From the NCBI GenBank assembly GCA_030619885.1, contig JAUXAN010000024.1, positions 1-37,404 on the forward strand: a stretch of DNA of 37,404 nt. The letters run 5' to 3'. Below are positions 1 through 37,404 of the stretch, piece by piece; positions within the stretch are counted from its first letter, which is position 1, and every line of letters begins with the position of its first letter. Position numbers and translations under genes: made by a program. The notes under the pieces were generated by a model that saw nothing but the letters and a program-made list of their open reading frames with translations, was not told where the DNA came from and did not search any database. This DNA comes from a bacterium. Its GTDB lineage: Bacteria > Hydrothermota > DG-26 > JAUXAN01.

Positions 1-1152
1 GATATGGTTGATAATCTCTTGCCATTCTTTACCTGCGTAGACTGGTAGAATTTCATCAAGATATTCCAAAACCTTATTTGGAGCAGTGAGGGTGATTTGT
101 TGCTTGCTTTTTGATGTGAGGATAATTGTCTTTGCATCTCCTTTCCTCACACCTTTTAAGTAGAAAGATTCAACTGCCTTTGGCTCATATTTAATTTCGC
201 TATGAGTGCGGAAGGTTCTTAAAGAAGAAGATGTCAATGATTTTACAATAGCCTCAATGTCTATATCGGGCAGTGGAGCATTTTCTGTTAAACGGGTCAA
301 GCGAGTTTTTGGAAAGAATTGATTAAATGTAGCGAGCCTTTTCTTGAACTCTATGATATTGTCAACAAGAGATACCAGTTTGTCGTGGATTTTTACCTCT
401 TTGGGGTTGGTGAAGTCAATGCGACGAATGGGGATTTGCTGTAATTTTTCACCCAAGAATTCATAACCAGAGCCTTTCAAAGTTAAACGGTTTATATACC
501 ATACATCTAACAAGTCCGAATTTAAGATACCAAGGATATATTTTCCATTCTCCAATACCTTGGGCTTCTTCTTGATCACATAATTCTCATCACTGGTATA
601 AAAATCACCCTCAGAATAGATAAATGGTCGTTTAAATCTATAATGAGGCGAAACTATTTTCACGTCTTCAAATAGCTCTTGTCCTCTAGGCCAATGTAAA
701 CTAAACCAAGGAATTTTTCCTTGTTTCGTTTCTCGTTTTGAACTCAATATGGCTTTAAATTTCACCAAGTGCTTGTAAATCACTTGGTAATCTTCAATCC
801 TTATATCCTTAGTTGTATAAATTAAAAACTTGTCTTCGCTCCAGGACGGTTTCTCTGGAACATAAGAACCGATGTCTACATTTTGATAAAAATATTTAAT
901 AAGTTTACATTCAGCCTTCGGTATGTTTAACTCTTCTAACTCCTTCTTTGTTAAAAGGAAAATACCATCACCGATTTTGATATTATGTTGCTGAATTGTA
1001 TCAGGATGGAGTAGTGAGTAATTTCTTGTAATAACTTTATCAGCACTCGATACTATGCCTTGTCTTACCATGCATAAATCTTCGAGTTTAGCAGAGGTTT
1101 TTTCCAATTTACTTAATATACTTTCTATGCCTTTTGTGCTCTTCAAAAATTT
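1..1152 (-). pseudogene. Target-recognition (TaqI-like C-terminal) domain of the type IIG enzyme, separated by an amber codon, partial
   Basis: Reading the minus strand on from the TAG at 1153-1155 in the same frame gives 384 uninterrupted codons to base 1. They include segments typical of the end of Eco57I/TaqI-like enzymes: LEDLCMVRQGIVSSADKV just after the stop, then LGILNSDLLDVWYINR and GYEFLGEKLQQIPIRRIDF. This domain contacts the specific DNA sequence. No good ribosome site is visible between the two parts, so independent translation is not evident. The 3' end lies outside the window. The alternative to a true nonsense mutation is a single-base sequencing or assembly error. Confidence 0.85.
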
Positions 1153-3474
1153 CTACGCCCCCTCAGTCAACTCACCCTGCCTTACTGGACTTTTAAATAA
1201 CTCAACATATTCATCTGAAAACTCTTTTTTATTTATATGGTTTTTCATATGGTTCAGGAGTTTTTGGAGTTTCTTTCTGACTGTTTGACCAGGAAAGGTG
1301 TCCTTTACCTTTACCACTTTGATTTGATTCTTTCCCCTCGCATTTGCATCGCTGCATCTTTCAAGAATAAAGACCATGTTGTGCTGTCCTGGAGCGCCCT
1401 CAAAGATTTTTATCTCACCAAAGTCAACCGTAGTTTTAATCTTTGCATTACCGAGAATAAATTTCCTTAGTTTTGTAGCACCATCTACAGTGGGCCAATA
1501 TGATGTAGTGATAAAGCCAAGTTTTCCACCCTCTTTTAATTTTGAAAGCCCAAGGATGATGAACCAGTATAGATAGTCCATATTTCCCTGAAAAAAAACC
1601 TTCCAGTATGGGTATTGCTGAATGGTTGAACGGAAAAGCTCTTTATGCCCTTTTTGGCCGATATACGGTGGATTTGCACAGACATAGTCAAACTCTTGGC
1701 AGATTTTAATGGAGTCATAGACCTGCCTTTTTTGTCCTTCAAGGATTACTATGTCGTGCTTTTTGTCTTGTTCATATACTTCGTCCATCTTTTTATACTT
1801 ATCCTCGTAAGGAAGACTTGTCTGTTGTTGGTTGTGCAGTTTTAAAGAGTCCTGATGGATGACAGAGAGTGCAAATTCGGGATGCCTGTAAAGATGCTTA
1901 TGGCTATCAAGTATCTTTTTTATAATAGGGGTAAGTTGTATGAGAAGGTTTATCTCTGTTATGTAATAGGCAAAGGGGCTTATATCAGAGCCATGGAGTC
2001 CATTGATAATACAGTTCTCTATCTCTGAGAGGTCTTTAAAATCCTTGTCATTATAATCAGCATCTTCCCTTATCCTCCTTGCAGCCTCTACTAAAAACCC
2101 GCCTGATCCTGTGCAGGGGTCAAAGATAAGCCTTGGGTTTCTAATACCATTTTCAAATCTAAAGAATGCTTCGTTATTATCAAATCCCACCAAATCCCAG
2201 ATGAATGATACGACCTCCCTCGGTGTATAATATTGTCCTTTGTTTTTCCTGTCTACTCTGTCAACATATTCCTCATAGATGGTGCCAAGGACATCGGCAT
2301 TAAGTTTTGAAAAGTTGAAATGGGAAAATTCGTAAAGAACATCCACGAGAACCGTATCAGACGGATGGTACCATGTATAGTTATTGTCCTTCTTAAAGAG
2401 CCAACTATATTTTTCACCCGCAAGGTTGAAGGCATATTTTAAGACCCTTTCAATTTCGCGATTAAGGTTCTCATACCACTTTTTAAACCCTCCATCATAA
2501 AGGCTTTCGTCTATAAAACCTATATCTTCCCAGAGCCTAACCAGAAGGATACGCGTCATTGTAAAATATGCAACCCTGTATAGGTATAGATCCACCGCCC
2601 TTTCGTCAAGGCTCCCTCGTTTTGCCTTCAATATCTCCTTTAATGTAGATGCTGAAATTTCTCGTTTTTGTTTCTTTGGTTCAATAGATTCGACAATGGC
2701 ATCTATCTCGCTAGCAATCCTCTCCTTTCGCTGGTTATCATAACCAAGAATGTTAATGATGTGTTCTTTTTGAGTACGAACATCATCATGCAGAATGACA
2801 ACAACCTCCCTGACCTTTTCAGTTAAATCGTCCAGAGATAAGGTCTCCATATCTGTCCAAGGCTTGGCTTCCGCAATGACTTCTATCTTCTTAATAAAAT
2901 CAAGTTCCCGATGAGAAAACTGTTTTATAAAGTTTAAAAAATGCCTTGTATTGGGCCGGAGATCAATGGTCCTAGGGTTGGATTTAAAGTCCCGATACAG
3001 CTTTTCTATGGAAAATGAAAGGTTTGGAATGGGTTCTGAAGAAATAGCATTAAAAACCTTTACTTCCCCGATGTTTAAAAGGATACCATACTGGGCACCT
3101 GTTTTTTGTAGGTAGCTCTGAAGTTGTGGATAGTGAATGGTTAAATCATCACAATCGCTACCCTTGGTCTCAAATATAAAGGGATGTAAGTTCAAATCTT
3201 TTGGGAGAAAATCAGGCCTCTCTCCAGAACCACTCGCCTTTTCCTTGGGTATGATTGTTGTGCCAAAAGAAAAGCCCATGATTTTAAAGACAAAGGATGG
3301 GAAAAAGACAGGGTCAACAAGCTTCATTTCGTCTTTGTAGTTACCTTTGATATATTCAAGGTAATTAGATGCCCTACCATTACTGTAGACTTGATAGTCT
3401 ATGCTGTCTAATATCTCCAAAAAAGTGTTTGTCAAATTTTTTGTTTGAATGGTTTTTTGTTTAGATGGTTTCAT
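1153..3474 (-). CDS. Type IIG restriction-modification enzyme, nuclease and methylase part (Eco57I-like)
   Basis: This is a 773-residue protein. A PD-(D/E)xK nuclease signature lies at the N-terminus (Pro87-Asp88, then Glu102-Thr-Lys104). A long helical linker follows, then an N6-adenine methylase core with the SAM motif DPCTGSGG at 452-459 and the catalytic NPPY at 601-604. In this family one polypeptide cuts and methylates DNA, and a C-terminal domain recognises the target. Here the frame stops at a TAG (1153-1155) just before that domain, and the same frame then stays open to the window edge (see 1-1152). The residues around the stop are as expected for the family, with Trp (TGG) the likely original codon. 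The ATG overlaps the end of an apparent methylase relic; only a weak AAGG ribosome site precedes it. Without its recognition domain the enzyme would probably be inactive unless the two parts associate or the stop is read through. Family assignment is strong; activity is doubtful. Confidence 0.9.
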   Translation of the reverse strand: MKPSKQKTIQTKNLTNTFLEILDSIDYQVYSNGRASNYLEYIKGNYKDEMKLVDPVFFPSFVFKIMGFSFGTTIIPKEKASGSGERPDFLPKDLNLHPFIFETKGSDCDDLTIHYPQLQSYLQKTGAQYGILLNIGEVKVFNAISSEPIPNLSFSIEKLYRDFKSNPRTIDLRPNTRHFLNFIKQFSHRELDFIKKIEVIAEAKPWTDMETLSLDDLTEKVREVVVILHDDVRTQKEHIINILGYDNQRKERIASEIDAIVESIEPKKQKREISASTLKEILKAKRGSLDERAVDLYLYRVAYFTMTRILLVRLWEDIGFIDESLYDGGFKKWYENLNREIERVLKYAFNLAGEKYSWLFKKDNNYTWYHPSDTVLVDVLYEFSHFNFSKLNADVLGTIYEEYVDRVDRKNKGQYYTPREVVSFIWDLVGFDNNEAFFRFENGIRNPRLIFDPCTGSGGFLVEAARRIREDADYNDKDFKDLSEIENCIINGLHGSDISPFAYYITEINLLIQLTPIIKKILDSHKHLYRHPEFALSVIHQDSLKLHNQQQTSLPYEDKYKKMDEVYEQDKKHDIVILEGQKRQVYDSIKICQEFDYVCANPPYIGQKGHKELFRSTIQQYPYWKVFFQGNMDYLYWFIILGLSKLKEGGKLGFITTSYWPTVDGATKLRKFILGNAKIKTTVDFGEIKIFEGAPGQHNMVFILERCSDANARGKNQIKVVKVKDTFPGQTVRKKLQKLLNHMKNHINKKEFSDEYVELFKSPVRQGELTEGA

Positions 3475-3562
3475 ATCTTTGAATTACCTTCATGCTCCAT
3501 CTGCAAAAGGGTCTTGAGTACCTGAAGGTTATCTCCAATGAAATGAAATGTGATGGTTCTAT
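3471..3562 (-). pseudogene. Relic of a type III-like adenine methylase N-terminus
   Basis: About thirty codons directly upstream of, and overlapping, the restriction-modification start read FHFIGDNLQVLKTLLQM. This resembles the N-terminal GDNLxxLKxLL segment of site-specific DNA-methyltransferases of the Mod type. The fragment ends at a TGA that overlaps the following ATG, and the catalytic DPPY region is absent. It may be the stump of a replaced methylase. The match is short and made by eye. Confidence 0.35.
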
Positions 3563-3636
3563 TTTTCAAGTATTTTCCCTTTTCTTTGCCTGCAATAAGC
3601 GGCTAACGTGTCGAGCATAGCCGAAGTTGCGAGATG

Positions 3637-4833
3637 CTATTTTGGGTATTCATCATAATGTTTCATTTGTTGATCTGGATTAACAAAATATCCTAATTCT
3701 TTTTGCATCCGAGATATTTCTTGTCTTTTGTCCTCACTTAATTCAGAAATATTAAGATAACACAAATCATAGGAGTGCCCTCCTCCATTTATATAAGGAT
3801 TTGTGGTAATACCTACAACTTCTTTATTTGATTGAATTACATTTCTTGCAGCGAGACATCTTAATTGTAGTTCTTGAATCCTTTGCTTCCTATCATCTTC
3901 TCGATGATCATCCAATAGGAAAACATAGGTAACACCTGAACTTGATGGAGATATTCTTGCGCAAGCTTTAGGTTGATTAAAATATCCAATGAAATGCAGA
4001 AAAGAATCTGATAACATCATGCGCTCGAATCGTGTTTCTTTTGACATTGCTCGCAAAGATTGCTCAATTTCAATGTATTTATTATTAAATATTAATTGCT
4101 CCTTGGAAAAATCACGGAAAAATTCCTGAATTATTTTGTCCCAAATATAGCTAATTCTTTCCTGTTGTCTTCTTTTTTTGTATTCCTCTTTTTGTACAAA
4201 TTTATCCCAAACAAATGGTTCGACAAGAATCTTATCGTAGTTTTTAGAGAGCTTTCTACCACGATGTAAGTGTATTGCTAACAGATCTTCTTCACTTCTA
4301 AAAAGTGCATTGTTGCCAGAATCAAAATAATCCTCTTTTAACTCTATATATTGTACAAAATCAGTTATTGTATCTAGTTCATTTAAGATTATTGGGAAAC
4401 TGTACTGATCAAAGAAATGGACAAAACCTGTTTCAAAGTGACCAAAAGGTAGGGCAAAATCTCCTTTTCTTCCGATTGAAATACCGATACGAATTACTTT
4501 AATCTTATCTATTTCTGGGAAGTGTATTCTATGTTTTTTATCAGATGTATAGATTCCAGTGATTTTGCTTTTTATTATCCTCTCTGTTCCATATATCTGG
4601 TTATATGATTTTTTAATAGCACGTTTGTACCATCTTTTTTTGTCGATCACTATATCGCCACTACGCTTGATTTTGATGTCTTTAACAGAAATGATGATTA
4701 CATAAGGATTATTTACAATAAGGACATCTGTTAACTCTTTTTTATTATCTTCACGAATTGGATTCGGAAAACTCCAAAAAGATAAAAATGAGTTCTGACA
4801 GATTTCGTTTACAATCTTCTCTGATTTATTCAT
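3637..4833 (-). CDS. PD-(D/E)xK nuclease-like protein of unknown role
   Basis: The 398-residue product is not a family I can name. Its N-terminus has a nuclease-like pattern: Glu33, Asp36, a hydrophobic strand NPYVIIISVKD and Lys51. This is how the catalytic core of restriction-like and NERD-like nucleases looks, with Ser-Val-Lys in place of the usual Glu-x-Lys. A Trp-Tyr-Lys-Arg-Ala-Ile-Lys-Lys-Ser segment at about 67-75 follows, as in related predicted nucleases of mobile islands. No signal peptide or membrane segment is seen, so it should be cytoplasmic. It ends with TAG. Two strong palindromes lie in its upstream region, which suggests regulated expression. Its place beside a restriction-modification gene suggests a defence role; that is inference. 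Confidence 0.7.
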   Translation of the reverse strand: MNKSEKIVNEICQNSFLSFWSFPNPIREDNKKELTDVLIVNNPYVIIISVKDIKIKRSGDIVIDKKRWYKRAIKKSYNQIYGTERIIKSKITGIYTSDKKHRIHFPEIDKIKVIRIGISIGRKGDFALPFGHFETGFVHFFDQYSFPIILNELDTITDFVQYIELKEDYFDSGNNALFRSEEDLLAIHLHRGRKLSKNYDKILVEPFVWDKFVQKEEYKKRRQQERISYIWDKIIQEFFRDFSKEQLIFNNKYIEIEQSLRAMSKETRFERMMLSDSFLHFIGYFNQPKACARISPSSSGVTYVFLLDDHREDDRKQRIQELQLRCLAARNVIQSNKEVVGITTNPYINGGGHSYDLCYLNISELSEDKRQEISRMQKELGYFVNPDQQMKHYDEYPK

Positions 4834-4866
4834 AGTTTATATATCGCAATTTCGCATAACTCGTTT

Positions 4867-4888
4867 ATATCCGAACTAGTTCGGATAT
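4867..4888. promoter_or_regulatory. Perfect 22-bp palindrome, candidate operator
   Basis: ATATCCGAACTAGTTCGGAT followed by AT is its own reverse complement over 22 bases. It lies 34 bases upstream of the nuclease-like gene that ends at 3637. A second related palindrome sits 39 bp away, centre to centre. It could bind a dimeric repressor or controller protein. No regulator gene is adjacent, so function is inferred. Confidence 0.5.
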
Positions 4889-4904
4889 CCTTACAATTTA
4901 GGTA

Positions 4905-4928
4905 TATATCCGACCTACTTCGGATATA
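4905..4928. promoter_or_regulatory. Second related palindrome, candidate operator
   Basis: The arms TATATCCGA and TCGGATATA match perfectly around a 6-base centre. They share the TATCCGA half-site with the palindrome at 4867-4888. Two copies of one inverted half-site at close spacing in an intergenic region are typical of operators. Confidence 0.5.
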
Positions 4929-5095
4929 CACTCCTGTAGATGTTCCTTTCCCCATCCTCTTGACTTATTACATCCCTCCTCTTTTAGATTATCTAAAGGA
5001 TTCTGCATTTTTCCTGTCGTACGGCCCGTAAGGGCGGTTAATCTAATTCTGTAATTTTCCATTAGAAAATTATATATCATACTTCGTATAGTATA

Positions 5096-5332
5096 TCAAG
5101 TAAAATCTAAAAGGTTGCTGTTTTGTCTTCCGGGGACGGTAAGTTCTTGGGTATCATAATGCTTTGAGAATCGTCCCCATTGTTCGTTCTCTAAAAACCT
5201 ACATTCTTCTTTAAACATAGGTTTTAAGTCTGAACATATTTTTACTCCTTCATAACCACAAGCTTCACACTTCTTTTTTAAAAGAGGAACTCCGCAATTT
5301 TTACACCACCATAGGTTGTTCGAAGTTCCCAT
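5096..5332 (-). pseudogene. N-terminal zinc-ribbon fragment, PAPS-reductase-like protein
   Basis: The 78-codon frame starts with WWCKNCGVPLLKKKCEACGY, a four-cysteine zinc ribbon, followed by KICSDLKPMF. This arrangement is the N-terminus of a family of phosphoadenosine-phosphosulfate-reductase-like proteins that are several hundred residues long. Here the frame stops soon after the ribbon and the catalytic part is missing from the downstream sequence (4834-5095). The last third also overlaps a repeat-like stretch with inverted GGGGACGGT/ATCGTCCCC segments, so the gene was probably cut by a repeat. A complete small zinc-ribbon protein is the alternative. Confidence 0.5.
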
Positions 5333-5461
5333 TTGATTTTTCCTTATTGTTTTATTTTCTTTTTCTTTCTGAACATTTCATCTATATTCTCTTTTTTCAC
5401 CCTTCACTGTCCTCCAATTTTTGTGGCTAGAATCTCGCCTAACCGAGCAACTTTATATATA

Positions 5462-5540
5462 GTATGTTCATCCATTTCTTATAAAATCTGCCAAAACTAT
5501 ACAAAATAAAACAATAACCGTCAAGAGAAATTTTTGAAAA
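5462..5540. repeat. ~79-bp direct repeat, left copy flanking the three-gene cassette
   Basis: The sequence from GTATGTTCA through TCCATTTCTTATAAAATCTG to the end of TTTTTGAAAA recurs almost identically at 7899-8009 in the same orientation. The two copies differ by one substitution, small indels in A/T runs and a 33-base insertion in the right copy. Similarity continues weakly upstream around CTAAC. The copies bracket the plus-strand genes 5642-7772. Confidence 0.85.
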
Positions 5541-5555
5541 ATTTGCATTTTTTCC

Positions 5556-5584
5556 TTGACTTAAACTAAATTTCATTGCAAAAT
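5556..5584 (+). promoter_or_regulatory. Candidate sigma-70 promoter of the three-gene cassette
   Basis: TTGACT at 5556-5561, a 17-base spacer and CAAAAT at 5579-5584 sit 57 bases before the first start codon. The -10 box is only a moderate match. Confidence 0.45.
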
Positions 5585-5641
5585 AACAATCGATTGTGAA
5601 GAATAACAAGTTCTATTGATTTATAAGGTAGGAGGGATTGA

Positions 5642-6328
5642 ATGACTTTTGACGACTTGCGCTTAAATAAAGTAATTTTACAATTGAGATATGATGAGGG
5701 GCATTTATATTGGGATAGATGTGGAGCACTTCTTTTGGACATTCAGAAGGAATTTCCTGAGTGGAAATGGGAAAAAGGACAAGAAGTGGGCTTTCTCATA
5801 AACACAAAGAGAAGTATGGAGCTATTATTCAATTATAGCAATATCCGGTTCATTCAAAATGAAGTAGAAAATCTAAACCAGTTCAAAGAAGCAACAGGAA
5901 AAATTGCACCATTCATTGTTGAAAAACTTGAGATAAAGAAATTCAAGCGGGTAGGGAACAGATATCTGTATGTTTTGCCTTTGGAGAATCCTGAGCAGGG
6001 TAAACAGATTATCCAAAAAAGCCGATTTATCCAAATACCTGAGGGAAAACTGACCTTGTTCGGCGAAAAACCGGTCAAGACTGCTTTTTTTGTCTACATC
6101 GAAAACAAAAATTCCCATTATCGAATTGAGCTTGGATGCATAGAGAGAATTGAGGTACCCAAGAATATTAAGATTGATGAGCGGTTCAACCCTAAATATG
6201 GACTGCGTATTGATGTAGATATTGCTACCGTGAGCGAAGTCAATGTTTCGGGTTTTGATTGCAGTGATTTTATTCAATTAAACAAAAATTTTTTAGAAAA
6301 CAATTTAATTAAATTTATTCAAAAATAA
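5642..6328 (+). CDS. Cassette protein 1, TIGR04255-like (tentative)
   Basis: The product is a 228-residue soluble protein without signal peptide. The start is well supported by AGGAGG seven bases upstream. Its pattern is an N-terminal strand (KVILQLRYDEG), a helix, EVGFLINTKRSMELLFNYSNIRF as a strand pair, FKEATGKIAPFIVEKL as a helix, and a second beta-rich half ending in a low-complexity Asn/Phe tail. This vaguely recalls the sporadically distributed TIGR04255 family, whose function is unknown. I cannot confirm that from the sequence alone. It leads a tight cluster: the next gene begins 21 bases downstream behind its own AAAGGAGG. The three genes are bracketed by direct repeats, so they probably travel and work together. 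Confidence 0.75.
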   Translation: MTFDDLRLNKVILQLRYDEGHLYWDRCGALLLDIQKEFPEWKWEKGQEVGFLINTKRSMELLFNYSNIRFIQNEVENLNQFKEATGKIAPFIVEKLEIKKFKRVGNRYLYVLPLENPEQGKQIIQKSRFIQIPEGKLTLFGEKPVKTAFFVYIENKNSHYRIELGCIERIEVPKNIKIDERFNPKYGLRIDVDIATVSEVNVSGFDCSDFIQLNKNFLENNLIKFIQK

Positions 6329-6349
6329 GGGATAAAGGAGGTAATCCCT

Positions 6350-6976
6350 ATGAATAATACAGTTACCGAGACAGAAACCGATAGGAGGGGAAAAGGAAAC
6401 ATCAAGTATGTTTCTATGTTTGGGACGACGCCAATCGGCATAACGGGTGGTCTGCAAGAAGAGAAACTTATTCGTTCCTACATGCCCACAATGGAGATGG
6501 AAATTGATGAGGAATTTGCAGGCATCTATAGTTCTGTTCCTGTTACCGGTGAAATTGCAAGAGTGGTTGTTCCCATCAGTAAAAGAATCGCAGAAGCCAT
6601 TGAATCTGCAATCAATTTGCTCGATGGAGTGCTGGAAGTTTATAATGACGAGATTGAGCGGATAAATACATTTTCGCTCTTTGAGGAAAAGATTAAATCT
6701 CTATGGGAATTACGGGAGGAGGTAAACCAAAATTTTGTGGATGTTCTCGTTCTTCTGGAAGTAGTAGTTAAAAATTCACACTACCAGAATTATAAGAAAA
6801 ATCAGTATCAATCTATAAAGACGGTATTGGAGAGGATTAAGGGAATCCATATTACAGCTCATGAGGCAAAAGAATGCAGAAAATTACTGATGGATAACGG
6901 GATTGATTTCTTCGCCCCCATTAGAGACTGGGAGAATTATACAATTGAAGTAAAGAAAAGAGATGAAACCGAATAG
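6350..6976 (+). CDS. Cassette protein 2, unknown function
   Basis: This 208-residue protein matches no family I recognise. The first 30 residues are polar and glycine-rich, then a mostly helical region rich in Glu, Lys, Ile and Leu runs from about residue 60 to the end, with heptad-like stretches (AEAIESAINLLDGVLEVYNDEIERI) that may form a coiled coil. No membrane segment or catalytic motif is visible. AAAGGAGG precedes the start at good spacing. Its last 14 bases overlap the next gene, so the two are probably translated in a coupled way. An acidic helical protein just upstream of a PIN-like gene is the position an antitoxin or partner often takes; that is inference. Confidence 0.75.
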   Translation: MNNTVTETETDRRGKGNIKYVSMFGTTPIGITGGLQEEKLIRSYMPTMEMEIDEEFAGIYSSVPVTGEIARVVVPISKRIAEAIESAINLLDGVLEVYNDEIERINTFSLFEEKIKSLWELREEVNQNFVDVLVLLEVVVKNSHYQNYKKNQYQSIKTVLERIKGIHITAHEAKECRKLLMDNGIDFFAPIRDWENYTIEVKKRDETE

Positions 6977-7772
6977 CAGACTATTTTTAGAAACTACTGT
7001 GCAAATAGACTGGTTCTCTGCTGATCGGAAGAAAAAGGAGAAAATAGATAAAATAATCTCCCAGTTTAGCCAGATTTTAAGTTCTACTTATGTAAAAATG
7101 GAATTCAGAAGGCGATTTATTCAAGATTTAGTTTACCTTTATAATGAAGCACTTGTAGGTGCTGACAATTTTGCCGATGTGTTTTTAAGAATAGATAAGT
7201 TGCATTTTGAATATCATAAGAGAAAAATTAAAGGGATCATAGCAAGCTTCTTTAGATTTTTCTCGGATACAACAGAGGAAGAGATCCACGGACCTTTTGG
7301 GAAAGTAGTTTTGGAAAAGGCTATCCCATATTTTAAACAGGCTATAGAGTCTGCGTGGGAAGCATTTGACGATAAAATTGATATACTCCTCAATGAAACA
7401 GATTGTTATCATGCTAAAATTGGTCCCGTGTTGACAGGGGTAAAATTTGATAACAGGATGAGCAAATGTAGAAAAGCAGATATAAGATGTAAAATTGTGG
7501 ATTTTTTCGTTCAGAACAAAGAAGTCTTCCAAAAGATTTATGAAAGACTTTCGAGTATGGAAAAACTGGATGCTGAACAAGAGAAAATCAAGAACATCCT
7601 TGAGAAAGCATTAGAACATTCTCAAAATATGGCTGACCGGCAAAACTGCTGGAATTGTGGAGATGCAATAATCGCTTTGGAATCTCCTAATGATGCGGTT
7701 TTGTTTACGACCAATATGAAACATTTTGAACCCGTCTGTTCTGCAATAGAGAAGAAATGCTTAAAACCTTGA
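6963..7772 (+). CDS. Cassette protein 3, divergent PIN-like nuclease domain protein
   Basis: The 269-residue protein carries the ordered signature of PIN ribonucleases with a long insertion. It opens with a strand RLFLETTVQID (Glu10 where PIN proteins have Asp; Asp16 nearby). Next comes SSTYVKMEFRR with Glu47 at the usual second acidic position, then about 180 helical residues. Near the end is NCGDAIIALESPNDAVLFTT, with Asp234, Thr249-Thr250, Asn251 and Phe255, matching the typical GDAxIAA...T.N..F ending. PIN domains cut RNA and are common toxins, at about 130 residues; this one is twice that length. It starts inside the previous gene. No neighbour looks like a classical short antitoxin, so the role as toxin or defence effector is inferred. 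Confidence 0.65.
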   Translation: MKPNSRLFLETTVQIDWFSADRKKKEKIDKIISQFSQILSSTYVKMEFRRRFIQDLVYLYNEALVGADNFADVFLRIDKLHFEYHKRKIKGIIASFFRFFSDTTEEEIHGPFGKVVLEKAIPYFKQAIESAWEAFDDKIDILLNETDCYHAKIGPVLTGVKFDNRMSKCRKADIRCKIVDFFVQNKEVFQKIYERLSSMEKLDAEQEKIKNILEKALEHSQNMADRQNCWNCGDAIIALESPNDAVLFTTNMKHFEPVCSAIEKKCLKP

Positions 7773-7898
7773 GAATTTAAAAATTAATCAAACTGTCCTT
7801 AGTATCTCAAAATCAAGGAGTTATGCTTTTCTAATTTGATTAAGATTAGACTTGTCAATTACTTCCCAAACCACCACTGACTAACAAATTTATAAATG

Positions 7899-8009
7899 GT
7901 ATGTTCACCCCGTAAGAGACCAGAGGTCTTACGGGGTTCATCCATTTCTTATAAAATCTGCCAGAACTATACAAAAAAACAATAACCGTCAAGAGAAATT
8001 TTTTGAAAA
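7899..8009. repeat. ~79-bp direct repeat, right copy, with 33-base hairpin insertion
   Basis: Same sequence as 5462-5540, but split after GTATGTTCA by 33 extra bases (7908-7940). It lies between the end of the PIN-like gene and the 3' end of the minus-strand export operon. Confidence 0.85.
7904..7940. mobile_element. Miniature hairpin insertion with TTCA duplication
   Basis: A 29-base palindrome (7908-7936) has arms CCCCGTAAGA and TCTTACGGGG around a 9-base loop. TTCA stands on both sides (7904-7907 and 7937-7940), while the left repeat copy has a single TTCA. The comparison shows an insertion with an apparent 4-bp target duplication. It could act as a two-way terminator between the converging operons, although no T-run follows it. 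Confidence 0.55.
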
Positions 8010-8025
8010 CCCGAAGGGTTGAGTT

Positions 8026-8763
8026 CTATCTTCGCAAAGACGCTTTAGAAAAAATATGGTCCGGTATTTTAACATTGAATTCAATGGAATCAATAATAAA
8101 TTCTGTTCCTGACCCCTGTTTTAATTCATCCTTAAAAGTCATCTTTTTGGGGTACCAGCGTTCTCCGACTTTAAAGATTTTATTAATTACAAGAGATTTC
8201 AAAAGCTTGCCACCTTTAGCGTAACGTTCTTCTCTAAGTGGCAGATATCGCTCCTTATCTACCCACATCTTACGGGAATGATAAGCTACATCTTCCTTTT
8301 TAGCCGTTAATTCTAAAATATAGCAATTACGGTCATCTATTTTCTCTTCTCCTATCAGTATTGGTTCATATATATTAGTTAGTCTGGGATCTTCCATGTA
8401 GTCTTCGTATGACACATCAGAACCCATGAGCGACTGCCTCAGCATGTGACCGGCTATCCTGATGGTGCGGTCTGTCGAAGGTGAGTATATCCACAATTCG
8501 TCTCCGAGCTTGAGCATTTTGATGCCCTTCTCCCGGGGCGGCAAGAGGTATTCGGTAAAAGATTTTTTCGTACCATGAATCCAGGACTGAGCCTTTAATG
8601 TGCGTGTGCCTCTTCTGCCTTTTATAATCATTGTGGTAACAGCTTTTCGGTTTTCTGAAACATAATTGCTGTCCACTCTTTCCATGATTACTTTTCCTGA
8701 AGGCTTTTCAGCATAAAGAGAACAGCAACTTATAAACATTATAAAAATAATTAAATGTTTCAT
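8026..8763 (-). CDS. Outer-membrane lipoprotein-sorting (LolA-like) protein
   Basis: A 245-residue secreted protein: an N-terminal signal peptide (IFIMFISCCSLYA) is followed by a LolA/LolB-type half-barrel with segments such as VTTMIIKGRRGTRTLKAQSW, DELWIYSPSTDRTIRIAGHM and MGSDVSYEDYMEDPR. These recur in outer membrane lipoprotein-sorting proteins encoded next to FtsX-type exporters. It should act in the periplasm, carrying a lipid or lipoprotein passed on by the exporter. GGAGGAGC precedes the ATG. It is the last gene of the TetR-headed operon and ends in TAG at the natural end of the fold. The substrate is unknown. Confidence 0.85.
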   Translation of the reverse strand: MKHLIIFIMFISCCSLYAEKPSGKVIMERVDSNYVSENRKAVTTMIIKGRRGTRTLKAQSWIHGTKKSFTEYLLPPREKGIKMLKLGDELWIYSPSTDRTIRIAGHMLRQSLMGSDVSYEDYMEDPRLTNIYEPILIGEEKIDDRNCYILELTAKKEDVAYHSRKMWVDKERYLPLREERYAKGGKLLKSLVINKIFKVGERWYPKKMTFKDELKQGSGTEFIIDSIEFNVKIPDHIFSKASLRR

Positions 8764-8787
8764 CCCGCTCCTCCTTTTTTAAAAGTG

Positions 8788-10062
8788 TTAAACTTCCAAC
8801 TCCTTAAACAGTTGCGATGTTTGTCTTCTGTAAATCCCTATACCTGCAAACATGGTACCGATCGCAGAAGCGATAATACCAGGCAATAATCCAATTACAT
8901 AACTTGTTGGTGTTACGCGTGCACGTATTTCGTTAGACAGAAGAACACTGGATTTTTGCATCATATTGCTAAAGTCAATTCCTGTATATTGTAAGTAGTA
9001 TGAAATTGCAATTCCTAAAAGTGTGCCCATAACAGAACCGAATATACCTATAACCAGTGATTCGGCAATCATCCTGCGGTATATGCTTCCTTTCGGCTCT
9101 CCCATAGCAAGGCGGACACCGATTTCTCCGTAACGACGAAGTCCGTTCAATAACCCGGAATTCCATAATACAATTGACATAGCAAATACAAAAATTCCGA
9201 CAATTATGCTTCCAAAAGATTTACCAAGATTCAAGTATTCTCCCAGGCCTCCCTGTTCACCTAAATACAGCATAATAGGCGAAAATTCATCATCTTCCTT
9301 AGAGAATTTACTGTTGAATTCTTTAGCCAATTTCATCATATTATCTTCAGCATATACCATATCCCTGCTATATCCTAAAATTTCACTTGCACCATCTGTC
9401 ATATCGAGAGCGGCCTGAACATCCCTTATATCAGCAATGATAGTACTCTTGTCGAGAGCAGTCATACCGAAACGTACAATACCCACAACTTTAAAATTAT
9501 ACATAGCCATACTCCCATGCATAGTTGAACTGAGCAGAGTAGCATTTTCACCTAACTTTACACCAAGTTTATTAGCAAACTCTCCGCTTATCAGTATTTC
9601 ATTCTCCTTTTGTGGTAAATTTCCCTGAACTATGGAATTTTTTAAATTTAATATTTCTATTTCCGAAGTTTCTGGACTGAGTAAATCTACTCCTAATCCC
9701 ATTACCGGTCCCTGTGAACGGGTTTCACCGTGAACATCAGGGATATCCAGTAGTCCTCCGAATCGTATACGCGGTGTCCATATCATTTTTTCCCAGGTGT
9801 TTCGCAACTGTTCTAACAATTCCTCGATTCCCAGGATAGCCAGGTCATTAGGTGTCTGGTCAGCCACATCTTTATACGCCCGAGTCATTATTTTGACATG
9901 GCCTGTATCAAATTGAGCGTTTGCTTTAACATAGTCACCAAATACGCCCTGCATAAAGCTATAAAGAAATACTGTCAAGAAAACACCTGCACTTACTGTT
10001 AATACAGGAAACAGACTCCTGGACCTATCTCTAATTAAACCTTTCACTAAAAACCTAATCAT
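8788..10062 (-). CDS. ABC transporter permease, FtsX/MacB-type (second permease)
   Basis: The 424-residue protein has the FtsX-family topology: a membrane segment near residues 15-35, a large extracytoplasmic domain of about 230 residues, then three C-terminal membrane segments (roughly 277-298, 333-355 and 385-410). The VRLAMGEPKGSIYRRMIAES loop matches the G-x-R-x-A-x-G-A-type coupling region. Such permeases do not pump small ions but move lipids or lipoproteins, or drive envelope machines, with a LolD/MacB-type ATPase. Its start overlaps the stop of the first permease by four bases (ATGA), so translation is coupled. Two different permeases suggest a LolC/LolE-like heterodimer. Confidence 0.88.
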   Translation of the reverse strand: MIRFLVKGLIRDRSRSLFPVLTVSAGVFLTVFLYSFMQGVFGDYVKANAQFDTGHVKIMTRAYKDVADQTPNDLAILGIEELLEQLRNTWEKMIWTPRIRFGGLLDIPDVHGETRSQGPVMGLGVDLLSPETSEIEILNLKNSIVQGNLPQKENEILISGEFANKLGVKLGENATLLSSTMHGSMAMYNFKVVGIVRFGMTALDKSTIIADIRDVQAALDMTDGASEILGYSRDMVYAEDNMMKLAKEFNSKFSKEDDEFSPIMLYLGEQGGLGEYLNLGKSFGSIIVGIFVFAMSIVLWNSGLLNGLRRYGEIGVRLAMGEPKGSIYRRMIAESLVIGIFGSVMGTLLGIAISYYLQYTGIDFSNMMQKSSVLLSNEIRARVTPTSYVIGLLPGIIASAIGTMFAGIGIYRRQTSQLFKELEV

Positions 10063-11231
10063 GATATTTTCCCTTTCAAAGCTTCTGTTGGCTTTAATTT
10101 TGAAATTTTACGGGTTGGTAGGTAACTTACAATTGTTGTGGTTACCATAATGATAATCACAGTGCCTAAAACCAACCCCACAGAATATGCTGGAAATAAT
10201 CTTCTTGAAATAGCAAAGCCATATTCCTCTACCATTTCTGGGAATAAAATGCCTTTTGTCGCGGTGAAATAAATCAAAGGGGTTCCGTATATCACCGCCA
10301 CTCCTGCCGCAAGAATTCCGATTAATGCTCCTTCAAGTGTAAAAAGCGATATCATTTTAGAACGAGTCATCCCAAGTGCCATTAAAGTACCTATCTCTTT
10401 CCTGCGTCTAAAAACGGAAAGTATCTGTGTATCGAAGACTGCAAGCATAGCAAGAAAAAGCAATATAAAATACATGATACCTCCACTGATTCTTTTCGAC
10501 CTTACCATATCGTTTACATCCTTGAGTAAGAAATCGAGGTTTTTAAAATTCCAGTCAGGCAGGTCAGTTCGTCCAGAAACATCTTTATCTACTACAATAA
10601 TTGTAGATTCATTACCCAGACCAGACATCTTCTGCAAGTTTTTAAGCGGTATCCACAGCTGCCTGCTGTCGATAGTCGGCACCTGTGTACTCATAATTTC
10701 AACTATCTTCCCTTCAATTGCATCAAATGTCCCGTGAGCGTCCCTCCAGCGTATCATTATGTAATTACCGATTTTTAAAGAGTTGCTCTTCGCCATCCGT
10801 CTTCCAACTAAGATTGGTAAAACACTCTCTTCCGTTTCCAGTTTAGCAGTGGGAATTCTTAGCACTCTCTGTCCGGGGTCAATCCCTTTCAGAAGTACTG
10901 ATTGAACCCTTCCTTCAGGGAATATTGATGCCTGTCTGACTAAAATAGGAACGGCTTTTTTCTCCCTTATTAACACTTCCAGTTCAGCGGGAATGACTCC
11001 GTGACTATCATCAAGTGACATTGGGTCGAAAGGGTCATAGTTCTTGTGCCAGTACTGACCGCCAGCAATTTCATCTCCAATCATTGCCCGGGAGATCTGT
11101 TTGTACATCCCGCTGAAGAAACCGTAATGCCAGGTAATAAGGACATACGAGAGAGAAAGCACAGCCACCTTAAGCCATGTCCGTAAACCTGCTCTCACCA
11201 GATTTCGATAAGCTAATTTAAACTCTAACAT
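10059..11231 (-). CDS. ABC transporter permease, FtsX/MacB-type (first permease)
   Basis: A 390-residue inner-membrane protein. It has an N-terminal membrane segment (about 20-40), a periplasmic domain and three C-terminal segments (about 256-276, 300-325 and 350-372). The cytoplasmic loop VFRRRKEIGTLMALGMTRSKMISLFTLEG is clearly visible and is where FtsX-type permeases contact the ATPase. It stands between the ATPase gene and the second permease, with AAAGGGAGG before its start, and overlaps the second permease. It presumably forms the membrane channel or lever of an export complex. The cargo cannot be read from the sequence. Confidence 0.88.
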   Translation of the reverse strand: MLEFKLAYRNLVRAGLRTWLKVAVLSLSYVLITWHYGFFSGMYKQISRAMIGDEIAGGQYWHKNYDPFDPMSLDDSHGVIPAELEVLIREKKAVPILVRQASIFPEGRVQSVLLKGIDPGQRVLRIPTAKLETEESVLPILVGRRMAKSNSLKIGNYIMIRWRDAHGTFDAIEGKIVEIMSTQVPTIDSRQLWIPLKNLQKMSGLGNESTIIVVDKDVSGRTDLPDWNFKNLDFLLKDVNDMVRSKRISGGIMYFILLFLAMLAVFDTQILSVFRRRKEIGTLMALGMTRSKMISLFTLEGALIGILAAGVAVIYGTPLIYFTATKGILFPEMVEEYGFAISRRLFPAYSVGLVLGTVIIIMVTTTIVSYLPTRKISKLKPTEALKGKIS

Positions 11232-11248
11232 TTTATTATCCTCCCTTT

Positions 11249-11965
11249 TTAATTTACCCAGCCCCTCTTGTGAGGGGCTGGGTTTACCACTTCATCTTTA
11301 GCAACCTTTCCATCAATCAGCAAAATTTTTCGTCTTAAATAGCGGATTACCTTTTCGTCATGGGTGGCAAAAATAAAGGTAGTCTTCAATTCCTTATTTA
11401 ACTTGACCATCATTTCCAATATATTGTACGAATTTTCCGCATCCAGATTAGCGGTCGGCTCGTCTGCAAGTACCAGTTCAGGTCTTTTCACTATTGCGCG
11501 CGCAACAGATACACGCTGGGATTCTCCTCCAGAAAGCTGCGCCGGTCTTGAATCTACCTTATCTAACAGGTGTACCCATTTCAGGGCATCAAACACTTTT
11601 TTCTTTCTTTCTTCTGCTGATAGCTTTAGAAGTAGAAGGGGAAATTCGACATTTTCAAAGACCGTATATACGGGTAATAAATTATAAGTTTGAAAAATAA
11701 AACCCAGATACTTACTCCGCAACCGAGCTGCTTCTTTATGGGACAGACTCTCTATCCGTTTACCAAGAACAATCGTGCTCCCTTCGGAGGGGACATCAAG
11801 TGAACCAATAATGTTTAACAGTGTTGTTTTGCCAGAACCGCTCGGACCGATAATGCCGCAAAACTCACCCTTTTCGAATTCAAGATTAATCTTTTTTAAT
11901 GCGGTAAATTCCCTGCCCCCCATGGGATAACGCTTCACCATATTTTCTACTTTTACTACAGTCAT
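11249..11965 (-). CDS. ABC transporter ATPase, LolD/MacB-type
   Basis: This 238-residue ATPase has every motif of the class: Walker A GPSGSGKTT at 40-48, Q-loop FQTYNLLP near 91-98, signature LSGGESQR from 144, Walker B LVLADEP and the H-loop FATHDEKV. The length and GFIFQTYNLLPVYTVFENVEFPL are typical for LolD/MacB/FtsE-like proteins that energise FtsX-type permeases. It is preceded by GGAGGA and placed just ahead of the two permeases. The last eleven codons coincide with a perfect hairpin and give a tail (NPAPHKRGWVN) that looks added to the normal end. Confidence 0.93.
   Translation of the reverse strand: MTVVKVENMVKRYPMGGREFTALKKINLEFEKGEFCGIIGPSGSGKTTLLNIIGSLDVPSEGSTIVLGKRIESLSHKEAARLRSKYLGFIFQTYNLLPVYTVFENVEFPLLLLKLSAEERKKKVFDALKWVHLLDKVDSRPAQLSGGESQRVSVARAIVKRPELVLADEPTANLDAENSYNILEMMVKLNKELKTTFIFATHDEKVIRYLRRKILLIDGKVAKDEVVNPAPHKRGWVN
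11257..11282. repeat. Perfect 11-bp hairpin at the 3' end of the ATPase gene
   Basis: CCCAGCCCCTC and GAGGGGCTGGG pair without mismatch around TTGT. The hairpin lies within the last codons of the ATPase gene, ahead of the permease genes. It could stabilise the upstream mRNA or be an inserted palindromic unit. A T-run is lacking on the sense side. Confidence 0.6.
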
Positions 11966-11989
11966 AAGGCTCCTCCTTATTTGTATAGT

Positions 11990-13087
11990 TTAGTGGTTAT
12001 AAGTAAGCATACACTGCATACCTTTTCCGTTAAATGCACCTGTTCCGTCTTCCCGGCTGGAAAAAGCCATCAGGTTCATCAGCCAGTTATCATAAGTACG
12101 CTTCCATCCGATATATGAATAAACCTTCTCCTGGTCCCAGTCATAATAGCCGATAGCATTTATACTGTCCACAATGTTTATCCTGTAGTCAGCAGATAAT
12201 GCCGAAAAATTATTGATTTCATCCGAACGGTCTATTTCCGAACCAGTTGATTGAATAAAATGCTCACATAAAAGATAAATTCCGGATTCGAAAGTATAAT
12301 CACTGCCTATTGTTAAAAGCTTCCGCCACATCTGCTGGCTGCTTTCTATTTTTATTTCTCCTATAGATGCTTCAAACCACAGACCTATCCCAACATCCCA
12401 GACCCCGTCAATAGCATAACGGTTTTCCAGACCATCTGATAGAAAATCAGACATTTTTCTGTTCCAGTCCTCTGGATCAACATACCTTCGGTTAAAACTC
12501 AGTGCCATCTCGCCTTTAGGTAAAGGGAATTGATAACGCCCCCCGAATTCCATTCTGTTTTTGTCTGTTTTAAATGCTTCCAATCCTTTAATGTCTTCAT
12601 TGCCATACAAACCCCAGATCCATATATTAGCATTATTTAAGAAATAATAGCGCCCGAGTACTGCATACACTCCTTCAGTAAACTCCAGCGGATCGCGGGG
12701 GTCCAGTCGGTCAAACCACATTAATGTTCTAATGACCTTTGCGGGCCCAAAATTTATTTTTTGAAGGCCGAGACGCATCTCAAACCGTGCAGTTGAATAA
12801 CGAAGCCATGAACGGTAGAGTTTCATAACTGCATCAAAGTCCGAAGGAGAATCAATCGGGGCCCAAATAAATGAATTAAGTGAAATCTCAGCATCAATAT
12901 CCCTTCCCACGGCCAGCGGATTGGATATACTTAATTCCGGTATATACCTTATACCTGCCTGCGATTCATCATTAAAAGCTACCCAGGCTGAAGCCTGTCC
13001 GTTCACCGTGATATTACCGGCACGGGAATGGTTACTGCATAATAGCAACAATATAAAGGTAGATAATAATATGAGTATTTTTTTCAT
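11990..13087 (-). CDS. Outer-membrane beta-barrel-like protein of the export operon
   Basis: The product has a clear signal peptide (MKKILILLSTFILLLLCSNH, cleavage probably after SRA) and then alternating aromatic/polar strands (INFGPAKVIRTLMWFDRLDP, GGRYQFPLPKGEMALSFNRR, SDYTFESGIYLLCEHF). It ends with a long strand-rich segment, as in porin-like or DUF1302-like outer membrane proteins. I chose the ATG at 13087, where GGGAAGG lies just upstream and the signal peptide starts; an in-frame ATG four codons earlier is less fitting. It lies between the TetR gene and the ABC genes in one transcription unit. It may give the exporter an outer-membrane partner; the exact function is unknown. Confidence 0.8.
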   Translation of the reverse strand: MKKILILLSTFILLLLCSNHSRAGNITVNGQASAWVAFNDESQAGIRYIPELSISNPLAVGRDIDAEISLNSFIWAPIDSPSDFDAVMKLYRSWLRYSTARFEMRLGLQKINFGPAKVIRTLMWFDRLDPRDPLEFTEGVYAVLGRYYFLNNANIWIWGLYGNEDIKGLEAFKTDKNRMEFGGRYQFPLPKGEMALSFNRRYVDPEDWNRKMSDFLSDGLENRYAIDGVWDVGIGLWFEASIGEIKIESSQQMWRKLLTIGSDYTFESGIYLLCEHFIQSTGSEIDRSDEINNFSALSADYRINIVDSINAIGYYDWDQEKVYSYIGWKRTYDNWLMNLMAFSSREDGTGAFNGKGMQCMLTYNH

Positions 13088-13118
13088 TACCCTTCCCACA
13101 TCTCTAACGGGGTCAATT

Positions 13119-13709
13119 CTATCTCTTCAAAACTCCGTAATAGAAAAAATTGAATACCTCTTTGTTAAGTGAAGAAATATCCGGGTATAGTTTTTGAAGT
13201 TTTTCATCTTTAAATATTTCTACTATAATATTCATCATATAAATCATAAAATCAATTTTTATGTCAGGACGGATATCCCCGGTTCTTTGAGCATCTTGAA
13301 GTATTTCTTTCATCTGATTAATAGATTTTATATTCTCCCCTTCAATATATCTTCCAAGTTCCGGCTCAGCTTTCGATACAAGTTCCTTTATGAATTCATT
13401 GCTGAATTTATCCATATATTCCATTTTCATCATGAATGCTTTCTGGATTTTTTCTTCAAAAGATATATCCATTGCCATAATGTCTTCTAACTTTTCTCTT
13501 GCTTCAGTATAAATTTCATCCAATATATATATTGCTAAATCACTTTTATTCTGAAAATATCTATAAAAAGTCATTTTACTGACCCCTGATTGCTGACAGA
13601 TCTCTTCAATACTGACCCTCTTAATACCATAACGAAAAAATAGTTCTTTCGCTGTTTGGACTAAATATTTCATCTTGTAACTTAATTCTTTACCTTTTTT
13701 TCGCCTCAT
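13119..13709 (-). CDS. TetR-family transcriptional regulator
   Basis: This 196-residue protein begins with a TetR DNA-binding domain: LVQTAKELFFRYGIKRVSIE, then the helix-turn-helix EEICQQSGVSKMTFYRYFQNKSDLA at about 35-60. A helical ligand-binding half follows. TetR proteins repress their own operon until a ligand binds. The gene is first in the envelope-export operon, 31 bases before the outer-membrane protein gene, and has a consensus promoter with an inverted repeat at its start. Autoregulation of the whole operon is therefore likely. Confidence 0.92.
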   Translation of the reverse strand: MRRKKGKELSYKMKYLVQTAKELFFRYGIKRVSIEEICQQSGVSKMTFYRYFQNKSDLAIYILDEIYTEAREKLEDIMAMDISFEEKIQKAFMMKMEYMDKFSNEFIKELVSKAEPELGRYIEGENIKSINQMKEILQDAQRTGDIRPDIKIDFMIYMMNIIVEIFKDEKLQKLYPDISSLNKEVFNFFYYGVLKR

Positions 13710-13747
13710 ATTACTTTTCCTCCATTTGTATACGATTTTTGTATTAT

Positions 13748-13764
13748 ATTACTTTTTTCGTAAT
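13748..13764. promoter_or_regulatory. Candidate TetR operator
   Basis: ATTAC and GTAAT form an inverted repeat around seven bases, directly downstream of the -10 box and over the expected start point. This is where a self-repressing TetR protein would bind. The arms are short. Confidence 0.45.
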
Positions 13765-13765
13765 T

Positions 13766-13794
13766 ATTATAACATATTAATTGAAACTTGTCAA
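13766..13794 (-). promoter_or_regulatory. Consensus sigma-70 promoter of the TetR-ABC operon
   Basis: On the minus strand TTGACA (13794-13789) is followed after exactly 17 bases by TATAAT (13771-13766). Transcription would start about 50 bases before the TetR start codon. Confidence 0.85.
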
Positions 13795-13931
13795 GTTTTT
13801 TTTAGCATCTTTGGGGTCAGTTGACATCTTTCTTTGGGGTCTGCCTTTCAGATTTTCGGATTTATTAAATTAGGGACACATCCTATTTTTCTCTGGACAA
13901 ACGAGCCCGTTTATGGTAAAATGTTATCAAG

Positions 13932-14036
13932 ATGGTGAGAATTGCGATGATAATTATATTAGGGTGGCCATATCACGTTATTCAAAGAGGAAATAACAGG
14001 AAAGTAGACCTTTTTGAATCTGTCTCTATTTATTAA
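13932..14036 (+). pseudogene. N-terminal relic of a REP-associated IS200-like transposase
   Basis: A 34-codon frame reads MVRIAM...GWPYHVIQRGNNRKVDLFE and then stops. The PYHVxQRGNNR segment is the characteristic N-terminus of Y1-type RAYT transposases (normally over 150 residues, with an HUH motif and a catalytic tyrosine further on). Only the beginning survives. Upstream bases include GGGGTCAGTTGACA-like sequence of the kind often seen at the ends of such elements. Confidence 0.7.
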
Positions 14037-14051
14037 AAGAAGTGAAAAACA

Positions 14052-14342
14052 ATGGCTGAATTTACTGTTAGTGAAGTTATTGATGGTCATACCTTTGAAG
14101 TTAAAGAAGGCTGGCAATGGGAGGGAAAGAGAGGTAATACTATTCGTCCCACTGGCTATGATGCTCCTGAAAAGGGGAAACCAGGGTACGAAGAAGCCAA
14201 ACAGAAACTCAAAAGGTTAATTTTGCATGAGAAGGTAGAGATTAAAATTCCTCAGGACATAGATGATTGGGGCAGACTGGTAACGGACATCTATTATAAA
14301 GACAGAAATCTTGCGGATTACTTTCCAGAATATAAAACCTGA
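14052..14342 (+). CDS. Staphylococcal-nuclease-like (SNase/TNase) protein
   Basis: This 96-residue protein is a short SNase homologue. VIDGHTFEV at 9-17 supplies the calcium-binding Asp (Asp11), IRPTGYDAPEKG supplies the catalytic Arg32 and Glu40, and WGRLV supplies the second Arg75. The end NLADYFPEYK is the normal C-terminus of this small family, so it appears complete. SNase domains cut DNA and RNA phosphodiesters with calcium. There is no signal peptide, which is unusual for secreted nucleases, so it may act inside the cell. It stands between a transposase relic and a MITE-like element. A weak AGAAG ribosome site precedes the ATG. Confidence 0.8.
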   Translation: MAEFTVSEVIDGHTFEVKEGWQWEGKRGNTIRPTGYDAPEKGKPGYEEAKQKLKRLILHEKVEIKIPQDIDDWGRLVTDIYYKDRNLADYFPEYKT

Positions 14343-14367
14343 TTTTAAAGGGAATGGTCTCTTTTCC

Positions 14368-14598
14368 CTTGATTTATGAGAGAGTGTTGAAAAATCTTTT
14401 CCCATAATGAAGGCAGGGGTTTTTGGTGAGTGCAGATCCGTCGACAATCCTTGGCACAAAACTCGTCACTTTGGCTAACCCTTTTAGTATGAAAGACATA
14501 CGGATACTAAGCGACATTCGTAAAGTTAGGAGCAAGGGAACCAAATACCCCTGCCGAAACTCATTGATGGTTTTTTCAACACTCTCTTATAGATCAAG
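14368..14598. mobile_element. MITE-like element with terminal inverted repeats
   Basis: The ends CTTGATTTATGAGAGAGTGT-TGAAAAA (14368-14394) and the reverse complement of 14572-14598 agree at about 25 of 27 bases. Similarity continues inward: GGCAGGGGTTTTTGGT is matched in inverted orientation by ACCAAATACCCCTGCC. The 231-base unit carries no credible gene. Such ends are typical of DDE transposon derivatives. No clear target-site duplication was found. Confidence 0.65.
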
Positions 14599-14616
14599 AA
14601 AAGTAGAATTACTAAA

Positions 14617-15072
14617 ATGAAGACCTTAATTCTGGGATTCGGAAATACCATACTCTCAGATGATGGTGTTGGAATAAAGGTTGCACAAGAGATTAAAAAG
14701 AGGATTTCGGATGTGGAAGTGAAAGAGGCAAGTATTTCCGGACTCTCTATTTTGGAAGAGATTACAGGATATGATAGAGTTGTGGTGATAGATTCTATAA
14801 AGACGCACAGCGGTGAGCCAGGAGAGTTGTACAAGTTTTGTCTTGATGACTTCAAACCCACGATTCATCTTTCTTCCCCTCATGAAGTGAATTTCGCAAC
14901 TGCTATTGAACTTGGGAGGAAATACGGTTATGAACTACCAAACCTCATCGATATCTATGCGATAGAGATAGAAGATGACAGAACTTTTAGTGAGGAGTGT
15001 ACAGAGAGAATAAAAAAGGCAATCCCTGACATAGTTGAGCAGATAATAAAAGATATGTCTGGGAGGAAGTAA
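14617..15072 (+). CDS. Hydrogenase maturation endopeptidase (HycI/HybD family)
   Basis: The 151-residue protein begins KTLILGFGNTILSDDGVGIK, the hallmark of peptidases that cleave the C-terminal tail of the [NiFe]-hydrogenase large subunit after nickel insertion. The nickel-sensing residues are in place: Asp15/Asp16 (Glu in HybD), Asp59 in VVVIDSIKT and His89 in SSPHE. The length is normal and it should be cytoplasmic. No hydrogenase genes are in the window. The stop is one base before the ATG of a dead symporter gene. The ATG follows the MITE-like element by only 18 bases, so the original promoter has probably been displaced. Confidence 0.92.
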   Translation: MKTLILGFGNTILSDDGVGIKVAQEIKKRISDVEVKEASISGLSILEEITGYDRVVVIDSIKTHSGEPGELYKFCLDDFKPTIHLSSPHEVNFATAIELGRKYGYELPNLIDIYAIEIEDDRTFSEECTERIKKAIPDIVEQIIKDMSGRK

Positions 15073-15073
15073 T

Positions 15074-15602
15074 ATGCCAGTTACAACAATTTTATGGGTT
15101 ATCGGAGCCCGGGTGGTGCTGCTCATATCGACACTCATTTATTATTTCAAATTTAAAGAGAAGGGGGAGAATGGTTTCTATTAGTTCTTCCAGGACTCGC
15201 TTTTGCTTCAGGGTGTAGTACTTTCTGGTCCGTAATAGGATGTGCTGTTGGAATTTTCGCCTCATGGACACTCATATCGAAGAGACTTCATATTCACTCC
15301 AAGAGATCGGATGCATTGACCCTGCCAGATTATTTAGAATCCAAATTCGGGGATGAGACCCATATTTTGAGAGTAGTTTCTATGGTCATAATCATATTCT
15401 TCTGCACCTTCTATGTGGGTGCACAATTCATCGGTGCAGGCAAGGTGTTGAATGCAACTTTCGGTCTGAATTAAACCACTGGTATGGCTCTCGGCACGGA
15501 AGTGATAGTCTTCTATACACTTATGGGTGGATTTCTCACCGTTGCATGGACAGACCTCTTTCAGTGGTTGTTGATGGTATTCGTCTCAGTTCTGCTTCCT
15601 TT
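15074..15602 (+). pseudogene. Sodium:solute symporter (SSS family), decayed
   Basis: Pieces of an SSS-type (PutP-like) permease are visible in two frames. A start with GGGAGG opens MPVTTILWVIGARVVLLIST. After a frame change near 15170-15185 comes LPGLAFASGCSTFWSVIGCA, then ALTLPDYLESKFGD, a TAA at 15472-15474 inside FGLN-stop-TTGMALG, and finally VFYTLMGGFLTVAWTDLFQW. SSS proteins have around 13 helices and about 500 residues; here less than 180 codons remain, with at least one frameshift and one stop. It is not functional. The deletion end runs directly into the next methyltransferase gene. Confidence 0.85.
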
Positions 15603-15604
15603 TA

Positions 15605-16330
15605 ATGGAGGTGATAGAAAGAGCGAATATGAGCGGCTATTACAGTGATAAACTTTCCGCTGAGCAGCTCAAGCGCTGCTACGAAATCGCCCCCCCACGG
15701 GTTCGGCAATACCTTGAAGCGGAGGTGAACCATATCCTGCAGAAAATCCGCCCCGGCGACACGGTTCTGGAACTGGGTTGCGGTTACGGGAGAATACTCC
15801 CCAGGCTCGCCCAAAAAGCCAGATGGGTAATCGGAATTGACACCTCGCTTACCAGTTTACTTCTCGGACGGGAAATGCTCTGCGGTATTTCAAACTGCTA
15901 CCTGCTCAATATGGATGCAGTCCGACTCGCCCTCGGCGACTGGATTTTTGACCGGGTTGTCTGCATCCAGAACGGAATTTCGGCATTCCATGTGAATCAG
16001 CGAGACTTGATTCGGGAAAGCATTCGCGTAGCCAAACCCGGAGGAACCGTTCTCTTTTCAAGCTATTCAGATAAATTCTGGAAGGATAGATTGGAATGGT
16101 TTCAACTGCAATCTAAGGCCGGGATGCTGGGGGAAATCGATTTGGAGAAGACCCGCGATGGTGTGATCATATGCAAGGACGGCTTCACAGCAACAACGGT
16201 GCGGCCGCAGCAGTTTCTATCATTGACCGCGGAATTTAATGCTGATACGCAGATTGTAGAAGTGGACGAATCAAGTCTATTTTGCGAGATTATTCCCCAT
16301 CTATTGGGGACGGTTCTCGGAAGTTATTGA
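15605..16330 (+). CDS. Class I SAM-dependent methyltransferase
   Basis: A 241-residue methyltransferase with motif I VLELGCGYGRILPRL at about 55-69, motif II VIGIDTSLTSL, and a later VAKPGGTVLFSSYS. The fold is the Rossmann-type SAM-binding domain; the substrate is unknown. The better start is probably the ATG at 15629 (MSGYYSDKLSAEQLKRCYEI), because family members begin there; GGAGGTGA lies upstream of both. Its base composition is visibly richer in G and C than that of its neighbours, which suggests transfer. The final codons and stop lie within a 30-base repeat that recurs at 19366-19395, so the native C-terminus may have been replaced. Confidence 0.85.
   Translation: MEVIERANMSGYYSDKLSAEQLKRCYEIAPPRVRQYLEAEVNHILQKIRPGDTVLELGCGYGRILPRLAQKARWVIGIDTSLTSLLLGREMLCGISNCYLLNMDAVRLALGDWIFDRVVCIQNGISAFHVNQRDLIRESIRVAKPGGTVLFSSYSDKFWKDRLEWFQLQSKAGMLGEIDLEKTRDGVIICKDGFTATTVRPQQFLSLTAEFNADTQIVEVDESSLFCEIIPHLLGTVLGSY
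16301..16330. repeat. 30-bp dispersed repeat, copy 1
   Basis: CTATTGGGGACGGTTCTCGG plus ten further bases is identical to 19366-19395. In this copy it encodes the last residues and stop of the methyltransferase. Confidence 0.9.
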
Positions 16331-16350
16331 CCCTCTTTGACTTGGACAAT

Positions 16351-16375
16351 ATTTTGCTACAAAGTTAAGCAAGTC
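16351..16375. repeat. 25-bp repeat, inverted copy at 30302-30326
   Basis: ATTTTGCTACAAAGTTAAGC plus AAGTC occurs here on the plus strand and at 30302-30326 on the minus strand without mismatch. It is probably part of an old repetitive element; its type is unknown. Confidence 0.75.
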
Positions 16376-16518
16376 CCTAAAAAAATACTTGACAAATTTT
16401 TAAAATAGATTACATTAATTATATGCAAAGTTAGGCAAGAAATGCCAAGAGTCAAGACTTGACACCATGCAAACTTCGCATACACTGATACTGTCAGACG
16501 AAATCGCTTTCTAAAGTA

Positions 16519-16989
16519 GTGGTAAAAATGATAAACAAGAATCTTGTTGGAAGGTGCGGACACTATTGCGGTGCTTGTTCCATCTATCGAGCATGTGAGG
16601 ATGGAGGCGAGTTGTTAAAAGTGATGGAAAAATCTTGTCCTCCTGATAGAAATCTTTACTGTAAGGGATGTCAGGCAGTAGATGAAACTTGTTGGCCTTA
16701 TAATCATTGTAAAAGACGCGAGTGTTTAGATGCGAAAGGGTTTGAATTTTGCTATGAGTGTGATGAGTTTGAAAAGGGCGGATGCGAAGAATGGAAAAGG
16801 TTAGCAGAAGGACACGCTAAAATTGGGATGGATCTCCGTGAGAATTTACTATTCATTAAATCTGAAGGAGTAGAAAAGTGGATAGAAAAACAAGATAAAA
16901 AATGGAGATGTCCCTCCTGTGGAAAGCCGATCAGTGAAGAAGATAAATGTTACCAGTGCGGTTCACAACTGCGTCAAGGTTTTCGTTAA
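16519..16989 (+). CDS. DUF3795-type cysteine-rich protein with C-terminal zinc ribbon
   Basis: The 156-residue protein has the DUF3795 cysteine pattern: RCGHYCGACSIYRAC at the start, YCKGCQ, CKRRECLDAKGFEFCYECDEF. It then ends in a separate CPSCGKPI...CYQCG zinc ribbon at about 133-150. DUF3795 proteins are small, probably metal-binding, and of unknown function. Start codon is GTG at 16519 or ATG at 16528; neither has a strong ribosome site. A perfect hairpin follows the stop. A second, damaged DUF3795 gene lies at 35329-35664. Confidence 0.8.
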   Translation: MVKMINKNLVGRCGHYCGACSIYRACEDGGELLKVMEKSCPPDRNLYCKGCQAVDETCWPYNHCKRRECLDAKGFEFCYECDEFEKGGCEEWKRLAEGHAKIGMDLRENLLFIKSEGVEKWIEKQDKKWRCPSCGKPISEEDKCYQCGSQLRQGFR

Positions 16990-16992
16990 TTG

Positions 16993-17010
16993 GAGTCAGT
17001 TCTCTGACTC
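16993..17010. repeat. REP-like hairpin
   Basis: GAGTCAG and CTGACTC pair perfectly around TTCT just after the DUF3795 gene. The GTCAGTTCT core recurs in inverted form near 26763-26771. It may serve as a terminator-like structure, but no T-run follows. Confidence 0.5.
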
Positions 17011-17050
17011 TACTGATCTGTATGGATATCTTTTTGGCTAAGAACTTCAA

Positions 17051-17065
17051 AACTGACACCATTTA
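17051..17065. repeat. AACTGACACCATTTA dispersed repeat
   Basis: The same 15 bases occur at 26765-26779. A related 18-base sequence, TCAAGAYTTGACACCATG, occurs at 16452-16469 and 26331-26348. All copies lie just outside or at the ends of genes, as REP-like remnants would. Confidence 0.7.
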
Positions 17066-17144
17066 TCAGGTACATGAACGGGATAAACGCACTAAAATTG
17101 CGTAAATGGAGTTAGACTAAATCCTCATGTAAGGAGGGCTTTTA

Positions 17145-17579
17145 ATGATTGATTCAAAAGAAGTGAAAGATATTGTTAGAAGTTTTGGCGCTGACCTTTA
17201 TGGCATTGCACCAGCTAAAAGATTTAGTAAAGCCCCAAAAGGTTTTCGTCCTAATGACATTTATAAAGATTGTAAATCTGTCATTGTATTTGCTAAAAGA
17301 CTCCCTACAGAACCACTTTTTGCTTCTAATTGTGTTCCTTATACTTGGGTAAATAATATCATAAATCAGCAAGTTGATGGGCTTGGAATTGAAGTTACCC
17401 TCAGGTTAGAGGAGCAGGGGATTAGAGCTGTTCCTATTCCTTCAGATGAGCCTTACGAACATTGGGAACCTGAACGGTCGTATGGCAGGGCGATTCTCTC
17501 ACTGCGTCATGCCGGTTATCTTGGCGGACTTGGTGTGCTTGGAAAGAATACTCTTTTAATAAATAAAGAACTTGGGTAA
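17145..17579 (+). pseudogene. Truncated epoxyqueuosine-reductase-like (QueG-type) gene
   Basis: The 144 codons match the N-terminal half of QueG-like, cobalamin/iron-sulfur reductases: FGADLYGIAPAKRF, DCKSVIVFAKRLP, SYGRAILSLRHAGYLGGLGV, LGKNTLLINKELG. A TAA follows immediately, and the ferredoxin-like domain with two CxxCxxCxxxCP clusters that should come next is missing. Members are normally 250-350 residues long. A good ribosome site (TAAGGAGG) remains. The gene appears cut off by a deletion, with purC starting 50 bases later. Confidence 0.75.
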
Positions 17580-17629
17580 CCAGCTGGACTTTATCTATAA
17601 TATTGGGTAAGCATTAAAGGAGGAAATTT

Positions 17630-18430
17630 ATGTCGATCGATTTCAGTTCAATGGAAAAAATAGCAGAAGGAAAGACTAAAATAATTTATGGAAATCCAGA
17701 AGATACGAAAACAGTTTACATGTACTTTAAGGATGATATAACAGCAGGAGATGGATTGAAACATGATATTATTGAAGGGAAAGCCTTAATTGATTGGCAA
17801 ATCAATCGAAACATCTTTGAACTACTCAATCGAATAGGAATTCAGACACATTACATTTTAAGCCCTCAGGAAAAAGTCGTTCTCGTAAAGAAACTCGGCA
17901 GAAAAATCAATCTTGAAGTTGTTACCCGAAGAATTGCCACAGGTTCCATTGTAAAGTGGAGAAACGTAGCCGAAGGGACAAGATATGACCCTGTGATTAC
18001 ACAGTTTCATTATAAGGATGACCCATTACATGACCCGATGATAGATGATACCTATATCGATTATCTGATTAAGACAAAGGGAGCCACGGAGTATGTTAAA
18101 ATGCGTGAGATGAATGCCGAAATTTTTGCTCACCTAGAAAAAGCATTCGTCCATTTTAGTATTCAGTTGGTCGATCTCAAACTTGAATATGGCATTATTG
18201 GAAGTGATGTCTACCTAATAGATGAAATTACAGGTGGTTCTTTCAGATTATGGCCTTATGCCCACGAAAATCCTAACTTCAACCAACCGAATGTATTGAA
18301 GGAACTAAATCCTGATGGAAGACTCGATAAGGATACATATAGAATGGGCGAGAAAATCGGTAAAGTTAAAACAAAATTCGAGGAAATTGCAAAGATAACA
18401 TCAAGATTTAAGGAGTTACAGATACAATGA
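17630..18430 (+). CDS. purC: Phosphoribosylaminoimidazole-succinocarboxamide synthase
   Basis: This 266-residue enzyme joins aspartate to CAIR with ATP, the eighth step of purine synthesis in the cytoplasm. The family signatures are clear: KIAEGKTKIIYG at the nucleotide-binding start, DDITAGDGLKHDIIEGKA, the EVVTRRIATGSIVKWR strand and the DEITGGSFRLW segment. The length is normal. GGAGGAAATTT precedes the ATG. No other purine gene is nearby. Its 3' end overlaps the convergent DUF559 gene by 23 bases. Confidence 0.96.
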   Translation: MSIDFSSMEKIAEGKTKIIYGNPEDTKTVYMYFKDDITAGDGLKHDIIEGKALIDWQINRNIFELLNRIGIQTHYILSPQEKVVLVKKLGRKINLEVVTRRIATGSIVKWRNVAEGTRYDPVITQFHYKDDPLHDPMIDDTYIDYLIKTKGATEYVKMREMNAEIFAHLEKAFVHFSIQLVDLKLEYGIIGSDVYLIDEITGGSFRLWPYAHENPNFNQPNVLKELNPDGRLDKDTYRMGEKIGKVKTKFEEIAKITSRFKELQIQ

Positions 18431-19277
18431 TGTCCAAAACAGCGTATAACATATAGTAAAGACTCTGTGGCAAGAAAAAAATAAAGATGTAACCCCCATT
18501 ATTTGCGTTCTGAACCAAGAATTTCATTCCGAAACCCGAGGATTTTTTTAAAATTCCCTCCAGGTTCTTTATTGTCTTCTTTATCTGTTTCACACACCCC
18601 TTTGCATCTTCATTAATTTCTTTGCCTGTAAATCGCAGCACCAACCATCCATGACTGGCTAACTCATTGTTTCTCATTCTATCCCTGACCTGATCATCTT
18701 TAGAGGAGTGATAAGTTTCACCATCACACTCTACATTAATCTTTCCCTCCTTACAAAAGATACCGAAATCCAGACAGTATCTCTTGTCTCCTTCTCTGGC
18801 AAAGAACTGTCTCTCAACCGGGATTTTCTCCTTTTTTATAATTTTGTACAACTTCTCCTCAATGGGACTGGTATAGTAAAGATCATTGATTCCCTTTGCT
18901 TCCATCAACTTATTCAGTGTGGTGGGAATAAAGACAATCCTTCGCCATTTTTTACTGGGAATGGGATGCGGGAGTCTTTTTAACTCCTCAATAGTAAACT
19001 TATAATAATCATCCTTTGCACGAATGTGTTTTGGTTCATCGGGAAGTAACTTGAGTCTTTTTACTATATTTAACTCTTTGACCCTTGTGTAATAATTTAC
19101 TGCCCATTTTTCTTCTCCGAATATTTTGGGTTGATAAAATGCTAAATACTTGGCTTCTCTAACCATCTCAGGAGCATTTTTAACTGGAATTCTGTACCAC
19201 TGTTTCTCTCTTAAAATTTTCCAGTCCTTTTTTCTGGGAACGATAGCTACGAGAACAATTTCTTTATCTCTTTTCAT
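18408..19277 (-). CDS. DUF559-type endonuclease-like protein
   Basis: The 289-residue protein has a DUF559 (very-short-patch-repair-like) nuclease core in its second half: RYCLDFGIF with Asp170, INVECDGETYH with Glu183 and Asp185, then VRDRMRNNELASHGWLVLRFTG from about 198. Such domains have the PD-(D/E)xK fold. The first 130 residues look like a separate, unassigned domain. The last 40 residues (after about residue 248) are hydrophobic and unlike the family. They are encoded by a repeat that recurs near 36853-36890, so the native stop has probably been lost. It converges on and overlaps purC. Confidence 0.82.
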   Translation of the reverse strand: MKRDKEIVLVAIVPRKKDWKILREKQWYRIPVKNAPEMVREAKYLAFYQPKIFGEEKWAVNYYTRVKELNIVKRLKLLPDEPKHIRAKDDYYKFTIEELKRLPHPIPSKKWRRIVFIPTTLNKLMEAKGINDLYYTSPIEEKLYKIIKKEKIPVERQFFAREGDKRYCLDFGIFCKEGKINVECDGETYHSSKDDQVRDRMRNNELASHGWLVLRFTGKEINEDAKGCVKQIKKTIKNLEGILKKSSGFGMKFLVQNANNGGYIFIFFLPQSLYYMLYAVLDIIVSVTP

Positions 19278-19336
19278 AATCAGTAATATAATACAATAAA
19301 AATCTCACTCTGTCAAACAAAATCAGAGAAATTTTT

Positions 19337-19648
19337 TTACTCCCTCTCCCCCACTCTTATTGACTCTATTGGGGACGGTTCTCGGAAGTTATTGATAAGA
19401 GTAATTAATTGCCGATTGTAATATAAATTACTACCTGTATTTAACGAATAAAGGGTTTCGCCTTTCCATCGCTGTGTTTTGAGCAATCCTGCCTTCTCTA
19501 AATTTTTGAGATGACCAGCAACAGTTTTATATGGTCTATTAATTCGTTCAGCAATTTCATTCAGTGAAAGTTGTTTGTCTTCAAAGCTAAGTAATAAAAG
19601 TAAATCCCAATTTCCAAATCCAAATACAATTGGCCATTGAGTTATTGT
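19337..19648 (-). pseudogene. Winged-helix (ArsR-like) regulator fragment
   Basis: An open frame of 103 codons without a start codon contains LSLNEIAERINRPYKTVAGH followed by LKNLEKAGLLKTQRWKGETLYSLN. This is a complete winged helix-turn-helix of the ArsR/MarR style. A TGA lies just upstream, followed by a GGTGTCAGACC repeat-like sequence, and the 3' end runs into the 30-base repeat at 19366-19395. Both ends seem to have been replaced by repeats, so this is a gene remnant. Confidence 0.65.
19366..19395. repeat. 30-bp dispersed repeat, copy 2
   Basis: Identical to 16301-16330. Here it overlaps the 3' end of the winged-helix fragment on the opposite strand. Confidence 0.9.
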
Positions 19649-19698
19649 TCACTGGTGTCAGACCTGTATCCTATCTACTAATTACTATCTACTGCCCT

Positions 19699-21630
19699 CT
19701 ACAAGTTCTTGATCTCTATCGATTCCACTTCATCTCCAAGTTCAAATCTAAACACCCGGGAGTAAAAGTAAAGTGAACCTTCTAAAGCGCGTTTAATGCT
19801 CTCGGCTCGTCTGAATCCATGCTGCTCTCCTTCAAAGGAGATATAAGCCACCATTATTCCTTTCTCACGCAACGCCTTTACCATCAATTCAGCCTGCCTG
19901 GGCGGAACAACCTTATCCTCGAGCCCCTGGAAGAAGATCACAGGAGAAAAAAGACGTTCGGTGAAATTGATAGGCGAACGCTCACGATAGAGATCACGTC
20001 GCTCAGGATAGGATCCGATCAGACCATCAAGATAGCGTGATTCAAACTTATGAGTCTCCTTCGCAAGCGCCTCAAGATCGCTCACACCATAGTAACTGGC
20101 ACCGGCTTTGAAGAAGTCACGGAAGGTAAGTGCAGAGAGAGTGGTGTAGCCCCCTGCGCTTCCTCCGGTAATAATGAGTCTATCTCTGTCTACTTCGCCT
20201 TTATCAACCAAGTAACGCGCTCCATTCACACAATCGTCAACATCAACTATACCCCATTTACCTTTGAGACGTTCGCGGTACTTCCGACCATAACCGGTGC
20301 TACCTCCATAGTTTACATCAAGCATCGCAAAACCCCGACTGGTCCAGTACTGGATACCCAAACTGAGGGTACTGATAGTAGATGATGTAGGACCACCATG
20401 ACTTATAACAATTAGAGGAGGAAGTTCTCCAGCTGGAGCAGTATAATCCTTATTTTGAGGAGGGTAGTAGAAACCGTGCGCTTTTAAACCCTGCTCGGTC
20501 GGAAATTCAATAGCCTCTGGGATAGAGAAATATTCAGATTCTATTGATACCATGCTTGAGCGCTTTAATATCTCAATCTGCCCCGATTCAACGTCGAGTT
20601 GAACGATGGATGTAGGTTCAGTCGGGGAACCGCCGCAGAAAATGATACGACCATCTCCCACCTTAAGGAAATAAATATCTGTGTATGTAATTTCAATCGG
20701 CGTAAGCTTCTCTGCTAACAGATCAATGGTAGCAAGGTGCCAGGTTCCCTTCTCAGTGTAAGTGCAGATAATCTTACTTTTAGAAATAAATCCAAAGGTG
20801 GATAAGCCGAAGCGCCACTGAGGAACTCCAAATTCCGCACTCTTAAGAAGGAGAGGCTCAATTTTTTCCTCTTTCCAGCGATAGAGGTTCCACCAATCAC
20901 TTCGGTCCAAAATAAAATGCAATACACCATCCGGGGACCACTCTGGCTGGAATATAGATTCAGAAACACCACCTGCTACTTTCTTAGATTTACCAATTGA
21001 GCCATCCTCTTTTACTTCACCTATCCAGAGTTCCGTTCCATCCCAGGGCATATTCGGATGGTTCCATGTAAGCCATGCGAGACGAGTCCCATCGGGGCTG
21101 AGTCGTGGCGATGAGTAGAAGTCATTTCCGTAAACAATGACCTTACCTCCCTCCTTACCCTCAAGATCGAGACTTACCAGGGCATTGACTGGTCCACTCT
21201 CTACTCTTGTATGATCTTCTCTCACCCATATCATACGTCCCCGGCGAGTGTCTATAATACCGTCTGCATAGCGTAAATCCCCTTCAGTGGTGATCGGCTG
21301 AGGTTCCTTGCCGGGTAACTTTCGGTAGAGGCGTTGGTCTTCAAAATTCGAAAAATAAAGGGTCCCATCTTTAACAGTAAAGGAACCGCCGCCATACTCG
21401 TGCACCCGGGTTCGGGCATTGAAGGGCAGTGGAGTGAGGTCCGTCTTCTCCCCATCCGGGCTCAACCGAACAATGACATTCCGCCCACCTTCTGAAGGGC
21501 GCCCTTCAATCCAGTAGATATCTTTGCCATCGAGCACAATCTCTCCCAGTCGGATAGATTTTTCCACAATAAGATCCGCTGTAATCGGTGATTTCCATGA
21601 ACCATAGGGTGCTACTTTTTTCTCAGCCAT
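19699..21630 (-). CDS. S9-family peptidase (prolyl-oligopeptidase type)
   Basis: About 643 residues. The N-terminal two thirds form a beta-propeller (repeats such as [16 protein letters not shown] and [16 protein letters not shown]), and the C-terminal third is an alpha/beta-hydrolase. The catalytic triad is visible: Ser491 in TGGSAGGY, Asp573 in [10 protein letters not shown] and His605 in GEQHGFRR. These enzymes cut short peptides after proline or release acylated residues. No signal peptide is present, so it should be cytoplasmic. I chose the ATG at 21630, which has GGAAGGAGAG just upstream, instead of a TTG seven codons earlier. It lies 21 bases after the kinase gene and is probably co-transcribed. 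Confidence 0.93.
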
Positions 21631-21651
21631 CTTATCTCTCCTTCCTAACAA

Positions 21652-24576
21652 TTAACCTGTCGCCATTTCTTTCAATCTTGCAAGATGCTCTCTGGCATCG
21701 ATCAGTTCTGGCAGATCTTCATCGGCGTCTTTCCAGATTTCGAGGAACTTCTCATACTGTTCGATTGCCGCCCCTTTCAAACCTTTTTCTTCATACAGTT
21801 TGGCTAACCTGTAATGATACTTCGGGTGAATAAGACATCGCTCCTTGCTGTTTGGGTTAAAGGTAATCAGTCGCCTGTACTCGGCAATAGCTTTGTCCAA
21901 TTCTCCATTCTTTTGACAAGTCCGTGCCAATACATCCTTAAGAAACGGTGCGTTATAGAGTAGTATGTCCCAACTACGCATATGATATCCTTTCAAAGAC
22001 GATGTTTTTTTGCTAACAGCGATGGCCTCTTGGACCGAGTTTTCTGCCAGCAACGTTTCCATGTGGAGTAAGTCATAATCGAATGTTATCCAATCTCCAT
22101 ACCATGTCCCTATCTTGAGTAAGAGAGACTTCATCTCAGCCAGTCTTGACTTTGCCGAATCTATTAATCCTTGCTTCAAATCCACCAACCCAAGATAGAA
22201 GCTATGGATTGCGGTATAAAATGGTATGGATGTAGATAGTAAGAACAGTGGGTATTCTGTGATAAATGGGTATTTTATGATAGAATAAAACCAGAGGTTG
22301 AAGTGCCTCCTGCTGAGTTCTAACTCTTCACGGTCATAACAAATCCATCCTTTTGTCCAGTGTGTATAAGCTATCCATTTCTCATTTCCTACCGCTTCCG
22401 CCAACTCTGTTGCCCGTATAAGGTCGCTAAGGGATTGTTCCAAATTGCCAACCCAGTAATGATAGAGCCCTTTCCACAGATACCCTTCTGCTCTTCTACC
22501 TGGAGATGGAGCCATGGCAATAAATTGATCGATCCACTTCATCGCCTCAGAGTAATCTTCCTTCAACGCATAGATATAGGCGATGGTAAAATCCGAGCCA
22601 AAATCGGGCTGTACTTCTAATGCTTCCTTGTATTTTGCTATCGCTTCATCCAGCTTCCCCATTGTCAGATATATCTCGCCCATAGAATCGAATGGATTGG
22701 CATCTCCAGGGGAAACCGATGCATACCTCTTAAGGCATTCGATTGACGTATCAAATTCTCCCATACAGGCGTATGTATAGGCAAGTTCATTAATAGCCAA
22801 TCCATAGTTGGGGTCAAGTTCCAGTGCCTTATTGAACCCCTCTATTGCTTCATAGAACAACTTCTTGCCCCGGTAACACTCAGCCAAAGTGACATGAGCT
22901 CGTTTCTCTTTAGGGTATTTCTTCACTAGCTGCTTGAGGATACGAAATCTCTTTTCTGGGTTGTTCTCTAAGGCTCCAGCATACTGTGCTTCGATATAGA
23001 GTCTTTCTTTCTCTGTTGTTTTCTTTGAAAAAGCCTTCGCTTTCTCGAAGGTCTCTTTCATCGCTTTAGCATCCCTCAAATAATGAGATGCCCGAGCAAG
23101 GTAAAGATATGCCACAGCAAAGGTGGAATCGAGCTTGACTGCCCTCTCGAGAAATCGTCGGGCATCATCAAAATACCATTTTTCAAAATCCTCTCTTCCT
23201 CTTAAGAAATAGTTGTAGGCATCCATTGACATCGTCGTTACATCAACAATCCGCAGTTGAGCTGCCTCTATCTTTCGGTCAGATATGCCTACACCTCTAG
23301 AGATATCTCTGCTTAATTCATCAATCTGCGTCTTTAGAATGCTGGCAACTCCTTCGCCCTTTGAGCTGGCAGTCTTCAGGAGCCTCTTGGTCTCCACATC
23401 CAACACTTTCACATCTGTAGCGAACATATCACCAGCTTTAGTTAAACTGCCCAGGACAATGGCATCTATGCCATCCATACGACAGAGTTCAAAACCCAGA
23501 TCCTTATCTATTGCTTTCACATCTTCTTTCCCCATGGCTTTGAGCAAGTCATGCATTCTTTCCCATGTCATTACACTTAAATAATTGGACTGTTCAAAAT
23601 TTGTTATGAGGAGATTAGGAATGGCTTCAGAGAGATAATCAAAACTGCTTTCCCCTGTTAGATTTTTAAAGGTCATTACTGCTATTGGTTTTCGCCCTGC
23701 TACTACTGCTTCCTCCTCCAGTAAGGTCCTTCTTAGAAGAGCTGAAGAGACAGTGGAGCCGGGTTTCAAGTCAATGGATTTCAAGTCTGCGATCAAGGCT
23801 TCCGTATCTTCGTACCGCTTTCGAGGTTCTTTCTGCATCATCTTCAGCACCACTTGCTGCAATGGTGCCGGCACATCGCTACGTAGTTGTCTTAACGGCT
23901 GCGGTTCCTCCTTAAAAATCGAATAAAGCACCGCCTCCTCATGCTCTCCTTTAAATGGCAATTGTCCGGTAAGCATTTCATAAAGAACAACTCCCAGAGA
24001 CCAGATATCTGTTCTGTGATCGATCTCTCCGCCACGCGCTTGGTCCGGTGAAATATAGGCCACCGTGCCGACGGCTGTGCCGATCTTGGTTATTCTCGTC
24101 TGTCTGGCTAACTTGGCCAGACCGAAATCTACGACCTTTACCTGGCCATCTTCTGTTAAAAAGATGTTAGCTGGTTTTATGTCTCGATGCACAATCCCCT
24201 GTGAGTGGGCTTTGGTCAGACCTTGAGCCACTTGAATGGCGATATCAACTGTATCTTCCAACTTCAAGGGCCCTTGCTTGATCTTTTCCTTCAGTGTCTC
24301 GCCCTCGTAGCAGGCCATGCAGATGAAGAGTTGCCCATCCTCGGTCTCATCGATTTCATGTATGGTGCAGATATTGGGATGATCCAGTGACGAGGCCGCT
24401 TGCGCTTCCTGGACGAAACGTTGCTTAGCCTCCTCATCGCGGGTTAACTCATGTGGCAAAAATTTTAGGGCAACCTTGCGTTTGAGTTTAGTGTCCAGAG
24501 CTTTATATACCACCCCCATACCCCCACCCCCAAGCTTTTCAAGGATCTTGTAGTGAGAGATGGTTTTGCCAATCAT
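21652..24576 (-). CDS. Serine/threonine protein kinase with TPR repeats
   Basis: The start is the ATG at 24576, eight bases after AGGAG. The protein has 974 residues. The kinase domain comes first: glycine loop GGGGMG at 16-21, Lys38 in VALK, HRDIKPAN at 130-137, DFG at 150-152 and a YISPDQARG segment. From about 300 to 440 is a FlgO/CsgG-like domain (PIAVMTFKNLTGESSFDYLS), followed by many TPR-like repeats to the end (for example EAIEGFNKALELDPNYGLAI). Proteins of this layout lack a membrane segment and are thought to join phosphorylation signals to protein partners. Its ATG overlaps the TGA of a tiny membrane protein gene. Confidence 0.93.
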   Translation of the reverse strand: MIGKTISHYKILEKLGGGGMGVVYKALDTKLKRKVALKFLPHELTRDEEAKQRFVQEAQAASSLDHPNICTIHEIDETEDGQLFICMACYEGETLKEKIKQGPLKLEDTVDIAIQVAQGLTKAHSQGIVHRDIKPANIFLTEDGQVKVVDFGLAKLARQTRITKIGTAVGTVAYISPDQARGGEIDHRTDIWSLGVVLYEMLTGQLPFKGEHEEAVLYSIFKEEPQPLRQLRSDVPAPLQQVVLKMMQKEPRKRYEDTEALIADLKSIDLKPGSTVSSALLRRTLLEEEAVVAGRKPIAVMTFKNLTGESSFDYLSEAIPNLLITNFEQSNYLSVMTWERMHDLLKAMGKEDVKAIDKDLGFELCRMDGIDAIVLGSLTKAGDMFATDVKVLDVETKRLLKTASSKGEGVASILKTQIDELSRDISRGVGISDRKIEAAQLRIVDVTTMSMDAYNYFLRGREDFEKWYFDDARRFLERAVKLDSTFAVAYLYLARASHYLRDAKAMKETFEKAKAFSKKTTEKERLYIEAQYAGALENNPEKRFRILKQLVKKYPKEKRAHVTLAECYRGKKLFYEAIEGFNKALELDPNYGLAINELAYTYACMGEFDTSIECLKRYASVSPGDANPFDSMGEIYLTMGKLDEAIAKYKEALEVQPDFGSDFTIAYIYALKEDYSEAMKWIDQFIAMAPSPGRRAEGYLWKGLYHYWVGNLEQSLSDLIRATELAEAVGNEKWIAYTHWTKGWICYDREELELSRRHFNLWFYSIIKYPFITEYPLFLLSTSIPFYTAIHSFYLGLVDLKQGLIDSAKSRLAEMKSLLLKIGTWYGDWITFDYDLLHMETLLAENSVQEAIAVSKKTSSLKGYHMRSWDILLYNAPFLKDVLARTCQKNGELDKAIAEYRRLITFNPNSKERCLIHPKYHYRLAKLYEEKGLKGAAIEQYEKFLEIWKDADEDLPELIDAREHLARLKEMATG

Positions 24577-24746
24577 ATCATTTTTCTCCTGGTAGCCCTG
24601 CCAGCCTCGCCTTGGCATCGATCAAATGGAAATCCTTTTGAAAGTTTCAAATCTCCCTTTCTGAAATGAACAATAACCTGCAGGAAGCCAAAGATTATCG
24701 TTGCGATGAATCCGATAACAGCAATTATGAGAAACACAAATTCCAT
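24573..24746 (-). CDS. Small membrane protein, 57 residues, coupled to the kinase
   Basis: MEFVFLIIAVIGFIATIIFG begins a single hydrophobic helix (residues 3-27), followed by a basic stretch and a polar tail ending in Lys-Met-Ile. GGAGG lies seven bases before this ATG; another ATG two codons earlier is too close to it. The TGA overlaps the kinase ATG in an ATGA junction, indicating coupled translation. The helix plus positive tail suggests insertion in the inner membrane with the C-terminus inside. It could anchor or sense for the soluble kinase; this is inference. The family is unknown. Confidence 0.6.
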   Translation of the reverse strand: MEFVFLIIAVIGFIATIIFGFLQVIVHFRKGDLKLSKGFPFDRCQGEAGRATRRKMI

Positions 24747-25216
24747 ATTCATTCCTCCAGAACTTGTATTCTATTTATATCCGTGATTTGGATATCTATT
24801 CCTTTAGTTGAGCCTGGTATAAGGTGTTTATATTTTGCCATAAAATCTTCTACATACACATTAATAAAAAGAATGCTTTTTGTCAACCTTCTTTTCTCAA
24901 AAAACCCTGGAGTTTGTTATTGTAATACAATGATGAGGTCAAACCTTTCCATACGGATTCCATATCCCTACGGATCCGTTCCATACAGTCGTACGACCTG
25001 TATGGGATGCTGTGCAATGGACGGGTCTATGACCGTGGGGATAAAATTTATTTAGCAAATCACCCTCTTTAAAAATGATTGAAAAAGAGTTGACTTTCAC
25101 CTGAATTTATTGCATCATATACTATCATGAAATTCAACTATTTTTGTTCCTTTTCACAATATAAAAGTTATATGAAATTTTTTGCAGATTGTTATTTTAA
25201 GGAGTATCTTTAGCTA
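24747..25216. other. Intergenic region between the kinase operon and ddl
   Basis: No credible gene. It contains a palindromic block at 24945-25010 whose GGATCCGTTCCATACAG resembles repeats around tRNA-Arg, and AT-rich sequence ahead of ddl in which I found no convincing promoter. Confidence 0.5.
24981..25005. repeat. Palindrome of the GGATCCGT/CCATAC repeat group
   Basis: CCATACAG and CTGTATGG form an inverted repeat around TCGTACGAC, which is itself largely palindromic. GGATCCGTT directly precedes it. Confidence 0.55.
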
Positions 25217-26320
25217 ATGAAAAGAAAAATTCGGGTAGCAATTCTTTTCGGAGGAAAATCAGCAGAACATGAAGTTTCCCTTCAGTCAGCGAAAAACATT
25301 ATTGAAGCCATTGATAAGAAAAAATATGAGGTAGTTTTAATTGGCATTGACAAAAAAGGTCGGTGGTATTTGAACGAGTCCTCAAGATTTCTTTTACATG
25401 CAGATAATCCTAAATTGATCAAATTAAATAGGGCAAGAGACAAAGTGGCATTGGTTCCTGGGAAAAAGACGGAGCAACTAATTAGTCTTTCGAGCCACCG
25501 ACCTGCGGGCCCAATTGATGTAGTCTTTCCGATGCTTCATGGACCATTTGGCGAGGACGGTACTGTTCAGGGTTTATTGAAACTTGCGAACGTTCCGTTT
25601 GTCGGCGCTAGCGTTTTAGGCTCTGCTGCAGGTATGGATAAAGATGTTATGAAACGGCTGCTCAGAGACGCTGGAATTCCTACTGCCAAATTTCTTGTCT
25701 TTGACCGGTCTTCGTTGGATAAGATTGATTTCAATGAAATAAAGAGTCAATTAGGTCTGCCATTTTTTATTAAGCCAGCTAATCTTGGTTCATCTGTGGG
25801 AATTAATAAAGTCAAAAACAGAAAACAATTTGAGGACGCCGTAAAGGTCGCCTTTAAATACGACAACAAAATTCTGATTGAAGAATATATTGAAGGACGG
25901 GAAATTGAATGTTCTGTCTTAGGAAACGATAATCCCATTGCATCTGTGCCTGGCGAGGTCCTACCCCAGCATGAGTTTTATTCTTATGAAGCCAAGTATA
26001 TTGATGAAAACGGAGCTATTTTGGAAATTCCTGCCAATCTTCCAGCGCATATTATCCATGAAATTCAGGACCTTGCTACTAAAACCTTCAGAGTACTTTG
26101 CTGTGAAGGTATGGCTCGCATAGACTTTTTCCTAAGAGATAACAAAGAAGTCATTGTAAACGAGCTCAATACCATTCCAGGCTTTACCAAGATTAGTATG
26201 TACCCTAAACTCTGGGAAGCGAGTGGAATCTCATACACGGAATTAATAGATAGATTGATTCAGCTTGCGCTGGAGAGATTTGAGAGGGAAAAGAAATTAA
26301 AAATATCTTTTGATCTTTAA
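25217..26320 (+). CDS. ddl: D-alanine--D-alanine ligase
   Basis: This 367-residue ATP-grasp enzyme joins two D-alanines for peptidoglycan precursors in the cytoplasm. The family motifs are all visible: VAILFGGKSAEHEVSLQSAK at the start, VFPMLHGPFGEDGTVQG, FFIKPANLGSSVGI, EYIEGREIECSVLGN, the metal-binding EVIVNELNTIPGFT and SMYPKLWEASGISY. The length is usual for the type with an extended N-terminal domain. AAGGAG lies 12 bases upstream, rather far. It stands alone, outside any cell-wall cluster. Confidence 0.97.
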   Translation: MKRKIRVAILFGGKSAEHEVSLQSAKNIIEAIDKKKYEVVLIGIDKKGRWYLNESSRFLLHADNPKLIKLNRARDKVALVPGKKTEQLISLSSHRPAGPIDVVFPMLHGPFGEDGTVQGLLKLANVPFVGASVLGSAAGMDKDVMKRLLRDAGIPTAKFLVFDRSSLDKIDFNEIKSQLGLPFFIKPANLGSSVGINKVKNRKQFEDAVKVAFKYDNKILIEEYIEGREIECSVLGNDNPIASVPGEVLPQHEFYSYEAKYIDENGAILEIPANLPAHIIHEIQDLATKTFRVLCCEGMARIDFFLRDNKEVIVNELNTIPGFTKISMYPKLWEASGISYTELIDRLIQLALERFEREKKLKISFDL

Positions 26321-26367
26321 AGTGAATTTGTCAAGATTTGACACCATGTATTCAGTAGGATAGATTG

Positions 26368-26604
26368 ATGAAAACAAATTATATCAGTCATGATGAACTA
26401 TATAAAAAGCGCAAAGCCGAGGGTAAACAAGGTTGGACAACACCAGAGCAGGTTGAAGATTATATCCCTATAGTAGAAATAGAAAAAACACTTCAACCTG
26501 AATATATCCCTAAAAGCGGCAATCTGCTTGAATTGGGCTGTGGTGCTGGGGATTTCACGCTATGGCTTGCAGAGATAAGCGAACCTTCGCCTAACACGTA
26601 TTAA
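26368..26604 (+). pseudogene. Truncated SAM-dependent methyltransferase
   Basis: About 78 codons lead into motif I, NLLELGCGAGDFTLWLAE, and then switch to unrelated residues (ISEPSPNTY) and a stop. The break coincides with CTTCGCCTAACAC, a short sequence also seen at 36833-36845. The remaining two thirds of a methyltransferase are missing. The ATG at 26368 follows a TCAAGATTTGACACCATG repeat. Confidence 0.75.
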
Positions 26605-26643
26605 ATATTCAACTTTCCAGTCTGACCCCCCCCTCGTTTGGTA

Positions 26644-26672
26644 TTGACAGAATGCTATTTTTATGGTATAAT
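26644..26672 (+). promoter_or_regulatory. Consensus sigma-70 promoter
   Basis: TTGACA (26644-26649), a 17-base spacer and TATAAT (26667-26672) make a perfect promoter. Downstream is a 29-codon frame (MGRLLWKTDFVSRREIDASD...) at 26681-26770, ended by a TGACACCATTTA repeat, and then the histidine kinase gene at 26803. It probably now drives the kinase operon. Confidence 0.75.
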
Positions 26673-26802
26673 ATTAATGTATGGGTAGATTGCTATGGAA
26701 AACAGATTTCGTTTCAAGAAGAGAAATCGATGCAAGTGACGACCAAGAAAAATATCGCTGTAAGAACTGACACCATTTACACTGTAATCGTATAAGGGTA
26801 AT

Positions 26803-28812
26803 ATGATACGAATAAAATTTGAAGAACAAAAAGAAAAACACAAAATTATGGTGATATCTATCCTTTTAGCTATCGCTTGCTTTCTCATATACTATTTTCA
26901 TGCGGTACTTAGACGCGACGTTGTTTTTCCCCACTTCTTTTATATTCCAATTATTTTAGCATCTCTTTGGTGGAAAAGAAAAGGTTTAGTCGTAGCTATA
27001 TTCTTATCGGCGTTGCTGATTCTTACCCATATTTTTTTTATGAGGGATGTGGCAACTGTCAATGATTATCTTCGAGCTATTATGTTTATAGTTATTGCCT
27101 TTGTAGTTTCTACATTAAGTGAGATGATTGCGAAGACTGAGATGAAAACCAAACTTGCCTACGCAGAACTTGAACAGATATTCCACACCGCAGCTGACGG
27201 TTTATGTGTGATTGATAAGGACTTCAATTTGATTCGAATTAGTAGTGCATTTTCGACTCTTTCTGGCGTAAAAAAAGATGAAGTGGTAGGCAAAAAGTGC
27301 TTTGAGATGTTTCCCGGTATACTGTGTCATACTCCAAACTGTCCGCTAATTCGGATTTTTGGTGGTGAGGAGCGTGTTGAAAGCGAGGTAGAAAAAGAAC
27401 GCAACGACGGCACCAGAATCCCTTGCATTTTGACGACAACTCCCTTTCGGGCACCTGATGGCGAACTGATTGGTATTGTTCAAAATTTCAAAGACATCAC
27501 CGAACGCAAGCGGGCAGAAGAGAGAATAAACCACCTTAACCGTATACTTAAAGCTATCTGCAACGTCAACCAACTTATCACCAGGATAAAGGACCGCGAC
27601 CGTCTGCTTCAAGCCGCTTGCGACAATTTCATCGAGACTCGCGGTTATTATAATGTCTGGATCGCTCTGTTGAAAGAATCTGGTGAGCTTGTTACAACCG
27701 CCGAAGCCGGTTTGGGCAAGCAGTTCTTGCCCATGGTCGAGATGTTGAAGCGTGGGGAGTTGACCGATTGCGGGCGGAAGGCACTTAGGCAATTAAACGT
27801 TGTGATAACCAAAGACCCCCACTCCATCTGTTCAGACTGCCCCCTCTCATCGAGTTACAGTGGCCGAGGGGCAATGACCGTCCGGTTGGAATATGACAAG
27901 AAGGTCTACGGCCTGTTGTCTGTCTCCATTCCTAGAGAACTCTCTGCAGATGAGGAAGAGAAAACCTTATTTAAAGAGATCGCCGGTGACATCGCTTTTG
28001 CCCTGCACAGTATCGAACTGGAGGAGAAGCGCAAGCGGGTGGAGGAGGCGTTGCGAAAGGCCCACGAAGAGTTAGAAATGCGGGTAAAGGAACGTACCGT
28101 CGAATTGACAGTAGCAAATGAACAACTGCAGCGAGAAATCACCGAGCGCAAACAGATAGAGGAGCAACTCAAGACATCGCTCAAAGAGAAAGAGGTGCTT
28201 CTAAAGGAAATTCACCATCGGGTTAAAAACAACCTCCAGATCAGTTCCAGTTTACTTGATATGAGCAGCCTGCGAATCCATGATCAGCAGGCAATTGATT
28301 TGATTACAGATGCCCGCACCAAAATTCACACTATGGCCCTAATCCATTCACAACTCTATCGAAGCGAAAGATTTGATCAAATTGAAATGGAGAGCCATAT
28401 CCAGGAATTAGTCAGCTACCTGTCGGAAGTTTATGCAGAAAAGAAAAGTATTACCCCTGTTGTTGAAGTCTCCAGCATTTACCTTTCTATAATCCAGGCT
28501 ACCCCCTACACCCTTGTCATAAACGAACTGATTTCCAATGCCTTAAAACATGCCTTCAAGGAGGGGCAAAAAGGGATGCTTGAAATTTCCATGAAGAGGT
28601 CAGCCGAGGACACGATTTTTGTAAGAGTCAAAGATAACGGTATCGGTATCCCGGACGAAGTTAACATCTTTAAAACTGACAGCTTGGGTCTAAAGTTGGT
28701 CAGAAATCTAGTTGAGAAACAACTACAGGGGAAAATACAGGTTAAACGGAATAAGGGTACAGAATTTATCATAGAATTTAAAATCTTAGAAGAGGAGGCA
28801 AAATATGTATAG
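26803..28812 (+). CDS. Sensor histidine kinase (membrane, PAS, GAF, HisKA_2)
   Basis: The 669-residue sensor starts with about four membrane segments (roughly 15-35, 43-57, 60-80 and 92-112). A PAS domain follows (about 120-240, ending in [10 protein letters not shown]), then a GAF domain (about 245-400), a coiled coil (404-465), and a HisKA_2-type phosphoacceptor region [15 protein letters not shown] with His471/His472. The ATPase domain has [12 protein letters not shown] and DNGIGIP. A cysteine group in the PAS domain (CHTPNCP) and CSDC in the GAF domain could bind metal or sense redox state; this is inference. It overlaps the response-regulator gene by eight bases, so the pair forms one operon. 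Confidence 0.92.
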
Positions 28813-30054
28813 AATAATGGTGGTAGACAATGAGGCTGTTATAACCACGCAACTGGAAGAACGTCTGGCATCCATGGGATACAAGGTCGTGGAGAGTGTC
28901 TCTTCTGGTGAAGAAGCTGTAGACAAAGCCAGACGCCTCAGACCCGATATAATCCTGATGGATATTGTTATGCCGGGAAGGTTAGACGGTATTGATGCCT
29001 CCGAAATAATTAAGGCAGAACTGGATATTCCAGTTATATTCCTGACCGCCTATGCAGATGATAAATTCGTAGAGAAAGCAAAGATTGTGGAACCTTTCGG
29101 ATATATTGTAAAACCGTTCCAAGAAAAAGAAATAAAAGCGGCCATTGAACTCGCTCTTTATAAAAAAAATATAGAGCGACGGCTTCGTAAGTCAGAAGAG
29201 AGGTATCGTTCAACGATAGATACCGCCATCGAAGCCATCATCACTGTTGACAACCGTGGGAACATCGTTTCCTTGAACCGTGCGGCGGAAACTATGTTTG
29301 GCTATTCGGACGATGAATTAGTAGATAAGCCGTTTACTTTTATAATACCTAAACGACTTGAGAAAGACCTTGAAAATGAAATGAATGGTATATTATCAAC
29401 CGGAAAATCAGATATTATTGGAAAAACGGTTGAGCATTATGGGATTAGAAGAAACGGCAGTGAATTCCCCATGGAGTTTTCCCTGACTACCTGGGAGATA
29501 AGAGAGAGAATCTTCTTCACTATTGTCGTGCGTGATATCACCGAGCGCAAGCAGGCAGAGGAGAAGTTGAGAATATCCGCTACAACAGATGCACTGACAG
29601 GAGTTTTGAATAGAGAGTTCGGACTAGTTTTTTTTGGTAAACAACTTCAGTTGTCCAAACGGAATAATTCAAAATTGAGCATCTGTTATTTAGATGTGGA
29701 TGATCTTAAAGAAATCAATGACCATATGGACATCGAGAAGGAGATGAGGTCTTGAGACTTGTCAGTAAAATCTCAAAAGAAATACTGCGAGAAGCTGATG
29801 TTATCTGCAGGTTGGGCGGAGATGAATTTTTGATGATTTTCCCACAGTGTTCAGTTAATAAGGCTAGTATCGTTTGGAAACGAATTGCTAAGAAAGTGGC
29901 TGCTTTCAACGCTAAAAAGATGAAACCTTATAGTATCACCTTAAGCCGTGGCTTTGCAGAACATAATCCAAGTGATGAAAAATCTGTAGATCAACTGATA
30001 GCCATTGCCGATCAAGATATGTACAAGGATAAGCACTCCAAGTCTGTACGGTAA
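28805..30054 (+). pseudogene. Response regulator with PAS and GGDEF domains, frameshifted
   Basis: The receiver domain (1-125) has VVDNEA, the phosphorylation site Asp53 in IILMDIVMPG, and the TAYADD and VKPF segments. A PAS domain (about 133-250) and the beginning of a GGDEF domain follow. Translation leaves the frame at about 29723 and ends at 29755. The rest of the domain, including CRLGGDEF and its READ inhibition site five residues before, continues in another frame to 30054. Comparison with the close copy at 34664-35185 shows one missing A (AATGACCATATGG against AATGACACATATGG). The first 300 residues could still act as a regulator without cyclase. A sequencing error is possible. The c-di-GMP-making function is known for the family. 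Confidence 0.88.
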
Positions 30055-30142
30055 CAGATTGATTTATCTCGTTGACTGAGGGTGAGCACTCTGCCCTTTG
30101 ACAAAGTTCCAATGGGTGGATACCATGTATCTACACCGGTCA
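29534..30142. repeat. ~610-bp direct duplication, copy A (GGDEF region)
   Basis: From GATATCACCGAGCGCAAGC through the GGDEF domain and about 90 bases of 3' flank it is nearly identical to 34664-35274 in the same orientation. Outside these limits the two genes differ. Confidence 0.9.
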
Positions 30143-30434
30143 CGCTACAGTTGTTTTTCTGGACATTCCCCCAAATTTAGCCATAAATGTCTGCAAGGCT
30201 TTATAAATCAACAAGTTAAGAAAATCAAAATCTGCGGCAAAAATTTCTCTACAGAAAGGATTTTTTAGACTAAAAAATGGGGAAACTCCAGTAAAATCAC
30301 TGACTTGCTTAACTTTGTAGCAAAATTTCATGTATTGGGAGAATATCAAATTATAAAAGCCTGACTCTTATTATGCTTATGACCCTTATAACTTTGCCTA
30401 ATAAAATTAAAATAAATGGTATCAGTCAGGAAAT
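30143..30434. other. Intergenic sequence with old repeat, no credible gene
   Basis: It contains the inverted copy (30302-30326) of the 25-base repeat seen at 16351-16375 within a 69-codon minus-strand frame that I cannot assign. A small CCTGACT/AGTCAGG hairpin lies near 30360-30430. Confidence 0.4.
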
Positions 30435-31208
30435 TTAATCTAAAACTATAAACTTGCAAGAATTAGTTTCCTGAATTCCTTTCTGATTTATAGTTTTTGT
30501 CCTCAGATAATAAACACCTGAAGAGAATTGTCCAATCTCCTTTAACGTAATACTATTTGTTCCTGCTCTGCCATTTACCTCCTTCTTTAATACCTTGACT
30601 CCTGCAATATTGTAGATTTCAATTAAAATGTTGGACGATGTGTTTAGATTGTATGTAAAGTGTAATTCATTACAGGCAAAGGTTGGGACAAATAGTTTTG
30701 AATCTTTTCTTTCAACATCACTTTCCTCATCAAAAATTCCTGTAGAAGTAGAATATGCATGAACATAAAGATGATCAGCATACCAGTCTGGTGGTGCAGC
30801 AGTTATTTTTACTGGATGGAGTTCAATATCCAATCCAATAAGGTCTGCCCAACTTGTTATATCAGCGCTGATATCAAAACATAGGGAAGAATCAGTGAGA
30901 GAACCTGCCTGTGGAACGGTTTCTGTTCCTGGTATCTCATTGATAATGGGAACAACATACCAAAAACCATTGGCTGGGTCAGTCACATATTGTTCAAGGT
31001 AAACCCTGACTGAATCTAAAGCAGCATTTGTGGTATCTACTGGGTCAGTAATACTCAGAATCATAATATCCTGATTGCCAGCTGGGTAGGCGTAAAAATC
31101 GTCAGAGACAAAAATACTATCAGGGTTGGTCCAGGTTCCCGGGCCAATAATTGAATCAACTTCAAGAACCTGACAAAAAAGCATAGCGGCTAAGATAAGA
31201 CTTGTCAT
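30435..31208 (-). CDS. Secreted protein with C-terminal sorting-like (Por-type) domain
   Basis: A 257-residue protein. The N-terminus (TSLILAAMLFCQVLEV) is a short signal peptide. The middle (about 20-160) is a beta-rich domain of unknown function. After a linker, the last 80 residues form a sorting-type domain: LHFTYNLNTSSNILIEIYNI, GVKVLKKEV, FSSGVYYLR and KFIVLD. This ending resembles the T9SS-type A domain, which directs proteins through the outer membrane, but also the FlgD-like Ig domain of other phyla. GGAGGAAAT precedes the ATG. A strong promoter and a structured leader of about 125 bases are upstream. The function of the main domain is unknown. Confidence 0.8.
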   Translation of the reverse strand: MTSLILAAMLFCQVLEVDSIIGPGTWTNPDSIFVSDDFYAYPAGNQDIMILSITDPVDTTNAALDSVRVYLEQYVTDPANGFWYVVPIINEIPGTETVPQAGSLTDSSLCFDISADITSWADLIGLDIELHPVKITAAPPDWYADHLYVHAYSTSTGIFDEESDVERKDSKLFVPTFACNELHFTYNLNTSSNILIEIYNIAGVKVLKKEVNGRAGTNSITLKEIGQFSSGVYYLRTKTINQKGIQETNSCKFIVLD

Positions 31209-31229
31209 ATTTCCTCCTTTTCAATAATA

Positions 31230-31330
31230 ATATTATTTAATTTGGTTATTAACCATATTTTCAAGCCAATTTTCCTGTTGCCGTGCTCAGCACAAGCAGG
31301 GGAAAGGTCTTTTGCATTTTGCGAAACATT
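31230..31330 (-). ncRNA. Possible structured 5' leader
   Basis: The leader of the secreted-protein gene can fold a stem from TTTCCCCTG and CAGGAAA enclosing GTGC-TGA-GCAC. It matches no riboswitch I know. Could simply be a chance hairpin. Confidence 0.2.
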
Positions 31331-31339
31331 ATTATGTTA

Positions 31340-31367
31340 TTTATAACATATGAGTAAAAATTGTCAA
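31340..31367 (-). promoter_or_regulatory. Promoter of the secreted-protein gene, overlapped by a palindrome
   Basis: On the minus strand TTGACA (31367-31362), a 16-base spacer and TATAAA (31345-31340). The -10 box lies within ATGTTATTTATAACAT (31334-31349), a perfect inverted repeat with 7-base arms, which is a likely repressor site. Confidence 0.65.
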
Positions 31368-31406
31368 GAGAAAAAAGGGGTCACAGGTCGCAGACCCGTC
31401 CCTACA

Positions 31407-31476
31407 GATCCGTATGGACAGGCAGAAGGGGATTAAAATCTGTCCATTCCACAGGATCCGTATGGAACGGATCCTG
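31407..31476. repeat. GATCCGTATGGA repeat cluster upstream of tRNA-Arg
   Basis: GATCCGTATGGACAGG at 31407-31422 is followed by a palindrome at 31452-31476 with arms CAGGATCCG and CGGATCCTG around TATGGAA. Two further exact copies of the 16-mer follow the tRNA. Confidence 0.7.
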
Positions 31477-31513
31477 AGATGTTAATCTGTGTAATCTTGT
31501 GGTTGTTTTCTTC

Positions 31514-31542
31514 TTGACAAAGGGATTGAATGATATTAAATT
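31514..31542 (+). promoter_or_regulatory. Promoter of tRNA-Arg
   Basis: TTGACA (31514-31519), a 17-base spacer and TAAATT (31537-31542) end eight bases before the tRNA. Confidence 0.7.
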
Positions 31543-31549
31543 ATTAGTG

Positions 31550-31622
31550 GCGCCCGTAGCTCAGTGGATAGAGCGGTGGATTCCGGATCCACAAGTCGAG
31601 AGTTCGAATCCCTCCGGGCGCG
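31550..31622 (+). tRNA. tRNA-Arg, anticodon CCG
   Basis: A complete cloverleaf: acceptor stem GCGCCCG/CGGGCGC (7 bp), D-arm GCTC-AGTGGATA-GAGC, anticodon stem GTGGA/TCCAC with loop TTCCGGA giving CCG, and T-arm loop TTCGAAT. The T-stem has one A-C mismatch. The discriminator base is G, and CCA is not encoded. A T-run terminator follows at once. Confidence 0.95.
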
Positions 31623-31630
31623 TTTTTTTA
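31623..31630 (+). terminator. T-run after tRNA-Arg
   Basis: Seven to eight T residues directly after the GC-rich acceptor stem can end transcription. Confidence 0.5.
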
Positions 31631-31937
31631 AATTATTTGATCTCAAGATCCGTATGGACAGGATAAATCCACGGGATCCGTATGGACAGGATTTTTATCT
31701 AATAGGACGCAGATTTACGCAGATAACCGCAGATCTTAAAGATATAATTTGTCACTTGTTTTCGTTAATCGGTTATGATGTCCGTTTCGTCTTTCGGTGA
31801 TGGGAGTTCGTCTTTTTTGTTTTTTATACACATAACCGTTAGCCGCTTCACGATACGGGCTTCGTTACCGTTAAACTTTTAACGAATCCGAATCTTTGTA
31901 TATCCACGTCAATACGAGTCCCTATTTTTAAAATGAC
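31631..31937. other. Intergenic repeats after tRNA-Arg, no credible gene
   Basis: GATCCGTATGGACAGG lies at 31647-31662 and 31675-31690. Three CGCAGAT heptamers lie at exact 10-base steps (31708, 31718 and 31728). CGTTAAA-CT-TTTAACG at 31869-31884 is a perfect hairpin. AAGCGGCTAACG (reverse complement near 31830-31845) is shared with 3597-3608. Confidence 0.55.
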
Positions 31938-32333
31938 TTACATATTACTAAAATTTTTAAAACATAAAAACTGTTTCACTCTTTCAAAATTTTCGTATGT
32001 GTAAAAGAGGTGCGTAAAACATCTGCAATCGGAGCAACCAAACCCCTTTATACCCCCAAGACCAAGTCTCGAAATATCATCGGCTAAAATACACTCACCT
32101 TTCCCTTCTCTTATCCAGACTTGTTCTATCTTTGCAACCGAGAGAAGATAATCTATATGCCAGAAGAGTTTCTTATTCTTCCGGTAATGTCGTCTGATCC
32201 TCTGAGATATTTCATTCTGGGCAGAACCCACATAGAGATACGAACCCTTTTTAAATTTAATCCTACCCAATCGACCAATAGAGATTTCTTTATCTGTTAT
32301 AAGTTTGAGGATGAGGAGATAAATACCTCTCAT
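31938..32333 (-). CDS. GIY-YIG nuclease-type protein (DUF123 family)
   Basis: The 131-residue protein has the DUF123 form of the GIY-YIG fold: GIYLLILKL near the start, KKGSYLYVGSA at about 28-38, RIRRHYRKNKKLFWHIDYLL and a final GCSDCRCFTHLF segment. Small members of this group are predicted single-strand nucleases, with no firm role. The gene is the last in a four-gene minus-strand operon. Its ATG overlaps the stop of the 51-residue frame before it. Confidence 0.85.
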   Translation of the reverse strand: MRGIYLLILKLITDKEISIGRLGRIKFKKGSYLYVGSAQNEISQRIRRHYRKNKKLFWHIDYLLSVAKIEQVWIREGKGECILADDISRLGLGGIKGFGCSDCRCFTHLFYTYENFERVKQFLCFKNFSNM

Positions 32334-32485
32334 AGGTAACTATTCAGTCTCATATACAGCCCACGAAAGGTCACGAAACCATTACGTTCATATTCCGCAG
32401 TCCATTCTTTTATACACATTAAAACATGCTCCAACAATTGCATAACTTTTTTCTGCATTTCGTGTTTTTGGTGGTATGTCTTCAT
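32330..32485 (-). CDS. 51-residue hypothetical protein, coupled on both sides
   Basis: The frame begins MKTYHQKHEMQKKVMQLLEH and is mostly an amphipathic basic helix. Its ATG overlaps the TGA of the radical SAM gene and its TGA overlaps the ATG of the GIY-YIG gene, each in four bases (ATGA). AAAGGAGAC stands before the ATG. Part of its DNA (GTGGGCTG...AATAGTTAC) recurs inverted in the end of the radical SAM gene, so it might be repeat-derived. The function is unknown. Confidence 0.5.
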   Translation of the reverse strand: MKTYHQKHEMQKKVMQLLEHVLMCIKEWTAEYERNGFVTFRGLYMRLNSYL

Positions 32486-33444
32486 TTGTCTCCTTTTTGT
32501 GTTTTTTCGTGTGTTTTGTGGGCTGAATAGTTACTTTCATAATATGTATCGTCTCTGTATGACTTGATTTTAATCTTTCCTTTCCTATTTAAAGAATCGA
32601 GATATTTTATGACCCCAGTTCTATGCATTCCTAAAGAATTGGAAATATCCACTGCGGTAACTGGGCGCCTTTCTATAAGTGTGAGTATCCTCTCTTCAAT
32701 GTCTTTTAGATAAGCCATCTGTTTTTCCCTTTCAAATTTGGCAATGATTTCAGTCTTTCCTCCCAATACATCTTTTATCTTCTCCGATCTCTCCACACTG
32801 ATAGGGCGAGCAAAACTCTCAGTCGGAGGTCTGACAACAGTATTCAACTGAACTTTATCTGGTTTCACTTCACCAATTATAGACTTTAATTTTTTAATTT
32901 CGTCAAAACCGTCGTTTATTCCCTCGACAAGCATTACCTCAAGCCATATTAACCCTTTGAACTCTTTGCGAAGGTCTTTCAATCCATTTATTATTATATC
33001 AATATTGAGAGAAGGGTAGGGTCGATTTACCTTCTCAAAGATCTCCTGGTTGGTTGTGTCTAAGGAAGGAACGATGAGGTCAGCGTCCAGTAGACCTTCT
33101 CTCAAATCTTTTTGAAAAAGAAGCGAGCCGTTTGTCAGAACGGCAATTGGTATAGATGTCATTCGTTTGATGGACTTGATGAGTTCACCAATTTTTGAAT
33201 TCAAAGTGGGCTCTCCTGAACCAGAAAAAGTGATATAATCAATCTTATGTTTCATAGAAAGTGTCTTTTCCAACTCTGATAGGATTTCGGTTTGCGGAAT
33301 CCACTCCTTTCTCTCTACGGTCTTACTGGTAGTTCTACCCAACTGACAATATATGCAATCGAAAGAACAGGTTTTAAAGGGAATTACATCTACCCCAAAT
33401 GAAAATCCCAGTCTTCGTGAAGGCACAGGTCCATAAATCAACAT
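32482..33444 (-). CDS. Radical SAM protein (COG0731-like) with C-terminal winged helix
   Basis: A 320-residue protein whose start YGPVPSRRLGFSFGVDVIPF and cluster motif Cys26-xxx-Cys30-xx-Cys33 (CSFDCIYC) identify the COG0731-like radical SAM group. SGSGEPTLN near 75-83 binds SAM. From about 245 a winged-helix-like end follows (ERRPVTAVDISNSLGMHRTG). The reaction of this stand-alone bacterial group is not known to me. The final residues (YSAHKTHEKTQKGDK) look added by a repeat. It overlaps the Nudix gene before it and the short frame after it. Confidence 0.88.
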   Translation of the reverse strand: MLIYGPVPSRRLGFSFGVDVIPFKTCSFDCIYCQLGRTTSKTVERKEWIPQTEILSELEKTLSMKHKIDYITFSGSGEPTLNSKIGELIKSIKRMTSIPIAVLTNGSLLFQKDLREGLLDADLIVPSLDTTNQEIFEKVNRPYPSLNIDIIINGLKDLRKEFKGLIWLEVMLVEGINDGFDEIKKLKSIIGEVKPDKVQLNTVVRPPTESFARPISVERSEKIKDVLGGKTEIIAKFEREKQMAYLKDIEERILTLIERRPVTAVDISNSLGMHRTGVIKYLDSLNRKGKIKIKSYRDDTYYESNYSAHKTHEKTQKGDK

Positions 33445-33941
33445 TTCCTTTTCCCCATTTCCTGTGCATCTTTGATAGACTTTATATGGCTTGAAAAAGG
33501 TATCTTCGGTAGTCTCTTTTTGGAGAAGAATTTCACATCCTTTGCATCATCTCCGGGACAAAGATACTCTCCTTTCGGTTTAATCTTGTATGTAATTAAC
33601 AACGCATTCTTATAGAGTTTGCATCTCTGGGAGTAGACACCGATGAGCCGTTCGATGGTTCCATCGACTCCTGTCTCCTCTTTTAACTCTCTCAATACTG
33701 CATCTTCTGGTGTCTCTTCAATTTCTATAAAACCTGAAGGAAGAGCCCATCTCCCTTTGTAGGGTTCTGCATCCCTTTTGATCAGCAAGAGTTCATCTTT
33801 CCCATTCTCAACAAACGCAGCAACAGCCGGGAGTGGATTTTCGTATCTTATCCATCCACACCCAGAGCAAGTGAACCTTTTCTTGCCGTCCAAGTCTGTT
33901 ATTCTCAGTTCATTACCACACTGGAAACAATATCTTTTCAA
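33438..33941 (-). CDS. Nudix hydrolase with N-terminal zinc ribbon
   Basis: The 167-residue protein has a zinc ribbon (Cys5, Cys8, Cys25 and Cys28) followed by a perfect Nudix box at Gly70-Val92 (GFIEIEETPEDAVLRELKEE then TGV). This layout resembles NADH pyrophosphatase-related and ADP-ribose pyrophosphatase-like enzymes that cleave nucleoside diphosphates linked to another group. The exact substrate cannot be read. It is the first gene of the minus-strand operon and overlaps the radical SAM start by seven bases. Confidence 0.9.
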   Translation of the reverse strand: MKRYCFQCGNELRITDLDGKKRFTCSGCGWIRYENPLPAVAAFVENGKDELLLIKRDAEPYKGRWALPSGFIEIEETPEDAVLRELKEETGVDGTIERLIGVYSQRCKLYKNALLITYKIKPKGEYLCPGDDAKDVKFFSKKRLPKIPFSSHIKSIKDAQEMGKRKC

Positions 33942-34087
33942 TTTCTCTTAATCCTTTCAAAGACACCTTATCGGAGCATATAAATTCAACCTACTTTTTC
34001 ATTATATCAAAAATATTCTTTGATGTCAAGGAGTTAGAACTGGAAATGAAAGTATAAACACGAATGTGATTTGTGGTTTCTTTTTAC

Positions 34088-34115
34088 TTGACAAGAAGTT
34101 TGTGTTTACTATATT
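34088..34115 (+). promoter_or_regulatory. Promoter of the PAS-GGDEF gene
   Basis: TTGACA (34088-34093), a 16-base spacer and TATATT (34110-34115), about 90 bases before the ATG. Confidence 0.6.
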
Positions 34116-34207
34116 TTCATCTAAATAAGATGAATTTCAGAATTTGAATTGAAGGCAAAAAAATAAAAAATAGGTGAGATCTCTACCCATTTCAAAGTAA
34201 GCATAAC

Positions 34208-35185
34208 ATGAAAGGCAAAGATAAGACAAAAAAGCAACTTATAAATGAACTGATAGGGATGCACAAACGAATTAGTGAATTGGAAGAAGCGGTAACCGAG
34301 CGCAAGCAGGCAGAGGAGGTGATACAAAAATCGGAAGAAAAATTCAAGATCATAATGGAAAATATTCATGATGTGATTTTTCAACTATCGCCTTTAGGTT
34401 TCATTCAATATGTGAGCCCCAATGTAAAAGAACTTTATGGCTATAAGCCCGAAGACCTTATTGGAAAGCATTTGAAGAAAACAACTCTCATAAATGAAGT
34501 GCCGAAAGCCTTAGAAGCACTAAAGAGCGTTTTATCAGGGAAAGTAATCAAGAATCTTGAGATAAGCCGACTAGATAGTAAAGGAAAGATTGTTCCTATG
34601 GAAGTTATTGTTACTCCTGTGAAAAAAGATGGCAAGATAATTGCAGTGCAGGGCGTCATGAGAGACATCACCGAGCGCAAGCAGGCAGAGGAGGAGTTGA
34701 GAATATCCGCTACAACAGATGCACTGACAGGAGTTTTGAATAGAAGATTTGGACTACTTCTTTTTGGTAAACAACTTCAGTTATCTAAACGGAGTAATTC
34801 AAAATTGAGCATCTGTTATTTAGATGTGGATGACCTTAAAAAAATCAATGACACATATGGACATCAAGAAGGAGATGAGGTTTTGAGACTCGTCAGCAAA
34901 CTCTCAAAAGAAATACTGCGAGAAGCTGATATTATCTGTAGGTTGGGCGGAGATGAATTTTTGCTGATCCTCCCACAGTGTTCAGTTAATAAGGCTATTA
35001 TCGTTTGGAAACGAATTGCTAAGAAATTGGCTGCTTTCAACGCCAGAAAGATGAAACCTTATAGTATCACCTTAAGCCGTGGCTTTGCAGAATGTAATTC
35101 AACTGATGAAAAATCTGTAGATCAACTGATAGCCATTGCCGATCAAGGTATGTACAAGGATAAGCACTCCAAGTCTGTAAGGTAA
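34208..35185 (+). CDS. Diguanylate cyclase with PAS domain
   Basis: The 325-residue protein makes c-di-GMP from two GTP, by family knowledge. A short coiled coil (10-45) is followed by a PAS domain (about 43-157) and a GGDEF domain (165-325). The active site GGDEF is at 247-251 and the product-inhibition site READ at 238-241, exactly five residues before it; both are intact. No membrane segment is seen, so it should be cytoplasmic, with PAS sensing an internal signal. The second half is a near copy of the frameshifted cyclase at 29534-30054. The start ATG has no clear ribosome site. Confidence 0.93.
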   Translation: MKGKDKTKKQLINELIGMHKRISELEEAVTERKQAEEVIQKSEEKFKIIMENIHDVIFQLSPLGFIQYVSPNVKELYGYKPEDLIGKHLKKTTLINEVPKALEALKSVLSGKVIKNLEISRLDSKGKIVPMEVIVTPVKKDGKIIAVQGVMRDITERKQAEEELRISATTDALTGVLNRRFGLLLFGKQLQLSKRSNSKLSICYLDVDDLKKINDTYGHQEGDEVLRLVSKLSKEILREADIICRLGGDEFLLILPQCSVNKAIIVWKRIAKKLAAFNARKMKPYSITLSRGFAECNSTDEKSVDQLIAIADQGMYKDKHSKSVR

Positions 35186-35274
35186 CAGATTGATTTATCT
35201 CGTTGACCGAGGAGAAAACACTCTGCCCTTTGACAAAGTTCCAACGGGTGAATGCCATCTACCTACATCGGTCA
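34664..35274. repeat. ~610-bp direct duplication, copy B
   Basis: Partner of 29534-30142. It includes the cyclase domain and about 90 bases after the stop (CTCTGCCCTTTGACAAAGTT and neighbours). Confidence 0.9.
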
Positions 35275-35328
35275 GTAATGATGAAAAAGATTTGACTTCA
35301 TGAAAGGAGGTGAAAAATAACGGATAAG

Positions 35329-35664
35329 ATGATTGCCTTTTGCGGAATAACCTGTACTGAATGCCCTGCATTCCTGGCAACTCAAAAAGATAACGACAAC
35401 GAAAGGATGAAAGTTGCTGAGTTGTGGTCTAAGGAATTTAATGCAGAGATTAAGCCAGATGACATTAACTGCGATGGATGTTTGTCAGAGAATGGGCGAC
35501 TTTTTAGTCACTGCAATGTCTGTAAAATAAGGAAGTGCGGTTAGGAAAGACATGTCGAGAATTGTGCATATTTTGATGATTATGCTTGCGAAAACTTGAA
35601 CAAATTTTTTGAAACGGTACCTGATGCAAGACTTACTCTTGAAGAAATCAGAAAAAATCTTTAG
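35329..35664 (+). pseudogene. DUF3795 protein with internal amber codon and lost start
   Basis: FCGITCTECPAFLATQKDND begins a standard DUF3795 protein. The frame stops at a TAG (35542-35544) after CNVCKIRKCG, but continues in the same frame with ERHVENCAYFDDYACENLNK to a TAG at 35662-35664, which is the normal second half. Upstream, AAAGGAGGTG stands at ideal distance from ATA-ACG-GAT-AAG-ATG, so the usual start (MTDKM) appears to have mutated from ATG to ATA. The ATG at 35329 is 17 bases from the ribosome site. Two lesions suggest a pseudogene rather than a sequencing error. Confidence 0.75.
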
Positions 35665-35732
35665 ACCCGGTTATGCGCAATTTACTTCCGCTCCTTAAAT
35701 AATGAAAGTTTATATAATTTCTTGTTGAAAAT

Positions 35733-36248
35733 ATGGAAGAAAAAGTTATATTAGTAGACAAAAATGATACAAAAATTGGTACTGAAGAAAAAATAAAAAC
35801 TCACAAAGAAGGTAAACTTCATAGAGCATTTTCAATATTTATTTTTAATTTAAAAGGAGAATTGCTTTTACAAAAAAGAGTAAACACAAAATATCATACA
35901 CCTGGTTTGTGGACTAATACTTGTTGTAGTCATCCAAGACCAGGAGAATTATTGGAAAAAGCTATACATAGAAGATTAATAGAAGAGATGGGGATTGATT
36001 GTGAACTAAAAAAAATTTTTAGTTTCATATACAAGGCAACCCTTAAAAATAATTTATTTGAACATGAATATGATCATGTTTTTATTGGAAAATTTGATGG
36101 TGAGCCAAATCCCGATCTTACCGAAGTTGATGATTACAAATGGATCTCAATTGATGAGTTAGAAAAAGACATTAATAAAAATCCTAAAAAGTACACACCA
36201 TGGCTTCGAATTATCTTCAAAAAAATACTTCGTTTTAAACTAATATAA
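35733..36248 (+). CDS. idi: Isopentenyl-diphosphate delta-isomerase, type I
   Basis: The 171-residue enzyme converts IPP to DMAPP in isoprenoid synthesis. The key residues match Idi: His24 and His30 in THKEGKLHRAF, Cys65 and His67 in TNTCCSHPRPGE, the Nudix-like LIEEMGI, and the glutamates in NLFEHEYDHVF. The length is normal. Type I isomerases are less common in bacteria than type II, and the base composition is very AT-rich with long A-runs, which may point to transfer. No clear ribosome site precedes the ATG. No other isoprenoid gene is adjacent. Confidence 0.93.
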   Translation: MEEKVILVDKNDTKIGTEEKIKTHKEGKLHRAFSIFIFNLKGELLLQKRVNTKYHTPGLWTNTCCSHPRPGELLEKAIHRRLIEEMGIDCELKKIFSFIYKATLKNNLFEHEYDHVFIGKFDGEPNPDLTEVDDYKWISIDELEKDINKNPKKYTPWLRIIFKKILRFKLI

Positions 36249-36373
36249 AGAAAAAGTAGGGCAGCTTGTAAATATCGAAAATAGTTTGGGATGTACGTAC
36301 TAAAATTGCCTACATATGGAGTTGGGCGAAAATTTCGTATATGCTGGATAGAGATTAGAAGGAGGCAAACAAT

Positions 36374-36814
36374 ATGAAAAAGGAAAATATGGCGGTTGGA
36401 TTTGCGGATTTGACCAATTTCGCAAAGATTGTAGATACTGTAGGTTCCGAGAAAACTATCGAGTTCTTGCAAGAGGCATTCAAGATTGCGGGTGACTCGA
36501 TCATTAAGTTTGGTGGTCAAATTCGCAAGTATATCGGGGATACTATCCTCTTCACATTCACGGATCCACATCAAGCCGTTTGTGCTGCAAAGGAGATTGC
36601 TTCTGGCTATCGACGAGAAATTAACTCCCTCACGTTACGTTTCCATGTTGCTGTTGCTACTGGCGAGGTTTTCGTTGGCAAGATCGGACATCCCTCGTAC
36701 CTTGTTGAAGATGTGATGGGTGAAATAGTCAACCGAGCGGCAATGCTGATGAAGGAAGCGGCAAAGAGCGAATCAGGAGTTGTTCTTTGCCATGAAACAA
36801 AGAATTATGAATGA
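36374..36814 (+). CDS. Adenylate/guanylate cyclase-like (class III) domain protein
   Basis: The 146-residue protein follows the class III cyclase pattern: VGFADLTNFAKIV with metal-binding Asp12, IRKYIGDTILFTF with Asp56, VAVATGEVFVGKIG and VMGEIVNRAAML. Family members with this type of sequence are often longer, with ATPase or TPR parts after the cyclase. Here the frame ends at ETKNYE, just before CTTCGCCTAACAC, a sequence that also marks the break in 26604. It may thus be a truncated gene. AGAAGGAGG precedes the ATG. Whether it makes cAMP is unknown. Confidence 0.7.
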   Translation: MKKENMAVGFADLTNFAKIVDTVGSEKTIEFLQEAFKIAGDSIIKFGGQIRKYIGDTILFTFTDPHQAVCAAKEIASGYRREINSLTLRFHVAVATGEVFVGKIGHPSYLVEDVMGEIVNRAAMLMKEAAKSESGVVLCHETKNYE

Positions 36815-36852
36815 AACAATTGTAGTAGAAATCTTCGCCTAACACACATATT

Positions 36853-36890
36853 GAAGACTCTGTAGCAAGAAAAAAATGTCCCCCCATTAA
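36853..36890. repeat. Repeat shared with the 3' end of the DUF559 gene
   Basis: AGACTCTGTAGCAAGAAAAA and the CCCCCATTA after it match 18459-18503 with one substitution and a short indel. Here it directly follows the IS110 remnant on the minus strand. Confidence 0.65.
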
Positions 36891-37117
36891 GAAGAAAACT
36901 TCTGTGCTGATGGGAATCGCTTGATTGTATGGATTTCGTAAAGAATAGTAAGTGCGAGTATCTCGCCGATTCCCGGGACGGTCATTAGGATAGCCAGTGC
37001 CTTGAGGACGTGGTTCTTGGCAAAGGTGGAGAATTCGTTTGGCATATTTCTATGGGAAACAGTTTTTCCTCTGGCATTCATATAATTTATAGGACTGACC
37101 CCAGAGGATAAGTGCAA
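36887..37117 (-). pseudogene. IS110-family transposase remnant
   Basis: LMTVPGIGEILALTILYEIH and KRFPSAQKF match the C-terminal Transposase_20 domain of IS110/IS116 elements. The N-terminal DEDD domain is absent, and the frame stops where the SYAGL...P continuation is expected. It is a relic of about 75 codons. Confidence 0.75.
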
Positions 37118-37188
37118 CTTTTCCCCTCCTAATTAGTCTAATCTATGCATATGCAAAAGATGAAAATTTTTTCAAAAAGGAGGTAAAA

Positions 37189-37404
37189 ATGTTTGAACAA
37201 ATGATACCGGGCGGAATCACAGCCATTTTGGCAATCGCTGGAGCGTTTGCTATACCTATAGTGCTCATAGTGATGTTCTTTATCTTCATCTTTAAACTCG
37301 TAAAAGCAAAGCATGAGGAGAAAATCGCTATGATCAAAAGCGGATTGAAAGAAATACCGAGTGGCAAGAGAGGAACAGCTCTTCTTGTAACTGGTCTCGT
37401 TTTT
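37189..37404 (+). CDS. Membrane protein, partial at the right edge
   Basis: The frame starts MFEQMIPGGITAILAIAGAF with AAAGGAGG seven bases upstream. It has one membrane helix at about 9-36, then a basic segment KAKHEEKIAMIKSGLKE and the beginning of a second hydrophobic stretch. The pattern H-x-E-x-x-x-x-I-x-x-G after the first helix is known from small DUF6249-like inner-membrane proteins often linked to sigma factors. The rest lies outside the window. Confidence 0.75.
   Translation, partial: MFEQMIPGGITAILAIAGAFAIPIVLIVMFFIFIFKLVKAKHEEKIAMIKSGLKEIPSGKRGTALLVTGLVF

What the first reader, a model, noticed from the sequence alone, without database searches (positions are those of the whole stretch)
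5462..8009. Three-gene cassette with a divergent PIN-like effector between direct repeats
Three tightly packed plus-strand genes share one candidate promoter, and two of them overlap by 14 bases. The third has a PIN-like order of residues (Glu10/Asp16, Glu47, Asp234, T-N) but twice the usual length; the first two have no family I can name with certainty. The unit sits exactly between two ~79-bp direct repeats next to restriction and nuclease genes. This is what one would expect of a mobile defence or toxin unit. The nuclease role and mobility are inferred.
Basis: partly seen in the sequence, partly recalled or inferred. Interest (0 to 1): 0.7.

Follow-up and report, generated by a model that had tools for sequence, protein, structure and literature searches.

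The report
Three-gene RNase cassette between promoter repeats
Three tightly packed bacterial genes, kept together in a related genome, look like an RNA-cutting toxin, its partner and a sensor-like protein, and sit between copies of a promoter repeat that frames other RNA-nuclease-like gene sets in the same genome; this points to a little-described swappable defence or toxin-antitoxin system.

Summary
The anatomy is confirmed: genes at 5642-6328, 6350-6976 and 6963-7772 (14-base overlap), between 74-bp direct repeats 95% identical. All three genes recur in the same order in another genome of the class (31/22/35% identity); genes 2 and 3 recur in a third genome. Gene 3 is probably a divergent PIN nuclease split by a ~120-residue insert: PIN-type acidic positions are conserved in all three homologues and weak PIN profile hits lie at both ends. 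The low-confidence fold did not confirm it. In this phylum, and on a Thermus plasmid, TIGR04255 genes repeatedly head three-gene operons ending in a HEPN or PIN gene, so the window cassette is a divergent case of a TIGR04255-partner-RNase arrangement not found in the papers or defence models searched. The repeats are not a private pair: six copies exist in the genome. Each carries an outward sigma-70-like promoter plus the start of a small ORF. In a second array they separate two further cassettes with HEPN-like genes; one copy stands without a cassette. Toxin, antitoxin, defence and mobility remain inferred.

The parts
5642..6328 (+). Gene 1: divergent TIGR04255-like protein (228 aa), predicted two-half TBP-like fold; proposed sensor or regulator
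   Evidence: hhalign score 39 against 13 TIGR04255 proteins of the phylum versus at most 20 in 60 shuffles; model pLDDT 79, pTM 0.81; Foldseek top hits TBP, E 1e-4, TM only 0.3
6350..6976 (+). Gene 2: partner protein (208 aa), candidate antitoxin; no named family
   Evidence: homologues directly upstream of gene 3 homologues in G001 and G057; only weak unspecific Pfam hits
6963..7772 (+). Gene 3: probable PIN-type RNase (269 aa) split by a ~120-aa insert; residues E10 (D in relatives), E47, D234, N251
   Evidence: PF01850 at 8-52 (E 0.13) and PIN_12 at 185-238 (E 0.0036), both sub-threshold and collinear; invariant columns; core versus PIN profile score 21 against at most 14.3 in 30 shuffles
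5466..5539 (-). Repeat R1, copy W1: outward (leftward) promoter TTGACG-17-TATAGT (5524-5496)
   Evidence: six copies in genome; promoter scan
5540..5640 (+). Region R2: cassette promoter TTGACT-17-CAAAAT (5556-5584) and leader, shared with cassettes A and B on contig C51
   Evidence: alignment and shuffle test
5404..5475 (-). Small ORF started by R1: MDEHTIYKVARLGEILATKIGGQ
   Evidence: related starts after the C54 and C51c copies
7936..8008 (-). Repeat R1, copy W2, promoter reading leftward towards the 3' end of gene 3
7908..7936 (.). Hairpin CCCCGTAAGA-9-TCTTACGGGG inserted in the small ORF of copy W2, with the same five bases (TGAAC) on either side; same insert in copy C51b
7859..7945 (-). 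Small ORF of copy W2 with the hairpin read through: MDEPRKTSGLLRGEHTIYKFVSQWWFGK

Best explanation
The unit is a three-component RNase cassette: gene 3 is a PIN-type ribonuclease toxin or effector, gene 2 its cognate inhibitor or adaptor, and gene 1 a TIGR04255-type protein, probably the component that senses invasion or stress and controls the pair. It is a divergent case of a TIGR04255-partner-RNase operon in which the RNase is HEPN or PIN and the partner changes with it. In this genome such cassettes sit in arrays behind a common bidirectional promoter region (R1R2); cassettes are probably gained, lost or exchanged by recombination between the R1R2 copies. Shown: gene order, conservation, repeats, array syntax, a cassette-free copy. 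Inferred: nuclease activity, inhibition, sensing, defence role and the recombination step.
For: Unit conserved in G001, genes 2-3 in G057. Gene 1 matches TIGR04255 over nearly its whole length. Among the TIGR04255 loci of 14 genomes of the phylum, eight are TIGR04255-partner-HEPN and two TIGR04255-partner-PIN, genes overlapping or a few bases apart; same on a Thermus brockianus plasmid. Second array on contig C51: R1R2-[gene1', gene2', HEPN-like]-R1R2-[HEPN-like, second gene]-R1, the first of these again found as a unit in G027. Lone R1 on C54. PIN-type residues invariant.
Against: No PIN fold match for the gene 3 model, and PIN profiles stay below their cut-offs. Gene 1 fails the TIGR04255 cut-off by direct search. 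Gene 2 has no match to known antitoxins or to the partner genes of the HEPN operons. G057 has a different first gene. Position 10 is Glu here, so activity could be reduced. No defence library hit worth the name for any of the three. No recombinase was identified.
Confidence: 0.6

Rival explanations
1. An ordinary two-gene toxin-antitoxin pair (VapBC-like) in genes 2-3, with gene 1 an unrelated passenger that happens to be co-transcribed.
For: Genes 2-3 occur with a different first gene in G057; short overlaps between genes 2 and 3 are seen in all three genomes.
Against: Gene 1 is kept in front of genes 2-3 in G001 at 31% identity, and its family heads RNase operons again and again. Gene 2 has no recognisable DNA-binding antitoxin domain.
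Confidence: 0.2
2. An abortive-infection system in which all three proteins form one complex that is inactive until triggered, with no free antitoxin, as suggested for the PIN systems DS-3 and DS-5.
For: DS-3 has a PIN domain split between N and C terminus and no antitoxin; deleting the partner of DS-5 did not release toxicity (PMC13092281). Gene 3 has the same split layout.
Against: DS-3 is a one-gene system; no sequence of DS-3 was available for comparison. The HEPN and VapC-like relatives look like toxin-antitoxin pairs behind TIGR04255.
Confidence: 0.25
3. The repeats are not recombination sites but remnants of a duplicated promoter-gene family (start MDEHTIYK); cassettes landed beside them by chance.
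For: Every copy carries a promoter on the opposite strand followed by an ORF start; the repeat has only chance-level matches in G001 and G002.
Against: Three different cassettes begin right after R1R2 and are followed by another R1 in the same orientation; only six copies exist and five of them border such cassettes.
Confidence: 0.25

Closest known systems
TIGR04255 family operons (TIGR04255 + partner + HEPN or PIN gene)
   Same: Gene order, tight packing, first-gene homology by profile comparison, RNase-type last gene.
   Different: Gene 1 is too divergent for the family cut-off; partner and PIN protein belong to their own lineage; PIN has a large insert.
VapBC toxin-antitoxin (PIN toxin)
   Same: Small partner gene directly upstream of, and overlapping, a PIN-like gene with the acidic set.
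   Different: About twice the length of VapC, PIN split by an insert, no DNA-binding antitoxin domain found, third gene in front.
DefensePredictor DS-3 and DS-5 (PMC13092281)
   Same: PIN RNase whose domain is split between N and C terminus (DS-3); PIN plus partner both needed (DS-5).
   Different: One or two genes, other partners; sequence relation not tested.
Toxin-antitoxin-chaperone (TAC) modules, CmdTAC (PMC5105189, PMC6377645, PMC11618068)
   Same: A toxin-antitoxin pair plus a third controlling protein, in CmdTAC for phage defence.
   Different: Third protein there is a SecB-like chaperone; gene 1 shows a TBP-like predicted fold.
Integron gene cassettes
   Same: Series of different gene cassettes separated by a common repeat.
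   Different: No attC core motifs in any repeat copy, the repeat carries promoters, no integrase noticed among the window ORFs.

Membership tests
PIN-domain nuclease | Match to a PIN profile above its cut-off | tested here: not met
   Best PIN_12 E 0.0036, 18.2 bits against cut-off 32; PF01850 13.3 against 23.6
PIN-domain nuclease | Set of acidic catalytic residues in order D-E-D-(D/N) | tested here: met
   D/E10, E47, D234, N251 conserved in all three homologues; first position Glu in the window only
PIN-domain nuclease | PIN fold | tested here: inconclusive
   Low-confidence model, pLDDT 62, no PIN hit in PDB; strand-helix order at both ends compatible
VapBC | Toxin of about 130-150 aa | tested here: not met
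   269, 262 and 253 aa in the three homologues
VapBC | Antitoxin with DNA-binding domain (RHH, AbrB, HTH) | tested here: not met
   No such family for gene 2 in Pfam, NCBIfam, PHROGs or PADLOC
VapBC | Toxicity neutralised by the partner | not testable with these tools
   needs expression experiments
TIGR04255 | Score above the curated cut-off of the model | tested here: not met
   No match in the window's genome at E 0.001; none at E 1 for gene 1
TIGR04255 | Near full-length homology by profile comparison | tested here: met
   hhalign probability 27-81% and E 7e-4 to 1e-6 depending on alignment and settings; score well above 60 shuffles
TIGR04255-partner-RNase operon | TIGR04255 gene first, partner second, HEPN or PIN gene last, tightly packed | tested here: met
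   Window gaps 21 and -14; 8 HEPN and 2 PIN cases in phylum plus Thermus; PIN nature of gene 3 probable only
TAC module | SecB-like chaperone as third component | tested here: not met
   No SecB-like match for gene 1 among the listed structure hits or families
Integron cassette array | attC core sites (GTTRRRY / RYYYAAC) | tested here: not met
   Neither motif in any of six repeat copies

The most novel reading that the evidence does not exclude
TIGR04255 proteins are the constant, TBP-like nucleic-acid-sensing component of a widespread undescribed defence system into which different partner-RNase pairs (HEPN or PIN) are plugged, and in this lineage whole cassettes are exchanged by recombination at a shared bidirectional promoter repeat, giving a promoter-based defence cassette array.
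Probability: 0.3. Interest if true: 0.8.

Novelty: new variant of a known kind. Interest (0 to 1): 0.55.

Why it matters
It ties an orphan, patchily distributed protein family (TIGR04255, named in none of the 5.39 million open papers searched) to RNase effectors of two unrelated folds and gives it a testable role as the shared controller. It also suggests a simple way in which defence genes may be swapped: different cassettes behind the same promoter region, with recombination between the promoter copies.

Tried and rejected
Gene 2 as a HlyE-type pore former: Pfam and NCBIfam hits (E 4e-4 and 9e-5, below cut-offs, one helical stretch), not seen in the G001 homologue; rejected as helical chance similarity. 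Two scans of bacterial and archaeal genome contigs and one of viral contigs for gene 3 gave no confirmed relatives, but the automatic patterns were poorly placed, so this is weak negative evidence; distribution outside the phylum is therefore unknown. No match of genes 1-3 in plasmids and of gene 3 in phages. Weak hits L017-L019 to gene 3 and L071-L074 to gene 2: L017 and L019 were read and hold no relative of the cassette, the others are partial hits of low score and were not read. Integron attC idea rejected. First gene of cassette B as TIGR04255: alignment collinear but not above shuffle level, left open.

Full report
What is there. The window (contig C68 of its assembly, 2.46 Mb in 86 contigs) holds three plus-strand genes at 5642-6328, 6350-6976 and 6963-7772, the last two overlapping by 14 bases. 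A 74-bp direct repeat flanks them at 5466-5539 and 7936-8008, 71 of 75 aligned positions identical.

The unit is conserved. A search of all 147 held genomes of the phylum found gene 3 in three genomes. In G001 (same class) the three genes lie in the same order with 31, 22 and 35% identity and overlaps or small gaps. In G057 genes 2 and 3 lie together behind an unrelated first gene, between a riboflavin-synthase-like gene and an aminotransferase-like gene (the neighbours' names are my reading of the sequences). Profile searches found gene 1 only in G000 and G001, and gene 2 with full-length matches only in these three genomes. The cassette is thus rare, patchy and in different neighbourhoods, as expected of something that moves; movement itself was not observed.

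Gene 3. Pfam gives two sub-threshold PIN hits at the two ends of the protein, in the right order: PF01850 at residues 8-52 and PIN_12 at 185-238. The three homologues share D/E10, E47, D234 and N251; residue 10 is Asp in both relatives and Glu only in the window. Removing the insert (about residues 66-186) and comparing the rest with seven PIN proteins of the phylum gave a collinear alignment scoring 21.0 against at most 14.3 in 30 column shuffles, though with a low nominal probability, and no excess over shuffles when only the three PIN_12 proteins were used. The AlphaFold model from three sequences is poor (pLDDT 62) and matched nothing in the PDB, so the fold test is inconclusive. I hold the PIN assignment as probable, about 0.75.

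Gene 1. It fails the TIGR04255 model by direct search, but a profile of the window and G001 proteins aligns over nearly its whole length with 13 TIGR04255 proteins of the phylum. The score was 39.4 against at most 20.4 in 60 shuffles, and no other protein set of these loci scored above 20. With all 15 sequences AlphaFold gave a good model (pLDDT 79, pTM 0.81). Its order of elements is strand-helix-four strands-helix, then a similar second half, and the best PDB matches are TATA-binding proteins (E 1e-4, probability near 1, but TM-score only about 0.3). Viral matches include a TATA-binding-protein entry. I read this as a two-half TBP-like fold; whether it binds nucleic acid is unknown. TBP-like domains fused to RNase LS-family HEPN domains have been noted before (PMC3710099).

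The TIGR04255 context. TIGR04255 genes occur in 14 of the 147 genomes. Reading their loci, eight are followed by a partner gene and a HEPN-like gene (L020, L021, L022, L024, L026, L027, L028, L029) and two by a partner and a PIN gene (L033, L034); of those scanned, the L020 HEPN protein scores E 2e-7 to Pfam HEPN, the L033 and L034 proteins E 2e-7 and 2e-14 to Pfam PIN; the other HEPN assignments rest on alignment with L020. The rest are truncated by contig ends or have other downstream genes. The genes nearly always touch or overlap. A Thermus brockianus plasmid shows the same TIGR04255-partner-HEPN order near a cas6 gene and a VapC gene, although the HEPN gene is not annotated there. The partner genes of the HEPN and PIN operons show no detectable similarity to each other. 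The string TIGR04255 occurs in none of the 5.39 million papers searched, and PADLOC gave no hit for the TIGR04255 protein scanned. Subscription papers and preprints were not searchable, so absence from the literature is only indicated.

The repeats. Six copies exist in the genome: two here, three on contig C51, one on C54. Read on the opposite strand, each is a promoter region: TTGACG-17-TATAGT in copy W1, followed by the start of a small ORF, MDEHTIYK(V/L)AR.G in the best preserved copies. In three copies (W1, C51a, C51b) the similarity runs on for about 90 bp towards the cassette and includes a second, oppositely directed promoter in front of the first cassette gene; the local alignment scores are 82-160 against at most 43 in shuffles. 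I call the parts R1 and R2. The order on C51 is R1R2, three genes ending in a HEPN-like protein, R1R2, two genes of which one is HEPN-like, R1 with a trace of R2. The first of these cassettes recurs in the same order, with frame breaks, in G027. In the window the order is R1R2, the PIN cassette, R1. On C54 R1 stands without a cassette of this kind. Copies W2 and C51b share a 29-base hairpin insertion with TGAAC on both sides, and in both places the copy with the hairpin lies at the downstream end of a three-gene RNase cassette. R1 has only chance-level matches in G001 and G002. The simplest account is that R1R2 is a local promoter module behind which cassettes are exchanged by recombination; a chance arrangement of promoter duplicates is the main rival.

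How it most likely works. By analogy with toxin-antitoxin and defence RNases: gene 3 cuts RNA, gene 2 holds it in check or presents it, gene 1 detects the trigger. A PIN protein split between its ends and needed for phage defence (DS-3) and a PIN-partner pair (DS-5) were reported in 2026 (PMC13092281); three-component control is known from TAC modules (PMC5105189, PMC11618068). None of these steps was tested here for this cassette.

Verdict. Interest 0.55; new variant of a known kind.

Noticed in passing
window 1-1146 and 1153-3474, minus strand: A type IIG-like restriction-methylation enzyme appears split into two ORFs (773 aa and at least 382 aa) with a stop and frame change between them; it may be inactive or an assembly error.
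   Followed up: partly
window 5096-5332, minus strand: A 78-aa ORF with a zinc-ribbon-like start (WCKNCGVPLLKKKCEACGYEG), perhaps the remnant of a longer gene once driven by the repeat promoter; Pfam gives only a weak double-zinc-ribbon hit.
   Followed up: partly
L007 7226-7657 and 6691-7224, minus strand (contig C51): Second cassette between repeats: HEPN-like 143-aa protein (weak CARF-HEPN hit, E 0.004) and a 177-aa protein with a possible nuclease-like motif.
   Followed up: partly
L008 7031-7267 and 6651-7043; L007 5945-6175 and 5599-5973: Near the C54 and C51c repeats lie pairs of a DUF5678-like small protein and a retropepsin-like aspartyl protease, another compact two-gene unit.
   Followed up: partly
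window 7908-7936 and L007 7901-7929: Short hairpin with TGAAC on both sides in two repeat copies; looks like a small inserted element that keeps the ORF in frame.
   Followed up: partly
L008 215-6140, minus strand (contig C54): Gene series behind the cassette-free repeat: 111-aa ORF, 751-aa protein with two GHKL ATPase domains, two unknown proteins and an N6-methyltransferase-like protein; possible defence system.
   Followed up: no
L025 and L030: TIGR04255 followed by two small genes with neither HEPN nor PIN features that I could see: a third type of downstream pair.
   Followed up: no
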